In this document: piece by piece, positions 1-64,000 of the stretch | How the letters are laid out: each line of letters opens with the position of its first letter | Position numbering within the stretch: the stretch's first letter is position 1 | DNA from: Oscillatoria sp. FACHB-1407 | GTDB taxonomy: Bacteria; Cyanobacteriota; Cyanobacteriia; Elainellales; Elainellaceae | Reading direction: 5' to 3' | Length of the DNA: 64,000 bases | NCBI RefSeq assembly: GCF_014697545.1 | Contig: NZ_JACJSA010000007.1 | Span: forward strand, 248,001 to 312,000 | Translations under genes and position numbers: made by a program | Notes under the pieces: generated by a model | The model's database searches: none | Told to the model about the DNA's origin: nothing | What the model saw: only the letters and a program-made list of their open reading frames with translations

Positions 1-165
1 GCTACCGCAACCCGTACCAGCTTCGATAATGTCACGATTACCGGAGCAGATTTTACCGATGCCATCCTCGATCGCTACGAGATTGCCCAACTGTGCAAAC
101 GAGCAGAAGGCGTTAATCCAGTAACGGGTGTCGCGACTCGTGACAGTTTAGGATGCCGGGAATAG
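1..165 (+). CDS. Pentapeptide-repeat protein, C-terminal end (5' end outside window)
   Basis: The open frame from base 1 to a TAG at 163-165 encodes the last 54 residues of a longer protein. It holds degenerate pentapeptide units (around [17 protein letters not shown]) followed by a tail reading [18 protein letters not shown]. This tail resembles those of cyanobacterial pentapeptide-repeat proteins, some of which are thylakoid-lumenal. The repeats would form the end of a right-handed quadrilateral beta-helix, a binding scaffold rather than an enzyme. The start, any signal peptide and the total length lie upstream of the window. Family assignment rests only on repeat pattern and tail. Confidence 0.75.
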
Positions 166-400
166 GGAGGCGATCGAGATAGGGTGCAGGGGTGGAATCC
201 CTGATCGCCGCAAGCCTTCACATCCCCTTTTTTAAGGGATGTGCGTAAGACTATAAAATATGAAGGAATGGCAGACTTACACCCCTTACAACCATTGCCT
301 ATCAAGGGATTGTGGTTGATCAACAAAAACCGTCAGGACGGGCTATACCTTTGACCAGGAGTACAAGCCCTGGTTAGAGAGCATCTTGCAAGCCGACCTC

Positions 401-427
401 TAAAATCCAAAATCTAAAATCCAAAAT
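401..427. repeat. Short intergenic repeat of AAAATCC/AAAATCT units
   Basis: Heptamers TAAAATC and CAAAATC alternate just upstream of the ABC ATPase start. The same units recur at 61808-61841. The rest of 166-438 shows no gene. Confidence 0.7.
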
Positions 428-438
428 GGTGTAAACCA

Positions 439-1458
439 ATGGCTCCAGCAGTTGTCATTGAAAAATTACAGAAACGCTACGGACAGGTCGAAGCTGTCAA
501 AGACGTCTCGCTGCAAATCGAACCGGGTGAAATCTTTGGTTTGTTGGGTCCCAATGGGGCGGGCAAAACCACAACGATTCGCTGTCTTTGCACTCTAACG
601 ACTCCCGATGCAGGACGCATTGAAGTCTCTGGCGTCTCTGTTTTGGATGAACCGAAACTGGCACGGCAACGGTTAGGATACGTGGCGCAAGAAGTCGCGT
701 TAGATAAGGTGCTAACTGGACGGGAACTATTGCAACTGCAAGCGGCACTCTATCACTTGCCAAAAGCGATCGCCACAGAACGCATCGACAAAATGTTGTT
801 CCTCCTGGGCTTGGGTGAATGGGCAGACAAGAAAACGGGCACCTATTCTGGCGGATTGCGGAAACGTCTTGACCTCGCTGCCGGATTGCTGCATCAACCG
901 GATGTGCTGGTGCTGGATGAGCCGACGGTTGGGCTGGATATTGAGAGCCGTTCTGCCGTATGGAACTTTTTGCGGCAACTGCGAAGCGAGGGAACCACGG
1001 TTCTCATTACCAGCCATTACCTGGAAGAAGTGGATGCCCTGGCGGATCGAGTCGCCATTATCGATCGCGGGGTGGTGATTGCATCGGGCACTCCCTCAGA
1101 GTTGAAAGACCGGATTGGGGGCGATCGCATTACGCTACGAATCCGGGAGTTTACCCCCCGTGAGGAAGCCGAAACCGCTAAGACTCTGCTGGCAAACTTT
1201 CCCTTTGTGCAGGAGGCGATCGTTAACGAAGCACAGGGTAACTCGTTAAATCTAGTCGTTGACCCTCAAAGTGATGCCTTGCTAACCATTCAACAAGCTT
1301 TAAAGGAAGCAGGTTTGCCCACCTTTGGCGTGTCGCAATCGCGTCCCAGTCTGGATGATGTCTACCTCGCGGCAACAGGTAGAACGCTGTTGGATGCCGA
1401 TCTCGCAGCGGCAGAAACTCGTGACTTGAAAAAAGAACGCAAACAAAACATGCGTTAA
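439..1458 (+). CDS. ABC exporter ATP-binding protein (DrrA/ABC-2 type)
   Basis: 339-residue nucleotide-binding subunit of an ABC-2 type exporter. Walker A GPNGAGKT is at residues 37-44, the signature loop YSGGLRKR near 136-143 and Walker B LVLDEPT at 157-163, followed by the switch histidine in LITSHYLEE. The C-terminal ~100 residues form the extension typical of DrrA-like ATPases. It should hydrolyse ATP on the cytoplasmic face to drive a membrane permease. The expected partner, an ABC-2 permease of the Ycf38 kind, is not next to it but at 7977-8867 on the same strand. ATPase and permease genes of this class are usually adjacent. The exported substrate is unknown. Confidence 0.93.
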   Translation: MAPAVVIEKLQKRYGQVEAVKDVSLQIEPGEIFGLLGPNGAGKTTTIRCLCTLTTPDAGRIEVSGVSVLDEPKLARQRLGYVAQEVALDKVLTGRELLQLQAALYHLPKAIATERIDKMLFLLGLGEWADKKTGTYSGGLRKRLDLAAGLLHQPDVLVLDEPTVGLDIESRSAVWNFLRQLRSEGTTVLITSHYLEEVDALADRVAIIDRGVVIASGTPSELKDRIGGDRITLRIREFTPREEAETAKTLLANFPFVQEAIVNEAQGNSLNLVVDPQSDALLTIQQALKEAGLPTFGVSQSRPSLDDVYLAATGRTLLDADLAAAETRDLKKERKQNMR

Positions 1459-1463
1459 CCCTC

Positions 1464-1496
1464 AGATCTCTAGCTTTTTCAAAAATCCAGGGATCT
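1464..1496. repeat. REP-like imperfect hairpin after the ABC ATPase
   Basis: Six bases after the ATPase stop, AGATCTCTAGC and its imperfect complement CCAGGGATCT form a ~16-bp stem with two mismatches. It is related to the hairpins at 3431-3463, 4097-4129 and 34464-34497. It may terminate or stabilise the upstream transcript. Confidence 0.6.
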
Positions 1497-1521
1497 CACT
1501 GGTTTCCTTTACTATCCCAAC

Positions 1522-2394
1522 TCAACAAAGGGTTGCCTCATGCAGAAACTTAGCAACGGCAGGGGTCACACTGGGTAGCGAGGGAACGGCAAAGGCAAGC
1601 TGTCTGAACTGTCGTGGCTCAAGTGACATCATGTGTAACTGGGAGCGATCGCTCGGTAATGCCATCTCCGGCACAATCGTGGCTCCCATTCCTTCTTGCA
1701 CCATCACAAAAATCGTCCGCAAATCAATCACCTCACACTGGATTTTTGGGGTGATTTTGGCTTTGCGAAACATCGCTGTAATCAACGGTTTGCAGCCTGC
1801 TTTCGACATGATGAACGGTTCCTGTGCCAGTTGGCGAATGGAGATCTGCGAGTGTTGTGCCAGAGGGTGCTGGAGTGAAGTCACCACTAAAAACTCATCC
1901 TTTGTGATGGGAATAGTTTCTAGCTCATCAATCGGTAAAACGACCACACCAACATCCACCGCGCGGGTATGAATCCACTCCCGCACTTCATCATCGGTTC
2001 CCTCAAACAGTACCACCTCAATACCGGGATATCGCTGCCGAAATTGGCGCAACACTTTTGGAAGAAATTGAGCCGAGACACTGGGAAAGCTTCCCAAACG
2101 AACTTTTCCGGCTTCCAGTCCGACTGCGGCAGATGTTTCCTGATGAATATGTTCAACACAAGCCAGCATTTCTTGCGCTTGCAGCAGCACTCGTTGACCA
2201 ATATCCGTGAGAAAAACACCAGTGCGATCGCGCTCCAATAAAGACACTTGCAATTCTTTCTCTAACGCAGCGACGGCATGGCTTACGGCAGATTGGGTCA
2301 TGCCCAACTGTTCACTGGCGATGGTGAAACTTCGCATCTCTGCAACGGTAGCAAAGGCTTGAATCTGCGCCAGGGTGATATGAATTCGTTTCAT
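1522..2394 (-). CDS. LysR-family transcriptional regulator
   Basis: 290-residue LTTR. The N-terminal winged HTH spans residues ~4-62 (LAQIQAFATVAEMRSFTIAS, then MTQSAVSHAVAALEKEL). It is followed by an effector-binding domain with the usual start near GKVRLGSFPSV (residue ~96). Such proteins act as tetramers sensing small molecules, often regulating a divergent gene. Here the divergent gene is the GATase-like protein at 2751. The 356-bp gap between them contains T-N11-A-like patches (TGCATCAAATGCATCA near 2395-2410) that could be operators, but also a dispersed repeat. The ligand cannot be predicted. Confidence 0.92.
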   Translation of the reverse strand: MKRIHITLAQIQAFATVAEMRSFTIASEQLGMTQSAVSHAVAALEKELQVSLLERDRTGVFLTDIGQRVLLQAQEMLACVEHIHQETSAAVGLEAGKVRLGSFPSVSAQFLPKVLRQFRQRYPGIEVVLFEGTDDEVREWIHTRAVDVGVVVLPIDELETIPITKDEFLVVTSLQHPLAQHSQISIRQLAQEPFIMSKAGCKPLITAMFRKAKITPKIQCEVIDLRTIFVMVQEGMGATIVPEMALPSDRSQLHMMSLEPRQFRQLAFAVPSLPSVTPAVAKFLHEATLC

Positions 2395-2750
2395 GCATCA
2401 AATGCATCAAATCAATTTGACTCATGATTATACGGCTATTTAAGCTAATACCAATTCGATCGTTCAAGACTACCCATCTGACCCCTACTAACCTTCCCTT
2501 GACAAGTTTGCAAGTCCTCAACCCTTGTCACGACTAGAAGCACCCGTACTTGGAACCGATGCGAAGCGCGCCTTTGGGTTAACTCAAAAACCTTCTGCTA
2601 GGGGGTTTGGGGGAGGCAGTGGCGTCCCCCAATGGGGGTTTGGGGGAGAATCCCCCAATGCCTGGTTCTCAACCTCATTCTGGCGATAGGGTGTGACCCG
2701 TAGAAACAATTTCTAGAACTGCCATCAAACCCATATTGGAGGATTACACG
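2395..2750. other. Intergenic region between LysR and GATase genes
   Basis: 356 bp without a gene. The LysR-proximal side has the direct repeat GCATCAAAT/GCATCAAAT. Most of the rest is a dispersed repeat (2538-2690). A GGAGG ribosome-binding site at 2738-2742 serves the ATG at 2751. Confidence 0.6.
2538..2690. repeat. Dispersed repeat, copy 1 (copy 2 carries the IS at 14258)
   Basis: Begins AAGCACCCGTACTTGGAA, continues through GATGCGAAGCGCG and ends in G-rich/C-rich inverted segments (GGGGGTTTGGGGGA; TCCCCCAATGCCTGGTTCT). The same order of motifs occurs at 14172-14257 and resumes at 15667-15705, where it is split by an insertion sequence. This copy is therefore an empty-site reference. It also contains an extra GGGGGTTTGGGGGAGAATCCCCC unit lacking from the other copy. 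Confidence 0.8.
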
Positions 2751-3431
2751 ATGAGCCGCATTGCCATTTTGGGAGAGTATGATCCCACCTTTGAGCCGCA
2801 TATCGCAACCGATCGCGCGATCGCCCATTCCAGTGCTCAATTGGGCTGTGAAGTCGAAGCAGAGTGGATCTCAACGCCAGATTGCGATCGCTCCAAGTTG
2901 GCGACCTATGCGGGTATCTGGGTTGCACCCGGTAGCCCTTACAGAGCGATGGAGAAGTTGCTGGATGTCATTCGTTATGCCCGTGAAAACCAGATCCCCT
3001 GCTTGGGAACCTGTGGTGGATTTCAGCACATGATCCTGGAATATGCCCGCAATGTACTTGGGTTTCAGGAGGCTCAAAGCCAGGAGAATGATCCCTATGC
3101 CTCGCATCTGTTTATCTCAAAACTTGATTGCTCACTAGCAGGGCGCGAGATGCAATTGACCTTTACCAAAGGCTCGCAAATTGCCACGATTTATGGTTCG
3201 TTAACCGCTGTTGAACGCTATTACTGCAACTTTGGTGTGAATCCAGATTATGTGCCGCAGTTAAAGAGCCAGTCTTTGCAGATCACAGGTTCAGACAGTG
3301 AAGGCGAGGTGAGAGTGATTGAGCTTCCTGGTCATCCCTTTTTCATTGGCACGTTGTTTGTTCCACAAGCGCGATCGACGGTTGAGTTACCGCATCCGAT
3401 TGTGACCGCATTCCTGAAAACTGTTCTTTAA
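2751..3431 (+). CDS. Stand-alone class I glutamine amidotransferase, CTP-synthase C-terminal type
   Basis: 226 residues from the ATG at 2751, which follows GGAGG by 8 bases. The protein matches the glutaminase half of CTP synthase without the amidoligase half: oxyanion region GIWVAPGSP (residues ~55-63), nucleophile elbow LGTCGGFQH with Cys88, and a C-terminal PGHPFF with His195. In PyrG the catalytic His is followed by Pro-Glu (HPE). Here the Glu position is Phe197, so the classical Cys-His-Glu triad is incomplete. NCBI calls similar proteins 'CTP synthase C-terminal region-related'. Substrate and partner are unknown. It is divergent from the LysR gene, which may regulate it. Confidence 0.8.
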   Translation: MSRIAILGEYDPTFEPHIATDRAIAHSSAQLGCEVEAEWISTPDCDRSKLATYAGIWVAPGSPYRAMEKLLDVIRYARENQIPCLGTCGGFQHMILEYARNVLGFQEAQSQENDPYASHLFISKLDCSLAGREMQLTFTKGSQIATIYGSLTAVERYYCNFGVNPDYVPQLKSQSLQITGSDSEGEVRVIELPGHPFFIGTLFVPQARSTVELPHPIVTAFLKTVL

Positions 3432-3463
3432 GCTCTCCGGCTTCTCGAAAAAATTAGGGATCT
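3431..3463. repeat. REP-like half-degenerate hairpin upstream of the RAYT gene
   Basis: AGCTCTCCGGCTTCTCGAA closely matches the reverse complement of 34464-34497 and resembles the perfect hairpin at 4097. The right arm (TTAGGGATCT) is degenerate. It sits directly at the GATase stop, 53 bp before the transposase start. Confidence 0.6.
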
Positions 3464-3515
3464 AAAGGGTGATGGCGGGAACGCTAAGCGTAATTTCCTC
3501 TCGCTAAAGCCTCTC

Positions 3516-4088
3516 ATGCCACGTTGCACTCTTAGCTTTCAGCCCGGTTATTACTACCACCTCTACAATCGAGGGAGTAACCGACAAAATATCTTTTTTG
3601 AGCGTGAGAATTATCTCTATTTTTTGCGATTGCTGCGTCGTTATTTGGTCGAGCAAATTATTGAGATTTTGGCTTATTGTTTGATGCCAAACCACTATCA
3701 TCTGTTGGTGTATTGCAAAACGGAGCGTGTCACCGAAGGAATGCGATCGCTCTCACTGGCGTATACCAAGGCGATCAATTGTCGTTACAACCGAGTTGGA
3801 ACCATCTTTCAAAGACAATATCAAGCTACCTGGGTTGATCGAGAGGTGTACCTTCATCATTTGGTGCAATACATTCATTTCAATCCGGTAAAAGCTGAGA
3901 TGGTGAGGACTCCAGAGGAATGGGAGTTTTCCAGTTATCGTGACTATGCAGGACTACGGAATGGCACCTTGCCGCAAACACAAATGATTCGAGAGTTATT
4001 CGGCTCAGAGTTGGCGTATCAATCGTTTTTAACGCAACAACAATTGTCATCAATGGCGGTGGTGCGATCGCTCATGTTAGATGAGTGA
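3516..4088 (+). CDS. REP-associated tyrosine transposase (RAYT, Y1/HUH family)
   Basis: 190 residues. The HUH metal-binding motif is in LMPNHYHLLVY (residues ~57-67) and the catalytic tyrosine is in VQYIHFNPVKAEM (~117-129). Both are diagnostic of TnpA_REP proteins, single-strand transposases related to IS200/IS605 that process REP hairpins. Length is normal and no frame break is seen, so it may be active. REP-like hairpins lie on both sides: 3431-3463 upstream and a perfect 15-bp stem at 4097-4129, eight bases after the stop. That is the expected RAYT-REP arrangement. Such genes are usually single-copy, vertically kept and non-proliferative. Confidence 0.92.
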   Translation: MPRCTLSFQPGYYYHLYNRGSNRQNIFFERENYLYFLRLLRRYLVEQIIEILAYCLMPNHYHLLVYCKTERVTEGMRSLSLAYTKAINCRYNRVGTIFQRQYQATWVDREVYLHHLVQYIHFNPVKAEMVRTPEEWEFSSYRDYAGLRNGTLPQTQMIRELFGSELAYQSFLTQQQLSSMAVVRSLMLDE

Positions 4089-4096
4089 GGCTTTTC

Positions 4097-4129
4097 AGAT
4101 CTCCAACTTCTGCCAGAAGTTGGAGATCT
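4097..4129. repeat. Perfect REP-like hairpin (15-bp stem, GCC loop)
   Basis: AGATCTCCAACTTCT (4097-4111), loop GCC, AGAAGTTGGAGATCT (4115-4129). It lies between the convergent RAYT and TIR-GUN4 genes. It could be the cognate substrate of the RAYT and also a bidirectional transcription stop. Confidence 0.85.
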
Positions 4130-4137
4130 AGGGTTTG

Positions 4138-5574
4138 CTACAGCTTACAAGTCTCAACGCGAGAGAAGAGATCCCAGCCCCACGAACCCAAATCCAGCAA
4201 CGAAACCCAATCCTCTATCACAGGTAATTCTCCAGAAGGGGAAAATGAAAGGTTCTTCTTGAGGTCACGGTAGCTTACATAATTTCCCTCTATGCGCCAT
4301 CCGACACGATCGCAAAACTTCTCCCAGATTTCGTTACCAGGATATTCGCCATCTAATTCAGCACCGCACTCGACGTAAATTTGCTTTTGCACACTAAAGC
4401 CAAACTTACCGTTACTGTATTTAACCCAGAGGCAATCGATTGTCTTTAGGTCAACACAGGGGAAGTTCAACAAGTCTCGGCTTTTAACCTGCCACCATCC
4501 TTTCTTACCGATGGCTTGCAGCATTCGCTTGGTGGTTTCCTGATCTGCTTCTTTCCAATCCCCTGCTTGCAGCAAATCGCGCAAGTAAGCATAGTCAACC
4601 CCTTTCTTAGATTCCAAAGGGATGTTATCACTGGATAGAATCCCCCTAACCCCCCTTATCAAGGGAGGTGCCGCAGGCGGGGGGATCTTTACGGCAGAAG
4701 GTGGTTTTGTCGTGATGGGGTTTGGTGCGACCTCGGCAATCACGCGATCGCTCAGTGTCTTAACCTCTTCGTCGTTCAGGTTCAACGTCTTTTGCAATCG
4801 CTCCAATCGACTCTGAGCCGCTTTGCTCAACGGATATTCCTGTTGCAGCATCGCACTCAAGGTTTGGGCATAGGTCTGATAGGGCTTGAGCGTATCTTGC
4901 TCGATCACCCCTGCCTGTTCTGCTGAGAGCTTTAAGCTATCTCGCAATCCATCCAAATAGACCCTGCTCACAGGCGAGATCATTCCTCCGTCTTCGCAGA
5001 TGCAGTGCCGTACTTCGTCTCGATAGTGCGATTCTCCCTGCCCTGACTGTCGGATTTCTTGAGTTGTAGGGTCTTCAGGTGAAGGAGCAACAGTATCGCC
5101 CGTGACTCGCTGTTGTTGACGTAGTGCCCTCAACTGTTCTGCTGCGGCTCGAATGCCCTGAGCCACATTCATCATGGCTTCGTCCTGGTCATCCCATCTG
5201 GTAATGGGTTTGGCATCCTTGGGAAATGCCTGGAGTTTACCAAAAGGAGCACCGCTCCAATCTACCGGACGCAGGATCACCGGAATGACGCAGGCTGAAC
5301 CGCTTTCATGCCGCTCCATCGCTCGTTGCAGTTCAATGCCCCAGCAATAGTCAGAACTGAGAAACGATGCGCTGATCAGTAACAGAATAATATCTGCCTG
5401 ATTCAGATTCGTCTCGATCTCCGTTGCCCACTCGCTACCTGCTCCAATCTGGCGATCGTGCCATGAGGAAATCACGCCCTGGCGTTCCAGGATCTTCAGG
5501 TGTTCTGCGAGTTTGTCGCGCAGTGCCTCATCTTTGTGAGAGTAGGAGAAGAAAAGGGCGATCGCCTCTGACAT
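4138..5574 (-). CDS. TIR domain-GUN4 domain fusion protein
   Basis: 478 residues from the ATG at 5574, chosen because the TIR fold starts at once (MSEAIALFFSYSHKDE). TIR domain: residues 5-145, with FFSYSHKDEALRDKL, HDRQIGAGSEWATEI and the SSDYCWGIE segment. Glu81 sits where TIR NADases have their catalytic Glu. A helical region (~190-280) follows, then a Pro-rich linker (~293-325) partly encoded by an interspersed repeat. The C-terminal GUN4 domain (~325-470) shows YAYLRDLLQAGDWKEAD, DLKTIDCLWVKYSNGKFG and WEKFCDRVGWR. GUN4 binds porphyrins in chlorophyll synthesis; cyanobacteria fuse it to many signalling and conflict domains. Likely a sensor-effector of stress or defence, but the trigger is unknown. 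Convergent with RAYT, divergent from the ParA cassette. Confidence 0.88.
   Translation of the reverse strand: MSEAIALFFSYSHKDEALRDKLAEHLKILERQGVISSWHDRQIGAGSEWATEIETNLNQADIILLLISASFLSSDYCWGIELQRAMERHESGSACVIPVILRPVDWSGAPFGKLQAFPKDAKPITRWDDQDEAMMNVAQGIRAAAEQLRALRQQQRVTGDTVAPSPEDPTTQEIRQSGQGESHYRDEVRHCICEDGGMISPVSRVYLDGLRDSLKLSAEQAGVIEQDTLKPYQTYAQTLSAMLQQEYPLSKAAQSRLERLQKTLNLNDEEVKTLSDRVIAEVAPNPITTKPPSAVKIPPPAAPPLIRGVRGILSSDNIPLESKKGVDYAYLRDLLQAGDWKEADQETTKRMLQAIGKKGWWQVKSRDLLNFPCVDLKTIDCLWVKYSNGKFGFSVQKQIYVECGAELDGEYPGNEIWEKFCDRVGWRIEGNYVSYRDLKKNLSFSPSGELPVIEDWVSLLDLGSWGWDLFSRVETCKL
4639..4685. repeat. Interspersed C-rich repeat inside the TIR-GUN4 coding sequence
   Basis: CCCCCTAACCCCCCTTATCA, then AAGGGAGG and CGGGGGGA: an imperfect palindrome of a type common between cyanobacterial genes. 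On the minus strand it is translated in frame as part of APPLIRGVRGIL, the linker before the GUN4 domain, so it adds residues without breaking the reading frame. Confidence 0.75.
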
Positions 5575-5812
5575 TCCCAAGGTTATTGACCTGGAGTGAA
5601 ATAAATTACTGATTTGAATTGTAACCGCTTGATCGATAGTAAAGCCTCCTAAAAATGGGACACTCACTTGTTAACCGCATCTCAAACGTAGTAATCAATA
5701 CAACTAGAATTCTTGAAATATCCGGACTGAAAGATTTTTCTGGGAAGGGAGGAATAGTCTGTGAGCGATCGTTTCTACGGCTCGACAGAACTAAAATTTA
5801 TCCTCACACCCT
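5575..5812. promoter_or_regulatory. Divergent intergenic region between TIR-GUN4 and the ParA cassette
   Basis: 238 bp between two divergent genes must contain both start regions. No clear consensus promoter or operator was recognised. GGGAGGAATAGTCTGTG near 5746-5762 looks like a ribosome-binding site with a GTG, but the frame it opens is short and differs from the ParA frame. Confidence 0.35.
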
Positions 5813-7153
5813 ATGCCACTCACTACTCTTCAAACTGCTCTGCAAAGTCTTCCAGAGGGAGCACAAGAACCAATTGTTACCAGTCAGTTTGCAGGTCATT
5901 TTCTAGAAGCTTTGGGCTTTGCCAGCAATGAATGTTGTCCTGGCTACAACACAAAAGATAGAGGGATTGCCGACTATGCACTCCGCAAAAATTTAGAGAA
6001 TGATATCTTCATCAATACTAAAACCAATCCCTATGTGATGGTTGAGTTGAAAGGAAGGCAAATTAATCTTAGTCCTAATTCATCTGCTTACAGAGATACA
6101 TACAAACAGATTGAAGGATATTTGCTATCTGAAAACACTAAATCATCACAATGGGGTTTAATTACCAATTCAATTTATGTACAGCTATTTCGTAAACACG
6201 GAAGAGTGATTTATCCTGCGACTACTTGCCTGAAATTGAATCTTGATAATGTGGATGAAATTGCGAATTTTCTTCGAGATAAAATTCACCATCCACCTAG
6301 AGCATTAACAGTGGCAGTCTACAACAACAAAGGTGGAGTTGGTAAGACTACAACCGTCGTCAATCTAGCCGCCACTTTAACCCTAAAAGGAAAAAGAGTA
6401 CTCATTGTTGACTTTGACCCAAATCAACAAGACCTTACCAACTCGTTAGGCATACCATTAAGCGACTGTAATTTTTACGAAATTCTCAATAATAAGAAAT
6501 CAGACATTAGGACAGCGATCAAACCTTTCTCAATTCGGGTAAACGGGAGAAATAGTAACACAGAAATTAAGTTTGATGTGATCCCAGCCGATCGCAAGTT
6601 AGCTTATGAGATTGCTGAGATTGAACTCCGTAGAATGTTCAAATTTCAGCGATTATCTCAAGTCCTTAAACCTTTGAAGTCACATTACGACTACATTTTG
6701 ATTGATTCTCCGCCTAACTGGCGAATTTTTAGCCAGAGTGCAGTTTATGCCTCTGATGTAGTCTTAATTCCAACGAAACATAACAACATTTATTCGATAG
6801 AAAATGCTGTCGGTGTTATTAAACAGTTTATCCCTGAGATTCAGGAAGTCCGAGATGATGGGGGCCCAATTGCATTGCCAATCTTTTTCAACGGAGAAAA
6901 GACAACAGAAACCTCACTCACTTTTGTGCAAAAAGAAATTAACAGAATTGTTGAAACGGCGAAAGAAGATGGGTTTGATTTATCTCCCTACTTCTTACCC
7001 ACTTCTTTTCCTCAAGAACGCTCTAAAATTTTTGAACTCCCAGGTTTTGCCCACATTGCAAATGCAGCGTTTGCCCGAATTCCCGCTGTTTACCGCAATA
7101 AAACTATTTATGAATATTATGTGAACTTAGCAAAGGAGTACTTTTTGCAATGA
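5813..7153 (+). CDS. HsdR_N/PD-(D/E)XK-like domain fused to a ParA/MinD-type ATPase
   Basis: 446 residues. Residues ~20-155 resemble the N-terminal nuclease domain of type I restriction R subunits: Asp54 in GIADYALRKN, Glu78-x-Lys80 in YVMVELKGR, and Gln99 in YKQIEGYLL, a D-ExK-Q pattern. Residues ~165-440 are a Walker-type ParA ATPase: NNKGGVGKTTTVVNLAATL with deviant Walker A at 173-180, VLIVDFDPNQQ, and YDYILIDSPPN at ~292-302. ParA proteins move or position DNA or protein cargo. Fusion to a nuclease-like domain suggests DNA surveillance rather than plain partitioning. Its stop overlaps the next gene's start (ATGA). The region is AT-rich by eye and poor in HIP1 sites, which suggests horizontal transfer. 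Confidence 0.8.
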   Translation: MPLTTLQTALQSLPEGAQEPIVTSQFAGHFLEALGFASNECCPGYNTKDRGIADYALRKNLENDIFINTKTNPYVMVELKGRQINLSPNSSAYRDTYKQIEGYLLSENTKSSQWGLITNSIYVQLFRKHGRVIYPATTCLKLNLDNVDEIANFLRDKIHHPPRALTVAVYNNKGGVGKTTTVVNLAATLTLKGKRVLIVDFDPNQQDLTNSLGIPLSDCNFYEILNNKKSDIRTAIKPFSIRVNGRNSNTEIKFDVIPADRKLAYEIAEIELRRMFKFQRLSQVLKPLKSHYDYILIDSPPNWRIFSQSAVYASDVVLIPTKHNNIYSIENAVGVIKQFIPEIQEVRDDGGPIALPIFFNGEKTTETSLTFVQKEINRIVETAKEDGFDLSPYFLPTSFPQERSKIFELPGFAHIANAAFARIPAVYRNKTIYEYYVNLAKEYFLQ

Positions 7154-7833
7154 GTAGCTTAACAGATATTGGAAATTTGATGTACCTATACCTGGATGAA
7201 ATTTACCCAGGTAAAAGTACAAATACACCAAGGTTTTTAGTTAAGGCATCCGCTGATTTTCTAAAAGTAAAAGGCGGACACAATTGGGTTCCAGTGATTG
7301 TTAAAGAAACTGGAGAAGACCAGTATGAAGTGATTGGCAACGCTTTTATTTATGCTGTTGCTAAAGAAGCAAGATTAGAGCGGGTTTGGTGCATTATTGC
7401 CGACGCTAGTCAGGAAGCCGCTGAAATCTCTCAAGTATTGTCGGGTGAGGTGACTCCTAAAATTAACCTTTCTACGGCTTCAAGAGATGAAATTGAAGCT
7501 GCATTGCAATACTTAATTGATCAACCGGGAAGCGTGTTGAAAGGCATTAAACTTCCAGTTGCCGTTAACCGCATTGAAGAGGCTCCTCGCCAATATTGGA
7601 AGAATTTTGATCCGGTCATTGACTTGAAGTGCGGTATTACCAAAGGCAAAAAACTAGATGCCCTCAAACAGGTTTTTGTACTGACTCCACAACCCCTGCC
7701 TGACATTATTAAGGATGCAGAAATTCTCAAAACATTGACAACTACTGAACTGAAGGCGATCGCCAAAAAACGTGGTCTAACCGGAACGGCAAAGTTGAAG
7801 AAACCAGAGTTAATCGAGCTACTTAGCCAGTAA
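7150..7833 (+). CDS. ParB-like protein with C-terminal Rho_N/SAP-like domain
   Basis: 227 residues. Translation is coupled to the upstream ATPase by a 4-bp ATGA overlap, so the two proteins very likely act together. The N-terminal part resembles the ParB/sulfiredoxin fold: NWVPVIVKETGEDQYEVIG followed by AKEARLERVWCIIAD (residues ~43-85). The last ~35 residues, LTTTELKAIAKKRGL then KKPELIELLSQ, match Rho N-terminal or SAP-like helix-extended-helix modules that bind nucleic acids. The middle (~110-190) is unassigned. It could be the DNA- or RNA-binding partner of the ParA ATPase. No toxin or catalytic motif is evident. Confidence 0.7.
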   Translation: MSSLTDIGNLMYLYLDEIYPGKSTNTPRFLVKASADFLKVKGGHNWVPVIVKETGEDQYEVIGNAFIYAVAKEARLERVWCIIADASQEAAEISQVLSGEVTPKINLSTASRDEIEAALQYLIDQPGSVLKGIKLPVAVNRIEEAPRQYWKNFDPVIDLKCGITKGKKLDALKQVFVLTPQPLPDIIKDAEILKTLTTTELKAIAKKRGLTGTAKLKKPELIELLSQ

Positions 7834-7976
7834 CAGAGGGAGAGGCGATTACGGCAGTATCGGTAATCAACATAGCCACCTGCTTCCCAGCGAGAGAGCA
7901 ATATGCGCTAGTCTAAAGACAAACGCGATAAATGTATCTTGCAGCTTAACAAACTGGCTTAAAAGGACTTGCAGAT

Positions 7977-8867
7977 ATGAGCCAAACGATTACCCCACCC
8001 CCCACCACAACCTCTGAAGCACAATTTAAGTCAGCGGCGATCGCCCCTCAAGCTTCTGGGGTTAACGAGTTTATTCAAGAAACCACTGCGCTAACTCGTC
8101 GTTTGTTCATTCAGCTTCAGCGTCGTCCCAGTACGCTAATTGCCGGGTTGATTCAGCCGATCATGTGGTTAGTCCTGTTTGGTGCGCTGTTTCAAAACGT
8201 GCCCCAGGGTTTATTTGGTGAGAGTGCCAACTATGGGCAGTTTTTGGGTGCTGGGGTGATTGTGTTTACCGCTTTTGGGGGTGCGCTCAATGCCGGGTTG
8301 CCCGTCATGTTCGATCGCGAGTTTGGCTTTCTCAATCGGCTGCTGGTGGCTCCCCTGGTGTCTCGCTTCTCCATCGTGCTGGCGTCCGCCATTTTTATCG
8401 CAACGTTGAGCATGATTCAAACGGCAGGTATCGTGGCAGCCAGTGCCTTTTTAGGTGCGGGGTTGCCTGACCCCCTGGGATTGGCGTTAGTTGTGACGAT
8501 CGTTCTCCTGTTGGTGTTGGGTGTAACTGCTCTCAGCCTGGGACTCGCCTTTGCCTTACCCGGACACATTGAACTCATTGCTGTCATTTTTGTGACGAAC
8601 CTGCCGCTGTTGTTTGCCAGCACGGCTCTGGCTCCCCTCAGCTTTATGCCCACCTGGTTGCAGTGGGTCGCCAGTTTGAACCCGCTCAGCTATGCGATCG
8701 AGCCGATTCGCTATCTCTACTTGCACAGTGATTGGGCATTTAATAGCGTGGTGTTGCAAGCTCCCTTTGGAGATGTCACTCTGGGAACGGCGTTGCTGGT
8801 GCTCATCGGGTTTGATGCGATCGCCCTATTCAGCGTCCGCTCTCTGTTAAGCCGCAGTCTCGCTTAG
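7977..8867 (+). CDS. ycf38: ABC-2 type exporter permease, Ycf38-like
   Basis: 296 residues with a soluble N-terminus and about six hydrophobic segments between ~45 and 290, including LIAGLIQPIMWLVLFGALF and ALVVTIVLLLVLGVTALSLG. NPLSYAIEPIRYLYL near residue 235 is typical of ABC-2 permeases related to plastid-encoded Ycf38. It would form the transmembrane part of an exporter with the ATPase encoded at 439-1458. In Synechocystis, as far as I recall, the corresponding pair is adjacent (sll0759/sll0760); here 6.5 kb of accessory genes lie between them. The substrate is unknown. The symbol is given by resemblance. Confidence 0.85.
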   Translation: MSQTITPPPTTTSEAQFKSAAIAPQASGVNEFIQETTALTRRLFIQLQRRPSTLIAGLIQPIMWLVLFGALFQNVPQGLFGESANYGQFLGAGVIVFTAFGGALNAGLPVMFDREFGFLNRLLVAPLVSRFSIVLASAIFIATLSMIQTAGIVAASAFLGAGLPDPLGLALVVTIVLLLVLGVTALSLGLAFALPGHIELIAVIFVTNLPLLFASTALAPLSFMPTWLQWVASLNPLSYAIEPIRYLYLHSDWAFNSVVLQAPFGDVTLGTALLVLIGFDAIALFSVRSLLSRSLA

Positions 8868-8955
8868 TTCCGGTAAACTAGTCAACATAGGGAGCAATTT
8901 TCCCCTGGTATCGTCTTGTGAACCAGCACTAATTCATCCTTTAAGCTGAAAGTCT

Positions 8956-9351
8956 ATGAAAGCAGCCACCCACACACTCGCCAAGTATTGCCAGTCATTC
9001 AGTTGGACAACCCTGAGCGTACTCGCTTCGACCGCAATCACGGCAGGTTTTGTGATGCAGCCTGCTTCGGCTCAAGTCACGGCAGCGGATACCTTACAAC
9101 CCAATCCACAATCTGGGGAATACAATGGCGACCCCTTCTCAAACAATGGGAACGGGCAGATGAACAGTGTCTTTGACCTGATTCACCGCGCCAGTCAGAC
9201 GGGAGGTCGCACCATGTCAGAGGTGCAAGAAGACCAGCGTGAGACTATCAACTCTGAAGCAGAAGCCTTTCGTAATCGTCAACTGGAGTTATTGCGCGAA
9301 GAAAATTCATCCGAATCGTCTAATAACCCCAGTCCCTTCCGGCAAAATTAG
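8956..9351 (+). CDS. Small exported protein of unknown function
   Basis: 131 residues with a clear signal peptide: basic start, hydrophobic TTLSVLASTAITAGFVM, then a PASAQ cleavage site near residue 40. The mature part is short, hydrophilic and rich in Asn, Gln and Glu (NPQSGEYNGDPFSNNGNGQ, then a helical EVQEDQRETINSEAEAFRN). No family was recognised. It lies 6 bp before the DUF924 gene on the same strand, so the two are probably co-transcribed. It probably acts in the periplasm or thylakoid lumen. Confidence 0.7.
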   Translation: MKAATHTLAKYCQSFSWTTLSVLASTAITAGFVMQPASAQVTAADTLQPNPQSGEYNGDPFSNNGNGQMNSVFDLIHRASQTGGRTMSEVQEDQRETINSEAEAFRNRQLELLREENSSESSNNPSPFRQN

Positions 9352-9357
9352 GGATGT

Positions 9358-9933
9358 ATGGCATCCGTTGACGAAATTTTAGACTTCTGGTTTGGTAACC
9401 CAATTGAGTCTTACAGCCAACGCAAAAAGTTGTGGTTTGTTAAAGATCTCAGTGTGGATCAGACATTACGCGATCGCTTCCTTTCAACTTACGAACAAGC
9501 CGCTGCGGGGGAACTGGATAACTGGCAATCGCAGCCATCAAGTTGTTTGGCGTTGATCATCGTCCTTGACCAGTTTCCCCGCAACATATTTCGCGGAGAA
9601 CCACGCGCCTTTGCCACCGACCCCCAGGCTCGGATTATTGCCAAAGGGGCGATCGCCAGAGGGTTTGACCAGCAGCTAGAACCGATACAGCGATTCTTTT
9701 TCTATTTGCCCTTGGAGCACAGCGAAGACCTCGCAGATCAGCACCAATCCATCGCCTTATATCAAGCTTTAGTCGTTGACTTTCCTGAGTTACAGGATGG
9801 GCTGGAGTACGCTATCCGTCATCGAGATGTGATCCAACGGTTTGGGCGGTTTCCCCATCGCAACGCCATTCTCAATCGACCCTCCACGCCTGAAGAGATT
9901 GAGTTTCTCAAACAACCAGGATCGTCTTTCTAA
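9358..9933 (+). CDS. DUF924 family protein
   Basis: 191 residues. It shows the family hallmarks from the first residues: VDEILDFWFG, LALIIVLDQFPRNIFRG (~65-81) and FFFYLPLEHSEDLADQ (~122-137), ending with a helical HRDVIQRFGRFPHRN segment. DUF924 proteins are all-helical, TPR-like soluble proteins with no established function. The length is normal for the family. The ATG at 9358 is preceded by AGGGATGT. Probably translated from the same transcript as the small exported protein upstream. Confidence 0.88.
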   Translation: MASVDEILDFWFGNPIESYSQRKKLWFVKDLSVDQTLRDRFLSTYEQAAAGELDNWQSQPSSCLALIIVLDQFPRNIFRGEPRAFATDPQARIIAKGAIARGFDQQLEPIQRFFFYLPLEHSEDLADQHQSIALYQALVVDFPELQDGLEYAIRHRDVIQRFGRFPHRNAILNRPSTPEEIEFLKQPGSSF

Positions 9934-9958
9934 TCCGCCGTTGCATCGAATAAAAAAC

Positions 9959-9994
9959 AGCACTGCTGATATAAGCCCTTTATGAGGCAGTGCT
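9959..9994 (+). terminator. Possible hairpin terminator after the DUF924 gene
   Basis: AGCACTGC (9959-9966) pairs with GCAGTGCT (9987-9994) over a 20-base loop, followed by TTGCATTTG rather than a strong T tract. Weak candidate. Confidence 0.35.
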
Positions 9995-10088
9995 TTGCAT
10001 TTGCCCGCCGAATTAAAAATTAATGGCAAGAGGCTGATCTACGTAGAGACGTAGGGGACTCCCACTCCTATAATGAACTGGCACAGCC

Positions 10089-11849
10089 ATGAGGATACGT
10101 ATGCACGCTGAGGGAGCGAGGGGTCAATTTGTAATTGGCATTGATCTAGGTGGAACTGCCATTAAGTTGGGGCGGTTCGATCGCACCGGACAATGTTTGC
10201 AGTCCCTCAGTGTGCCCACACCACAACCCTCTGATCCCAAAGTAGTGTTGGCTGCCATGGTCAAGGCGATCGCCCAACTTGACCCCAACGGTGAAAGTTT
10301 AGCGATTGGGGTTGGCACACCTGGCCCCGCTGACGTGACTGGGCGCATTGCCAGAGTCGCCATTAACCTGGGTTGGCAGGATGTTCCTCTTGCGGATTGG
10401 TTGGAGGCAGAGATTGGCAAACCCACGCTATTAGCTAACGATGCCAACTGTGCTGGATTAGGCGAATATTGGCTGGGAGCAGGGCGACGATTTCAGAACC
10501 TGATTCTGCTAACGTTAGGCACTGGAGTCGGAGGAGCCGTTATTTTAGATGGCAAGCTCTTTACAGGACGCGACGGCACTGCCGGAGAGTTGGGCTTGAT
10601 CACCCTGGACTATGCCGGACCCAGTTGCAACAGTGGCAACGACGGTTCCCTGGAACAACATGTCTCAGTGCAAGCCATTCGTCGTCGTACCGGGCTAGAG
10701 CCAGAGGTCTTGGGGGCAAAAGCCAAAGCCGGAGATGCAGAAGCGATCGCCTTCTGGGAAACCTACGGCTGTGAGTTGGGCGCAGGAATTGCCAGTTTGA
10801 TTTACATTCTTACTCCCGAAGCTGTATTAATTGGCGGGGGTGTCAGTGCCAGTGCCGAGTTCTTTTTTCCGTCGATGCAAGCGGAGATCGAACGGCGGGT
10901 TTTACTCAGTTCTCGCGATGGTTTGCAGTTACTGAGAGCCGAGTTGGGCAACCATGCTGGAATCGTCGGTGCTGCCAAACTGGCATGGCAATTTGTCGAT
11001 GACTACCCCTCGACGCCTGTAGAGTCTGATACGGCTCGTGAACTGCACCAGACCCAACTGGCATACGTCATGGCATCCGAGATGAGCCAGTTTAAGGCAG
11101 GGTTTTTGGCACGCACGTCACATGAGTTGCGATCGCCCCTCAATAGCGTCATCAGCTTGCATCAACTGATCCTGGCAGATTTGGCAGACAGCCCTGAAGA
11201 AGAACGAGACTTCATTAATCAGGCTCACACCGCTGCTCAGAAGATGCTGAAACTATTGGATGAATTAATTCGCGTCTCTAAAACGGAGTACGGCACCGAG
11301 CAGTTTCAATTGCAGCCCTTGCAACTGGCAATGATGCTCGAAGAGGTAGAACGACTAACTCACTTGCAGGCACAAAATCGGAGTTTGCGACTGGAGGTTG
11401 AATTACCGAACCCCAATGTGTATGTCTCTTCTGACCCACGGTGGCTCCATCAAATTTTGCTGAGTCTGATCGACACGCCATTGTCCCTCATGCAGGAGGG
11501 AACGGTGCGTGTCACCACTCAGATTTCCTCAAAGGGCGATCGCGCCCTGATTCAAATTGAGGATGAACGCCCACCCCATCATTGGAGCGAACCCATCCAT
11601 CTGCTGCAATCCCAGCGATCGCCATCCCTGCCTCTGACTGAACTGAAAGAGGCGATCGTTGCGGCTAACAATCACCCTGGCCCAGTGAAGTTTTCTCCAG
11701 AGTTTATGCTGCTGATCAACCAAACGCTGTTAGAGCTAATGGGCGGTCATTTAGAACTAGTGTCTATTCCAGTTACAGGTTCCACCCAGGAAATCGGCGT
11801 GACTTGCATTCAGTGCTCCATTCCTCTAGTCATGCAAGAGAACCTGTAG
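10089..11849 (+). CDS. ROK-family sugar kinase fused to a histidine kinase-like module
   Basis: 586 residues. Residues ~13-302 are a ROK kinase: GIDLGGTAIKLG phosphate-binding loop (17-28), NDAN with putative catalytic Asp118, TLGTGVGGA (142-150). The zinc site of classical ROK proteins (ExGH plus CxCGxxGC) is missing: here GELGLI and GPSCNSGNDGSLE. Residues ~318-398 form a HisKA domain with phospho-acceptor His345 in ARTSHELRSPLNSVIS. The following ATP-binding region is degenerate: no Asn in the N-box (HQILLSLIDTPLS) and EDERPPHH where DxGxG is expected. So sugar phosphorylation may be coupled to signalling through a DHp dimer that relies on another kinase. A second in-frame ATG at 10101 follows AGGATACGT and may be the true start. 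Confidence 0.82.
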   Translation: MRIRMHAEGARGQFVIGIDLGGTAIKLGRFDRTGQCLQSLSVPTPQPSDPKVVLAAMVKAIAQLDPNGESLAIGVGTPGPADVTGRIARVAINLGWQDVPLADWLEAEIGKPTLLANDANCAGLGEYWLGAGRRFQNLILLTLGTGVGGAVILDGKLFTGRDGTAGELGLITLDYAGPSCNSGNDGSLEQHVSVQAIRRRTGLEPEVLGAKAKAGDAEAIAFWETYGCELGAGIASLIYILTPEAVLIGGGVSASAEFFFPSMQAEIERRVLLSSRDGLQLLRAELGNHAGIVGAAKLAWQFVDDYPSTPVESDTARELHQTQLAYVMASEMSQFKAGFLARTSHELRSPLNSVISLHQLILADLADSPEEERDFINQAHTAAQKMLKLLDELIRVSKTEYGTEQFQLQPLQLAMMLEEVERLTHLQAQNRSLRLEVELPNPNVYVSSDPRWLHQILLSLIDTPLSLMQEGTVRVTTQISSKGDRALIQIEDERPPHHWSEPIHLLQSQRSPSLPLTELKEAIVAANNHPGPVKFSPEFMLLINQTLLELMGGHLELVSIPVTGSTQEIGVTCIQCSIPLVMQENL

Positions 11850-11963
11850 GGGTAGAGCAGTCGCTCGATCAGCCACGTAACTTCATCACGGCTCCTCTAC
11901 TGAATGCTCTGCCCGTACACCAGAAATAATGCTTAAAGAACTCAAGGTGCAAGAGAACTGGTT

Positions 11964-12626
11964 ATGAAAAAAACAACTCAAACCGAACAACCTGTGTTGT
12001 TGCCGAATGTCACTTGGCAAAAATTTGAGATGCTGCTGGCAGAGCTAGGGCAAGACCGCACCGTTCGTCTTACCTACGATCGCAACAAGTTAGAGATGCT
12101 CACGCCGCTACCAGAGCGCGATCGCTGCAACAAGTTGATTGAGTCCCTGATCCTACTGCTTGCCAACGAGTTAGGCATTTCGGTTGAGTCATGTTTGCCT
12201 CTGCTGATCAAAGGTAGTGAACAAGGGTGCGCGGTTGACGTGGATGGGGGCTACTACATCCAGTACCCCGTACCCGATGATGGACATCTTGCCGACTTAC
12301 CTCACGACGATCCTCCCGACCTGGCAGTCGAAATCGTCATCACCAAGAGCACCTTTGATAAATTGTCGCTCTATGCAGAGCTTGGCATCCCTGAAGTGTG
12401 GCGTTATCTCACTCAGGCAGGAGACGATGTGCTCAACGGCAATCTGCTGATTTATCAGCTTCAGGGAGATCGTTACATTGAACATGGCAAAAGTGCTATC
12501 TTTCCAGGCTTACCCGCTATCCAGATCATCCAGTTCATTCAACAAAGCGATGCGATCGGTCTGGTACAGGCTTTGCAACTGCTCCGTGCCTGGATTCAAG
12601 AGAAGCAAGAGGGGAGTCGGGAATAG
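11964..12626 (+). CDS. Uma2 family endonuclease (DUF820)
   Basis: 220 residues. Family pattern: VTWQKFEMLLAELG near the start, RLTYDRNKLEMLTPLPERDR, and the PD-(D/E)XK core DPPDLAVEIVITKSTFDKL (~111-129) followed by ELGIPEVWRY. Uma2 proteins are very abundant in cyanobacteria, often in dozens of copies, with a restriction-endonuclease fold and no proven role. The core acidic and EIV residues are intact, so it may be catalytic. The C-terminal end (IQEKQEGSRE) runs into an STRR, so the last residues may be repeat-derived. Confidence 0.9.
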   Translation: MKKTTQTEQPVLLPNVTWQKFEMLLAELGQDRTVRLTYDRNKLEMLTPLPERDRCNKLIESLILLLANELGISVESCLPLLIKGSEQGCAVDVDGGYYIQYPVPDDGHLADLPHDDPPDLAVEIVITKSTFDKLSLYAELGIPEVWRYLTQAGDDVLNGNLLIYQLQGDRYIEHGKSAIFPGLPAIQIIQFIQQSDAIGLVQALQLLRAWIQEKQEGSRE

Positions 12627-13150
12627 GGAGTAGGAAGCAGGGAGCAGGGTGTGGAGTGAAGGGGTAGAAGGTAGGATACCGCTTTCAATCAAATCGTTTA
12701 AGCCAGTGCGAGCATCCTGCTCGCAACTCATTCATCTTCAAGCTCAGCAACGCCAATTAAATAACCTGAGTTCGGGATAAGGATCTTGGCGGTTAAAACC
12801 GCCGCTACAAGAGCAAAACTGACCTGCGTCGGTTCAGCAACCCTTGATTTCCTGTAGTCCGGGCAGGCGGACTTAGCTCTCATAGCCGCGAATTCATTCG
12901 CCAGGTGTTTAATCCGAATTGACGTTAACGACGGGGCGATCGTTGGTAAGGGTGGGTTTTGCCTCCAACTCGATTACAGGGTACAGATTGGTCTGCTAAA
13001 CCTGCCCGTACAGGTTGCAGATTTACGGCAGAAGGTGAAAGGGCAAGGACTTGAATTAGCAAATAGTACTAGAAAAAACAGTTACAATAATTAATAGTTG
13101 TTATATTGCTTAACAAAGCCTTCCCATCGTTTCATTCTTCTTTAGCCATC
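12627..13150. repeat. Gene-free region with STRR and two dispersed repeats
   Basis: 12620-12660 contains GGGAGTAGG/GGGAGCAGG heptamers. 12765-12915 is a repeat (AAGGATCTTGGCGGTTAAAA ... CTGCGTCGGTTC ... GCGAATTCATTCGCC) whose diverged relative is at 49790-49930. 12950-13030 (GGGTTTTGCC ... GGTCTGCTAAACC) resembles 62675-62750. No convincing gene is present. Confidence 0.65.
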
Positions 13151-13690
13151 ATGACTATCATCCAACGCTTGAAAGCCCTAACGGTGGCTACGTTTCGACC
13201 CAATCTGGCACCCAACTATCCTTCTCAGATTGCCTGGACTGTTTTACGAGTTGTTGCTGGCATCGTCATGATCCATAACGGATTAGACAAGCTGTCTAAC
13301 ATTGAGAGCTTTGCTGAAGCTTATGTCAAAGTCATTGGGCTTCCCTTCCCAATCTTCTTCAGCTATCTTGCTGGCTACACAGAGTTAATCGCTTCTCCCC
13401 TATTAGTGCTTGGTCTGTTTACCCGACCAGCCGCACTGGGGTTGTTTTCAACCATGCTCGTTGCCATGTATCACCACATTAAAGTGGCAGGCTTCAGCAT
13501 CCCCTATTTGGAACTTTCCGCGCTCTATGCGGCGTGCTTCCTGTTCTACACGGTCAATGGCGGTGGATTATTCTCATTGGATGCGCTGATTGCAGGATGG
13601 CTCGATGCTGCAACACCAGAGGCTTCTGAACAGCAACGCCAAACTTTAGAGGCATCCTATCAAACGTCAGAAACCGTCTCTCAAAAATAG
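13151..13690 (+). CDS. DoxX family membrane protein
   Basis: 179 residues from the ATG at 13151. An upstream TTG at 13106 opens the same frame, but the added residues look non-coding. DoxX hallmarks: WTVLRVVAGIVMIHNGLDKL (~21-40), then YLAGYTELIASPLLVLGLFTRP and a PYLELSALYAACFLFY segment, giving four transmembrane helices. DoxX-like proteins are inner-membrane proteins linked in other bacteria to redox balance or quinone-linked enzymes; the reaction here is unknown. The C-terminal ~30 residues are hydrophilic and Gln/Glu-rich. No Shine-Dalgarno is obvious. A strong hairpin-T tract lies 130 bp downstream. Confidence 0.85.
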   Translation: MTIIQRLKALTVATFRPNLAPNYPSQIAWTVLRVVAGIVMIHNGLDKLSNIESFAEAYVKVIGLPFPIFFSYLAGYTELIASPLLVLGLFTRPAALGLFSTMLVAMYHHIKVAGFSIPYLELSALYAACFLFYTVNGGGLFSLDALIAGWLDAATPEASEQQRQTLEASYQTSETVSQK

Positions 13691-13820
13691 AGAGCATAAA
13701 GGTAGGTCATCCTCTCAGAGAACCTCTGACAAGCTCTGGAGATTCCTCTTGAAGGGGAATTGAGGAAGATCGAGCGCATTTTGGACTCTCATTTGAGATC
13801 TGTTTACACGGTAATTTATC

Positions 13821-13864
13821 AAGGGGGGAGCCAAACTCTAAAGGTTTGGATTCCCCCTTTTTTT
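13821..13864 (+). terminator. Rho-independent terminator-like hairpin
   Basis: AAGGGGGGAGCCAAAC pairs with GTTTGGATTCCCCCTT around TCTAAAG and runs into TTTTTTT. It is the nearest stop signal downstream of the DoxX gene. Confidence 0.7.
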
Positions 13865-14257
13865 GAGGCTACCCTGTACACACAAGTCTTCAACGGAGTG
13901 AACTGCGGGAAGCAGGGAAGAAACAGAAGCCTTGCCTGGAGGAGATTTAAGCCTCTTTTACAAAATTTGTTTCTTAGTACTGCTATTCATAGATAGGGTT
14001 TGGAAATAAAACCAGGGGGGTGTGGGGGCTGCGCCCCCAGCCAGGGGTTCCACCCCTGCACCCCAAATTCCCACCCTTATTTACGACGAGTTGTACTTAG
14101 GAATCTTCATAGCCCCTGCATCCCCCATTTCGGGGGACTTTGAGCCTTTGTTAAAGGCTTGACCCCACCAAAAGCACCCGTACTTGGAATCGATGCGAAG
14201 CGCGTCTTTGGGTTCACTGAAACACCTTCTGCTAAGGGGTTTGGGGGAGGCAGTGGT
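13865..14257. repeat. GC-rich palindromes and left half of the dispersed repeat, copy 2
   Basis: 14007-14063 is a nested C/G palindrome (GGGGGTGTGGGGGCTGCGCC, then CCAGCCAGGGGTTCCACCCC). 14172-14257 repeats 2538-2623 with a few substitutions (TACTTGGAATCGATGCGAAG) until it is cut by the insertion sequence. No gene is seen. Confidence 0.75.
14249..14257. repeat. Target-site duplication, left copy (GGCAGTGGT)
   Basis: The 9-bp direct repeat GGCAGTGGT abuts the left inverted repeat of the IS and recurs exactly at 15667-15675. Copy 1 of the dispersed repeat has it only once (as GGCAGTGGC). Confidence 0.93.
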
Positions 14258-15666
14258 CATTGGTGTCAAGTTAAGAAACGGCAGCAATTGTCAAGGGGTA
14301 AGTAAATCAGGAATAAGGTAAAAATGACGATGTTGGGTTTAGTATCAATGGGCAACCCACGGAACGGCAATCCTGATTTACGGCGCTCTGTCAGTGCTCC
14401 TGGTCCGAGTAATGAGGAGCTGGAAGTTCGCTTGCGGGAGTATTTAACGCCTGGTACGTTTGCCACTCTCAAAAGGGTGCAGGACAAAGAGCGGAGCTTA
14501 CGCGACCGAGTTTTGACGTTACCTGTGATGGTAGCGATTGTATTGAGCTTAGTGTATCGGCAGATGAGCGGACTGAGCGAGGTGCTGCGGGTTTTGGAGC
14601 AAGAGGGATTGATGTGGGTGGATGCCCAGCGCGTGACACGGCAAGCGTTATAAGAGCGACTGCGGACCCTACCTGCCCTGTTGTTTGCTCAATTGTTTGA
14701 GCAGGTTGTGCAACGGATGTCAGTGCAGGCGAATCCTGGAGTGGTTCCAGCTCAATGGCAAGCGGTCGTGCAGCAGTTTGGTGTGATTTGGCTAGCCGAT
14801 GGCTCAACGCTGGAAGCGATTGCCCACAAACTCCACTCGCTCCAGGAGAATGTCCGTGAGCTAGGGGGCAAGATGATGATGGTGGTGGAAGCTTTTTCTT
14901 GTCGCCCTGTTGCCGCTTGGTACACAGAGGATGCCAACACCCACGACCAACGCTGGAACGATGAGTTAATCAAGCGATTGCCCAATGGCGGCTTGCTCAT
15001 CTTCGACTTAGGCTTCTTCAATTTTGTCTGGTTTGATGCCTTTAGTGAGGCAGGCAAGTATTTTGTCACGCGGTGGAGACAGAAAACCGCAGGTCGCGTC
15101 GTTCAGGTCCTCGCTCAAGGTCCTCGCTATCGCGATGAGATTGTGCAGTTGGGTCTCTACCGTTCCAATCCGTGCCGTTACCCGTTACGCCGCGTCTCTG
15201 TGCTGTGGGGAACGACTTGGCATCAGTATCTCACCAACGTATTGGACCCCCAAATGCTCTCTGCCCAACAGGTGTGTGACCTCTATGCCCGCCGTTGGCG
15301 CATTGAGGAAGCCTTCCTACTCACCAAGCGGTTGCTCGGCTTAGCCTATCTGTGGGTCGGCGGTGCCAACGGCATCAAAATTCAACTGTATGCCACTTGG
15401 ATGTTTTATGCCCTGTTGATGGACACTTGTGCCCAACTGGCAGTTGCCCTCAACCAACCCTTAGAACGCATTTCCGTCGAAATGGTCTTCCGCTCCTTTT
15501 ATCATTTCAGTCGAGCCCGACAACAAAACCGAGCAGAGACCCTCATCCCGTTCCTGGTGAAATACCACCAGTCTTTTGGCTTGCTCAAAGCTCAACGCAA
15601 GCGACATCGATACATTGCTGCTCAGTCCCTTGACATCTGGGCTGAAACCTTAACTTGACACCAATG
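14258..15666 (+). mobile_element. IS4-family insertion sequence, 1409 bp, complete ends
   Basis: Perfect 18-bp terminal inverted repeats CATTGGTGTCAAGTTAAG (14258-14275) and its complement (15649-15666) bound the element, flanked by a 9-bp target duplication. The single transposase frame (14324-15658) has the IS4 YREK signature but contains an in-frame stop. The intact ends and identical target duplication point to a fairly recent insertion. The element could still be moved in trans by a full-length relative. Confidence 0.95.
14324..15658 (+). pseudogene. IS4-family DDE transposase, interrupted by an in-frame TAA
   Basis: A 444-codon frame starting at the ATG at 14324 is broken by TAA at 14651-14653 (codon 110). 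Reading simply continues in the same frame with GAGCGACTGCGG. The context ARVTRQAL-stop-ERLRTLPALL suggests a sense codon such as CAA changed to TAA by one transition. The downstream part retains the catalytic elements: first Asp in WLADGSTLEAI, second Asp in LLIFDLGFF, and the Glu within YARRWRIEEAFLLTKR, an exact Y-2-R-3-E-6-K. Without read-through no functional transposase is expected. A TTG at 14681 is the first restart codon, but no ribosome-binding site precedes it. Confidence 0.9.
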
Positions 15667-15932
15667 GGCAGTGGTGTCCCCCAATGCCTGGTTCTTGAAC
15701 TCATTGCATCGGTTTTTCAATCTGGGGGAATTGATTTACCAATCTCCTTTTAAGATACAAAAGGGATTAAAAACTTCATTTGCAGATCACTTCTAAGCCC
15801 AAAATTTTTTTGTAAAAACCATCTCTTTTCTTCTTTCCTCTTATCCTTTAGCCTTTATCGTTCATCCTTGCTCATAAGCCTTTATCGTTCATCCTTTTTC
15901 CCTCTTAGTTTCTTCTCTTTCAGGTGTAATCG
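15667..15932. repeat. Right target duplication, end of dispersed repeat copy 2, and STRR
   Basis: GGCAGTGGT (15667-15675) is the right target duplication. The interrupted repeat resumes with TGTCCCCCAATGCCTGGTTCT. 15830-15905 holds TTTATCGTTCATCC heptamer pairs twice. No gene. Confidence 0.8.
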
Positions 15933-17711
15933 GTGTTTAACTTCCGTCGTTGGTTGGGAAAGCCACTCAGATTCTGGGTGATGGGGGCGATCGCTGCTCT
16001 GGTCACGGTGTTGAGCGGGGCGATCGCTCTGGCTGATCAACCGTTGTTTGTGGCATATCCGCCTGATGGGCATGAGACAACGGCTGCCAAAATTTTCCTG
16101 ATTGGAACGGCTCCCCCCGACGGTGAGGTAACGGTCAACGGGCAACCGATTCGCCGCAGTCCTGCGGGACATTTTGCTCCCAGTTTTCCGCTGGAGATGG
16201 GCGACAATTTATTTACTCTGCGTCACAGTGACCAGGAGTTGACGATTCGGGTCAACCGCCAATCGACTGCACCCGTCACTCCAACGGGAACTGCCTTTGC
16301 AGAGGGGTCGCTGACTCCAGTCGTTGATATCGCCCGTTTGCCAGGAGAACCCATTTGTTTTGAGGCGATCGCCCCAGCCAATGCCACAGTCACGGTGACT
16401 GTAGGCACGCAAACGATTCCCGTGTTGCCGCAAAGCAACGCAACGGATCTACCTCCCAACTCAGCAGTGCTCACGGATCAGAGCCAACCGATTGCAACGA
16501 ACACTGCCCAACCTTATCGGGGTTGTGCTCCGTTCAACCAGGTTGGTGATCTAGGGCAACCCCAGTTTCAACTGGTGTCGGGTGGTCAGACCATTCAGCA
16601 AATGGCTCCCGGTCGAGTGACGATCCTTTCACCAACGAACCCAACGGTGATTGAAGTGATTTCAGCCGGGACGGCGCGTACAGGACCCAGCACCGACTAT
16701 TCTCGTTTAACCCCCCTGCCTATAGGGACAAGAGCCGCTGTGACCGGGCGAGAGGGAAACTGGTTTCGACTCGACTATGGAGCCTGGATTCGGGGCACTG
16801 ATGTGCAAGTGGTGCCCAACGCCGCTTTGCCTCAGACGCTGATTCGCGGAGTCACGTCTCGCCAGGTTGAAGGCGCGACGGAGATTGTTTTCCCGTTGCA
16901 GGTGCCCGTCCCCGTGACCGTACAACAGGGCGATCGCACCTTCACACTGACCCTGCACAACATCACCGCTCAAACCGACACCATTTTTTTGAACGATGAC
17001 CCCCTGATCGAACGACTCGATTGGCAACAACCCGCTCCCGGTAAGGCGCAATATACTTTCAACCTGAAGTCAAATCAGCAGTGGGGTTACAGCCTGCGCT
17101 ATGAGGGCACCAGCCTAATTTTGAAATTGCGGCATCCTCCCGTGCTATCGGGGCGATCGCTTACAGGAGCTACTATTCTGCTCGATCCGGGGCATGGTGG
17201 CCCTGAAGATTTAGGAGCACGTGGACCCACGGGATACCCCGAAAAGGATGTAGCTCTGGCAGTCTCACTGCTGTTGCGCGATGAGCTAATCGAACGGGGA
17301 GCAACAGTTGCCATAACCCGCACAACTGATGTTGATTTACCTCTACAAGATCGAGTGAGTGCCATTGAGCAGCTAGAGCCGACGATCGCCCTCAGTGTCC
17401 ACTACAACGCCTTACCCGACAGTGGCGACGCAGAAAACACCGCTGGAATTGGCACCTTTTGGTACAACACCCAGGCACACAGCCTTGCCGTGTTTCTGCA
17501 CAATTATCTGGTGGAAAAGGGCGATCGCCCCTCCTATGGGGTGTTTTGGAATAATCTCGCCCTGACGCGCCCCACCATCGCCCCATGCGTGTTGCTCGAA
17601 TTGGGATTTATGATCAACCCCAACGAGTTTGAGTGGATTGTTGACCCCACCGCTCAACGTCGGTTGGCAGACACGCTGGCAGATGGCATTGAGGAATGGT
17701 TAAAAGGTTGA
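15933..17711 (+). CDS. N-acetylmuramoyl-L-alanine amidase, AmiC-like, with SH3-type domain
   Basis: 592 residues from a GTG at 15933. The N-terminal hydrophobic segment (LRFWVMGAIAALVTVLSGAI) exports the protein. Residues ~230-290 resemble a bacterial SH3 domain (VIEVISAGTARTGPSTDYSR). The catalytic Amidase_3 domain (~410-590) has the zinc ligands in DPGHGG, YPEKD and SVHYN and the catalytic Glu in LLELGFMINP. It would cleave the amide between MurNAc and the stem peptide in the periplasm, and in filamentous cyanobacteria AmiC-type amidases also drill septal nanopores. The motif set is complete, so it should be active. The N-terminal half is Thr/Pro-rich with repeated beta-sandwich character. 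Confidence 0.93.
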   Translation: MFNFRRWLGKPLRFWVMGAIAALVTVLSGAIALADQPLFVAYPPDGHETTAAKIFLIGTAPPDGEVTVNGQPIRRSPAGHFAPSFPLEMGDNLFTLRHSDQELTIRVNRQSTAPVTPTGTAFAEGSLTPVVDIARLPGEPICFEAIAPANATVTVTVGTQTIPVLPQSNATDLPPNSAVLTDQSQPIATNTAQPYRGCAPFNQVGDLGQPQFQLVSGGQTIQQMAPGRVTILSPTNPTVIEVISAGTARTGPSTDYSRLTPLPIGTRAAVTGREGNWFRLDYGAWIRGTDVQVVPNAALPQTLIRGVTSRQVEGATEIVFPLQVPVPVTVQQGDRTFTLTLHNITAQTDTIFLNDDPLIERLDWQQPAPGKAQYTFNLKSNQQWGYSLRYEGTSLILKLRHPPVLSGRSLTGATILLDPGHGGPEDLGARGPTGYPEKDVALAVSLLLRDELIERGATVAITRTTDVDLPLQDRVSAIEQLEPTIALSVHYNALPDSGDAENTAGIGTFWYNTQAHSLAVFLHNYLVEKGDRPSYGVFWNNLALTRPTIAPCVLLELGFMINPNEFEWIVDPTAQRRLADTLADGIEEWLKG

Positions 17712-17737
17712 GAATCCCTGGCGTTGTCAGGACAAAA

Positions 17738-19009
17738 TCAACGCGATCGCAATAGCTGTCGTGCTTCGGTTAAGTTGTCTTTAGCAAACGAATAGTTTGG
17801 GTCAATTGCCAGTGCCCGCTCATACTCGGCGATCGCTGCCTCTAGATTACCTTGCTGCTGAAGGGCATACCCTAAATTACTATGAGCTAGAGTGTGAGCA
17901 CTGGTAGGGACACCTGATTGATCAGGCAAACTTAAGGCACGACGATAATTGTCAATGGCTTCGCTCAGGTTGCCCTGGTCCTCTAACGCTAATCCTAAAT
18001 TGTTGTAGGCAAACGCATTGCCTGGATTCAGTTGAATCCCCCGACGATAATTGTCAATGGCTTCGCTCAAGTTACCCTGTTCCGCTAACGCATTTCCCAG
18101 GTCAATGTAAACAGGAGCATAGTCTGGGTCAAGTTCGATCACCCGACGATAGCTGGCGATCGCCTCACTTAAATTCCCCTGGTTGTGCAGAACCAGTCCC
18201 AAGCCATAATGAGCATTGGCATAGTCCGGGTCAATTTCGGTAGCACGGCGATAGTTGATGGCTGCTTCGCTCAGGTTGCCCTCTTCAGCCAACCCCAACC
18301 CTAAAGCAAAAAAAGCATAGTCATAGTTGGGGTCGAGTTGAATGGCACGGCGGTAATTAGCGATCGCCTCAGTCAAATTCCTCTGGTCATACAAGGCATC
18401 CCCCAAAGCAGCATAAGCATAGGCATAGTTAGGGTCGAGTTGAATGGCACGGCGGTAATTAGCGATCGCCTCAGTCAAATTCCCCTGCATATGCAACGTG
18501 CTTCCTAGTCCGCTGTAAGCGTAGGCATAGCCTGGATCAAGTTGAATAGCACGTCTAAGGGTCGTGATGGCTTCACGAAGATTGCCCTCGTCACCCAATG
18601 CCCACCCCAACCCGGCATAAGCATAGGCATCATCTGGGTTAAGCTCAATGGCACGACGGAAGTTTGCAATTGCCTCAACCAGATTTCCCTGGTTATACAG
18701 AGCATTCCCTAAGCCACCATAAGCAAATGAATTGGTTGGGTCAAGTTGAATGGCACGGCGGTAATTGGCGATCGCCTCAATCAGGTTGCCCTGTTCGTAG
18801 AGGGCATTTCCCAGATTACTGTGAGCACTAGAATCGGTGGGATCGAGTTGGATAACCCTGCGAAAAATCCGTTCAGCTTCTTGATAATTGCCTGACTCGC
18901 CTGCTGCGATACCTTGCTGATATAAATCATTAATACTTTGAGCAGCAACAACAGTAGGAACTGAAACCAGAGAGAGGGTGAGCAAGAGGGGAAATAACCG
19001 ACGCAGCAT
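17738..19009 (-). CDS. Exported tetratricopeptide-repeat protein (11 TPRs)
   Basis: 423 residues. A signal peptide (LLLTLSLVSVPTVVAAQS, cleavage near residue 23) is followed by eleven 34-residue TPRs, nearly all ending in variants of AIANYRRAIQLDP and carrying a G-N-L insertion motif (QGNLTEAIANY). The repeats form a superhelical scaffold for protein binding in the periplasm or lumen; no enzymatic domain is seen. At DNA level, 18330-18381 and 18432-18483 are identical over 52 bp at exactly one repeat (102 bp) spacing, which shows recent repeat duplication or conversion. The C-terminal unit is the least conserved. Convergent with the amidase gene. Confidence 0.92.
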   Translation of the reverse strand: MLRRLFPLLLTLSLVSVPTVVAAQSINDLYQQGIAAGESGNYQEAERIFRRVIQLDPTDSSAHSNLGNALYEQGNLIEAIANYRRAIQLDPTNSFAYGGLGNALYNQGNLVEAIANFRRAIELNPDDAYAYAGLGWALGDEGNLREAITTLRRAIQLDPGYAYAYSGLGSTLHMQGNLTEAIANYRRAIQLDPNYAYAYAALGDALYDQRNLTEAIANYRRAIQLDPNYDYAFFALGLGLAEEGNLSEAAINYRRATEIDPDYANAHYGLGLVLHNQGNLSEAIASYRRVIELDPDYAPVYIDLGNALAEQGNLSEAIDNYRRGIQLNPGNAFAYNNLGLALEDQGNLSEAIDNYRRALSLPDQSGVPTSAHTLAHSNLGYALQQQGNLEAAIAEYERALAIDPNYSFAKDNLTEARQLLRSR

Positions 19010-19206
19010 ATGGGTTTGGATGGAAGTGTCGAACGGGTTTATCGTAATCCTTGGTCAGCAAAAACTAACCTTAGTTTAGCCGAGACACTCCCAATAAGAA
19101 CACGTCAAGAGAAAAATAGATTTAGAACTAATAATTGAACCATCGGAATGAGTTAAACCTCTCCTAATCAAGAGACTTACTCTGTATTAAATGTGTGGAA
19201 AACTGG

Positions 19207-20337
19207 TTAATTAAAATTTAGTCTTAACAGCGAGAGATCATCATCAAACGTATCAATTTGATTTAACTCTCTTACTTTTCTAAGAATTTCATCTAAGTCA
19301 GAAGTATCGTTTACCGTTGTGAGTAAATGAATGAAGTGGTTTAACCCCCAGGCATCCATATCTGTTTGATTAAAGTCATAAATACCATCACTAAACACAT
19401 ACAGTGTGCTGTTTACCGGAACATCCTGACGCTCACTACTGTAGGTCGTATCGGCAACCATACCAATAGGCAACCCAAAGGTTCTCAACTGTTTAACCTG
19501 TGGGGTTGTGTCAGCGGTAGGTGATACTAAAACTGCTGGAGGATGCCCTGCACTGGCGTAGGTTAACTGACGTTTTGCATGGTTATAAACCCCGTACCAG
19601 ATGGTGAAATATTTGTCATTTTGGCTGTCCATTTGGAAGGTTTCATTTAACACCCGCAATACGTCATGGGGTTGATAGAAATTAGCATCAGGTAAGGATT
19701 GCGATCGCAACAAATTCAACACTGTAATTGAGGGCAAAGCAGCCCCCAAGCCATGCCCCGACACGTCCAACAAATACATGACTAAATAGTCTGGATCGAG
19801 CCAGTAACAATCAAAACAATCACCTCCCAATTGTCGCGACGGAATAAAGCGCGAATGGAGGGATACTTTGCCTGTAAAGGATGTTGGTAGAAGAGATTGC
19901 ACGTAGGTTGCTGCCTCTGCAAATTCGGCTTCTAAAATCTGCTTTTGTCGTTGCAGATCAATGTTGACCTGATGAAGGCGTAACCCTGCTCTGACCCGGG
20001 CTTGCAATTCGCTGATCTCAATGGGTTTAGAGAGAAAATCATCTGCACCTGTATCCAACCCTTTGACTCGATCCTCCAGTGCTCCTCGTGCAGTCAACAA
20101 AATAAAGAAGGTAGCCGAGAGGGTTGGTTCAGCTTTGACCAGGCGACAAACCTCTAACCCATCAATAATGGGCATCATCCAATCACAGATGATCAACGCT
20201 GGACAAAGTTGTCGTGCTAGAGTAATCCCTTCTTCGCCATTAGTGGCTTCTATGACTTCATAGCCGTGAGTTTTGAGCGATCGCTTGAGAATCAACCGAA
20301 TCGTTGGGTCGTCATCAATGACGAGAATTTGAGCCAT
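19207..20337 (-). CDS. Response regulator-PP2C phosphatase (RsbU/SpoIIE type)
   Basis: 376 residues. Receiver domain ~1-120: acidic pocket in VIDDDP, phospho-acceptor Asp in LIICDWMMPI (~residue 52), conserved Lys in FLSKPIEISEL. A short coiled coil (~125-150) leads to a PP2C_SIG domain (~165-376) with RQLGGDCFDCYWL and MYLLDVSGHGLGAALPS. It should dephosphorylate a STAS anti-anti-sigma-type protein when its receiver is phosphorylated. The divergent neighbour at 20510 encodes an RsbW-like ATPase, and an Hpt protein follows, so this locus looks like a partner-switching/phosphorelay set. No STAS protein or sensor kinase is present nearby. Confidence 0.92.
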   Translation of the reverse strand: MAQILVIDDDPTIRLILKRSLKTHGYEVIEATNGEEGITLARQLCPALIICDWMMPIIDGLEVCRLVKAEPTLSATFFILLTARGALEDRVKGLDTGADDFLSKPIEISELQARVRAGLRLHQVNIDLQRQKQILEAEFAEAATYVQSLLPTSFTGKVSLHSRFIPSRQLGGDCFDCYWLDPDYLVMYLLDVSGHGLGAALPSITVLNLLRSQSLPDANFYQPHDVLRVLNETFQMDSQNDKYFTIWYGVYNHAKRQLTYASAGHPPAVLVSPTADTTPQVKQLRTFGLPIGMVADTTYSSERQDVPVNSTLYVFSDGIYDFNQTDMDAWGLNHFIHLLTTVNDTSDLDEILRKVRELNQIDTFDDDLSLLRLNFN

Positions 20338-20509
20338 GATTACTGCATCATTATTTAAAAGTTCATAATTGATTTGTCTTAGACCCTGATTTTTTAAATA
20401 GTTATGCTTAGAGAAGCTAAATTTGCTGTTGGGTAATTGATAGGATTGAAGCTACAAAGGAAAGCAGTAGAGTTCAATTAATAATCCCTCAGCGAAAGGA
20501 TTTTGTAAA

Positions 20510-20929
20510 TTGCAATCACCTTTGAAAGCTCAACTTCGCGCTAATACCGATCTTCATGCTCTGGCTCAAGTTTTAGCATGGTTTGATCAATTTAACCATT
20601 CCATGATTCCACATCCAGTCTGGTTGCAGTGCCAACTTGCGCTAGCAGAAGGGTTTACAAACGCAGTTCGTCATGCCCATAGAGGTCAACCGAACGATAC
20701 GGCGATCGACATTGAAGTGACGATTTCAGATGGTTGTTTAGAAATCCGAATCTGGGACGTTGGAGCAGGATTTGACTTGGAAAAAACCCTGGCTAAGTTG
20801 TCGCAAGAGGTGAATTATGAAGCCGAAGGAGGACGAGGTCTGAAGTTGATGAAACGGATGGCAGATGTATTAACCTACACTCGAACGGATGATGAACGAA
20901 ATTGCTTATTAGTCATCAAGAAATTTTAG
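20510..20929 (+). CDS. RsbW-like anti-sigma/serine kinase ATPase (HATPase_c)
   Basis: 139 residues from a TTG at 20510, preceded by AAAGGA nine bases upstream. GHKL ATPase motifs: N-box LALAEGFTNAVRHAH (~43-57), G1 box IWDVGAGFD (~84-92), G2 GGRGLKLMKRM (~107-117). Such proteins bind and phosphorylate STAS-domain partners and release or hold a sigma factor. The nearby RsbU-like phosphatase, divergently transcribed 172 bp away, would oppose this kinase activity. No ATG gives a better frame start. It ends one base before the convergent Hpt gene's stop. Confidence 0.88.
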   Translation: MQSPLKAQLRANTDLHALAQVLAWFDQFNHSMIPHPVWLQCQLALAEGFTNAVRHAHRGQPNDTAIDIEVTISDGCLEIRIWDVGAGFDLEKTLAKLSQEVNYEAEGGRGLKLMKRMADVLTYTRTDDERNCLLVIKKF

Positions 20930-20930
20930 G

Positions 20931-21266
20931 CTAATTGTTAATAGATAGCGATTCAATCAACTCCTCTAATTGCTTTAGAGCCTGTTCCAAGCTCTCTACG
21001 AATGGGTTGATGGTTGTTATTTCTTTAAAGAAAACCTGCTCTTCTAGTAAGTCGGCTGTAGTTTGAATTGATGTAATGCCCATATTGGCACTCGCTCCTT
21101 TAATGTGGTGGGCAATTTGTTTGATTTCCAGGAAGTCCTCAAGGGCGATCGCTCGCCTCAACTGTTTAATTTGAGTGTGAGTATCAGTCGTAAAGAGTTG
21201 GAGTAACTCTAACTCAAAGGCAGTGTTGCCATCAGCAATTTGGTGAAGATGCGCCCAATCTATCAT
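20931..21266 (-). CDS. Histidine phosphotransfer (Hpt) domain protein
   Basis: 111 residues, a single all-helical Hpt module. The phospho-accepting His is in the classic HHIKGASANMG motif (residues ~52-62, HxxKGxxxN). It would shuttle phosphate between a hybrid kinase and a receiver domain, possibly the receiver of the RsbU-like phosphatase encoded two genes away. No kinase is encoded here, so partners must be elsewhere. Tail-to-tail with the RsbW-like gene, with a one-base gap between stop codons. Confidence 0.88.
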   Translation of the reverse strand: MIDWAHLHQIADGNTAFELELLQLFTTDTHTQIKQLRRAIALEDFLEIKQIAHHIKGASANMGITSIQTTADLLEEQVFFKEITTINPFVESLEQALKQLEELIESLSINN

Positions 21267-21351
21267 TCGTGATTAACCGTAATCCTTGATCCAGATCTTG
21301 TTAACTAGATGCAATCAATTCAAGTTTGCTTGCATGATGACCACTGTGTCC

Positions 21352-21510
21352 CTACTCATCTGCAATCAACCAGGCAAACAGTGCCAAAATAATCGCGAGA
21401 TTGCCCCATCCCGGTAAGCTAAACCAGCTTAAAACGTGTTGAACTACGGATATAAAGTCCACAAATAGCAAAGTCAGGAATAAGCTTACAGCGAGTAGAA
21501 AAAACTCCAT
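21352..21510 (-). CDS. Small membrane protein, 52 residues, unknown function
   Basis: An ATG at 21510 (minus strand) opens a 52-codon frame ending in TAG. It encodes two hydrophobic stretches, FFLLAVSLFLTLLFVDFI and GNLAIILALFAWLIA, joined by SVVQHVLSWFSLPGW, so it would be a two-pass membrane protein. No Shine-Dalgarno is obvious. The support is the coherent hydrophobic pattern and fit within an otherwise empty 389-bp gap. No family was recognised, and an accidental frame cannot be excluded. Confidence 0.5.
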   Translation of the reverse strand: MEFFLLAVSLFLTLLFVDFISVVQHVLSWFSLPGWGNLAIILALFAWLIADE

Positions 21511-21655
21511 TATTGATGATTGTTTGAGTAGTGGTATAAACCTGATATTCAGAACTACTGATGATCTATTTACATACCAGAACCGAAATTTCTGGAAGAA
21601 TTAGCTGATTGAATAGCTCTCTAAACTGTCTTGCTGGATCTCAGACCAACAGTGA

Positions 21656-21844
21656 TTATCCTTCGTATTCACTATTAATCTCAATATCTAATGTATCCTC
21701 ATCAATCACAACATACAAAACATTAGGACGACAACAGACCTGGCAATCCTCCACATAGGATTGTTGCCCTCCGGCACTCACATCCACAAAGGTCAGGTTA
21801 GGCTCACCACAATAGGCACAACTAAACTCGGCTGTATTTTCCAT
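21656..21844 (-). CDS. Small CPXCG-type cysteine-rich protein
   Basis: 62 residues with two cysteine pairs: CAYCGEPN near the N-terminus and CQVCCRPN at ~35-42, likely a single zinc-binding knuckle pair. This pattern and the acidic C-terminus (IDEDTLDIEINSEYEG) match the small 'CPXCG motif-containing cysteine-rich protein' family of cyanobacteria and proteobacteria, whose function is unknown. Here the first motif is CAYCG, so the Pro is replaced by Ala. The gene stands alone between the small membrane protein and the recombinase. Confidence 0.85.
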   Translation of the reverse strand: MENTAEFSCAYCGEPNLTFVDVSAGGQQSYVEDCQVCCRPNVLYVVIDEDTLDIEINSEYEG

Positions 21845-21991
21845 TACTACGAGGTCGGCTTACTTTAATCATTATTGTCAGTTTGATAATTCCAAACAAG
21901 TAGGGTTTTAGTGAGGATTTGGTGGGTTGTGATCTGTTTTTTATCCCACAAAATGCTGAGGTTGACCCACTTTGTTAATGCCTGGTAGACG

Positions 21992-23170
21992 TTAATGCTT
22001 GGTAGACAAGGATGCTAGTTGCGATCGATGTAGCGCAGCTTCTACAGCTTGTTGTTGGTCGCGCCGCGTGATCCAGCGGTGGTAAGTGCGGGTATGAACC
22101 GTAACCGAGTGCCCCATCATCCGGGCGGCGACTGTATCGGGTAAGCCAATGTGGATTGTTCGCACTGCCCAGGCATGGCGCAGGTCATAGGGGGAGAAGG
22201 GCAGATTGTACCGCCGAAATTGCACGCTAACTAATTGCCCAATGCGTTGCAGGGTGGTTTGGGTCAGATCTGTGTTTACTGGGGGTAACTCAACCTGGCG
22301 CAGGTTGAATCGCTCCACCCAATCCGGGTAAAAGGGCCACACTTCATGATGTCCTGTTTTGGTCGTGTCGAGAACTTCAATCGAGGCTTCTCGGTTACCC
22401 TGTTGCAAGGCAGTGTAATCGCAAAAGAAAACCTCATGGTTTCGCAAACCATAGGTTGCCATGATGCCGTAGACAAATCGCCAGGTTGGGTTGGGGATGG
22501 TGTCGTAGACAGCCAAAATTTCTTCATCGGAGGGCAGATCGCGGGCTTGGGTTTGGCTCACGCCATAATTCCCCCAAAACGATTTCAGGTCGGTGGGTAA
22601 CTCGATGTCTAAAAAGCTGGCGAAGGCTCCCAGAGCAGTGCAACAGATTTGCCGACTGCGGGAATTAGCCTTGGTGGCTTGAACGGTGGCGTAGATTGCT
22701 TCTGGCAGACTCAAGTTGGAGCGGGACTGGGCGATCGCCTGTAGTTTTCGTAAATAGGGTTCATAGGCGGTTGTCCAGGTCGCTTTAGCCGAAGCGGCTT
22801 TGGTGCGGTGAGACTGTGCCAAAAAGTGTTGCTGGAAGGCTTGAACCTGTTCTGCCAGATCCATCTGGTTGAGCCGTTTGCCTCCGCCCACCATCAGATA
22901 AGGTTTCCAGCTAAAGGTATTCTGAATGAGTTGTGCAGCAATGATCTTGGCTTCTTGCTCTGCTTGTTTCAACCCAGTGGGCGTAGCAGGAAGGTTGAGG
23001 CTGAGCCGTTGTTGATGGGGACGCAGGCGATCGCTACCCGGACGAGGAGGCAACGTTCCCCGCAGGCTCAACTTTTCACCCCGACGTTCGACCTGCAAGC
23101 CTAACTGTGCCGATTTGAGGCGTTGATTGATCTGCAAAATCCGGGTGTCAATGGAAGATAAATCCGTCAT
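21992..23170 (-). CDS. Tyrosine recombinase/site-specific integrase
   Basis: 392 residues. The N-terminal ~200 residues form a DNA-binding arm region. The catalytic domain shows Arg I in ATYGLRNHEV (~240-249), the second box PYDLRHAWAVR (~329-339), and MGHSVTVHTRTYHRWI with the nucleophile Tyr near residue 365. The usual HxxR box reads YxLRH, as in several cyanobacterial integrases. No excisionase, phage gene or attachment-site repeats are visible, and the neighbours are housekeeping genes, so it may be a resident recombinase rather than part of an intact element. All catalytic residues appear present. Confidence 0.9.
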   Translation of the reverse strand: MTDLSSIDTRILQINQRLKSAQLGLQVERRGEKLSLRGTLPPRPGSDRLRPHQQRLSLNLPATPTGLKQAEQEAKIIAAQLIQNTFSWKPYLMVGGGKRLNQMDLAEQVQAFQQHFLAQSHRTKAASAKATWTTAYEPYLRKLQAIAQSRSNLSLPEAIYATVQATKANSRSRQICCTALGAFASFLDIELPTDLKSFWGNYGVSQTQARDLPSDEEILAVYDTIPNPTWRFVYGIMATYGLRNHEVFFCDYTALQQGNREASIEVLDTTKTGHHEVWPFYPDWVERFNLRQVELPPVNTDLTQTTLQRIGQLVSVQFRRYNLPFSPYDLRHAWAVRTIHIGLPDTVAARMMGHSVTVHTRTYHRWITRRDQQQAVEAALHRSQLASLSTKH

Positions 23171-23339
23171 GAAATGTTGAAAATGGAGGTTAGATAGGGC
23201 TAAGTTTTAAGGTGAATTTAAGCTATAAACAACTCTAATAGGTGTGATAGAGTCTTTGCTGTTGCAAGATGTTTGCAATAGGGTTTCCATTGTTAAAATT
23301 ATTGAAAAATATTAAAACGCTAGGGAACGTGTAATCACT

Positions 23340-24503
23340 ATGGGTCGTTTTGGGGTTTTACTGCTCAACTTGGGGGGACCAGATCAATTGGAGGACGTTC
23401 GTCCATTCCTATTTAATCTGTTCTCTGACCCAGAAATCATCCGGTTGCCTTTCCCATGGCTGCAAAAGCCCCTGGCATGGTTTATTTCGACCTCTCGCGC
23501 CCGCAAGTCGCAGGAAAACTATAAGCAGATTGGGGGCGGTTCTCCGTTGCGCCGCATCACGGAAGAGCAAGCCCAGGCGTTGCAGGAAGCCCTGAAGCAC
23601 AAGGGACACGACGCGCAGGTTTATGTGGGGATGCGCTATTGGTATCCGTTCACGGAGGAGGCGATCGCCCGCATCAAGCGCGATGGCGTTGATCAACTCG
23701 TGATTTTGCCCCTATATCCTCAGTTTTCGATTAGCACGAGCGGTTCTAGTTTTCGGTTGTTAGATGACCTCTGGAAAGAAGACCCTGCGCTGCAAAAGGT
23801 GGAGCATACGGTCATCCCCTCCTGGTATGACAGCCCTGGCTACTTACAGGCGATGGCTCAGTTGATTGCCCAAGAGTTAGACCAATTTCCTAACCCCGAT
23901 GCCGTTCATATTTTCTTCAGTGCTCATGGTGTGCCTGTGAGTTACGTTGAGGAGGCAGGTGACCCCTATCAGCAAGAGATCGAAGCGTGTACGGCGTTGA
24001 TCATGCAGACGCTGAATCGCCCTAATGCGCACACTCTGGCGTATCAGAGCCGTGTGGGTCCAGTGGAGTGGCTACAACCCTATACAGAGGATGCGATCGC
24101 TGAGTTAGCTGCTCAAGGCGTTGAGAATCTCTTGGTCGTGCCCATCAGTTTCGTCTCCGAGCACATTGAAACCCTCCAGGAAATTGACATCGAGTATCGA
24201 GAAATTGCGGAACAAGCTGGAATTCACCATTTTCAACGGGTTCCGGCACTGAATACGCATCCGGTTTTTATTGAAGATCTCGCCAATATGGTTGTAAATG
24301 CCCTCAACAATCCACCTGTGGGGTTGAGTACCGTGATGCGACCTCAAAAGCAAGTGAAGATCTATCCACCAGAGCGATGGGAATGGGGCTTGACTACGAC
24401 TGCTGAAGTCTGGAACGGACGTTTAGCGATGTTGGGCTTTATTGCGCTGATCATCGAGCTAATTAGCGGACATGGTCCCCTTCATTTCGTTGGGTTGCTT
24501 TAG
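23340..24503 (+). CDS. hemH: Ferrochelatase with C-terminal chlorophyll-binding-like (CAB/HLIP) segment
   Basis: 387 residues. Ferrochelatase core ~1-320: [20 protein letters not shown] start, [10 protein letters not shown], the metal-site His and Glu in [11 protein letters not shown] and [13 protein letters not shown]. It inserts Fe2+ into protoporphyrin IX, the last step of heme b synthesis, at the membrane. After a Pro/Lys linker the C-terminus carries [20 protein letters not shown] plus a hydrophobic helix. This is the single-helix CAB motif that cyanobacterial and plastid ferrochelatases share with high-light-inducible proteins; it may bind chlorophyll and promote dimerisation. The length agrees with cyanobacterial HemH. 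Confidence 0.97.
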
Positions 24504-24580
24504 ATTGGGCTGCTTTAACTCAGTCGGTGGGTGGAGGTACAATGAGCCACCAATTAGATCCATCCGCTTAGGCTACTGAG

Positions 24581-26116
24581 ATGTTGTCTCACGTTAAATT
24601 CGATAGGCAGAGGTTCAGGGTAATTGCGCTCGATCTATTAGCTCCTCTGTTGCTGATTCTCCTGGTCGTTTTCGACATTCCGTTTGGAAGGACATTTGAG
24701 TTCGATAACGACGAAGGCATCAACTTGATGAAAGCATTTCTGTATTGGAAAGGTATTCCACTTTATACAGAAACCTGGAATGATCAGCCACCGCTATTAA
24801 CAGTTATTCTGTCAGCTTGGTTCAACATTGTTGGGTCATCTGTCGTTGCAACCCGCCTGTTAATCTTGGGGTTTTCAATTCTATTAATTGGGTCTTTTTA
24901 TCAAATTCTAAAGGACAAATTAGGTAGACTTCCGGCTTTGTTAGGTAGTCTATTTCTAATGCTGTCATGGTCATATGCCAAGCTCAGTGTGTCTGTCATG
25001 ATTGGCTTGCCATCGCTGGCGTTGGCAGTTCTGTCGGTCTACATTCTGACGTTATATCAGCGATATCATCACAAGATTTTGCTGATTTTGTCGGGGGGCT
25101 TATTAGCCTTATCTCTACAGGTGAAATTATTCACTGTTTTTCTGATTCCACTTGTGGTCTTACTGATCCTAATCCCGGAGCAAGCGATCAAAAAAGCAGA
25201 TCAAGATAAGCAAAATAGTTTGTCTTCCGTTATTAAAAAAGTGGCTTTATGGTTAGGAAGTGTGGCTATCACTTACCTGGCAATCGGTGGTTTATTCAAT
25301 TCCATTCACTACGATCAATTGTGGCAATCACACGTAGAGGACTCCATCAAAAATCAATATGATGCAACAAATGGAGTGCCCTATTTACTATCGATTATTC
25401 GTAATGATTTGGATTTAGTTGGACTGGCAGCGATCGCCACGTTATCCCTGTTTCTGCAACGCCGTTGGGCAGACTTGTTTCCGTTTGCCTGGTTTCTCAC
25501 GGCGTTGTTGCTCCTGCTTAACCATCGCCCAATTTGGTATCACCACTACCTGCTACTATCGATTCCGCTTGCCTGGTTAGCGGCGTATGGAGTCGCGATC
25601 GCAGTGGAATTTTTCCGTCAGGCAGAATGGCGTGATTGGATGCAATCTTTGAATGTCAAAAGGATTGTCATTCCAGGGGTGGCACTGATTTTGATGGGGG
25701 TGGCGATCGCCTCGATCCCCGCCAAGATTGCCAGTCCCTGGGGCAGACCTTCATCGCAATGGGAGATCGTGGAAATTTTGGAGCAACATCGGGATCAGAC
25801 CCGATGGGTGTTTAGCGATCGCCCCATTATTCCGTTTTATGCGGCGTTACCTGTGCCGCCAGAAGTGGCAGTGCTATCGAACAAACGCCTTGCTGCTGGC
25901 AACTTCACCTATGACAATCTGCTGGAGGTATTGCAGACCTATCGCCCGGAACAGGTTGTGTTAGCCCGCCGCACTCAAGAGATTAAAAGCCATCGGGGAA
26001 TCTATCGATTTTTGCGGCAAAACTACACGCGAACCTACGCGAAAGCCTACTCCAGATCAGACCCAACGGCGATCGCAGAGCATTATCTGATCAAGGATCT
26101 GCCACAGGGAAGTTAA
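24581..26116 (+). CDS. GT39/ArnT-like membrane glycosyltransferase
   Basis: 511 residues with about ten to twelve transmembrane helices. The first loop contains the acidic [17 protein letters not shown] (~residues 39-55) and [11 protein letters not shown], matching the DE and QPPL signatures of the PMT/ArnT superfamily, where the acidic residue coordinates the polyprenyl-phosphate sugar donor. The C-terminal ~120 residues are soluble and periplasmic. It would transfer a sugar from a lipid carrier to a lipid or polysaccharide acceptor, which cannot be named. A stand-alone gene between hemH and tRNA-Ser. Confidence 0.85.
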
Positions 26117-26130
26117 AGGAATTCTGAGAA

Positions 26131-26215
26131 CGGAGAGGGAGGGATTCGAACCCTCGGTACCTTTCGGTACACTCGATTTCAAGTCGAGCGCATTCGACCA
26201 CTCTGCCACCTCTCC
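26131..26215 (-). tRNA. tRNA-Ser (anticodon UGA)
   Basis: On the minus strand GGAGAGG pairs with CCTCTCC. The anticodon arm is CTCGA-CTTGAAA-TCGAG with anticodon TGA. A long variable arm (TACCGAAAGGTACC) and TTCGAAT T-loop follow, typical of a class II serine tRNA, with G as discriminator. CCA is not encoded. Confidence 0.97.
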
Positions 26216-26272
26216 AGGCTTTCCTATCTTAGAGGATATTAATCGATTTGTGAAACTTGCCTCCAACCGATC

Positions 26273-27229
26273 TTAAGTTGATGCCAGTTCCTCCGTCTCT
26301 TCAACAACTGGGAAAGGTTGTTGATGAAAGATCTGTTTTGATTTGATAGCAAAGTCTTGATTCAGCCAGACCAGTGCCACTTGAAACACCAACCCATTCT
26401 TGAGCGTGACAATCGTAAAGTTTCGCAGGCAATCTTCTTCAGTAGGAATAATGCGTGGTACACAGGCAGCATTGACGTAAACCGTGCCTTTAGAATCCAC
26501 ATGAACCGCCCGCCGAAATTGCAGTTTGGTGTGTCGTAACTGGTGGTGCATATGCCCAAACGCCACTAGGGGAACCACTTTACCCAGTTGGCGGGTTTCA
26601 GCGATCGCCTCTTCAAAGTCAGGATCACCATGATCACCGCCAATCGGTTGCCAATCCTTACCACAGGGATCTTCCGGTTGGTCGCCTAGCCCCGTTGGCC
26701 CACAGTGCCCCAGATAAAGGATGGTGTCGGATGCGGTTTGTTGAGCGGCACCCACAATTTTCTCAACGGATTCTTGAAAGCTGGTTACACCGTAGCGATC
26801 GCGGTAAAACTCATCATGTTTCCAGCTTGAGCCACCCCAGCTAAAGGGACGCGCCCCTACAACGCTTAACCCCAGGTGAGGCAAATCCAGTTTTCCATAG
26901 CCCACATGCGCTTCGCCCAGCAGATCCAACTGTTGCTGCACCCGATCTTCAACGGTGCGATCGTAGGGGCACTTGCTTCTGCCCCAATCGGTTGCTGTGT
27001 ACCAGGCGTCGTGATTGCCCAAAATAGCTGCCTTGGGAATTGAGAGATTGGCGATCGAGCGCACCAGGTTAACCGCTTCGTTACCAAAATCGCCCACCAG
27101 CAACACCAGATCGACACCGAGCCTCTTCAAAGCACGTTCATCGTCCCGATCCCACTGGTCATGAACATCGCCAACCACAGCGATCGTGACAATGTGATCC
27201 TGCTGCTCGGCTTCCCGTTGATTACTCAT
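26273..27229 (-). CDS. Calcineurin-like metallophosphoesterase (TIGR04168-like)
   Basis: 318 residues. Full metallophosphoesterase motif series: GDVHDQWD (~20-27), LLVGDFGNE (~43-51), [10 protein letters not shown] (~68-77), LGHCGPTG, and [10 protein letters not shown] near 225-234. These residues bind a dinuclear metal centre. Sequence and length fit the cyanobacterial/plant subfamily TIGR04168, whose substrate is not established. No signal peptide, so probably cytoplasmic. It lies on the same strand as and just upstream of tRNA-Ser with a 57-bp gap, but joint transcription is not implied. Confidence 0.9.
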
Positions 27230-27700
27230 ACCTGTTTGTTTGCACGTCCTTTTCCAGAATAGGCAATTTTGCTAAACGGTGCTTACCTTTCTGGGCATAG
27301 CAACGGCAGAAGGCAAGTAGATAGGAGCTACTTGAGATAATATTTCTTTGTCATAGAAAATAACTAAGGACTTGACATCCCTTTACAGGACTTGTAGTAT
27401 TTGTAGTATGAATATTACAAGCTTGATTTTAAGCAATGCCGGATAACTGATTTCTGTCGCTTCCCTGTTAGCTAATCGTGGAGATGCTCAGGAAGCCCTG
27501 AATCAGCCAAAGATCATCCCTGCACCAACTTCTCGGAGAAGCGATCGGCATGGGTCAGCCCCCAACTCATGCTCCGGCACACTCTTAAAAACGATAAAGG
27601 ATGAGGGATGAAGGATAAAAGCCGAGCTGTTTCTTAAAGTCTAGCTTTATTACTTTTGAAACTTTCTTGCCCTCATCCCTTATCCTTCAGCCTTTATCCT
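27230..27700. other. Gene-free region with a promoter and paired STRR arms
   Basis: 471 bp. Besides the promoter at 27372-27400, it holds AAGGATGAGGGATGAAGGAT (27597-27616) and its near complement CATCCCTTATCCTTCAGCC (27674-27692). Together they could fold as a long hairpin before the prxQ stop. Confidence 0.55.
27372..27400 (+). promoter_or_regulatory. Near-consensus sigma-70 promoter facing a gene-free region
   Basis: TTGACA (27372-27377), 17-bp spacer, TAGTAT (27395-27400). Transcription would start near 27407 and run into 27410-27700, where no gene is encoded on the plus strand. A small RNA is one explanation. Confidence 0.5.
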
Positions 27701-28255
27701 TTAGCTCTCTTGTTGCAACTCCTCCAACCGAGCCAGTACCTCAGCACTGTGAACGGCAGGATTGACTCCTAAGAATCGCTCACGCAGGATGCCCTGTGGA
27801 TCAATGATGTAGGTGTGTCGCAGGGAGGCAACCCCCAACCAGGAACCGTAGGCTTTGCTGACGGAACCGTCTGTGTCGGCAAGGAGGGGAAAGCGCAATC
27901 CTTCAGAGTCACAAAACTCAGCATGAGAATCGACATCATCGGCACTGATGCCCAAAATTTCAGTGTTGCGATCGCGATACTTTGGCAGGTCTTGCTGAAA
28001 CCGACGCGCCTCAAGTGTACAGCCAGAGGTAAAGTCCTTGGGATAGAAGTAAACGACGACCCATTTACCCTGATAGTCGCTGAGGGAAATTTCGCCATCC
28101 CCAACATTGGTGGGCAACGTAAACGCAGGCGCAGGTTCATTAAGTGGGGGTTGGGTGCCGCCCAACGCAAACGCCGGGGCGATCGCTCCTAGAGAACAGA
28201 GAACAGCAATGCAGCCAATCCACACTGCTTGTAGTAAGGCACGACGACTCAGCAT
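27701..28255 (-). CDS. prxQ: Peroxiredoxin Q (BCP family), exported
   Basis: 184 residues. An N-terminal MLSRRALLQ plus hydrophobic stretch and PAFALGG looks like a (possibly Tat) signal peptide. The thioredoxin-fold peroxidase follows: FYPKDFTSGCTLEARRF with the peroxidatic Cys (~residue 79). The classical PrxQ resolving Cys five residues later is absent. A second Cys lies 36 residues on, in HAEFCDSEG, the position used by the alpha-3 type of PrxQ. It would reduce peroxides in the lumen or periplasm, with thioredoxin-type donors. The gene ends inside an STRR region. Confidence 0.88.
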   Translation of the reverse strand: MLSRRALLQAVWIGCIAVLCSLGAIAPAFALGGTQPPLNEPAPAFTLPTNVGDGEISLSDYQGKWVVVYFYPKDFTSGCTLEARRFQQDLPKYRDRNTEILGISADDVDSHAEFCDSEGLRFPLLADTDGSVSKAYGSWLGVASLRHTYIIDPQGILRERFLGVNPAVHSAEVLARLEELQQES

Positions 28256-28387
28256 AGAGATTTAAATGTAAGAGAAATGTTGCGAAATGTTTCAGCAACT
28301 TTAATGTACCACTCGCCAAGGCTGCATCGTCAAATGAAACTGGGCGTTGCTGGATGTAGGTATGATTTCCAAAAACTGACTACTGCT

Positions 28388-28415
28388 GTACGGACGTTTC
28401 GCGAAACGCCCCTAC
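28388..28415. repeat. 28-bp palindrome, GTAGGGGCG family
   Basis: Imperfect left arm GTACGGACG, core TTTCGCGAAA, right arm CGCCCCTAC. Relatives at 36610, 60389 and 62789. Confidence 0.8.
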
Positions 28416-28502
28416 GAAATTCATACGTTGGATCAGCAATCCCGAAACTGCGTATTGTCTTACCAACAGGCGACTCCTGCCTCCTGACCTTTGCCTCTTG
28501 AT

Positions 28503-28594
28503 TCCTGACCCCTGCCTCCTGACCATTAACTATTGACCATTAACTATTGACCATTGACTATTGACCATTGACTCCTGACTCCTGACCATTAACG
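28503..28594. repeat. STRR of TTGACCATTAACTA-type heptamers
   Basis: Units such as TTGACCA, TTAACTA, TTGACTA and CTCCTGA are repeated about a dozen times. The array overlaps and forms the last codons of the narM-like gene (minus strand). Confidence 0.85.
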
Positions 28595-29055
28595 ACTCCA
28601 AACTCCTTCAGTGCAGGCAAAAAGTTACGGTGTTCGTGCTCTGAGCGACTGAGTTTAATCAAAGCAAAGCGTTGATCAGGGGCGAGCATTGCCCATTGGG
28701 GTTGAGACAGAGAAACGCTGAGTTCCGTGGCTCGCTCTTGCACGCTTTGAGGAATGGTGGTGGGATCATTCCACGCTGGAACAGGATCGATCGCCAAGTC
28801 GGTTGCGATTTCGCCTGTCCGGTCTTGAATGAGATGTTGCAGAGTTGCTCGATAGGCTGCAATGTCCGCTTCGTTGTCACAGGGGAGATCAAGCAGTTGT
28901 TGGCGATCGCTTACTGTAAATTGGTTCCACTGAGGAAGTTTGAGCTTGATACCGCAGGTGTCGAGCTTGAGACGCACTCGCATAGGAATACACCGTAGAG
29001 AGTCGGCAAAATCTGCCTCAAATTGAAATAAGTTAGACGACTGAGACGGTTCCAT
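28558..29055 (-). CDS. narM: Nitrate reductase-associated protein (NarM-like)
   Basis: 165 residues. The signature FQFEADFADSLRCIPMRVR (residues ~11-29), then LDTCGIKLKLPQWNQF and a conserved LLDLPCDNEADIAAYR, matches the Nitr_red_assoc family, whose cyanobacterial member NarM is needed for active nitrate reductase. No narB is in the window. The last twelve residues (NGQESGVNGQ and neighbours) are translated from STRR heptamers and end at a TAG supplied by the repeat, so the native C-terminus has probably been replaced or extended. The functional core lies upstream of this tail. Confidence 0.8.
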   Translation of the reverse strand: MEPSQSSNLFQFEADFADSLRCIPMRVRLKLDTCGIKLKLPQWNQFTVSDRQQLLDLPCDNEADIAAYRATLQHLIQDRTGEIATDLAIDPVPAWNDPTTIPQSVQERATELSVSLSQPQWAMLAPDQRFALIKLSRSEHEHRNFLPALKEFGVVNGQESGVNGQ

Positions 29056-29205
29056 GAGCGATTAGATGGCATGGATTTAGGTAATTTATTTCAGGTTAAA
29101 TCGCTTTGGTCTGATCGAGTGCAAATCCATGGAGCCAACGAGGAACTGCTTCTGATACCCTTTGGAAGTGATACGCTTCAAATATCATTCACCACAACAT
29201 GATTT

Positions 29206-29637
29206 ATGAACCGTCCCACAGGGGTCACTATTCTTGCGGTGCTCCAAGCAATCCTGAGTTCTATAACGTTAATCATTGGAGTTGGGGTTCTGGTCTTTAA
29301 AGACCAGTTTCTACAGATGTTGGTTGAAACCCCTGAATTTCAACAATCGGGTGAAACTATTCCCCCAGAGGTTCTCTCTGGAATTGCAACCTTTACGGGA
29401 ATTATTGTCATCATCAGCGGATTAATTGGTCTGCTGTTAGCCTATGGTCTATTCAAGCTGTATGGTTGGGCGTGGATTGTGACCCTTGTCTTTCAGATTT
29501 TGGGCATTTTAAGCAACCTGTTTGGACTGTTCACCGCGCCGGCAAATGCTGGGTGGACAGTCATTCAGTTGGTGATTTCTGGCGTGATTGTCTATTACCT
29601 GCTACGACCACAGGTCAAACGTGCCTTTGGGCAATAG
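29206..29637 (+). CDS. Four-helix membrane protein of unknown function
   Basis: 143 residues with four predicted transmembrane helices: ILAVLQAILSSITLIIGVGV, GIIVIISGLIGLLLAYGLF, AWIVTLVFQILGILSNLFG and VIQLVISGVIVYYLL. The N-terminal NRPTGVTILAVLQ start and LLAYGLFKLYGWAW resemble small membrane proteins found in archaea and cyanobacteria that lack an assigned function. No catalytic residues are evident. The gene ends 7 bp from the convergent GS-like gene. Confidence 0.75.
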   Translation: MNRPTGVTILAVLQAILSSITLIIGVGVLVFKDQFLQMLVETPEFQQSGETIPPEVLSGIATFTGIIVIISGLIGLLLAYGLFKLYGWAWIVTLVFQILGILSNLFGLFTAPANAGWTVIQLVISGVIVYYLLRPQVKRAFGQ

Positions 29638-29643
29638 CTCGTT

Positions 29644-31020
29644 CTAATAGACATCCATATATTCGTTAGTTTCCCAATCGGTGAGATGGTCGTGAAACCG
29701 AGCTAGCTCAAACTGCTTGACTGTGCTGAACAGGTTGCAGAAGTCCTGCCCCAGCATCGCCTGCATCTCAGAATCTGCTGCCAGTGCCTCTAAAGCCGCA
29801 TCCAACGTCTGCGGGAATTTGGGCAACGAGGGATCGTCTTCACTGGGACCATCCACCATGGGCTGTAGCTCACGCTCATTCTGAATTCCCAGAAGTCCTG
29901 CTGCCAGTGTTGCCGCTGCCGTTAAGTAGGGATTGCTAATGGCAGAAGCGGCTCGCATCTCCAGGTGCGTGCCTTCGTCGCCTGTTGCCTTGACGCGAAT
30001 CATGGCAGAGCGGTCTTCGATGCCCCAACTGATATTGGAGGGAGCAAAGGTGTGAGGTTTGAGGCGACGATAGCAGTTTGGGGTGGGTCCAATAAATGGC
30101 AACATTGCCGGAGCATGGTCAAGAATGCCTTGAATAAAAGCTCGTGCAGTTTTGGAAAGCCCATGTTCCGCAGTGGGATCTAGAAAGACGTTGGCATCGG
30201 TGTTGCGATCCCACAGGCTGAGGTGGAAGTGGCAGCAGGAGCCCGACATCCCAGCGAAGGGCTTTGACATGAAGGTGGCATGGTAGCCCAACCGATGAGC
30301 AACTTCCTTAACAGCATTTTTGAAAGTAAAGGCTTTGTCTGCGCCCAAAATACCTTTTGACGCACCGTAGTTGATCTCAAACTGGGAAGGCGCGTATTCG
30401 CAGTTGTGAGTGATGATATCTACGCCTGACCCCCGCAGGTATTCCAGGATTTGATCGATTTCTGGAACGTATTGGTTACGGATGTGGTTGAAGATGTGTA
30501 AGCCATCGAAGATGGGTTTTTTCTCAGCCGTTAACAGATAAAACTCAAACTCGTGACCCATCATCACGTCGAACCCCAGATCTGCTGCTTTTTGCAGGAG
30601 GGTTTTGAGGACATAGCGGGGAGCCACGGTGAGGGGTTCTTCTCGGCTCCAGTAGGGGTCGCAGATGACTTTGGCGGTGTTGTCGAGCCAGGGAACTGGG
30701 GTGAGACTGTCGAGATCGGGGAAGATCAGATGGTCGCGATATTTGCGTTCACTGTGGTAACCGGAGTTTGGTACGACCATTGAAGCTGTATCGAGTGCCA
30801 ACGTGCCACCGTAAAAGTTCAAACCTTTGCGGGTGTAGCCTTCGACCTTGTCGATGGGGATGACTTTGAGGCGAGAAACCCCGTGTAGGTCGGGCAACTC
30901 AAACCGGACGTACTCAATCTTCTGTTCCTTCAGTTGCGCAATAAATTGGGCGATCGCATCTCCCCCATTGACTTGTTGATCCTCTCGTAACTCTCCGGTT
31001 GGCACCATTTCCATCACCAT
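29644..31020 (-). CDS. Glutamine synthetase-family ligase (gamma-glutamylpolyamine synthetase-like)
   Basis: 458 residues. GS fold: N-terminal beta-grasp with VRFELPDLHGVSRLKVIP, catalytic domain with MMGHEFEFYLL (metal Glu), QFEINYG, MSGSCCHFHLSLWD (ATP/metal His) and the PNCYRRLKPHTFAPSNISWG segment. The adenylylation loop of canonical GlnA is absent, and lengths match PuuA/GlnT-type paralogues that ligate glutamate to amines such as polyamines. A true glutamine synthetase role is less likely but not excluded. Part of a minus-strand run with the IMPase (95-bp gap) and PucC-like gene, probably transcribed together. Confidence 0.88.
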   Translation of the reverse strand: MVMEMVPTGELREDQQVNGGDAIAQFIAQLKEQKIEYVRFELPDLHGVSRLKVIPIDKVEGYTRKGLNFYGGTLALDTASMVVPNSGYHSERKYRDHLIFPDLDSLTPVPWLDNTAKVICDPYWSREEPLTVAPRYVLKTLLQKAADLGFDVMMGHEFEFYLLTAEKKPIFDGLHIFNHIRNQYVPEIDQILEYLRGSGVDIITHNCEYAPSQFEINYGASKGILGADKAFTFKNAVKEVAHRLGYHATFMSKPFAGMSGSCCHFHLSLWDRNTDANVFLDPTAEHGLSKTARAFIQGILDHAPAMLPFIGPTPNCYRRLKPHTFAPSNISWGIEDRSAMIRVKATGDEGTHLEMRAASAISNPYLTAAATLAAGLLGIQNERELQPMVDGPSEDDPSLPKFPQTLDAALEALAADSEMQAMLGQDFCNLFSTVKQFELARFHDHLTDWETNEYMDVY

Positions 31021-31115
31021 GGCGATCGCTCCTACTGCAACTGCGCTACTAGATCTCTAATTGAGACTCCTGCAAAAAGTTGAGTTGTTGAGTATCGAAG
31101 GCTACCGTTGAATAG

Positions 31116-31928
31116 TTATTTCTGACTCAGGAAGTGAACCAGTGGCTCAAACACGGGCACTAAATCGGGTTGACTCACCACCAGCGTAGGGAACGATCGC
31201 TTGCCGTAGTCTTGTCCCGGTTTGAGAGGAAAGATGGGTTCTGATTCCAGGGGGTGCCATACGGCTCCGGCAGCTTGTATGATTGCCCAGATCGCCGCGA
31301 TATCCCAGATTCTAGGGGTGGCTTCCACACCGCCCAACGTCGCTCCGGCAGCAACGGTTAGCAAGTTGTACGTGGCAACTCCCAACATCCGGATCTTACA
31401 AGGAAAAGGGTTTTTCAGTACGGCGATGCTGCGAGCACAGAGGCTAAAGAAATGGTTGGGGCTGATGGCATCCGCACTGGCATGAATCGGCTGACCATCC
31501 AGAAAGGCTCCGGTGGGCCCGGTTAAACCGGAATCACCATACCAGAACCCGTGAAAGGACTGACCCAACGGGGGCAGATGCACATAGCCAAACACGGGAG
31601 TGCCGCGATACAGCAATCCCAGGGACACCGCCCAAAGAGGTAAGCCACGGGCAAAGTTAGTGGTGCCATCCACCGGGTCGATAACCCAGCACCACTCCGT
31701 ATCTGGAAAGATGTGAGCCACTTCTTCACTCAAGACCCCATGCTCTGGAAAGGCAGTGGCGATCGCCCCGCGTAGCTCTTCATCTGCCCACTGGTCGGAC
31801 TGGGTGACTAAACTACCATCGGCTTTTTCCGATGCTGTTGCCTGCCCAAAGTCCTGGAGCAGTTGCGCTCCCACGCGATGGGTCGTGGTTTCAGCGAAGG
31901 TGAGAATATCTGTCCAAAAATCAGCCAT
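31116..31928 (-). CDS. Inositol monophosphatase-family phosphatase
   Basis: 270 residues. Metal-binding motifs of the IMPase fold: SEEVAHIF (~68-75), WVIDPVDGTTNFARG (~80-94) and a C-terminal PRIWDIAAIWAI (~205-216). The enzyme would hydrolyse a phosphomonoester such as inositol phosphate, histidinol phosphate or PAP. The exact substrate cannot be chosen from the motifs. It lies 13 bp downstream of the PucC-like transporter gene on the same strand, which suggests co-transcription. Confidence 0.9.
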   Translation of the reverse strand: MADFWTDILTFAETTTHRVGAQLLQDFGQATASEKADGSLVTQSDQWADEELRGAIATAFPEHGVLSEEVAHIFPDTEWCWVIDPVDGTTNFARGLPLWAVSLGLLYRGTPVFGYVHLPPLGQSFHGFWYGDSGLTGPTGAFLDGQPIHASADAISPNHFFSLCARSIAVLKNPFPCKIRMLGVATYNLLTVAAGATLGGVEATPRIWDIAAIWAIIQAAGAVWHPLESEPIFPLKPGQDYGKRSFPTLVVSQPDLVPVFEPLVHFLSQK

Positions 31929-31941
31929 CCAGAGTCCTTAT

Positions 31942-33375
31942 TTAATCCATTTCAGCTTCGAGTACAGTGGCGATCGCCTTTTGTGCATTGGTCTGGAACT
32001 CCTGCACGTTGACCCGACGCAGCAGCCAGATTGCCAGCAGCATCACCGCCGCCTGTGCGCCAAAAACCACCGAATATGCCAGCACTGGATTAGGGGTTAG
32101 TTGCCGACCCAGATCTAAAAATGCGCCTCCGGCGATCGTAGACATACCTCGTGCCAGGGCTTGCGCCAATCCCCACGCGCCAATAAACGTGCCTGCGGTT
32201 TCCGCTGCGGTTAAATCGAGCATCAGGGTCACCGCTCCAGTTGTGGTTACACCGGATGCCAAGCCAAACACGAGCAATGCTGCAATCAGGGGAGCCGAGT
32301 TTCCGGTAAAGCCTGCCAACACTACCCAAATTAGGGAAATGGTTGTCAAAATGCATCCCCACTTGGCGGTATTGCGTTTACCAATGCGTGGAGCTAACAA
32401 AAAACCAGCACTACTGATGCCGATTAACGTGCCAATACCCCAGAAAGAGGTGAGCATTGCCGTGGAACCAATGGGCATGTTGAACACATCGGCTCCGTAG
32501 GTTTCCAGGACAGGGTCTTGCATGAAAAGCCCCATTGTCATGGCAATCAGAAACGTGAAAAAGACTTGCGTTTGGCGGTTAGCTGTCAAAATGCGCCATG
32601 CTCGACCAAAGGTAATCTGGTCTTTGTTATGCACCTGACCCACCCGCAAGGCATAGCGAGAGTAAGTCTTCTCCACGTTCCAGGTGGCGATCCACGCTAA
32701 ACCAAAGACCACCAGCGGAATAATCAGGAATAGACGGTTAATCGCCGCCTGCAAGACTTCCAATGGGGCATCCAGTCCGACTCGTCTGAGCAAAATACCG
32801 ATGACAATGCCACCAATGCTGGTTCCTGCGATCAGCATTGACCAATCCACCCCGACGATGCGAGAACGGTCTTCTTCATCAGTGACATCCACCAGCAAGG
32901 TTGCAAAGGGAGTCGAGGAGGCACTTACCGCCATGCCATATAGCGCAAACAAAACGGCGAGGAGGGCAGTCCAGGCATAGGTGACACCTGTCCATCCCTG
33001 GGTTTGCAAATTGCTCCCGACCTGCCACATCACCTGCACCGCAATAAACGCAATGATTGCCATAGAAGCTGCGCCAATTAATACATAGCCTGTGCGATGC
33101 ATTCCCCACAGAGGTTTGGTGTCAGACAGTTGCCCAAACCAGACTCGTGCCGGAGCCACAAACAGAGTCAATGCCAGAATGACCGTGGCGAGGGTTGCGG
33201 GCACTCCTAATTCTCGGATCAAAACCCGGTTGAGCACCCCAAACACCATGACTGACATCATTCCCAGACCCAGTTGGAATAGCCCTAACCGAAACATGGT
33301 TAGTAACGTTGTTTTGGGTATTTCGCTGAGGGTATTGGCGCGTGGTAGGTTTGTCTCTGAATTACCGATTGTCAT
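31942..33375 (-). CDS. MFS transporter of the PucC/BCD (chlorophyll-related) family
   Basis: 477 residues from the ATG at 33375; a TTG 12 bases upstream is in frame but less likely. Twelve hydrophobic segments. PucC/LhaA family signatures: LFQLGLGMMSVMVFGVLNRV (~27-46), PARVWFGQLSDTKPLWGMHR and STPFATLLVDVTDEEDRSRIVG. Relatives help assemble bacteriochlorophyll antenna complexes in purple bacteria and are linked to chlorophyll-protein biogenesis in cyanobacteria. It is the first gene of a run with IMPase and the GS-like ligase. The transported ligand is not proven. Confidence 0.9.
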   Translation of the reverse strand: MTIGNSETNLPRANTLSEIPKTTLLTMFRLGLFQLGLGMMSVMVFGVLNRVLIRELGVPATLATVILALTLFVAPARVWFGQLSDTKPLWGMHRTGYVLIGAASMAIIAFIAVQVMWQVGSNLQTQGWTGVTYAWTALLAVLFALYGMAVSASSTPFATLLVDVTDEEDRSRIVGVDWSMLIAGTSIGGIVIGILLRRVGLDAPLEVLQAAINRLFLIIPLVVFGLAWIATWNVEKTYSRYALRVGQVHNKDQITFGRAWRILTANRQTQVFFTFLIAMTMGLFMQDPVLETYGADVFNMPIGSTAMLTSFWGIGTLIGISSAGFLLAPRIGKRNTAKWGCILTTISLIWVVLAGFTGNSAPLIAALLVFGLASGVTTTGAVTLMLDLTAAETAGTFIGAWGLAQALARGMSTIAGGAFLDLGRQLTPNPVLAYSVVFGAQAAVMLLAIWLLRRVNVQEFQTNAQKAIATVLEAEMD

Positions 33376-33519
33376 GGCGAAATCCAACCTTAGAGCGATC
33401 GCTGTGAACAGTCTTCTCCTTCTTTAGGATAAAGGTTGAAAGGCACTGTGGTTAATTGCCCCTGAAACTCAGGAGATAGCGATACACTGAAGAATATTAA
33501 GTTGTGTAAAGCTTGACCC

Positions 33520-34464
33520 ATGCAAACCCTCACTCTTGGCGCAACCGGCCCTACTGTTCCCCCGCTCTGCATCGGCACCTGGGCATGGGGCGACAAACTG
33601 TTTTGGAGCTACGGCAAAGATTACAACGCTGACCAGCTACAGGGGGCGTTTGATGAGGCGATCGCCTCTGGTGTGAATTTTTTCGACACGGCTGAAATCT
33701 ACGGCTTTGGTGAGTCAGAGAATCTGATCGGACAGTTCATGCAGCGATCGCAGCAACCTGTCTACATTGCAACTAAATATTTTCCAGTGCCGTGGCGGTT
33801 TACGGCAGATGCCGTCGCCGCTGCCCTCACCGCCAGTCTGAGACGGTTGAAGCTGCCCACGGTGGATTTGTATCAGGTACACCAACCCTTCGGCTTTCTC
33901 ATGTCGCAGGAAACCTTGATGAATGCCCTTGCCGATGAGGTGAAGCAGGGCAGAATCAAAACCGTTGGGGTGAGTAATTATTCCGCTGCACAGATGCGTG
34001 AGGCACACGAGTTGCTGGCGAAGCGGGGCGTTCCCCTGGCGGTGAATCAGGTGCAATACTCTCTGCTGGCGCGGCAGATTGAGCGTAATGGCATCCTGGA
34101 TACGGCTCGTGAGTTAGGTATTACGATCCTGGCTTATAGTCCATTGGCGCAGGGTTTGCTGACGGGCAAATACACCGCTGAGAACTATACTGAACCGACA
34201 GGGGCGCGTCGCTTAAACCCCCGCTTTAGCCAGGAGGGATTAACGAAACTGACTCCGGTGCTGAAGGTGTTGCAGGAAGTGGGCGATCGCTACCAGAAAA
34301 CTCCTGCTCAGGTTGCCCTCAACTGGTTGATTGCTCAGGGCAATGTGATTCCCATTCCAGGGGCAAAAACGGCAGAGCAGGCACGGCAAAATGCTGGCGC
34401 AATGGGTTGGTCAATGACCGATGAGGAGAGAGCACAAATTGATCAGGTGACTCGCGATTGGTAG
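33520..34464 (+). CDS. Aldo/keto reductase
   Basis: 314 residues, an (alpha/beta)8 barrel. Catalytic tetrad visible: Asp in FFDTAEIYGFGESE (~51-64), Tyr in the same segment, Lys in VYIATKYFPVP (~82-92), His in LYQVHQPF (~118-125). NADPH-binding C-terminal part IPIPGAKTAEQARQNAGAMG. It would reduce aldehydes or ketones with NADPH in the cytoplasm; the natural substrate is unknown. Closest in pattern to the AKR11/YajO-like groups with plant-type homologues. A REP-like hairpin overlaps its stop codon. Confidence 0.93.
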   Translation: MQTLTLGATGPTVPPLCIGTWAWGDKLFWSYGKDYNADQLQGAFDEAIASGVNFFDTAEIYGFGESENLIGQFMQRSQQPVYIATKYFPVPWRFTADAVAAALTASLRRLKLPTVDLYQVHQPFGFLMSQETLMNALADEVKQGRIKTVGVSNYSAAQMREAHELLAKRGVPLAVNQVQYSLLARQIERNGILDTARELGITILAYSPLAQGLLTGKYTAENYTEPTGARRLNPRFSQEGLTKLTPVLKVLQEVGDRYQKTPAQVALNWLIAQGNVIPIPGAKTAEQARQNAGAMGWSMTDEERAQIDQVTRDW

Positions 34465-34497
34465 CGATCTCTGACTTCTCGAACCAACCGGAGAGCT
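34464..34497. repeat. REP-like hairpin at the aldo/keto reductase stop
   Basis: GCGATCTCTGACTTCTCGAA with right arm CCGGAGAGCT. Its reverse complement closely matches 3431-3449, so it belongs to the REP family linked here to the RAYT gene. Confidence 0.6.
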
Positions 34498-34591
34498 AGA
34501 ACTTACGAGCCATAGCCAGAGGCGATCGCGTCTCCAATATTTTATTTGGAGAGAGATAGCCATCCTATTTGATTCATGAAGAAGTCTGAGA

Positions 34592-34691
34592 TATGTCAAT
34601 GGTCAATGGTCAATCGTTGCTGGTCAATCGTCAATGGTCAATCGTCAATGGTCAATAGTCAATGGTCAATAGTCAATCGTTGCTGGTCATA
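34592..34691. repeat. STRR of GTCAATG/GTCAATC/GTCAATA heptamers
   Basis: About thirteen near-identical heptamers (GTCAATGGTCAATCGTTGCTG), complementary in sequence to the array at 28503-28594. No gene. Confidence 0.9.
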
Positions 34692-34767
34692 CACAAATGG
34701 CGAATGCCGAATGCCTAATGAAAGAGTAGGTTTCACGATCGATTTAGGACTGCTATAGCTTTTGCCG

Positions 34768-34858
34768 GAAAGCTTAAGGCAGAGGCAATGGCTCAAATCC
34801 TGATGCTGGGGAAGCTTCCTGACTTGCCTCTGCCCCATCGAATGTGGCTACGGCTATA
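34768..34858. repeat. 91-bp dispersed repeat (second copy at 57588-57678)
   Basis: Aligns without gaps to 57588-57678, sharing GAAAGCT, TGGCTCAAA/TAGCTCAAA, CTTCCTGACTTG, ATCGAATG and GGCTACGGCT. It sits upstream of the methyltransferase gene here and upstream of the HAD gene there. Confidence 0.8.
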
Positions 34859-34914
34859 GATCCGTGATATAGCTGGAGAAGGCAGAGAACGGGCAGCATT
34901 GCAGGAGTCAGACG

Positions 34915-35427
34915 ATGAAACTCTTCACGGATTGGGGGTTTACCAGACAAGGATGGCGGCAGGGGCAGCGAGGTGAGTATTGGGTAGTGGCGCAGGCTGT
35001 GCTGTTCATAGCGATGTTTTTTGTGCCTGTCTATCAACCTGTGCCGATTTCCCTGGAGCCAGTGGCACGGTATGTCCTGTGGGCGATCGCCCTTGCTCTG
35101 GGGCTATTTGCCCTGATTTTGCTCCTCAAAGGCTTGCTCGACCTGGGTAAAAGTCTGACTCCACTTCCCTATCCCCGTGAGGATGGTCAACTGGTGCAAA
35201 CGGGAGTTTACGGCATCGTGCGCCATCCCCTCTACAGTGGTTTGATTTTGGGTGTTCTAAGTTGGGCAGTGTTTAACCTCAGTTTGTCTCACGCGATCGC
35301 CTCTCTGGTGTTCTTTGTCTTCTTCAATGCCAAAGCCAATCAAGAAGAACAGTGGCTCAGTGAGAAGTATCCGGACTATGCGGCTTATCAGCAACGAGTT
35401 AAGAAGTTGATTCCGTGGGTGTATTAA
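34915..35427 (+). CDS. Isoprenylcysteine/phospholipid methyltransferase-like membrane protein
   Basis: 170 residues, about four transmembrane helices. The C-terminal half has the hallmark of ICMT/PEMT-like methyltransferases: GVYGIVRHPLYSGLILG (~99-115), followed by a hydrophobic hairpin and QEEQWLSEKYPDYAAYQQRV (~143-162), where the Glu and Tyr residues help bind S-adenosylmethionine. It would methylate a lipid-soluble or membrane-anchored acceptor; the acceptor is unknown. No partner genes adjacent. Confidence 0.88.
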   Translation: MKLFTDWGFTRQGWRQGQRGEYWVVAQAVLFIAMFFVPVYQPVPISLEPVARYVLWAIALALGLFALILLLKGLLDLGKSLTPLPYPREDGQLVQTGVYGIVRHPLYSGLILGVLSWAVFNLSLSHAIASLVFFVFFNAKANQEEQWLSEKYPDYAAYQQRVKKLIPWVY

Positions 35428-35733
35428 AAGCAGTAGTTGGAGGGGTGAAGGCTGGGCCACGCCCCGCAAGGGGGTGATAGGTGAACCGTAAAGACGTGAT
35501 GATGGAAGTTGAGGAAATATTTCGGCAATTCCTATAGCATCTTGCCCGCGAGCGAGACGCTCGCACTTCTATGACCAGATAATTGTTTAACCTTCGTTAT
35601 CCCCCACTCCCTTACCCCCCACTCTCCACTCCCTCACTCCCCTACTCCCCCTCACGGCAGATGAAGTTTCTGTATTTCTTGAAAGAGGCGATCGCTCACT
35701 GCAATAAACTTATGTATAATTGCTTAAGAAATG
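35428..35733. other. Gene-free region before the manganese riboswitch
   Basis: Contains a C-rich STRR at 35598-35655 (CCCACTC, CCACTCC, CCCTACT units) and a -10 element TATAAT at 35715-35720 that probably starts the riboswitch transcript. No clear -35 match. Confidence 0.55.
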
Positions 35734-35870
35734 AAAGGGAGTAGCTGCTGGTTTATCAGCCCATCTGAATCAACATACTGGGGATGACCCTGGTTCAGAT
35801 GACAGAGCTACTACTGGATGTTGAATCATTTGATTCCTGCCAGTAGTCTCTGGAAGCGAGACTTTCACTG
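35734..35870 (+). ncRNA. yybP-ykoY manganese riboswitch upstream of mnx
   Basis: The conserved 5' element AAAGGGAGTAGC (35734-35745) and the distal element GAAGCGAGACTTTC (35853-35866) are both present. They lie at the spacing of the yybP-ykoY aptamer, with intervening stems such as CATCTGAA/TTCAGATG. An expression-platform hairpin follows (TTGGGTGGGCTTGG paired with CAAGTTCGCCCAA). The controlled gene, mnx, is a known target class. Mn2+ binding should raise expression. Confidence 0.82.
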
Positions 35871-35965
35871 AGTCCACAGTTGGGTGGGCTTGGTGGAGTG
35901 TCAGCCAGCACCCTCATCAAGTTCGCCCAAAACGCCACGTTATATTTGGGGAGAGCTTTGAGGGA

Positions 35966-36583
35966 ATGCTAACTGCTTTTACGGCTGGTCTTTTGTTAAT
36001 TACGGTGTCGGAGTTGGGCGATAAAACGTTCTTTATCGCGGTTGTGTTGTCGATGCGTCACTCACGCTGGCTTGTCTTTACAGGAGTTGCAGCGGCACTG
36101 GCAGCGATGACGATACTATCCGTTGTGATGGGACAGGCGATCGCGTTTTTGCCAGCGTTGTGGGTTGACATTGCCACCATTGCCCTGTTTGCCATCTTTG
36201 GTTGCAAGTTACTCTACGATGCCAGTCGTATGCCAGATAGACCGGGTGTGACGGAGTGTCAGGAAGCTGTTGAGATGGTAGACAAATCCATCATCAATCG
36301 CCGGAAGCAACAGTGGGGCGTTTTTGCGGAGGCGTTTACTCTGACGTTTCTAGCCGAGTGGGGCGATCGCACCCAATTTGCGACGATTGCACTGGCAGCG
36401 GATCAGTCGGCTCTGGGAGTAACGCTGGGAGCGATTTTGGGACACATGATCTGTGCGGCGATCGCGGTTCTGGGGGGATGCTTGATTGCCGGACGCATTT
36501 CAGAACGCACAATCACGGGTTTGGGAGGTGCGCTGTTCCTGTTATTTGCGGCGATCGCCTGGGTCGAGTTGCAGTGGGTTTAG
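35966..36583 (+). CDS. mnx: Manganese exporter Mnx (UPF0016/TMEM165 family)
   Basis: 205 residues, six transmembrane helices in two homologous halves. Each half has the family motif E-x-G-D-(K/R)-(T/S): SELGDKTFFIA (~16-26) and LAEWGDRTQFATI (~129-141). In Synechocystis this family exports Mn2+ across the thylakoid membrane and protects from manganese excess while supplying photosystem II. An Mn-sensing riboswitch in the 5' leader supports the assignment. GGGGAGAG lies upstream of the ATG. It is convergent with ado. Confidence 0.93.
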   Translation: MLTAFTAGLLLITVSELGDKTFFIAVVLSMRHSRWLVFTGVAAALAAMTILSVVMGQAIAFLPALWVDIATIALFAIFGCKLLYDASRMPDRPGVTECQEAVEMVDKSIINRRKQQWGVFAEAFTLTFLAEWGDRTQFATIALAADQSALGVTLGAILGHMICAAIAVLGGCLIAGRISERTITGLGGALFLLFAAIAWVELQWV

Positions 36584-36609
36584 GCCGATCCTGGCAAAAC
36601 CAAAATAGC

Positions 36610-36637
36610 GTAGGGGCATGACATGTCACGCCCCTAC
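36610..36637. repeat. 28-bp palindrome, GTAGGGGCG family, between mnx and ado
   Basis: Arms GTAGGGGCA/CGCCCCTAC with core TGACATGTCA. Located between two convergent genes, so it could stop transcription from both sides. Confidence 0.85.
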
Positions 36638-36673
36638 ACGATGTTGATATATCAATCTGAATGCGATCGGAAG

Positions 36674-37369
36674 TTAAGCCGCAGCTAACCCGTAAGCTGA
36701 CATCCGCATGATGTCGCGAGTGGTAAACCCGATGTTGCTCAGAGCTTCGCCATAGCTGATCATGAAGTCTTCAACTAGGGCTTCTTTTTCCATGCCCAAT
36801 TCATGAGCATCGTGCTCAACCTGGTTCAGCATGCGCCATACCAGAGGTAGGTTTTGGCGGTTTGCCTCTTCCAGTTCTGCCTTAGACTCTTCAAAGTTGG
36901 CTTTCAACCACTCTTCCCCAAAATTGAGGTGGAGATATTCGTCTTTGACAACACCCTCTGTGATCTTGCGAGCAAAGTCATCTGCTACAGGGATGTAGAT
37001 GTTGTAAGCCGAGATTGCAAAACACTCGATGATGAGGGATTGAATCAGTAAGCAAGTCACAATTTTGCCAGTCGCTGCCGCTTCCTGGAAGTTGCGATGC
37101 AAATCAGCAAAAAACTCACGAGCAAATTCCATATCTGGATCGACTTCTAAGTTCCGTCCACAGGCTTGAAAGCCCTTCTTGTGACGGCTCTCCATCTTAG
37201 ACAGGCTGATCAGTTGATCTTTGTCATTTGGAAGAAGCTCAGCGAGACGCTGATAATTTTCAAAAGCTTCTTGCTCGCCTTCAATTACAATCGCATTAAT
37301 TCGACTATAGGCGTCTTTGTAGGCTTCACTGCGAAAGTCAATATCTGAGATAACCTCAAGCTGCGGCAT
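36674..37369 (-). CDS. ado: Aldehyde-deformylating oxygenase (alkane synthesis)
   Basis: 231 residues, the usual length. Ferritin-like di-iron ligands are all visible: Glu in [11 protein letters not shown] (~32), ExxH in [10 protein letters not shown] (~60-63), Glu in [12 protein letters not shown] (~115), ExxH in [14 protein letters not shown] (~144-147). ADO converts fatty aldehydes to alkanes plus formate in the second step of cyanobacterial hydrocarbon synthesis. Its partner, acyl-ACP reductase (aar), usually adjacent, is not present in the flanks seen here: mnx lies downstream and a sugar permease gene upstream, both on the other strand. Confidence 0.97.
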
Positions 37370-37552
37370 AACTCCATCGTCTCCTGGCTAAAAATGTGCC
37401 GATTACGACAACACAAAAATGGCTAGATATTCCTATATTTCTAATCTATACCCTACTGGGTGTAAGCAGAAATTTACAAGCGGTCTGAACTTATCAAACT
37501 CAATGATTTCTATTGCCCATTTCAATACGTGCGATCGCGGCACCCTTCATCT

Positions 37553-38419
37553 ATGAATGTTAATGCTAACACTCCACCAGACCTTCGTGCCGGAACAAAC
37601 CTCTCAATTCCCTGGCAGGACTGGCTCAGTCTCGTTTTGCTGTGGGTTGGGGCTGGGGTGGTGTTGCTTCCCTTATTCGTTGTATTTCTGACGTCGTTGA
37701 CCCCCTCCGGTATGGTGTCTAATCTCAATGTTGGATCAACCACAGGCTGGACATGGGCAAACTATCGCGAAGCCTGGGAGAGGGGCAACTTTTTGTTGGC
37801 ATTTGCTAATTCAACCCTCGTGGCACTGGCAGTGACTGCGCTGCAAATTTTGACCTCAGCCCTAGCGGGATATGCTCTGGCTCGGTTTAAGTTTTGGGGA
37901 CGGCAAGCTGTTTTACTGATTGTGCTGGCGACGCTGGTGATTCCCTTTCAACTGCTGGTAATTCCGGTCTTTCTGGTGCTGAAGTGGGGACATTTGATTA
38001 ATACCTATGCGGCTTTGATTTTGCCCACAGCCGCAAATGGCTTTGGCATTTTCCTGATGCGGCAGTATTTTCAGACGATCCCAGTGGAGTTGGAGGAAGC
38101 CGCAGCGATCGACGGGGCAAATCGGCTACAGATCCTCTGGCGGGTGATGTTGCCGCTGGCACGTCCGGCTCTGGTGACGCTGTTTCTGTTTACCTTTATT
38201 GCCGAATGGAACGATCTGTTCAAACCTCTGGTGTTTACCACTCGACCTGAGTTGCGGACAGTGCAGCTGGCTCTGGCAGAGTTTCAAGAGCAATTTACCA
38301 ACAACTGGTCATTGATGATGGCAGCAGTCGTGATTGCAACTATTCCCGTTGTGGTGTTGTTTTTGGTGGGGCAACGGCAATTTATCCGAGGCATTGCTGC
38401 TACTGGGATCAAGAATTAA
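37553..38419 (+). CDS. Carbohydrate ABC transporter permease (MalG-like)
   Basis: 288 residues from the ATG at 37553; an in-frame GTG at 37529 would add eight residues. Six transmembrane helices and the EAA loop EEAAAIDGANRLQILWRVML (~188-207), which docks the ATPase. It resembles CUT1-family inner-membrane subunits that import oligosaccharides or, in cyanobacteria, osmolytes such as glucosylglycerol. No second permease, ATPase or binding protein is next to it, so the rest of the transporter must be encoded elsewhere. Convergent with the next gene, five bases between stops. Confidence 0.9.
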   Translation: MNVNANTPPDLRAGTNLSIPWQDWLSLVLLWVGAGVVLLPLFVVFLTSLTPSGMVSNLNVGSTTGWTWANYREAWERGNFLLAFANSTLVALAVTALQILTSALAGYALARFKFWGRQAVLLIVLATLVIPFQLLVIPVFLVLKWGHLINTYAALILPTAANGFGIFLMRQYFQTIPVELEEAAAIDGANRLQILWRVMLPLARPALVTLFLFTFIAEWNDLFKPLVFTTRPELRTVQLALAEFQEQFTNNWSLMMAAVVIATIPVVVLFLVGQRQFIRGIAATGIKN

Positions 38420-38424
38420 ATCTC

Positions 38425-39477
38425 CTATCCCTCTAGTTCAGGCAGAATCTGTAGGCGAATCGTGCGGGAGAAGCTGTTGCCTTCGGGGTCACCCAGTTGC
38501 AATTCCAGAATGTTGCCGGATAGGGAGCCGAGACTGTTGAGGAGCGATCGCAAATGGGGAGTGCTGGCTCCGCTATCCAGGTAAACCCGCTCTGAAAGGT
38601 TATTGAGTCGCTTCCAGGTGGTGTAGAGTTTAGCCATCAACTGTTCTAGCTGAGCGGCATTGTTTACCAGATCAGCAGTTGAGTTGAGACAGCCAACCCG
38701 CAACGCTTCCTCCAGAGCAGACTCCAAATCGATGGCATTTTGGTCTAAGGTTTGCACCTGAGCCGCTGCGCTGATGTATTTAGCAAGATAGCGGGCTTCG
38801 GCAGTGACTTGTTTGAGGGTGTCTACATCGGGGTTCTCAGCGACTTCTTCCTGCAAGAAGGTCTGGTGGGCAGGGGGCAGTTTTTCCAGTTCCCGCACAA
38901 AGGGAGCAACGTAGCGCGTAGGAATGGTGTTGTTGGCTGCTTTTTCTTTAAGCTCGTCTGGCAATAAATCTGATGACATGGCAACCCACTCATCCGAAAG
39001 TTGACGCACCTCACGCCGGGTAATGCGATCGCCCCGGTGCGCGGCATCACTGACCATCTGTTGCACTTCTGGGGCTGATTTGGCGGTTTCTACAAAGGCG
39101 CGTTTGCTGAACTGGTTCACGTCCTCCGGTTCTAACATACCCCCCTCTATTAACGTGTCAGCACTGTCTGCCAACTCAATCAGCGAGTAGGCTTGGCTTT
39201 TGCTAATTTCTCGATCTTTAAGCCAGTTGAGAAACCCCGTTCCCCGACCGTCGCTACTGCGCTTTTCGCGATCGCGCACGGTTCTCAAAATCCGCCCACG
39301 CCAGATGTCTGTCTGGAGATCAAAGCGATCGCACACCAACCAGGCAGTTTCAATCTGCTTTTGAAACTCATGCTCTGAAATGTCTTCGTCGTCGGGATCG
39401 GGCAGTTGAAATTGCAGCTCTAATTCTGGTTCTACGCCAGCAGGGGTGATATCACGGGTAAATTGAGTTGCAACCAT
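38425..39477 (-). CDS. Conserved protein with HTH-like segment, unknown function
   Basis: 350 residues, mostly helical and acidic. Around residues 85-115, WLKDREISKSQAYSLIELAD looks like a helix-turn-helix, and the segment GDRITRREVRQLSDEW resembles linkers in ParB/plasmid replication-type proteins. Several long helices (~190-300) could form a coiled coil. The C-terminal ~50 residues (LELQLGDPEGNSFSRTIRLQ) look like a small beta domain. No catalytic motif is recognised. It may be a cyanobacterial DNA-binding or chromosome-associated protein, but this is inference from composition. Confidence 0.65.
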   Translation of the reverse strand: MVATQFTRDITPAGVEPELELQFQLPDPDDEDISEHEFQKQIETAWLVCDRFDLQTDIWRGRILRTVRDREKRSSDGRGTGFLNWLKDREISKSQAYSLIELADSADTLIEGGMLEPEDVNQFSKRAFVETAKSAPEVQQMVSDAAHRGDRITRREVRQLSDEWVAMSSDLLPDELKEKAANNTIPTRYVAPFVRELEKLPPAHQTFLQEEVAENPDVDTLKQVTAEARYLAKYISAAAQVQTLDQNAIDLESALEEALRVGCLNSTADLVNNAAQLEQLMAKLYTTWKRLNNLSERVYLDSGASTPHLRSLLNSLGSLSGNILELQLGDPEGNSFSRTIRLQILPELEG

Positions 39478-39517
39478 TCCAGCATTCAGAAAAACAGTCG
39501 CATCATTATGACATGAA

Positions 39518-39625
39518 GGAGAAGGATAAAAAATGAAGGATAAAGGATAAAAAATGAAGGATAAAACTTAGAGGATAGATGGGAACTTTACTCCCTATTC
39601 CCCACTCCCTATTCCCCACTCCCTC
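39518..39625. repeat. STRR: AAGGATAAAAAATG units and CCCACTC/CCCTATT units
   Basis: Three AAAATGAAGGATAAA-type units followed by TTCCCCACTCCCTATTCCCC. Lies between divergently read ends; no gene. Confidence 0.8.
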
Positions 39626-40813
39626 TTATCCTTCCTGTAATCCTCTCAACCGAAACAGCAGAAACTGAGTAATTTGGTCGTCGTTGAAGTTGTTGTCACT
39701 GGCGACAATGAGACTCCGGGTGCCATCGGGTAGTTGTGGTCCTAGAGTCAACCCCTCCAGGTTGTCGAGGGGAATGTCTAGAGTGCTCAGGTCAAGTAAT
39801 AGTTGCTTGCGGATGGGTTGGATGCCTTCAACATCGCCACTGAGGGTAGAAATGCCGGAGATATCGGTTGCTCCACCCGTTGCCAGTTGAAAGATTTTGG
39901 CATTCAGCCCGCCGATCCCATAAGATCGCTCGATGCTAAGGAAATGCCCTGCCTGATCGAGGGTGAGAATCTCGGTCAAGCCATTGGCGATCGCCCCTTC
40001 GGGGAGTGGCTCAACGAGATACAGGTGCTCGGAAATCAGCGTGGAGCGTTCGTCCCCAACCAAATAGTGCAGAAAACGAGAGCGAGTCGGCTGTGGTTCT
40101 GTCGAATCTGGGTCAGGTTCTGCAATGTCTTGTAGCAAGGCTGACTCATTGGCAGCAAATAGGCGAAATGGCTCTAACCAGGTAGGGCTATAACCGCCCG
40201 GATTGAGGGTCAACCCCTCAAAGCCCAGGTTGTCTTGAATTCCCTGTGGTTGATCATCCACGGTTTTAGGGGTGTATCGCTCTGGAATCTGGAGGCTTCC
40301 CTTGTACTGCCCCGTGGTTAAATCAAACTCCTGAATGAAGGGACTCACCCCATCACGGGCAACCCCTTCACTAGCAATAAATACGGACTGGCGCGGCGAG
40401 AGGGCAATGCCTTCGGGGTCAAGGCTATTAGGAGAATAAGTTGCCCCGGTTTGATCCTTCAGGGTCGTAACGCCTGTAATTTCTACTCCGTTAAAGCGGG
40501 GTTGCCCTGCCTCATCTGCCCCGATATCCAGTTTCAGAGTGTAAAAGCGGGCAGGGTTGATGCTGCTGCGATCGTCTGATACCGCATAGAGGCGATCGCG
40601 CTGGCGGTCATAGGCGATTCCAGACAAGCCTCCCACGGTTGTGTTCTCAAAGGTGTCAACGGGCAACTCGTACGCACCCAAAAAATCTAGCGATAGATCG
40701 AGAAAGAGCCGATCTTCTGCATTGACACGCGGTAAGGCACAACCTGTGAAGCAAAACAACAGCAACCCTAGCGTGAGTAGCTTGAGCAGAGATGGCAGAC
40801 GACGCAATGGCAT
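39626..40813 (-). CDS. Lipoprotein with esterase-like/phytase-type beta-propeller domain
   Basis: 395 residues from the ATG at 40813. An upstream in-frame extension translates an STRR (repeated Pro/Leu/Tyr) and is rejected. Lipoprotein signal: LLTLGLLLFCFTGC with the lipid-modified Cys near residue 24. The rest fits the 'esterase-like activity of phytase' family (PF13449 type): VGGLSGIAYDRQRDRLYAVSDD (~residues 60-80, split here as GLSGIAYD and YAVSDD), LDPEGIALSPRQ, FEGLTLNPGG and DNLEGLTLGPQLPDG. These recurrent SGI/EGL motifs form propeller blades. Function is unproven; likely periplasmic. Confidence 0.82.
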   Translation of the reverse strand: MPLRRLPSLLKLLTLGLLLFCFTGCALPRVNAEDRLFLDLSLDFLGAYELPVDTFENTTVGGLSGIAYDRQRDRLYAVSDDRSSINPARFYTLKLDIGADEAGQPRFNGVEITGVTTLKDQTGATYSPNSLDPEGIALSPRQSVFIASEGVARDGVSPFIQEFDLTTGQYKGSLQIPERYTPKTVDDQPQGIQDNLGFEGLTLNPGGYSPTWLEPFRLFAANESALLQDIAEPDPDSTEPQPTRSRFLHYLVGDERSTLISEHLYLVEPLPEGAIANGLTEILTLDQAGHFLSIERSYGIGGLNAKIFQLATGGATDISGISTLSGDVEGIQPIRKQLLLDLSTLDIPLDNLEGLTLGPQLPDGTRSLIVASDNNFNDDQITQFLLFRLRGLQEG

Positions 40814-40883
40814 AGCGAGGGGGGTAGAGGGGTAGGGAGTAAAGGGGGGAGGGCAGAGATGCAATTAATTCTGCACTCAAAGA

Positions 40884-40920
40884 GGCAAAAAAAAGACCCT
40901 TACCAAAGATGGTAAGGGCA
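40884..40920 (-). terminator. Terminator of the ctaCDE unit
   Basis: Read on the minus strand: CCCTTACC, loop ATCTTT, GGTAAGGG, then TCTTTTTTTT. A textbook rho-independent terminator 28 bp after the ctaE stop. Confidence 0.9.
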
Positions 40921-40947
40921 TTTCAAGCCGAAAAAAGGAGGCGATCG

Positions 40948-41568
40948 CTAGAGGATGTAGAGGATCAGGAAGAGAACGATCCAGACCACATCCACAAAGT
41001 GCCAATAAATCTCGGCAGCTTCTACGCCAAAGTGGTGTTCGCTGGAGTAGTGATCTTTTTTGAGCGATCGCACCAACACAGCAGCAATTAACCCGATTCC
41101 ACAGAGGACGTGTAACCCGTGAAAGCCAGTTAATACGTAGAAGGTGCTGGCAAACAAATTGGTTTTTAGCCCAAACTCCAGGTGGCTATATTCGTAGATC
41201 TGACCCGCCAGGAAGATCGCCCCCATAATAGCGGTCAATCCAAACCAGAGACGCAGTCCTTTAACGTCATTCTTTTTGACCGCAACATCTGCCTGGTGGA
41301 TCACAAAGCTACTGGAGATCAGAATCACCGTGTTGATGCCGGGTAACAGCAACTCTAGTTCTGGGGTTCCCTCTGGAGGCCAGATTGGTGCAACGAGGCG
41401 AAACGTGAAATATGCAAGGAACAGCCCTGCGAAGATCATCGTTTCCGCAATCAGGAAGACAATCACCCCAAACAAACGGTGGTCTGGATGCGCCTCATGA
41501 TGCGCGACGGTCGCCTCGTGGTGATAGTTTAGTGCCGTCTTGGTTGGATCAATGGTTGAACCTTGCAT
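40948..41568 (-). CDS. ctaE: Cytochrome c oxidase subunit III
   Basis: 206 residues from the ATG at 41568 (a TTG nine bases upstream is less likely; GAGG precedes the ATG). Multiple transmembrane helices. Family motifs: HHEATVAHHEAHPDHRLFG at the N-terminus, VIFLIAETMIFAGLFLAYF (~36-54), LTGFHGLHVLCGIGL (~140-154) and the C-terminal WHFVDVVWIVLFLILYIL. It is the third core subunit of the aa3-type terminal oxidase and stabilises proton uptake in subunit I. Last gene of ctaC-ctaD-ctaE, followed by a strong terminator. Confidence 0.96.
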   Translation of the reverse strand: MQGSTIDPTKTALNYHHEATVAHHEAHPDHRLFGVIVFLIAETMIFAGLFLAYFTFRLVAPIWPPEGTPELELLLPGINTVILISSSFVIHQADVAVKKNDVKGLRLWFGLTAIMGAIFLAGQIYEYSHLEFGLKTNLFASTFYVLTGFHGLHVLCGIGLIAAVLVRSLKKDHYSSEHHFGVEAAEIYWHFVDVVWIVLFLILYIL

Positions 41569-41665
41569 AAACCTCAACTGTGATGAGTGGACTACTAAAT
41601 CCTTTGTGAGACAAGGGGCTTAAGCTCCTTGTTAGAAGTGGGAACGCAGTTTGAAGGACCCTGCA

Positions 41666-43375
41666 TTAACTGCCTGCACGCGCCTCTTCAGGAGGAATAA
41701 AGCCAGGTGGCGATTCGACGTTTGTCTCTTGTTCTTCAGCATCGACTTCAGGGTTGCGATCGCCCATTCCATAGTCATAGGGACCACTGACCAATACGGG
41801 CGTTACCTCAAAATTTTCGATGGGAGGTGGAGAGGTTGTCATCCACTCCAGGGTCAAACCGCGCCAGGGATTGTTACCTGCCTTCTCGCCATACAGCCAA
41901 CTCCAGACCGCATTCACCAGGAAAGGAATGGTAGATACCGCCAAAATGTAAGACCCAACTGTACAGATCATGTTCAGATCCGCAAATTTGGGGTCATACA
42001 TGGCAACACGACGGTTCATCCCCAACAAGCCCAACTCGTGCATGGGCATAAAGGTGAGGTTCATGCCAATGAAGGTCAAGACAAAGTGAACAATACCCCA
42101 GGTTTCGTTCACCATACGTCCTGTCATCTTAGGGAACCAGTGGTAGACGGCAGCGTAGATGCCAAACACACTGCCACCAAACAGCACGTAATGAATGTGT
42201 GCCACCACAAAATAGGTGTCGTGGACGTGGATGTCAAAAGGCACTGATGCCACCATGACTCCAGTGATGCCGCCAATGACAAACATCGAGATAAAGCCCA
42301 GTGCAAATAACATCGCACTGTTGAGGCTGATTTTGCCGCCCCAAATTGTGCCCAGCCAACCAAAGACTTTGATCCCTGTTGGCACCGCGATTACCATCGT
42401 CGTGATCATGAAGAACATCCGCAACCACGCCGGGGTGCCGCTGGTAAACATGTGGTGCGCCCACACAATCAAGCCCAAAAAGCTAATGGCGATGCTGGAA
42501 TAGGCGATCGCCCGATAGCCAAACAGAGGTTTGCGGGAATGCACTGGCAAAATCTCAGAAATCGCACCAAACAGCGGCAAGATCATAATGTAAACCGCTG
42601 GGTGGGAATAAAACCAGAACATATGCTGATACACAATTGGGTCGCCGCCCCCGGTCGGGTTAAAGAAGGCAGTTCCCGCCAGCAGGTCAAACGCCAACAA
42701 AATCAATGCGCCTGCCAATACAGGAGTGCCAATTAAGATCAGCCCAGAGGTTGCCAGCATCGACCAGCAAAACAGCGGCATGTCATTGATGCCCATCCCG
42801 GGAACGCGCATCCGCAAAATGGTCACTAAAAAGTTGAGTGCTCCCAAAATAGAGGAGGTTCCTAACCCCAGCAACCCCAAAATCCAGATACCTTCACCCA
42901 CTTTGCCCGATACCAGACTCAAGGGGGGGTAGGATGTCCAGCCCGCTTGTGGCGGTTCCAAAAAGAAGCTCAGAACCAGTGCCAATCCTGCCGGAACGAT
43001 CATCCAGAAGGCAACCCCGTTGAGCTTGGGGAATGCCATATCCTTTGCCCCTACCATCAGGGGAATCATATAGTTTGCCAATCCGGCTCCGGCAGGAATA
43101 ATCCACAGAAAGATCATAATAGTGCCGTGCAGGGTCAACATGCCGTTGTAAACATCAGGGGCAACCAGATCAGAGGCGGGTGTTGCCAACTCGGTACGAA
43201 TGGCGGTCGCCAATGTACCCCCAATCAGATAAAAGAAGAAAGCCGTTACCAGGTATTGAATACCAATCACCTTGTGATCGGTGCTGAATAAAAAATACTC
43301 CCACCACTTGCGTTCCGGTGGTGTTTCATGAACCACAGGCGGCGTTGCGGTGGATTGCCATTCTGCTTGAGTCAT
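41666..43375 (-). CDS. ctaD: Cytochrome c oxidase subunit I
   Basis: 569 residues, twelve transmembrane helices. Heme a, heme a3 and CuB ligands are recognisable: LHGTIMIFLW, WFYSHPAVYIMILP (His-Tyr crosslink region), WAHHMFTSG (CuB His pair) and VVAHIHYVLFGGSVFG. It reduces O2 to water and pumps protons, taking electrons from subunit II. The C-terminus carries a hydrophilic tail rich in Glu, as in other cyanobacteria. Downstream of ctaC (61-bp gap) and upstream of ctaE (97 bp), all on the minus strand. Confidence 0.97.
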   Translation of the reverse strand: MTQAEWQSTATPPVVHETPPERKWWEYFLFSTDHKVIGIQYLVTAFFFYLIGGTLATAIRTELATPASDLVAPDVYNGMLTLHGTIMIFLWIIPAGAGLANYMIPLMVGAKDMAFPKLNGVAFWMIVPAGLALVLSFFLEPPQAGWTSYPPLSLVSGKVGEGIWILGLLGLGTSSILGALNFLVTILRMRVPGMGINDMPLFCWSMLATSGLILIGTPVLAGALILLAFDLLAGTAFFNPTGGGDPIVYQHMFWFYSHPAVYIMILPLFGAISEILPVHSRKPLFGYRAIAYSSIAISFLGLIVWAHHMFTSGTPAWLRMFFMITTMVIAVPTGIKVFGWLGTIWGGKISLNSAMLFALGFISMFVIGGITGVMVASVPFDIHVHDTYFVVAHIHYVLFGGSVFGIYAAVYHWFPKMTGRMVNETWGIVHFVLTFIGMNLTFMPMHELGLLGMNRRVAMYDPKFADLNMICTVGSYILAVSTIPFLVNAVWSWLYGEKAGNNPWRGLTLEWMTTSPPPIENFEVTPVLVSGPYDYGMGDRNPEVDAEEQETNVESPPGFIPPEEARAGS

Positions 43376-43436
43376 ACGTGCTGGGTTCTCGTGATATTAA
43401 ATGGCTTGTCAGGGCAAGTTTAGAAAGTACAAAATC

Positions 43437-44441
43437 TCAGGGCGTGACCGAGGGATGTGTGTGTAGTTGCGCCAGAGCTTCAGGGGAAATCGCTTTGCCC
43501 ATCGTGTGATCCACAATTGGGGTTAAGTAGTCTGCTTCTGAGCGGTCTTCCGAACGCATTGCCACTACTTGAGCAGTGTTGTCATTGCTGGCGACCTGTT
43601 GTTGTAACCAACCGTCAAACTCATCAGACGAGTGAACAAACAACTTGGCAGCCATTGCACCGTGATAAGGACCACACAACTCAGCGCAGACAATGGGGTA
43701 TTCTCCCTCTCGCGTCGGCTTAAAGCGCAGCTCTGCGTCACGTCCTGGAATCGCGTCTTGCTTGAGGCGAAACTCTGGCAACCAAAATGCATGAAGCACG
43801 TCCTGCGCCTTGATGTTCAACTGCACCTCTTTGCCAACAGGGACGTGAAGCTCACCCGTTGTAACGCCGCTCGCAGGATAGGTAAAGATCCAGGCATATT
43901 GCAGCCCCATCACGTCAACCACTAAATCGGCTGCTCTGCCCTCGTCAGCAGGCATTGCCCCAATTCCCAGTGCCATGTGGTGATGTCCCGGCATTTTAGG
44001 TTTGGGAGATGCAATTAAACCTGTCGCTTCATCACCGGGCACCATGGCAACCTGAGCTACTCCTGGGTCAAGGGCTGCGTTGGGGTCAAAGCCACCCAGG
44101 CGATTGTAGACCTCAAAGCTGTAAACCCCAATCACCAACACAACTACAGCCGGAATCGCAGTCCAGACAATCTCTAACGGGATATTGCCATGAATCGGTG
44201 GACCGTCAGCCTGATCACCAGCGCGACGACGGAACTTAAATACAGAAATAACCAGAATGCCTTGTACGAGTAGAAAAAGTCCGACGGACACCGTCATCAT
44301 CGTGTTAAACAGCCCATCAATAATGGCAGCTTCTTCTGAAGCGGCTATGGGCAGCAAACCGTGATTTTGTCCGTACCAAATGCTAACTAGCGTCAAGGCG
44401 ATGCCAGCCAACATTGTGAGGATATTACTTGGAATGTTCAC
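43437..44441 (-). CDS. ctaC: Cytochrome c oxidase subunit II
   Basis: 334 residues, starting with a GTG at 44441. Two N-terminal transmembrane helices anchor a periplasmic/lumenal cupredoxin domain. The CuA ligands are in VCAELCGPYHGAM (~225-237) together with an upstream His in VLHAFWLPEF. It accepts electrons from cytochrome c6 or plastocyanin and passes them to subunit I. First gene of the minus-strand ctaCDE unit, divergent from ctaA; the 410-bp gap must hold promoters for both. Confidence 0.96.
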   Translation of the reverse strand: MNIPSNILTMLAGIALTLVSIWYGQNHGLLPIAASEEAAIIDGLFNTMMTVSVGLFLLVQGILVISVFKFRRRAGDQADGPPIHGNIPLEIVWTAIPAVVVLVIGVYSFEVYNRLGGFDPNAALDPGVAQVAMVPGDEATGLIASPKPKMPGHHHMALGIGAMPADEGRAADLVVDVMGLQYAWIFTYPASGVTTGELHVPVGKEVQLNIKAQDVLHAFWLPEFRLKQDAIPGRDAELRFKPTREGEYPIVCAELCGPYHGAMAAKLFVHSSDEFDGWLQQQVASNDNTAQVVAMRSEDRSEADYLTPIVDHTMGKAISPEALAQLHTHPSVTP

Positions 44442-44851
44442 GGCTAAATTAAATTACCTAATGCTTCTTACCACGTTAGAACAGCAAATCAATTCAGACC
44501 AATTCAGATCAACAAAAAAGACCTATCTTTAGGAATTTCTTTAGGATCAGGGAGCTTTTTTACCTCTATTTAGTGATGATAACTACAACCGGAAAGGAAA
44601 CGTGTATTTATGTAAACAAGCTGAAACAAATATAAATTATCATTTCTAATTTCTTCTTTAAGAAATAAGTGGGACAATCCGAAGATTTTCTAAAAGCTCT
44701 GTCAATTCTGAATAGCATCACTAAAGTAGTAAAAAGTAGCGATTAAATTACCTCGTTCGCTAGCTGAAGTTACGGCTCGGCTTGAGATTAACTTTAGTGT
44801 TTTTTAATGTTTGATGCGTAATGAATTTCTATTTGTTTGGAGGCACGGAGA
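44442..44851. promoter_or_regulatory. Divergent intergenic region between ctaC and ctaA
   Basis: 410 bp, AT-rich. No gene seen. It must contain start regions for ctaCDE and ctaA; no consensus element was convincing. GGAGG at 44839-44843 serves the ctaA ATG. Confidence 0.5.
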
Positions 44852-45820
44852 ATGACTGATTCTGTGATTCATCAACGTGCCTTAGATGCAGGTGATATTA
44901 CTCGCTCTTCAGAGGTTTTAAGACCTGTTGATCACATTCGAAAGTTGATCTGGAAAATTGCGATCGCCACCCTAATTTTGATGGCAATTGGCAGCGCAAC
45001 ACGGGTCATGAACGCTGGGCTTGCCTGCCCAGACTGGCCCCTTTGCTATGGCACGTTGTTTCCCAGTCAACAGATGAATTTCCAGGTGTTTTTAGAGTGG
45101 ATTCATCGTCTGGATGCCGCATTAATCGGACTGATGGCGATCGCTCTGGTGGGTTTGAGTATCTGGTATCGCCAAGACTTACCGCAATGGACACCCTGGG
45201 GAGCAAGTTTTGCCCTGTTCCTAATTGTGTTTCAGGGGATCTTGGGTGGGTTGACTGTCACCGAAATGCTGCGGTTTGACATCGTGACTGCGCACCTCGG
45301 CACTGCCCTCCTGTTTTTTATGACCCTGCTGATCATGGGTACTGCACTGATGCCTTATCAAGGGACGGGTACTGCTGGACGGTTACCGTGGATTAGTTTC
45401 AGTGCCGCGTTGCTGATTTATTTGCAAAGCCTCACAGGTGCTCTCGTCGGTTCACAGTGGGCACTGCATCAATGTCTCTCGATCGCCCAACTATGTAGCG
45501 TGATGAACAGTCACCTCGTAGGTGTGATGCCCACCAGTGTCATGGTGATTATCCTGGTGACGCTGGCATGGCGCACCCCTGCGCTGCACCCGGTGCTACG
45601 ACAACTTGCTAATAGTGCCGCTGGGTTGCTCCTGATGCAACTTGTGTTGGGGGTCTCCACATTTCGATTACACCTCCAGGTCGAGTTGTTGACGGTGGCG
45701 CACCAGTTTGTGGGAGCCGCTCTTTTAGGCACCCTGATCTGTTTCACAATTTTGGGTTGGCGTGATAGCAGCCAGAGTAAAACTGCCTTCCGTCATGCTC
45801 TGGAGAGCGTTGAACCCTAA
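44852..45820 (+). CDS. ctaA: Heme A synthase (COX15/CtaA)
   Basis: 322 residues from the ATG at 44852, preceded by GGAGG. Eight transmembrane helices. Signatures: IGSATRVMNAGLACPDWPLC (~47-66), EWIHRLDAALIGL (heme His and its Arg-Leu context), MLRFDIVTAHLGTALLFF and TVAHQFVGAAL. The cysteine pair in the first external loop (ACPDWPLC) is conserved. It oxidises heme O to heme A for CtaD. Divergent from ctaC and followed by ctaB, 120 bp apart, probably one transcript. Confidence 0.95.
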   Translation: MTDSVIHQRALDAGDITRSSEVLRPVDHIRKLIWKIAIATLILMAIGSATRVMNAGLACPDWPLCYGTLFPSQQMNFQVFLEWIHRLDAALIGLMAIALVGLSIWYRQDLPQWTPWGASFALFLIVFQGILGGLTVTEMLRFDIVTAHLGTALLFFMTLLIMGTALMPYQGTGTAGRLPWISFSAALLIYLQSLTGALVGSQWALHQCLSIAQLCSVMNSHLVGVMPTSVMVIILVTLAWRTPALHPVLRQLANSAAGLLLMQLVLGVSTFRLHLQVELLTVAHQFVGAALLGTLICFTILGWRDSSQSKTAFRHALESVEP

Positions 45821-45940
45821 CGTCTGCTGAAATCTCACCTTCACTAGACCCGTTCAGTGTCTTGTTCGCTCAGCTCCTCAAATCTATCTATCGTGCTTTG
45901 ACCAGCCCTAAAACTCATCACTCGTTAGGAATTTAAGCTG

Positions 45941-46930
45941 ATGCATGAAACCGCTTTTGCCGGAACAACTCGCCACCATCGCAACTTCTGGCAAGTCATT
46001 CAGAGTTACTGGCAACTCACCAAACCCCGCATTATTGTCTTGTTGTTGATCACGACCGCAGGCAGCATGTGGATTGCTGCAAAGGGAGAAGTTGATCCCC
46101 TCTTGCTGATCGTGACTTTGTTGAGTGGTGCGCTGGCTGCCGCCTCAGCCAACACAATTAACTGTCTCTACGATCGCGACATTGATTATGAGATGGAACG
46201 CACTCGCCATCGCCCCTTGCCATCTGGTCGTGTGCAGCCCCGTGACGCACTCATTTTTGCGATCGCCCTGGCTTTGATTTCCTTTTCGCTACTGACGGTC
46301 TTTGCCAACTTGTTGAGTGCGATGTTAGCAATGTCTGGCATCGTCACTTATGTTCTGGTCTACACCCACTGGCTCAAACGCCACAGCACTCAAAACATTG
46401 TGATTGGGGGTGCGGCGGGTGCCATTCCGCCATTAGTCGGTTGGGCTGCTGTCACTGGCGACTTGGGTTGGGCAGCCTGGGTATTTTTCGCCATTATCTT
46501 TTTCTGGACGCCACCCCACTTCTGGGCACTGGCGATGATGATTCGAGAAGATTACGCTAAAGTCGGTGTGCCGATGCTCCCGGTGGTCGTGGGCGAGGAA
46601 CCAACCGCTCGACAAATCTGGATTTATACCCTGTTGCTAATTCCTGTGACGCTGTTGCTGGTCTATCCCCTGCATACGATGGGTACGGTCTACATGGCGA
46701 TCGCCCTCCTTCTGGGTGGCATCTTTGTTGCCAAAGCGTGGGCACTACTCCAGCAACCGACTGATTTGGGTCTGGCGCGATCGCTGTTTAAGTACTCCAT
46801 CTTTTACATGATGCTGTTGAGTGCAGGAATGGCGATTGATAGTCTACCCATCACCCACCAACTCACGGCTGTAGCCGCTGACTATCTCAACACCTGGGTC
46901 AGCACGGTTGCCAGCATAATGATGGGATAA
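45941..46930 (+). CDS. ctaB: Protoheme IX farnesyltransferase (heme O synthase)
   Basis: 329 residues, a UbiA-type prenyltransferase with seven to nine helices. Polyprenyl-diphosphate motifs: [20 protein letters not shown] (~86-105, the NDxxD-like first Asp cluster) and [17 protein letters not shown] (~141-157). It attaches a farnesyl group to heme b to give heme O, the substrate of CtaA upstream. Together ctaA and ctaB supply heme A to the oxidase encoded by ctaCDE across the divergent promoter. Confidence 0.96.
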
Positions 46931-46934
46931 GACG

Positions 46935-47109
46935 TAAGGCAAAAGGCTGAGGGATGAAGGATTAAGTCATCAAAGCGCGATCGCTTTTTTCTCTTCGCGG
47001 CTCATTCTCATCCCTTATTCTTTTCTCTTAGCGTTTATCCTTCATCCCTTATTCTTTTCTCTTAGCCTTTATCTCTTAGCGTTTATCCTTTATCTCTTAG
47101 CCTTTTTTA
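46935..47109. repeat. STRR of CTTTATC/CTTAGCG/CTTCATC heptamers
   Basis: A long array (CTTTTCTCTTAGCGTTTATC repeated with variants) lies between the convergent ctaB and LRR genes and may serve as spacer or terminator. Confidence 0.85.
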
Positions 47110-48801
47110 TCACTCCGTTTCCCCAGGTGGCAAAGATGGAGGGCTAGCCTGAGGGATTGGTCTGAGGATCGGCACGGGGGGCAGTCGGTAGCTGGGGATA
47201 GGGGGTAGCGGCACGATGAAAGTAGGTAGCGGCGGCAGCCCGCTATCAGTCCCTAGATCCGTTGCCAGTCCACGCCGCTGAATCGAGTTCAGATTGCTCA
47301 CAGGATTGCCCGCCAAACGCACGTAATAGAGTCGCCTCAGCGATCGCAACGGGGCTACATCACGAACGCGGTTGTTGCGCAGGTCTAAAAAGCCCAAGTT
47401 GGAGAGCGATCGCAAGGTCGTAATGCTTGAGATGCGGTTGTTGTTCAGGGCAAGTACCTCAAGACGAGTCAGCGATCGCAATGGGTTCAGATCAGCAATT
47501 TGGTTCTCACCCAGTTGCAACTCGTTCAGATTGACCAGAGGCTGCAAATGGCTCACATTGGTGATGCGATTGCGGTTCAAGCTGAGGGTTTGTAACTGAG
47601 TCAGCGATCGCAACGGAGTGACATCTGTAATCTGGTTATGATTGAGCCTCAGTGTTTCCAACTGGGTTAGCGATCGCAATGGGGCAATATCAGTAACTTG
47701 ATTGTTTGCTAAGCCCAACCCGGTGAGTGCTGTGAGGGATTCCAAACCGTTGACGCGGGTGATGCGATTCTCACCTAAGTTGAGAAAGGTGAGACTGGTC
47801 AGCGATCGCAACGGAGCGGGATCAACAATTTGATTGTTATTGAGCGAAAGGTTCGTCAATTGGGTCAATGCCCCCAAGGGCGTGACGTCTGTAATCTGGT
47901 TGCGTTCTAAGCCCAGTGTGGTGAGTTGCGTTAAGGATGCCAGGGGACTGACATCTGTCACCGCATTACCCCGTAACCGGAGATGTTGTAACTGGGTCAG
48001 CGTCGCGATGGGAGCCAGGTCAGTGACCTTACAGCCCTCCAGACTCAACACTTGCAGGTTGGTCAGGGGGGTGAGTGGACTCAAACTCGTAACATCGTTT
48101 CCACTCAGGTGGAGTTGTGTTAATGCTGTTAAAGAGCTTAACGGGGTCAAATCTTGAATTCGGTTGTCTTTGAGGCTCAGAGAAGTCAGTTGAGTTAATT
48201 CAGCTAGAGGCGCAATATCAACGATGTTGCTGCTGTTCAACTCCAAAGTTGTGAGATGGGTTAGCGATCGCAGTGGGCTGAGATCTGCAATGCGATTGTT
48301 ATCGAGATACAGTGCTCTGAGATTGGTCAGAGGCTCTAGAGGACGCAGATCAGTAATTTCAGTTTGACCATCCCTAAAGTAAGCCGTCATCGGTCTGCCC
48401 GAAGAATTAAAGGGAGTTGGGTAACTCAACAACGGGAGTGGTGGTAGGAGCGGAGGCAGAAGGGGGACGGCAGAGAATTGTGGAGTTGAGTTTGTGGCTT
48501 GTGCCTCTTGTTGTTGGCGTAAATACAGGACATACGGGTTCAGCCTGAGATCGAGCGTTACCTGTTCAGGAGCCATTAACCGTTCGTTGGCTTCTGTGCA
48601 ATCCGTTGTGCCAACCGCTCTCAGCAATGCATTCACTGTGTCTCTTGCAGCCTGATCAATATTGGCGCGATAAAGACACCATTCTTCAAAGGTTTCAAAC
48701 GCTTCAGGGGCGACAGGTTGCGCCAAAGTTGGTAATTCAGCCGAGAATACAGCCACCAATGACAGACAGGTCGCTCTCAATTGCACATGGATGTGAGGCA
48801 T
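47110..48801 (-). CDS. Exported leucine-rich-repeat protein (internalin/SDS22-like)
   Basis: 563 residues. A signal peptide-like start (ATCLSLVAVFSAELPTLAQP) precedes a ~100-residue N-terminal domain with a Pro-rich linker. Sixteen consecutive 22-residue LRRs follow (residues ~150-505), of the form QITDVTPLRSLTQLQTLSLN. The C-terminal tail is Pro-rich. Such LRR arrays are curved binding surfaces; no enzymatic domain is present. It probably acts outside the cytoplasm in protein or surface interactions. Many repeats encode the SLT step with the HIP1-like CGATCGC sequence. Confidence 0.9.
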   Translation of the reverse strand: MPHIHVQLRATCLSLVAVFSAELPTLAQPVAPEAFETFEEWCLYRANIDQAARDTVNALLRAVGTTDCTEANERLMAPEQVTLDLRLNPYVLYLRQQQEAQATNSTPQFSAVPLLPPLLPPLPLLSYPTPFNSSGRPMTAYFRDGQTEITDLRPLEPLTNLRALYLDNNRIADLSPLRSLTHLTTLELNSSNIVDIAPLAELTQLTSLSLKDNRIQDLTPLSSLTALTQLHLSGNDVTSLSPLTPLTNLQVLSLEGCKVTDLAPIATLTQLQHLRLRGNAVTDVSPLASLTQLTTLGLERNQITDVTPLGALTQLTNLSLNNNQIVDPAPLRSLTSLTFLNLGENRITRVNGLESLTALTGLGLANNQVTDIAPLRSLTQLETLRLNHNQITDVTPLRSLTQLQTLSLNRNRITNVSHLQPLVNLNELQLGENQIADLNPLRSLTRLEVLALNNNRISSITTLRSLSNLGFLDLRNNRVRDVAPLRSLRRLYYVRLAGNPVSNLNSIQRRGLATDLGTDSGLPPLPTFIVPLPPIPSYRLPPVPILRPIPQASPPSLPPGETE

Positions 48802-48875
48802 AGATTTCTATCAGATCAACAGGCATGAAACCCTAGTTGATAACACCCTGCGATCGCCTCTTTCCTGAAAACCGC

Positions 48876-49583
48876 TTAGCCCTTGATCCTGAGTAATTGG
48901 CTGACCTCGTCCCAATTTAAAAAGTCCTGTAACAAAGCAGAGTATCCTGCCACATTGGGGTGTAGCCCATCAGCACAGAGACGCGATCGCCACCACGACT
49001 CGCCTCGTGACAACCACAGATCAAACAAGTCCAGGTAAGGAATCTCTCGCTCTAAACAGGCTAGTCGAGTTGCCTCTTTGTATTGATGTTGGTCGGCATG
49101 ATTGTAATAGAGCAAATCTGAGAAAGGCATCTTTGTCTCATCCACTGGAGTCATGCCAACAAAGATTACTTGACAGAGCCGCTGAGCCTGATCTAATAAA
49201 TCAGCCAGGTCTGTCTCAAAATCGTCAAACTCAGTAAAGTTGCGCCCATGCCGTCGCCCTACACGAGCAGAATCATTGACTCCAACCGACAAAATAATCA
49301 CATCCGGAACCCGGTGTCGCAGTTCTCCGCGATGGCGGAACTCATCCTCAAGCCGTCGTGCGACATGGCGCACCCCATCTCCGCGCACACCCAGGTTATA
49401 GAGCACATGCCCTACACTATCGGCTGCCATCCACTGGCGGCGCAACCGTTCCACCCAACCCCCTCCCTCCGGGTCGCCAAAACCATAAATCAGACTGTCT
49501 CCAAGCGCAACCAGTCGCAGGGGTTGAAGTTGATTGGGCGCGAGGAGCGATGACTGACTGGATTGACCAACTAAGGTTTGCAT
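48876..49583 (-). CDS. SGNH/GDSL-type hydrolase
   Basis: 235 residues. SGNH blocks: VALGDSLIYGFGDP (~30-43, nucleophile Ser), GVRGDGVRH (oxyanion Gly), LSVGVNDSARVG (oxyanion Asn, ~99-110) and LCADGLHPNVAGY (catalytic Asp-x-x-His, ~207-219). It would hydrolyse an ester such as a lipid or acylated sugar. No signal peptide is evident, so it is probably cytoplasmic. The insert after the nucleophile (GGGWVERLRRQWM) is common in cyanobacterial members. Confidence 0.9.
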   Translation of the reverse strand: MQTLVGQSSQSSLLAPNQLQPLRLVALGDSLIYGFGDPEGGGWVERLRRQWMAADSVGHVLYNLGVRGDGVRHVARRLEDEFRHRGELRHRVPDVIILSVGVNDSARVGRRHGRNFTEFDDFETDLADLLDQAQRLCQVIFVGMTPVDETKMPFSDLLYYNHADQHQYKEATRLACLEREIPYLDLFDLWLSRGESWWRSRLCADGLHPNVAGYSALLQDFLNWDEVSQLLRIKG

Positions 49584-50073
49584 GGAGGAAAGTTGTAAAA
49601 CGAACTACAAAAAAGATTCACCCTTGAAGGGACTTTAGCATCCAGTGTAAAACTTTTCAATTCTTCGCATATTGCAAGAAAACTACAGTCCCATATTCGT
49701 TTTCTACTATCAAAGGGACAAGAAACCAGGAAATTCGTTCAAAACTTACAGCTTGTCTCCGACGGCAAGCATCACTGAATAACATGAATTCGAGATCAGG
49801 ATTTTGGCAGTTGAACCCGCTGCTATAAGAACAAAACCAACCTGCGTCAGTTCGTCTAACTTTTGATCTTCAGCCGTCTGCGAAATCAGATTTGGCTCCG
49901 GTATCCGCGATCATTCGCCAGAGGCTGAACTGTACGGGTTTGACATGGCCAAACTCCTCCACTCCCCATCTACTGACACTGCGACAGATCGAATGACGGC
50001 TGATACACTAGATAAGAACTTGGGGCAGATTTCTGCGTCAGGTTTGTTGTCCATCTGTTTTCTGGGATTGCTT
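49584..50073. repeat. Gene-free region with dispersed repeat, upstream of rpoZ
   Basis: 49790-49930 is a diverged relative of 12765-12915 (shared TTGGCNGTTNAAC, CAAAACNNACCTGCGTC). 49930-49960 has GTACGGGTTTGACATGGCCA, similar to 51562-51590. An open frame from 49945 into rpoZ crosses this repeat and is not considered coding. Confidence 0.65.
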
Positions 50074-50316
50074 GTGGCTAAAAGTTCCTTACAAAAACGC
50101 TCAACTCTCGATGCATCTCAGTTGATGCGACGGGCAGAAGATTTAATTAATGCCGCTTCCAACCGCTATCGCATCACGGTGCAGGTGGCAAACCGGGCAC
50201 AACGTCGTCGTTTTGAAGAGTTTGATAGCTTAGACGATCCCAAAATGAAGCCAGTGATTCGGGCAATCATCGAGATGTCTGATGAGCTAACTCAGCCTGA
50301 AATTATCGGTGAATAA
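50074..50316 (+). CDS. rpoZ: RNA polymerase omega subunit
   Basis: 80 residues from a GTG at 50074, chosen because homology begins right after it ([18 protein letters not shown]). An in-frame ATG at 49945 would add 43 residues of repeat-derived sequence. The core [20 protein letters not shown] and [20 protein letters not shown] are highly typical of cyanobacterial RpoZ, which stabilises the beta' subunit (split gamma/beta' in cyanobacteria). It is followed by two conserved cyanobacterial genes with gaps of 17 and 3 bases, a probable operon. Confidence 0.9.
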
Positions 50317-50333
50317 ATGTAGGTTAAGAACCT

Positions 50334-51011
50334 GTGCGATCGCTGAAAGTATTTTCATCGCTGCCAAAATCCTTAAAATATGCGGCTCTGGTATGGCTCA
50401 TACCAGGGCTGTTGTTCTTGTCTACGGCATTGCCACTGGCGGCTACATTCCCTACCTCTCAAGACCTTGGAAAGCAATCTGCTCAGCAGATGTTAGTCCA
50501 AGCTACTCCGGATGGGGCACCCCCCACAACTGAACGGGTTCGTCCTCTAGATGTGTGGCAGCAAGTGTATGAACGCTTGCCGGACTTGCCACGCGAAGAC
50601 CAATACATCAGCAGTGAGACGGGACAGATTGCTACGAGCAGTACGTTGATCAGTCGCTTAATTCGCTATCACACCTTTGTTCGGGGGCGATCGCCCAACT
50701 ATCGATTCGATTGGAAGCTTACCCTAGCCGATTACCTGGGTGTAAACGAATTGATCCGTTCTGCGGGCTACCCCGGTTATGACACGCTCACCGTCAATCC
50801 GCTCAGTGGCGATCGAGAGGCGATCGGTCAGCTAACCCGTGCTCAACGAGATACTTTAGTAAATGTTCTGGTTTCGGTGTTTACAACTGCAAATAACACT
50901 GCCTCACCCACTCCAACGACTCCATCTCGTCCCACGGCTACACCCCGTCCATCGGTCACTCCTCCAGTAATACAACCGCGTCCTGGTGATGCCCAACTCT
51001 TGCAACTCTGA
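50334..51011 (+). CDS. Exported protein of unknown function downstream of rpoZ
   Basis: 225 residues beginning with GTG at 50334. A signal peptide (LVWLIPGLLFLSTALPLAATF) precedes a ~130-residue conserved-looking domain with PREDQYISSETGQIATSSTL, PNYRFDWKLTLADYLGVNE and GYPGYDTLT. The C-terminal 40 residues are a Pro/Thr-rich low-complexity tail. No family was recognised. Position in a tight run with rpoZ and DUF1818 suggests co-transcription. Likely periplasmic or lumenal. Confidence 0.75.
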   Translation: MRSLKVFSSLPKSLKYAALVWLIPGLLFLSTALPLAATFPTSQDLGKQSAQQMLVQATPDGAPPTTERVRPLDVWQQVYERLPDLPREDQYISSETGQIATSSTLISRLIRYHTFVRGRSPNYRFDWKLTLADYLGVNELIRSAGYPGYDTLTVNPLSGDREAIGQLTRAQRDTLVNVLVSVFTTANNTASPTPTTPSRPTATPRPSVTPPVIQPRPGDAQLLQL

Positions 51012-51014
51012 GTT

Positions 51015-51380
51015 ATGGCACGTCAACTGAAACAGGGAGCAGGTTGGCAATTGGGTTGGAACCCAGATGCCTCCGATTACAAAGGCTTAGTTGGCACGGA
51101 TGAATGGGCGATCGAGCTAACCGAAGCCGAACTCGATGATTTTTGTCGTCTACTGCAACAATTGGCAGACACGATGGCTCAAATCGCAGCAGAGCTTATG
51201 GATGAGGAAAAGATAAGCTGCGAGGTCGAGAGCGACCTGTTATGGTTGGAGGCAGAAGGCTTTCCCCATGCCTATGCGCTGCGGTTGATCCTGCATACAG
51301 GACGACGCGCCCAAGGCTACTGGTCAGCGATCGCCGTCCCGGAGCTTATTCAAGCCGCTCAAACCCTCAAGGTTTTCTAA
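51015..51380 (+). CDS. DUF1818 family protein
   Basis: 121 residues. Starts with the family feature KQGAGWQLGWNPDASDYKGL and continues with DEWAIELTEAELDDFCRLLQ, ending ALRLILHTGRRAQGYWSAIA (residues ~88-107). DUF1818 is restricted to cyanobacteria and plastid-bearing lineages and has no known function. Three bases separate it from the upstream gene, so it is translated from the same transcript. Confidence 0.88.
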   Translation: MARQLKQGAGWQLGWNPDASDYKGLVGTDEWAIELTEAELDDFCRLLQQLADTMAQIAAELMDEEKISCEVESDLLWLEAEGFPHAYALRLILHTGRRAQGYWSAIAVPELIQAAQTLKVF

Positions 51381-51653
51381 GGATCGTGAATCAAATAATC
51401 TGAAAAACGGCAACCCCCTGTACGGGCGCGGCATTCGGCAGAGGGTTCTGAAACAATGGCAAGGACTTTTGACCGAATGTCACGCCCCTACGCCAGGAAT
51501 TACACCTTCATAAATTCGCGTTCCTTAGGATCGCGAATTAAACAATATGAGCAACCTCCTGGCTGTACGGGTTTGGCATTGCCAAACCCCTCCACAAAAA
51601 TTGCATTTTATTTAGTCCACCATCCTAATCACCAACGGTGATCAGCAATCAGG
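51381..51653. repeat. Gene-free region with a direct repeat pair
   Basis: GGATCGTGAATCAAATAAT (51382) and GGATCGCGAATTAAACAAT (51530) head two related segments, each continuing to CTGTACGGG and a GGCATT-type palindrome (TTTGGCATTGCCAAA at 51570). No gene. Confidence 0.6.
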
Positions 51654-51950
51654 CTACGGTTTAGTGTTAACACTCACAGGTCCGTTCACCAAGGTTTGAC
51701 ACGCTAGCCGATAAGTGTCAGGCTTCTTTTTGAGTTTCCGATTCTCAACATCCGTACGAGGCGATAGGTTTTCCATTCCCTCCACAATCTCCACAATGCA
51801 AGTGCCGCATTGTCCATAGCCTCCACAACTCATCATCTTGCCTACAAAGGTGTAGAGGTCAATACCATTCTCGATCGCCTTAAGCCTTAAATTGGCACCA
51901 TCCGCCGCAATAACTTCCCGATTTTCTTTAACAAACTTAATATTAGCCAT
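51654..51950 (-). CDS. 2Fe-2S plant-type ferredoxin
   Basis: 98 residues from the ATG at 51950; an upstream frame extension lacks support. The cluster ligands are [15 protein letters not shown] (three Cys of the CxxxxCxxC loop, ~41-55) and a fourth Cys in RLACQTLV (~84). The protein resembles the divergent, non-photosynthetic [2Fe-2S] ferredoxins encoded next to psbB in many cyanobacteria rather than PetF. It would carry electrons to an unidentified partner. Divergently transcribed from psbB across a 567-bp leader region. Confidence 0.9.
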
Positions 51951-52517
51951 GCCTAGAATACCTTCTCTACGTCTGTGCTCTAATGGCATGAATTGCCAGG
52001 AGCACTGGTTACACACGACAAAAACTGCAACATTAAATAAATCTTAACAGTCCTCGTCTCTGCCAACTTAACGTCTGACTCAAAACAAACGCACAGTAAA
52101 AGCTCATAAAAGTTGGACTGATTCAAGACAATAACCAGTCCCAGGTCTTATGTTACAAACTCTTAATACTCTCTCATAAACTCAAATGACTTTGAAACAA
52201 GTCATTTCTGATCCGTCATTCTGCTTAAAACAGCTTTATAACAAGACTTCTGTCTATAGCAAGTCAGATCTAACTCTTAGTATTAACTGTTCTAAACCTT
52301 GCAACCTACAGGGTTTTTATGGAACACTTCTTTATACACTTTCATTTTTACAAACCTATTGTCAAACTGATGCCATTTATACTTTCCTTCCTTAGGAGGA
52401 AGCTATGGGCATAGGTTAGGGCTTCTGGTGTCCTAAATCTGGTAGGCTTACCTGTATCGGGCACCTTAATAAAAGGCTGAAGGAAGCGTTCAAACACAAT
52501 TAGGAGGAGCGTAGTCG
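51951..52517. promoter_or_regulatory. Long psbB leader with hairpin and mini-ORF
   Basis: 567 bp without a gene. AAATGACTT (52184-52192) and AAGTCATTT (52199-52207) form a 9-bp hairpin. At 52394 AGGAGGA precedes ATG-GGC-ATA-GGT-TAG (52405-52419), a four-codon mini-ORF. A second AGGAGG at 52502-52507 serves psbB. The frame at 52186-52395 is not considered a gene. Confidence 0.5.
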
Positions 52518-54050
52518 ATGGGACTACCCTGGTATCGAGTACACACAGTTGTCATCAATGACCCAGGACGGCTGATTGCTGTACACCTAATGCACACCGC
52601 CCTGGTTGCAGGCTGGGCTGGCTCAATGGCTTTGTATGAGCTGGCTATTTTTGACCCCAGTGATCCTGTCCTGAACCCTATGTGGCGTCAGGGCATGTTC
52701 GTATTGCCGTTCATGGCTCGTTTGGGAGTCACTCAGTCCTGGGGTGGTTGGAGCATCACAGGTGAAACAGCTGTCGATCCTGGCTTCTGGTCATTTGAAG
52801 GCGTCGCCGCCGCCCACATTATTCTGTCTGGGTTACTGTTTTTAGCGGCTTGCTGGCACTGGGTTTATTGGGACCTAGAGCTATTTAGAGATCCACGTAC
52901 AGGCGAGCCTGCTTTAGACTTGCCTAAGATGTTTGGTATTCATCTATTTCTATCCGGTCTACTCTGCTTTGGATTTGGTGCATTCCACCTGACGGGCTTA
53001 TTTGGTCCCGGCATGTGGGTGTCCGATCCCTACGGTCTGACGGGTAGCGTCCAACCTGTTGCGCCATCGTGGGGTCCAGAAGGATTCAACCCCTTTAACC
53101 CCGGTGGAATTGTGGCTCACCACATCGCCGCAGGAGTTGTTGGTATTATTGCGGGTCTATTCCATTTGGCAGTTCGTCCTCCAGAGCGTCTGTACAAGGC
53201 GTTGCGGATGGGGAACATTGAGACGGTACTCTCTAGTAGTATTGCGGCTGTCTTCTTTGCGGCGTTTGTTGTTGCTGGAACAATGTGGTACGGCAACGCA
53301 GCTACGCCAATCGAATTGTTTGGTCCTACCCGTTATCAATGGGATAGCGGTTACTTCCAGCAAGAAATCGATCGTCGAGTTCAGGCTGAACTGGCAGATG
53401 GGGCAAGCCTCAGTGAAGCGTGGTCTGCGATCCCTGAGAAATTGGCTTTCTATGACTACGTGGGCAATAACCCCGCGAAGGGTGGTCTGTTCCGTACAGG
53501 TCCAATGGTCAAGGGAGATGGAATCGCTGAGGGTTGGTTAGGTCATGCTGTCTTCAAAGATAAGGAAGGCCGTGAACTGAATGTTCGCCGCATTCCTAAC
53601 TTCTTTGAAAACTTCCCCGTTGTTTTGACTGATGCAGATGGCATTGTCCGGGCTGATATCCCATTCCGTCGTGCGGAGTCGAAATATAGTTTTGAGCAAG
53701 CTGGAGTCACGGCGACCTTTTATGGCGGTGCTCTGGATGGTCAAACCTTTACTGATCCCGCGGCTGTGAAGCAGTACGCTCGTAAAGCGCAATTGGGTGA
53801 GGCATTTGAGTTCGATCGGGAAACTCTCAACTCTGACGGTGTGTTCCGCACCAGTCCCAGAGGTTGGTTTACCTTCGGACACGCTTGTTTCGCTTTGTTG
53901 TTCTTCTTTGGTCATATCTGGCACGGCTCCCGCACCATCTTCCGCGATGTGTTTGCTGGGGTTGATCCTGATCTGTCTGAAGAGCAAGTTGAGTGGGGCT
54001 TCTATCAGAAGGTGGGTGATAAGACAACCCGCCGTAAGGAAGCGGTTTAA
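52518..54050 (+). CDS. psbB: Photosystem II CP47 chlorophyll-binding protein
   Basis: 510 residues, start ATG 11 bases after [25 protein letters not shown] is the invariant N-terminus. Six transmembrane helices carry chlorophyll-ligating His, e.g. [30 protein letters not shown] and [19 protein letters not shown]. The large lumenal loop E (~257-450) contributes to the oxygen-evolving complex environment. CP47 funnels excitation to the D1/D2 core in the thylakoid. Followed by a 13-bp-stem hairpin and psbT. Confidence 0.98.
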
Positions 54051-54060
54051 CTTAGGCTTA

Positions 54061-54102
54061 GAAATGGTCTAACGGAAATCTTGTATCTTGTTAGACCATT
54101 TC
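54061..54102 (+). terminator. Intercistronic hairpin between psbB and psbT
   Basis: GAAATGGTCTAAC (54061-54073) pairs perfectly with GTTAGACCATTTC (54090-54102), loop of 16. There is no strong T tract, so it could be a partial terminator, an RNA-processing site or an mRNA-stabilising 3' end. Confidence 0.6.
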
Positions 54103-54153
54103 TGTCTTTGTCTGTACACTGGTGTTAGTGGAACTGTTTAGGGACTTAAAACT

Positions 54154-54252
54154 ATGGAAAGCGTTGCCTACATTCTGTTCCTGGCTGGTGCTATCGCGGT
54201 TCTATTTTTCGCGATCGCCTTTCGTGAACCTCCTCGAATTAGCAAAGACTAA
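54154..54252 (+). CDS. psbT: Photosystem II PsbT small subunit
   Basis: 32 residues, too short for usual gene callers: MESVAYILFLAGAIAVLFFA then IAFREPPRISKD. One transmembrane helix followed by the typical FREPPRI tail. PsbT lies at the PSII dimer interface and helps repair and dimer stability. It follows psbB by 103 bp, the conserved cyanobacterial order, with the hairpin at 54061-54102 between. Confidence 0.96.
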   Translation: MESVAYILFLAGAIAVLFFAIAFREPPRISKD

Positions 54253-54420
54253 TCTGAATTCGTTCAGATTTGACATTACGACGGTTGCAATTGCCTGAGT
54301 TGTCCTTGTTTTTGGTTAAATTAACCTTTAGCCAAGTAACTATTTGGATAAACTCAGGTTTTTGCTATTAGGATTGCAGTATTATTGCCCGTAGTTTTGA
54401 AATTTGCCCAAGGGCTTGCC

Positions 54421-54960
54421 ATGCGCTGTCCATTCTGCCAATTCACAGAAAATCGAGTGTTGGAGTCGCGATCGGCTGAGTCGGGGCAAAGCGTCCGGCG
54501 GCGACGAGAATGTTTACAGTGCAACCGCCGCTTCACGACCTACGAGCGAATTGAGTTTGTCCCGATTACGGTAATCAAACGGGATGGCGATCGCGAGTCC
54601 TTCGATCGCTCAAAACTGCTACGTGGCATTATGCGAGCCTGTGAAAAAACAGGAGTGTCTACGGTTGAGCTAGAAAATCTGGTAGACGAGATTGAGGCTG
54701 AGCTTCAACAGCGATCGGTTCGAGAGGTATACAGTAACGAAATTGGCGAACTCGTACTCAAGCATCTACAAACGCTCAACGAAGTGGCTTATATTCGATT
54801 TGCCTCTGTGTATCGCCAATTTCAAGGGATTCGAGATTTTGTTGATACCCTCAATCATTTGCAGAGCGTCACCGATAAAAGTAGTCCTTCCACGACATTA
54901 GACTCCGGAGATCTCTCTGCATCTGAGAATAATGTACGAGAGGCATCTCTTCGTCCCTAA
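54421..54960 (+). CDS. nrdR: Transcriptional repressor NrdR
   Basis: 179 residues from the ATG at 54421. The N-terminal zinc ribbon uses CPFC (residues 3-6) and CLQCNRRF (~31-38). The ATP-cone domain (~46-136) has [20 protein letters not shown] and [13 protein letters not shown]. NrdR represses ribonucleotide reductase genes by sensing ATP/dATP through the cone. The last ~30 residues are a Ser/Asp-rich tail longer than the ~150-residue core. Adjacent to psbT, as in other cyanobacteria. No NrdR box was checked. Confidence 0.95.
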
Positions 54961-55149
54961 ACGGGTCGCCCCTAGAGGAACGCTGAACAATTTTTAATCA
55001 TTGAGTGCTGCTTGTAGCAGTTGGTTTCTGCGTCGCTGTCATTGAGCATGACGCCTGGTTTTGAAGAACAATTCGATGCAAATCCCTTAAAAAGTCTAGA
55101 AACAATAACTTCTATCGCTTGAGTTGAGATATCATAGTTCTTCTAGGGT

Positions 55150-55179
55150 CTGACATCTGAGATGTAAATCTCATACAAT
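55150..55179 (+). promoter_or_regulatory. Candidate promoter for rps1
   Basis: CTGACA, 18-bp spacer containing the palindrome GAGATGTAAATCTC, then TACAAT. It would give a leader of ~95 bases. A GAAAGGAG at ~55238 lies too far from the ATG at 55280 to be its ribosome site. The rest of 54961-55279 shows no gene. Confidence 0.4.
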
Positions 55180-55279
55180 AACTATTGGACTAGATGCTGG
55201 CTAGGTTTTGCCCTTGCCGCCTTGTACGCATCGAAAGGAGACCACTACTAACACGGAGAAACCACTAGGAATCATTAGC

Positions 55280-56239
55280 ATGGTCAATCAGGAAATAACA
55301 GATATTGGTTTTACCCACGAAGATTTTGCTGCCCTTCTCGATAAATATGACTATCACTTTAGCCCGGGTGATATTGTTGCCGGAACAGTGTTTAGCTTAG
55401 AGCCGAGGGGCGCACTGATTGACATAGGTGCTAAAACAGCAGCTTATATTCCGATTCAGGAAATGTCTATCAACCGCATCGATAGCCCTGAAGAGGTGTT
55501 GCAATCAAATGAAACTCGTGAGTTCTTCATCCTCACCGATGAGAACGAAGATGGGCAGTTGACCCTCTCGATTCGTCGTATCGAATACATGCGAGCCTGG
55601 GAACGGGTTAGACAGTTGCAGAACGAAGATGCAACAGTCCGTTCCATTGTCTTTGCGACTAACCGGGGTGGTGCCCTTGTTCGGATTGAAGGACTCCGGG
55701 GATTTATTCCTGGTTCTCATATCAGCACTCGCAAACCCAAAGAAGATTTGGTAGGAGAAGAGCTTCCTCTCAAGTTTTTGGAGGTCGATGAAGAGCGCAA
55801 CCGTCTGGTATTAAGCCACCGTCGTGCGCTGGTAGAGCGCAAGATGAATCGCCTGGAAGTTGGCGAAGTCGTCATTGGCACGGTTCGTGGACTCAAACCC
55901 TATGGTGCTTTCATCGATATCGGTGGTGTCAGTGGTTTGCTGCACATCTCTGAAATCTCCCATGACCACATTGATACACCCCACAGTGTTTTCAATGTCA
56001 ACGATGAAGTCAAGGTCATGATTATTGATCTCGATGCAGAGCGGGGTCGAATTTCGCTCTCAACCAAACAGCTTGAACCTGAACCTGGCGATATGGTGAA
56101 GAACCCCAATATCGTTTATGAGAAAGCAGAGGAAATGGCTGAGAAGTATCGTGAGAAGATGATGCAAGCTCAAATGCCACCTGAAGAGGAAATAGTAGAT
56201 TATTCTGCTGAAGAAGAGCCTATCTCAGCGGTTGACTAA
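55280..56239 (+). CDS. rps1: 30S ribosomal protein S1 (three S1 domains)
   Basis: 319 residues from the ATG at 55280; the in-frame sequence upstream is not conserved-looking. Three S1 RNA-binding OB folds: GDIVAGTVFSLEPRGALIDI (~33-52), SIVFATNRGGALVRIEGLRG (~124-143) and VVIGTVRGLKPYGAFIDIGG (~198-217). Cyanobacterial/plastid S1 has three repeats rather than the six of E. coli. It binds mRNA 5' regions for initiation. The C-terminal 50 residues are acidic. A strong terminator follows. Confidence 0.95.
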   Translation: MVNQEITDIGFTHEDFAALLDKYDYHFSPGDIVAGTVFSLEPRGALIDIGAKTAAYIPIQEMSINRIDSPEEVLQSNETREFFILTDENEDGQLTLSIRRIEYMRAWERVRQLQNEDATVRSIVFATNRGGALVRIEGLRGFIPGSHISTRKPKEDLVGEELPLKFLEVDEERNRLVLSHRRALVERKMNRLEVGEVVIGTVRGLKPYGAFIDIGGVSGLLHISEISHDHIDTPHSVFNVNDEVKVMIIDLDAERGRISLSTKQLEPEPGDMVKNPNIVYEKAEEMAEKYREKMMQAQMPPEEEIVDYSAEEEPISAVD

Positions 56240-56287
56240 GCGACTCTCTGATTGAATAGGGTCAATTCTCAATTGATTAAATGAATG

Positions 56288-56315
56288 AAAAGAGAGGGAT
56301 TTCCCTCTCTTTTTT
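56288..56315 (+). terminator. Rho-independent terminator of rps1
   Basis: AGAGAGGGA, loop TT, TCCCTCTCT followed by TTTTT (56311-56315), 49 bp after the stop. Confidence 0.9.
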
Positions 56316-56566
56316 GTTCCTATCACTTCTGTAGCAACCGAGGAGTTGTCAGGACGAGGCGAAGTCTCACACCCCCCTTGTATTAACTGTCTCGACAGGT
56401 GCTGTAAGAAAACGCAGGTTTCTTTCACAGTGTGGAATATCGAGGCTTCAAAACTTTTGTCGGTTAACCAGGGTGTTGCAACACCCACCTTCTTATGGAG
56501 ACTTGCATAGGTTTAGTGGGGCTAGACCTATTATTCCTTGAAGGATGGCTTTTATCTGGTAAGTCT
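56316..56566. other. Upstream region of the lipoprotein gene with a perfect palindrome
   Basis: Contains GGGTGTTGCAACACCC (56471-56486), a perfect 16-bp palindrome 80 bases before the ATG at 56567; possible operator. No gene. Confidence 0.45.
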
Positions 56567-57535
56567 ATGGATACTCCTACTCAGTCACTGCTTTCTTGGT
56601 TGCGTAAGGTAGGGCGATCGCGCTCTGTTTCTGGTATCACTGCTGTCATGGTGGGGTTAACGACGATGGCGTGTGGAGAGCAACAGCCTGCTGCCATGGC
56701 TCCAGTGCTGTCGATGAACGACTTTCAGTTTTTTGTATTTAGATATAAAGCGCATTCTATTGAACCCTCCCCTGCCACTTTTACAGCTACTTCCAATCCC
56801 ACACCCAGCCCTGTTTCGACGCCTACATCTTCGCCTACATCAACGACATCGGCTCCTCTGAATCGCAATCCATCCATTACTTGGAATGATATTCGTCGAG
56901 CAGTTGAGTTGAGTTTTCCCCCATCTGATCGCCCCGCTGTGCTCGACTCCCTCTCGGCTATTGTCAATCCACTGAATTCTTCTCCAGAGTATGCTCAAGC
57001 CGCAGTGCTGGTTTTGGGATATCGAGATCAGGAGGCAATCGATCAGTTAGCCTATACCGCTAGCGGAGATGCTCGTGACGTTCTGATTCAATTAGAGTCA
57101 CCCGAAGACTATTTACCAGGAGTGACCATTCAAGAAATTGTGCGACGATATCGAGAGTTGCAATTACCAGTGCCTGGGCATCTGGAGGACAAGCTCAATT
57201 CCCCTCAACCGTCAAATCAGGGGTCTGGTCAAATGCCAGTCAGCACTCAAGCCCGATATCAAGAGGCTTTAAGAAATTGCACGGTGGGTACTTTATATTT
57301 GCCTGAACCAACCGGGCTTGTGCCCAACAGTATGATTTACATGGTCATTCTGGGACGTGAACAGGACCGTTGCCGAGTTGAGTATTATATTCAGGCAGCG
57401 GTTGCTGCTGAAACTCCTCGAAAATATTTAGATTGTCGCTATAGTCCGACCACGATTGAGACTTTAGTCAACAACCCTAATAACACCGAGTATTTGAACC
57501 GAGTGGTCACTCAAGAATGTGAAACCTCATCTTGA
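56567..57535 (+). CDS. Putative lipoprotein of unknown function
   Basis: 322 residues from the ATG at 56567; a longer in-frame start at 56495 would add 24 residues. The N-terminus has a signal ending in VGLTTMACGEQQ, a possible lipobox with Cys near residue 36. A Pro/Thr/Ser linker (NPTPSPVSTPTSSPTSTT, ~75-95) follows. Residues ~105-200 hold ITWNDIRRAVELSFPPSDRP, LDSLSAIVNPLNSSPEYAQA and HLEDKLN, a helical region. The C-terminal part contains three Cys (RNCTVG, DRCRVEYY, LDCRYSP), perhaps disulfides. No family recognised; extracytoplasmic by its signal. Confidence 0.7.
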   Translation: MDTPTQSLLSWLRKVGRSRSVSGITAVMVGLTTMACGEQQPAAMAPVLSMNDFQFFVFRYKAHSIEPSPATFTATSNPTPSPVSTPTSSPTSTTSAPLNRNPSITWNDIRRAVELSFPPSDRPAVLDSLSAIVNPLNSSPEYAQAAVLVLGYRDQEAIDQLAYTASGDARDVLIQLESPEDYLPGVTIQEIVRRYRELQLPVPGHLEDKLNSPQPSNQGSGQMPVSTQARYQEALRNCTVGTLYLPEPTGLVPNSMIYMVILGREQDRCRVEYYIQAAVAAETPRKYLDCRYSPTTIETLVNNPNNTEYLNRVVTQECETSS

Positions 57536-57587
57536 GTGGAAGCCATTTCTGTATTCCACAACGCCGAGTTAGTTATCGCTTTGGTCA

Positions 57588-57678
57588 GAAAGCTCAAAGC
57601 AAAGACAATAGCTCAAACCCTTATGCTAGGAAAACTTCCTGACTTGTCTCCGCCCTATCGAATGCGGCTACGGCTTTA
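57588..57678. repeat. 91-bp dispersed repeat (first copy at 34768-34858)
   Basis: Aligns gap-free to 34768-34858. Immediately after it, GCGAATGAATTCGC (57704-57717) is a short palindrome also seen in the repeat at 12888. Confidence 0.8.
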
Positions 57679-57751
57679 ACGTCAGGTTAGTTTAAGAGTC
57701 TAGCGAATGAATTCGCGGCTTTTGGCCTTGAAATGTGGAGAGGGTAGTTTT

Positions 57752-58489
57752 GTGGTTACGATTCGCTGTAATGAGATCCTATTTCAAAATATCCAGGCGA
57801 TCGCCTTTGATAAAGACGGCACTCTGGCAGATTCTGCAACATTCTTACGCACCTTAGCGCAGCGGCGATCGCGCTTGGTCGATGCTCAAATTCCAGGCGT
57901 GCAGGAACCGTTACTGCTGGCATTTGGAGTGGATCGGCAATGGCTCAACCCAGCAGGGTTAATGGCAGTAGGGACTCGCCGGGAGAACGAAATTGCTGCC
58001 GCTGCCTATGTGGCGGAAACCGGGCGTGACTGGTTAGGGGCACTCAAGCTCGTTGAAAAAGCATTTGTCCAGGCGGATGCATCCATGACACGCAAAGCCG
58101 ACCATACGCCTTTAGTTGAGGGAGCTTTATCCCTTTTACAGAGGTTGTCATCAGCAGGGGTGAGGTTGGGTATTCTGTCGTCAGATACCACCGCCAATGT
58201 CCAGGATTTTGTGCAGCGGTATGAATTGGAGCCTTATTTTCAACTCCAGATGGGAACGGACGGCACGCTAGCCAAACCTGACCCTAAGGTGTTAGAACAG
58301 GCTTGTGCCTGCTTGGGAGTATCGCCTCAACAGACCTTAGTTGTGGGAGATTCTCCTGTTGATATTGAACTAGCTCAGGCAGCGATCGCCGCAGGTTGCA
58401 TTGCTGTTCATCGGGAACTGGATAACACATCGCATCTATCCAAAGCAGATGTCGTGATTCAACACTTTGACCAAATTCAATTGGGGTAG
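57752..58489 (+). CDS. HAD-superfamily phosphatase
   Basis: 245 residues from a GTG at 57752, chosen because GAGAGG lies eight bases upstream; an ATG at 57707 would start inside a repeat palindrome. Motif I IAFDKDGTLADS (~18-29) with nucleophile Asp, motif II LGILSSDTT, the Lys in LAKPDPKVL and motif III VVGDSPVDIELA (~210-221). The helical cap between ~30 and 125 marks a C1-type PGP-like phosphatase. It would dephosphorylate a small metabolite; the substrate is unknown. Confidence 0.9.
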   Translation: MVTIRCNEILFQNIQAIAFDKDGTLADSATFLRTLAQRRSRLVDAQIPGVQEPLLLAFGVDRQWLNPAGLMAVGTRRENEIAAAAYVAETGRDWLGALKLVEKAFVQADASMTRKADHTPLVEGALSLLQRLSSAGVRLGILSSDTTANVQDFVQRYELEPYFQLQMGTDGTLAKPDPKVLEQACACLGVSPQQTLVVGDSPVDIELAQAAIAAGCIAVHRELDNTSHLSKADVVIQHFDQIQLG

Positions 58490-58753
58490 CCGTCTTAATC
58501 AAAGTGCATCCATCTTCACAAATTATTTAGGATTGCTATAAATTGCATTCAAAGTGATTGAAGATGTGTATCAATTTCCTTTAAATTAACCCTAATAATG
58601 AAGTTCTGTTTCTATTGCCAAAGTTTTCGACAGAGAGTAGGGTTAGTTTAACCATCCTTAATCGATCGGAATTGTGGTAATCTCCAATATTACAAAGCAG
58701 TTTCGATCCCCTCAGTCTCGATAGTCTTTCATTCTCAAAGAGAGGTCATATCC

Positions 58754-60016
58754 TTGCCCCGTCGCTACTTATTCACGTCCGAATCAGTTACAGAAGGTCA
58801 TCCTGACAAGATTTGTGACCAGATTTCAGACACGATTCTCGATGCACTATTGGCTCAAGACCCAACGAGCCGAGTTGCTGCTGAGGTTGTGGTCAATACT
58901 GGATTGGTTTTGATTACTGGTGAAATCACCTCCTCAGCCCAAGTCAACTATGTTGATCTGGCTCGCCAAAAGATTGCTGAAATTGGTTACACAGACGCAG
59001 TCAATGGTTTCTCTGCTCAAAGTTGTGCGGTTTTAGTGGCATTGGATGCCCAGTCTCCTGATATTGCTCAAGGGGTCAACAAAGCGCAAGAACAGCGTGA
59101 AGAAGCCAGTGATGAAGAACTGGATGCGATCGGTGCAGGGGACCAAGGCTTAATGTTTGGGTTTGCTTGCAACGAAACCCCAGAACTCATGCCATTACCT
59201 ATCAGCTTGGCTCATCGGATTTCACGCCGCTTAGCTGTGGTTCGTAAGACTGGGCAGTTGTCTTACTTGCGTCCCGATGGCAAAACTCAGGTCACGGTGA
59301 TTTACGAAGATGGAAAACCTGTTGGTATTGATACCATCCTCGTCTCCACTCAGCACACCGCCACGATTGGCGACATCACTGATGAAGCAGCAGTGCAAGC
59401 CAAGATTAAAGAAGATTTGTGGTCGCTGGTGGTGCAGCCTGTTTTTAGCGATATTGATGTGAAGCCAGACGCTGAAACTCGTTTCCTGGTAAACCCCACT
59501 GGCAAATTTGTGATTGGGGGTCCTCAAGGTGACTCTGGTCTGACCGGACGCAAAATCATTGTAGACACCTACGGTGGTTACTCTCGTCATGGTGGTGGTG
59601 CCTTCTCTGGCAAAGACCCCACTAAGGTCGATCGCAGTGCCGCTTACGCAAGCCGCTATGTTGCTAAAAACATTGTTGCCGCAGGGTTGGCAGACAAATG
59701 TGAAGTGCAACTTAGCTATGCGATCGGCGTTGCTCGTCCAGTGAGCATCATGGTTGATACCTTTGGTACAGGTAAGATCGATGACGATCGCCTCCTGGAA
59801 TTGGTGAAGCAGCATTTTGAGTTGCGTCCTGCGGGTATCATTCGCACCTTTAACCTCTCTCGTCTTCCATCTGAGCGGGGTGGCCGCTTCTACCAAGATG
59901 TAGCTGCCTATGGTCATATGGGGCGCACCGACCTGGAGTTGCCCTGGGAGCAAACTGACAAAGCGGCTCTCTTGAAGGAAGCTGCAACTAAGGAACTATC
60001 TGGCGCGGCCGTTTAA
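58754..60016 (+). CDS. metK: S-adenosylmethionine synthetase
   Basis: 420 residues. TTG start at 58754, with AGAGAGG 8-14 bases upstream. Homology starts immediately: [20 protein letters not shown] (methionine/ATP-binding His near residue 16). Further motifs: [13 protein letters not shown] (~126-138), [20 protein letters not shown] (~256-275) and [19 protein letters not shown] (~280-298). It makes SAM from methionine and ATP. No SAM riboswitch was recognised in the 264-bp upstream region. Confidence 0.97.
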
Positions 60017-60503
60017 TCGCTGTCAAGTTGTTCAATGCATGGATGGGGAATGCCGGAACACTTCACTTTGCTGAAGCTTCCAGTGGTGTTCCCCATTATC
60101 TTTTGGGTGGTGCATATGCATTTGAGGCTGTTCTAGTACAGCAAAAAATAAGTTTTGAAAGGGGTGAAGGGGTTCCACCCCTTCTTGGAGGCGAAGCCCC
60201 CAAACCCCCTACATTGCAGAACTTTGTGTTCGCAACACTAGTAGCAAAGTGCTGAGGACTGAGGACTGAGGGTTGAGGACTGAGAACTGAGAACTGAGAA
60301 CTGAGGCTAAAGGGCAAGCCTCATATCACGTTCAAATTTGGGAGATGTCCTAATACCGATTTAATGTTTGATTGTGGCAGATCACTGGGTAGGGGCGTTT
60401 CGCGAAACGCCCCTACGGAATCATATGCAGCGAAGCCAATTCAAATTGGTATAACAAACCGTTCAGTTGCTGTGGAACCAATTTGCCGGATGCCTCGCCC
60501 CTA
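60017..60503. repeat. Gene-free region with palindromes and STRR
   Basis: 60155-60215: GGGGTGAAGGGGTTCCACCC and GGAGGCGAAGCCCCC palindromes. 60251-60306: (GAGGACT/GAGAACT) heptamers about eight times. 60389-60416: perfect 28-bp palindrome, arms GTAGGGGCG/CGCCCCTAC, core TTTCGCGAAA. It separates convergent metK and cutA. No gene. Confidence 0.75.
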
Positions 60504-60839
60504 CTAATCACCTGCGGTCTGTTCTGAAATCCATTGCAGGTAGGGCTTTGACCCCATCAAAATTGGAAGGGCGATGATTTCTGGCACTTCGTAGGAATGA
60601 ATAGATCGAATGTGGGCTTCCAGTTTAGGAAACAGTTCTAGATTGGTCTTGATGACCAACTGCCATTCTTGTTCTTGACAGACTTTACTCTGCCAGGTGT
60701 AAACCGACTGAATTGGCATCAAGCTGACACAAGCGGCAAGATGGTTGGTCACTAAAGACTGGGCGATCGCCTCTGCCTCGGTTTGTGATGCAGCAGTTAC
60801 CAAAATCACACCGTATTGGTTGGGTGTCTCTGCTCCCAT
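60504..60839 (-). CDS. cutA: Divalent-cation tolerance protein CutA
   Basis: 111 residues. Family features: VILVTAASQTEAEAIAQSLV (~11-30), AACVSLMPIQSVYTWQ (~36-51), WQLVIKTN and HSYEVPEIIALPI (~82-94). CutA forms very stable ferredoxin-like trimers; the link to copper tolerance in E. coli is indirect and its biochemical role is unsettled. Same strand as the pentapeptide gene, 24 bp downstream of it, so possibly co-transcribed. Confidence 0.94.
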   Translation of the reverse strand: MGAETPNQYGVILVTAASQTEAEAIAQSLVTNHLAACVSLMPIQSVYTWQSKVCQEQEWQLVIKTNLELFPKLEAHIRSIHSYEVPEIIALPILMGSKPYLQWISEQTAGD

Positions 60840-60863
60840 AATCAGAATTTGTGATGAATCGGT

Positions 60864-61613
60864 TTAATCAAGAGCCATTTTCGGCACATCAATGTCGATG
60901 AGATGATCGACTGAGATTTGAGGAGTGCCACCGTTGACCGCACTCAAGTAGGGTGCAAAGTGTAATCCTTCCAGACCACGGTTGCTCGTTTTAGTGTGGA
61001 GATTACTTTCAGTTAAGTTCACCCCACTGAGGTCAATTCCCTGTAAGTCTAGTCCATTGAGATATGCGCCTTTAAGATTGACTCCATTGAGAAAAGCCCC
61101 TTGTAAATTAGCACCACTGAGCCGAGCACCGCTCAAATTAGCCCAATTGAGGTTGGCTCTTGACAGGGTTGCATTGCGCAGGTTGATGCCTTCTAGCTTG
61201 GCACTGCATAGATTAGCCCGATGTAAGTTGGCACTGCGTAAGTTACAGTTACTCAGGTTGGCTCCACTGAGTTTAGCCCCGACAAAATTGGCTTTAACTA
61301 AAAAAGCACCAGCCAGGTTAGCTTTGGTTAAGTCTGCGTTTGACAAATCTCCTTCGCTTAATTTAGCGAAGCTCAGATCTGCCCAGTTTAAAAATGTCTC
61401 GCTCAAATTGGCTTTGGTCAAGAAGGCGCGGCTGAAGTTTGCGCCCGTCAAGTTTGCGCCCGTTAGGTTGACCCCAATCAGAGTTGCCCCTTTCAGGTTT
61501 GCCCCTCGGAGATCAATACCAATGAAATCCCGCTGCCCTGCTTCGTAGCATTTGAGTAAGTAGCTAACGTCCATACGGAGATCTTGGAGAGGTGCTGATT
61601 GAGCCGTCTCCAA
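60864..61613 (-). CDS. Pentapeptide-repeat protein
   Basis: 249 residues if started at the TTG at 61613, which is preceded by GGTGGAG; an ATG at 61574 (MDVSYLLKCYEAGQRDF) gives 236 residues and is equally plausible. More than thirty consecutive A(N/D)LXX pentapeptides, e.g. GANLKGATLIGVNLTGANL, run from ~residue 33 to 210 and form a right-handed quadrilateral beta-helix. No signal peptide. The C-terminal ~45 residues (LEGLHFAPYLSAVNGG) are non-repetitive. Function is not deducible. Confidence 0.88.
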   Translation of the reverse strand: METAQSAPLQDLRMDVSYLLKCYEAGQRDFIGIDLRGANLKGATLIGVNLTGANLTGANFSRAFLTKANLSETFLNWADLSFAKLSEGDLSNADLTKANLAGAFLVKANFVGAKLSGANLSNCNLRSANLHRANLCSAKLEGINLRNATLSRANLNWANLSGARLSGANLQGAFLNGVNLKGAYLNGLDLQGIDLSGVNLTESNLHTKTSNRGLEGLHFAPYLSAVNGGTPQISVDHLIDIDVPKMALD

Positions 61614-61807
61614 CTAACTCCACCTTAGAGCAGCCTAACCACACTGTGGGAAAGCCTTAAGATTGCTTGACGAATAGGTAGGAAAGTCAACATCTTGGCA
61701 TGTTGGTCAACAAGAGAATGGGGAGTGGGGAGTAGGGAATGGAGTGAAGAGGGGCGAGGCGGAAAGGTCGGGTTTCGTGAGCGATCGCGTCTGTATCGGG
61801 AAACCTT

Positions 61808-61841
61808 GAATCCAAAATCTCCAATCTAAAATCCAAAATCT
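61808..61841. repeat. AAAATCC/AAAATCT short repeat at the 3' end of the PPTase gene
   Basis: Same units as 401-427. Translated on the minus strand it supplies the last codons (DFGF) and the TAG stop of the PPTase gene. Confidence 0.75.
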
Positions 61842-62575
61842 GTATAGAGCCAATAGTCGAGCGTGACGGCTTCTCCTTGAACGGCGATCGCCCCTTTGTA
61901 GGTTGCATCAATCTCAATAGTGTGAAGGAACCAGTTGGGCAAGCCCTGGTTTGGCTGAAGGGATGGCTTGAGCAGAAAAGCGACATCAAACTGTTTCAAT
62001 GCCTGCAATCCGCTGCCTGTTGCTTTCACCAGGGCTTCTTTGTGAGTCCAGAGCTTAAAAAAGGCATCTTGCCGTTCCTGGGGAGGTAGCGCACAAAGGG
62101 CTTCATATTCGTTGGGTGTAAAAAAACGTTGGGTCAGCGGTTCAACTTCGATCGGACGAATATATTCCAGGTCGATGCCGACGATACGGTCGAAGGCGAT
62201 CGCATACAGAGCAGTGCCATGGGAGTGAGAGACGTTAAAGTACAGTGGGCACTCCTTTGAGAAGGGGCTATGGCTAGGAAAGTTGGCTAGTTGGGGTTTG
62301 CCATATGTCTCGTAGATAAATTGCAACGTGCTCGGAGCGCACTGGAGATAGCGGGCTAGTAGCGATCGCAAAATGCCACGGTTGACGATGAAGTGTTGCC
62401 GATGCACATCAGCCACATACTTGTTGGCTCGAATCTGCTCATCCTCACTGAGGGTATGAATAAACTGTTGCCATTGGGGCGCAAGCGATCGCGTGTTGAC
62501 TCGCCACACATGCACCGTGTTGGGGGTTAATTCGAGGGTTGCAGGTGGAGCCGTCCAAACAGGATAAGTTGCCAT
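61826..62575 (-). CDS. hetI: 4'-phosphopantetheinyl transferase (Sfp/HetI type)
   Basis: 249 residues. Sfp-type motifs: substrate-binding YFNVSHSHG (~112-120), Mg-binding VGIDLEYIRP (~132-141) and FFKLWTHKEALVKATGSGL (~173-191) with catalytic Glu and Lys. It transfers phosphopantetheine from CoA to acyl-carrier domains of fatty acid, polyketide and peptide synthases. The symbol follows cyanobacterial usage; there is no heterocyst gene nearby, so 'sfp-like' is equally correct. Its last residues and stop codon come from a short repeat. Confidence 0.9.
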   Translation of the reverse strand: MATYPVWTAPPATLELTPNTVHVWRVNTRSLAPQWQQFIHTLSEDEQIRANKYVADVHRQHFIVNRGILRSLLARYLQCAPSTLQFIYETYGKPQLANFPSHSPFSKECPLYFNVSHSHGTALYAIAFDRIVGIDLEYIRPIEVEPLTQRFFTPNEYEALCALPPQERQDAFFKLWTHKEALVKATGSGLQALKQFDVAFLLKPSLQPNQGLPNWFLHTIEIDATYKGAIAVQGEAVTLDYWLYTDFGF

Positions 62576-62850
62576 GAGAAGGCGATTGTAAATGGTGGTG
62601 AGTTATGGGTATTGCTTGACAAGCGATCATCAAGGATGCTGAGGAACGCGAATTAAATAAGTTCGATCTTCGGCAGGGGCGGGTTTTGCCATCAAATTCA
62701 TCGCAATGTGCAGATGGGTCTGCTAAACCGTCTGTACAGTTTGTAAATCTATTAAATCTACGATTCTTAGCTACGCATCCACGCATCTGTAAGGGCAGTT
62801 CGCGAACCGCCCCTATCCCATCTGTCGGTTTACTGCTGGAAATTGGTTTT
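62576..62850. repeat. Gene-free region with dispersed repeat and 28-bp palindrome
   Basis: 62641-62750 resembles 12940-13030 (GGGTTTTGCC ... GGTCTGCTAAACC). 62789-62816 is a member of the 28-bp palindrome family (GTAAGGGCA, core GTTCGCGAAC, CGCCCCTAT). Confidence 0.65.
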
Positions 62851-63192
62851 ATGCTCAAACCCATCATTTTGTTGTGCATCTCTAATATTTTCATGACCTT
62901 TGCCTGGTACGGTCACTTAAAGGATCTGAAAGCGGCTCCTCTGTGGGTGGCGATCGCGGTGAGTTGGGCGATCGCGTTTCTGGAGTATTGTTTTCAGGTG
63001 CCCGCTAATCGGTTGGGTAGTCAATATTTCAATTTGCCGCAACTCAAGGTGATGCAAGAGGTGATCACAATGGTGGTGTTTGCAGGCTTTAGTGTGGCGT
63101 ATATGAAAGTGCCTGTGACTCGCAATTACTTTTTTGCAGCGATGCTTTTGGCAGGTGCAGCCTACCTCATTTTTAGTGAACAACCTGAGTGA
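62851..63192 (+). CDS. DUF486 (DMT-like) small membrane protein
   Basis: 113 residues from the ATG at 62851; an upstream in-frame start at 62686 crosses repeats and is rejected. Four transmembrane helices, with family signatures ISNIFMTFAWYGHLKDL (~10-26), AWAIAFLEYCFQVPANRLG-like FLEYCFQVPANRLG (~43-56) and LKVMQEVITMVVFAGFSVAY. DUF486 members belong to the drug/metabolite transporter superfamily as half-size proteins that probably dimerise. Substrate unknown. Confidence 0.9.
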   Translation: MLKPIILLCISNIFMTFAWYGHLKDLKAAPLWVAIAVSWAIAFLEYCFQVPANRLGSQYFNLPQLKVMQEVITMVVFAGFSVAYMKVPVTRNYFFAAMLLAGAAYLIFSEQPE

Positions 63193-63298
63193 TTTGCAAT
63201 CTAGGGTTGGTAGAAGCGAAGCATTCGTTGAAACCATCGCCATTGTGCGACAGAGTTGATGTAACTGAATGCTTTACCCCTACACATGGGTGATGTCT

Positions 63299-64000
63299 TC
63301 AAATCAATGCTTGAAGCAGGGCTTGCAGTTTCAGCCTGACCTCTGCGACTTCGCGATCGGGATCTGATCCCGCTACGATGCCTGCCCCTGCATAGAGGCG
63401 GGCATGTGCCCCATCAATGAGGGCAGAGCGAATACCGACAATAAATTCCGCATTGCCCTGGGCATCAACCCATCCCAGGGGAGCAGCATAGAGCGATCGC
63501 TCAAATCGTTCATATTGTCGAATCAGTTCCCCTGCAATCTCTCTAGGCATTCCTGCAACCGCAGGCGTTGGGTGAAGCTGTGCCAACACAGACAATGGAT
63601 GCAGATGGCTTGGCACCACGGCATGAATGGGGGTGTGCAAATGCTGAATGTTGGACAATGACAACAACGTCGGTGCGGAGGGAAAGTGAGGGGTCAAGCC
63701 CAATTGCGCGAGTTGCTGGGTGAGAAAGTCCACGACGACTCGATGTTCTCGCTGCTCTTTTTCGCTGTTGAGCAGGCGTTGGGCTGACTCTGCATCCTCA
63801 ATGACCGTTTTGCCTCTGGGGGCTGAGCCTGCCAGAGCATCAGTGATGAGTTTGCGATCGCGAATGCGCAGTAGTCGCTCTGGGCTAGCTCCAATAAACG
63901 TCTGTCCTTTGCCATTGTGAATCGAGAACACACAACAATCTGCATAAGAGTGGCGCAGGCTGTGGAGAGATTGGAGCCATTGAAAGGGACGATGTGACAC
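63299..64000 (-). CDS. menF: Isochorismate synthase, C-terminal part (5' end outside window)
   Basis: The last 233 residues of a chorismate-binding enzyme. Visible motifs: FIGASPERLLRI, LAGSAPRGKT (~57-66 of this fragment), HTPIHAVVPS, LHPTPAVAGMPRE (~143-155) and the C-terminal YAGAGIVAGSDPDREVAEV (metal-binding Glu). The order and 'HPTPAV' motif fit isochorismate synthase of phylloquinone or salicylate synthesis rather than anthranilate synthase. The N-terminal half lies beyond base 64000, so the start cannot be given. Confidence 0.9.
   Translation of the reverse strand: MSHRPFQWLQSLHSLRHSYADCCVFSIHNGKGQTFIGASPERLLRIRDRKLITDALAGSAPRGKTVIEDAESAQRLLNSEKEQREHRVVVDFLTQQLAQLGLTPHFPSAPTLLSLSNIQHLHTPIHAVVPSHLHPLSVLAQLHPTPAVAGMPREIAGELIRQYERFERSLYAAPLGWVDAQGNAEFIVGIRSALIDGAHARLYAGAGIVAGSDPDREVAEVRLKLQALLQALI

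Follow-up and report, generated by a model that had tools for sequence, protein, structure and literature searches.

The open reading frame at positions 10089-11849 of the window, by which we mean the whole 64,000-nucleotide stretch of Oscillatoria sp. FACHB-1407 DNA that was analyzed, unites two cyanobacterial genes that were once separate and single-copy, one encoding a ROK glucokinase and the other a kinase-dead histidine kinase (HK). Neither half is of a new kind, and the fusion is real, old and common to several genera. We consider it probable (about 0.6) that the fused protein is a working glucokinase tethered to a kinase-dead phosphoacceptor or phosphatase of the RetS or ChpT type.

Translation of the frame from the ATG at 10089 to the TAG at 11849 showed no internal stop, and the extent given in the original prediction was exact; one frame of 586 aa holds both domains. 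A check against Pfam placed ROK ahead of HisKA, as had been proposed. The ROK profile scored 202 bits against a cut-off of 22.9, and HisKA scored 43.7 bits against a cut-off of 26.9. His345, located in FLARTSHELRSP, was intact as claimed. The ATP-binding lobe, which had been called degenerate, left only a trace of HATPase_c, with an E value of 0.079 and 13.8 bits where the cut-off is 26.4, and its N, G1 and G2 boxes were gone. An internal start giving a free HK half was also considered and rejected, as inspection by eye found no Shine-Dalgarno-like sequence before the ATGs at 11070 and 11082. The fused gene is flanked by a DUF924 gene upstream (9358-9933) and by a gene for a Uma2-type putative endonuclease directly downstream (11964-12626).

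Table 1. Features of the fused gene, in window coordinates.
Feature	Positions	Strand	Remarks
Fused ORF, ROK kinase + kinase-dead histidine kinase	10089..11849	+	586 aa; recurs in 7 other family genomes
ROK (glucokinase-type) domain, residues 15-299, catalytic Asp118 in NDAN	10131..10985	+	PF00480, E 1.5e-59
Degenerate zinc-motif region, residues 167-189 (ELGL...CNSGNDGSLE)	10587..10655	+	His replaced by Leu170, two Cys by Ser
Linker and N-terminal portion of DHp helix, residues 300-336	10986..11096	+	No membrane helix
HisKA (DHp) domain, residues 337-401	11097..11291	+	PF00512, E 2.9e-11; helical hairpin in model
Phosphoacceptor-type His345 codon (HELRSP)	11121..11123	+	His in 93/93 family members
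Pseudo-CA lobe, residues 406-580	11304..11828	+	GHKL fold without N, G1 and G2 boxes; HATPase_c E 0.079; from alignment and fold matches

The ROK half retained the catalytic residues of the family, namely the Asp of NDAN, GTPG and GTGxGG. The NDAN and LGTGVGG/GTGVGG motifs were invariant among 24 ROK relatives, and this half therefore appears, from its sequence, to be a functional sugar kinase. In NagK, the Asp that matches the ROK catalytic Asp has been confirmed as the catalytic base (PMC10031466). The ROK half matched TIGR00744 (ROK_glcA_fam) with an E value of 5.3e-56 and 190 bits, which is under the curated cut-off of 260, and glucose is its probable substrate, as the nearest solved matches are labelled glucokinases. 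The structural zinc motif, H...CxCGxxGC, was missing as the original prediction had stated: its His is replaced by Leu170, and in place of CxCGxxGC stands C180-N-S182-G-N-D-G-S187. The same loss was common to ROK-domain relatives in the cyanobacterial glucokinase clade, so it is a normal trait of that clade and not a peculiarity of the fused protein, which rules out the idea that zinc loss marks a dead or special ROK domain. Polyphosphate/ATP-glucomannokinase likewise lacks the zinc motif; thus, the motif bears on the subgroup within ROK and not on membership of the family. The ROK half was about 51-78% identical to separate cyanobacterial ROK glucokinases over most of the class, whereas only in the fused lineage does ROK carry the C-terminal HK half. 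Two more ROK matches were present in the genome that contains the window: one lies in a frame of 408 aa, and the other is short.

The C-terminal half was analyzed by aligning the kinase-dead HK family (93 sequences) with six active kinases of the window's genome. Loss of His345 in most relatives, a possibility raised with the original prediction, was not seen, as the phosphoacceptor-type His was kept in 93 of 93 sequences. The Glu, Arg and Pro of HELRSP were also kept, the whole motif was nearly invariant, and HExxS, with Ser at His+4, was present in 99% of the family. Gln359, Glu371 and Glu372 were among the positions that are conserved in this family and variable in the active kinases. The N-, G1- and G2-boxes (NAxKFT, DxGxG and GxGLGL) were lost in the aligned members inspected. 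AlphaFold modelling of the HK half predicted a complete DHp plus pseudo-CA (GHKL) fold with a pLDDT of 83.6. The best solved folds, many of them tied, included ZraS, RetS, CpxA, GacS and DivL (Z 17.6-19.1), although a shared fold is no proof of function. The predicted GHKL fold and the residual similarity to HATPase_c, with an E value of 0.0024 in the related protein of an uncultured cyanobacterium (L106), might suggest that this half is an active kinase that has kept a degenerate form of ATP binding. However, the absence of the N-box Asn, DxGxG and GxGLGL makes such activity very improbable.

The mean pairwise identity across 25 genomes was 0.70 for DHp and 0.43 for the pseudo-CA lobe, while the nearest active paralogue gave 0.85 for DHp and 0.80 for CA. 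These values argue that DHp is under selection, and the loss of the ATP site together with retention of DHp points to a stable condition of the family and not to decay. A neutral origin, in which the HK half was acquired through loss of a stop codon and is now decaying as a tail, would agree with the fast divergence of the pseudo-CA lobe (0.38 among the fused proteins alone) and with fusion to whichever gene lies upstream. However, DHp in the fused proteins was still 0.67 identical, its His was invariant, and no other copy exists beside the fused one, so we regard a neutral tail as highly improbable. The closest active paralogue (L199, G000:C1:587243-588049) lies in a 618-aa frame and was matched in 32 of the 36 genomes of the taxonomic family; it is a candidate partner of the kinase-dead HK. 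At E <= 1e-3, the query matched about 118 further places in the window's genome, almost all of them through its HK half, which amounts to a large two-component repertoire.

The fused frame was found in 8 of 36 genomes of the same family, representing 7 genera and including the window's genome; the others were G003, G008, G012, G014, G015, G021 and G029. The frames were 570-618 aa long, with that of G021 cut by a contig end. No second strong match to either half was found in any fused genome, and the HK half was present in all 27 near-complete family genomes with one strong match each, fused or separate. Most other family genomes carried the ROK gene alone in an open frame of about 300-370 aa and the HK half separately in a frame of about 280-375 aa. 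The HK gene lay unfused directly behind ROK, on the same strand, in G016, G026 and G001 of this family and in G037, G061, G088 and G075 of another, so that the HK half stands behind ROK in two families. An oppC-like permease gene often precedes ROK in these unfused neighbourhoods, and the permease, ROK and HK genes were adjacent as separate genes in the second family (f3) and in G016 and G026. The fused genomes G003 (L125), G008 and G015 retained this permease gene upstream. The separate side-by-side genes of relatives represent the state before fusion. They might also suggest that a sequencing or assembly error joined two neighbours here, but 7 other assemblies carry the same fusion in sequences that have diverged, which leaves error, as raised by the original prediction, a practically negligible chance. 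When the ROK and HK sequences were joined for a tree, five of the fused genomes formed a supported clade (97/95), the placement of the window's genome and G014 was unresolved, and a single clade for all seven fused genomes was not rejected (p-AU 0.206).

The HK half is one of a family of proteins, conserved in cyanobacteria, that are about 290-345 aa long and usually have a gene of their own. Matches at E <= 1e-45 occurred in 78 of the 145 genomes sampled from the class, and the family has named members in Nostoc, Anabaena, Microcoleus, Trichodesmium and Moorena. In a simple hydrophobicity scan, many of the separate HKs showed one glycine-rich hydrophobic N-terminal helix, presumed to be a membrane helix, and none was found before DHp in the fused proteins. 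At 32 of 42 named loci, the gene just upstream of the HK gene, in the same orientation, was sua5/tsaC, often preceded by prmC. The conserved order at named loci (L099-L141) was Tic22-like, prmC, sua5/tsaC and kinase-dead HK, with a convergent GNAT gene downstream; this order links a signalling gene to translation genes. In a genome of the uncultured cyanobacterium assembled from metagenome data, Sua5/TsaC and the kinase-dead HK were present in one 470-aa frame (L106:258-1670). This is an independent fusion with the upstream gene: the same HK family is joined to the enzyme encoded upstream, although the enzyme is Sua5 and not ROK. In G043, G045 and G111, from two other families, the gene upstream of the kinase-dead HK was aldehyde-dehydrogenase-like, and in G043 and G045 the HK gene overlapped it by a few bases. 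Overlaps of this kind were located at L182:835-3356 and L183:1837-4351. ROK and HK co-occurred over the class (both, 68 genomes; HK only, 10; ROK only, 29; neither, 38), and this was significant by Fisher's test without correction for relatedness, but genome size probably drives it and it was not used as evidence.

These neighbourhoods bear on whether sugar is the signal. The ROK half could act as a sugar-sensing receptor, in which occupancy by glucose or ATP alters DHp and thereby switches a partner kinase or regulator. ROK sits ahead of the DHp helix in the position of a sensor domain, the ROK-HK neighbourhood occurs in two families with fusion in 7 genera, and ROK kinases such as NagK close on their substrate (PMC10031466). 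However, most relatives carry the HK half as a gene of its own at another place in the genome, it stands behind sua5 in other families and is joined to Sua5 in one metagenome-assembled genome, and the linker between the two halves was of low confidence in the full-length model (pLDDT 71.5, pTM 0.43), which is too weak for the packing of the halves. We therefore hold a sugar receptor to be a tentative and rather unlikely reading. The varied enzyme partners argue against glucose as the general signal of the family, and the link to glucokinase is lineage-specific, so that sugar sensing is only one possible role. Sugar-dependent control within the fused lineage is possible but unsupported, and it is not needed to explain the data. 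The original prediction had also proposed regulation of a metabolic enzyme by phosphorelay, with a kinase phosphorylating His345 and so changing glucokinase activity. An intact His and a physical tether would suit such control, but the ROK and HK genes are separate and far apart in most relatives, where the enzyme does without a tether, and the HK half is mostly found behind sua5/tsaC; the proposal was unsupported and appears improbable.

The preferred reading is that of a working glucokinase tethered to a kinase-dead HK, both halves of which would keep doing what their separate versions do. The ROK half would phosphorylate glucose, its predicted substrate. The C-terminal half would dimerize and, by analogy with RetS, ChpT and PhyT, act in a two-component pathway without ATP of its own, accepting phosphate from, or removing it from, a putative partner kinase or response regulator; alternatively, it may pair with another kinase and damp it. 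The ROK half would stand where many separate versions have their N-terminal membrane anchor, and could assist in keeping the DHp dimer together. The suggestion in the original prediction that DHp is phosphorylated in trans thus stood in part: the invariant His and the lost ATP site are as expected from it, while sugar as the signal was unsupported.

To our knowledge, no protein with the ROK-HisKA order has been described, and a literature search, with subscription journals outside its coverage, found none, in line with the original prediction. The analysis brings to light a conserved cyanobacterial kinase-dead HK family, for which we found no assigned function, and which evolution joins to metabolic enzymes. 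As one soluble protein from one gene, the fused form is a natural handle for finding the partner of the HK, and it suits the question of whether an enzyme can be the sensor of a two-component module. It is conceivable, though doubtful, that the protein is a bifunctional glucokinase-receptor, in which the substrate occupancy of the enzyme sets the state of DHp and feeds sugar status into the two-component network, with other lineages plugging in Sua5 instead.

The kinase-dead family was compared with known systems. RetS and GacS of Pseudomonas aeruginosa, which were among the top-scoring solved folds, have HisKA with an H-box, and in RetS the CA lobe is degenerate. RetS combines a periplasmic sensor with membrane helices and receiver domains, whereas the fused protein has a ROK enzyme in front and no receiver. 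The transmitter-phosphatase motif of RetS is HExxT, and the cyanobacterial family has HExxS in its place. RetS, with its degenerate HATPase and its HExxT motif, still acts on GacS, whose phosphorylation it lowers, in part through transmitter phosphatase activity and also by blocking autophosphorylation (PMC5992135). ChpT shuttles phosphate and controls CtrA as a phosphotransferase without autophosphorylation (PMC3433190), and PhyT is suspected to descend from a kinase with a degenerated catalytic domain (PMC5898713). ChpT of Caulobacter, Spo0B of Bacillus and PhyT of Sphingomonas likewise combine DHp with an ATP-dead CA-like lobe; in contrast to them, the HELRSP motif of HisKA is complete in the cyanobacterial family, which also carries an enzyme or a membrane helix in front.
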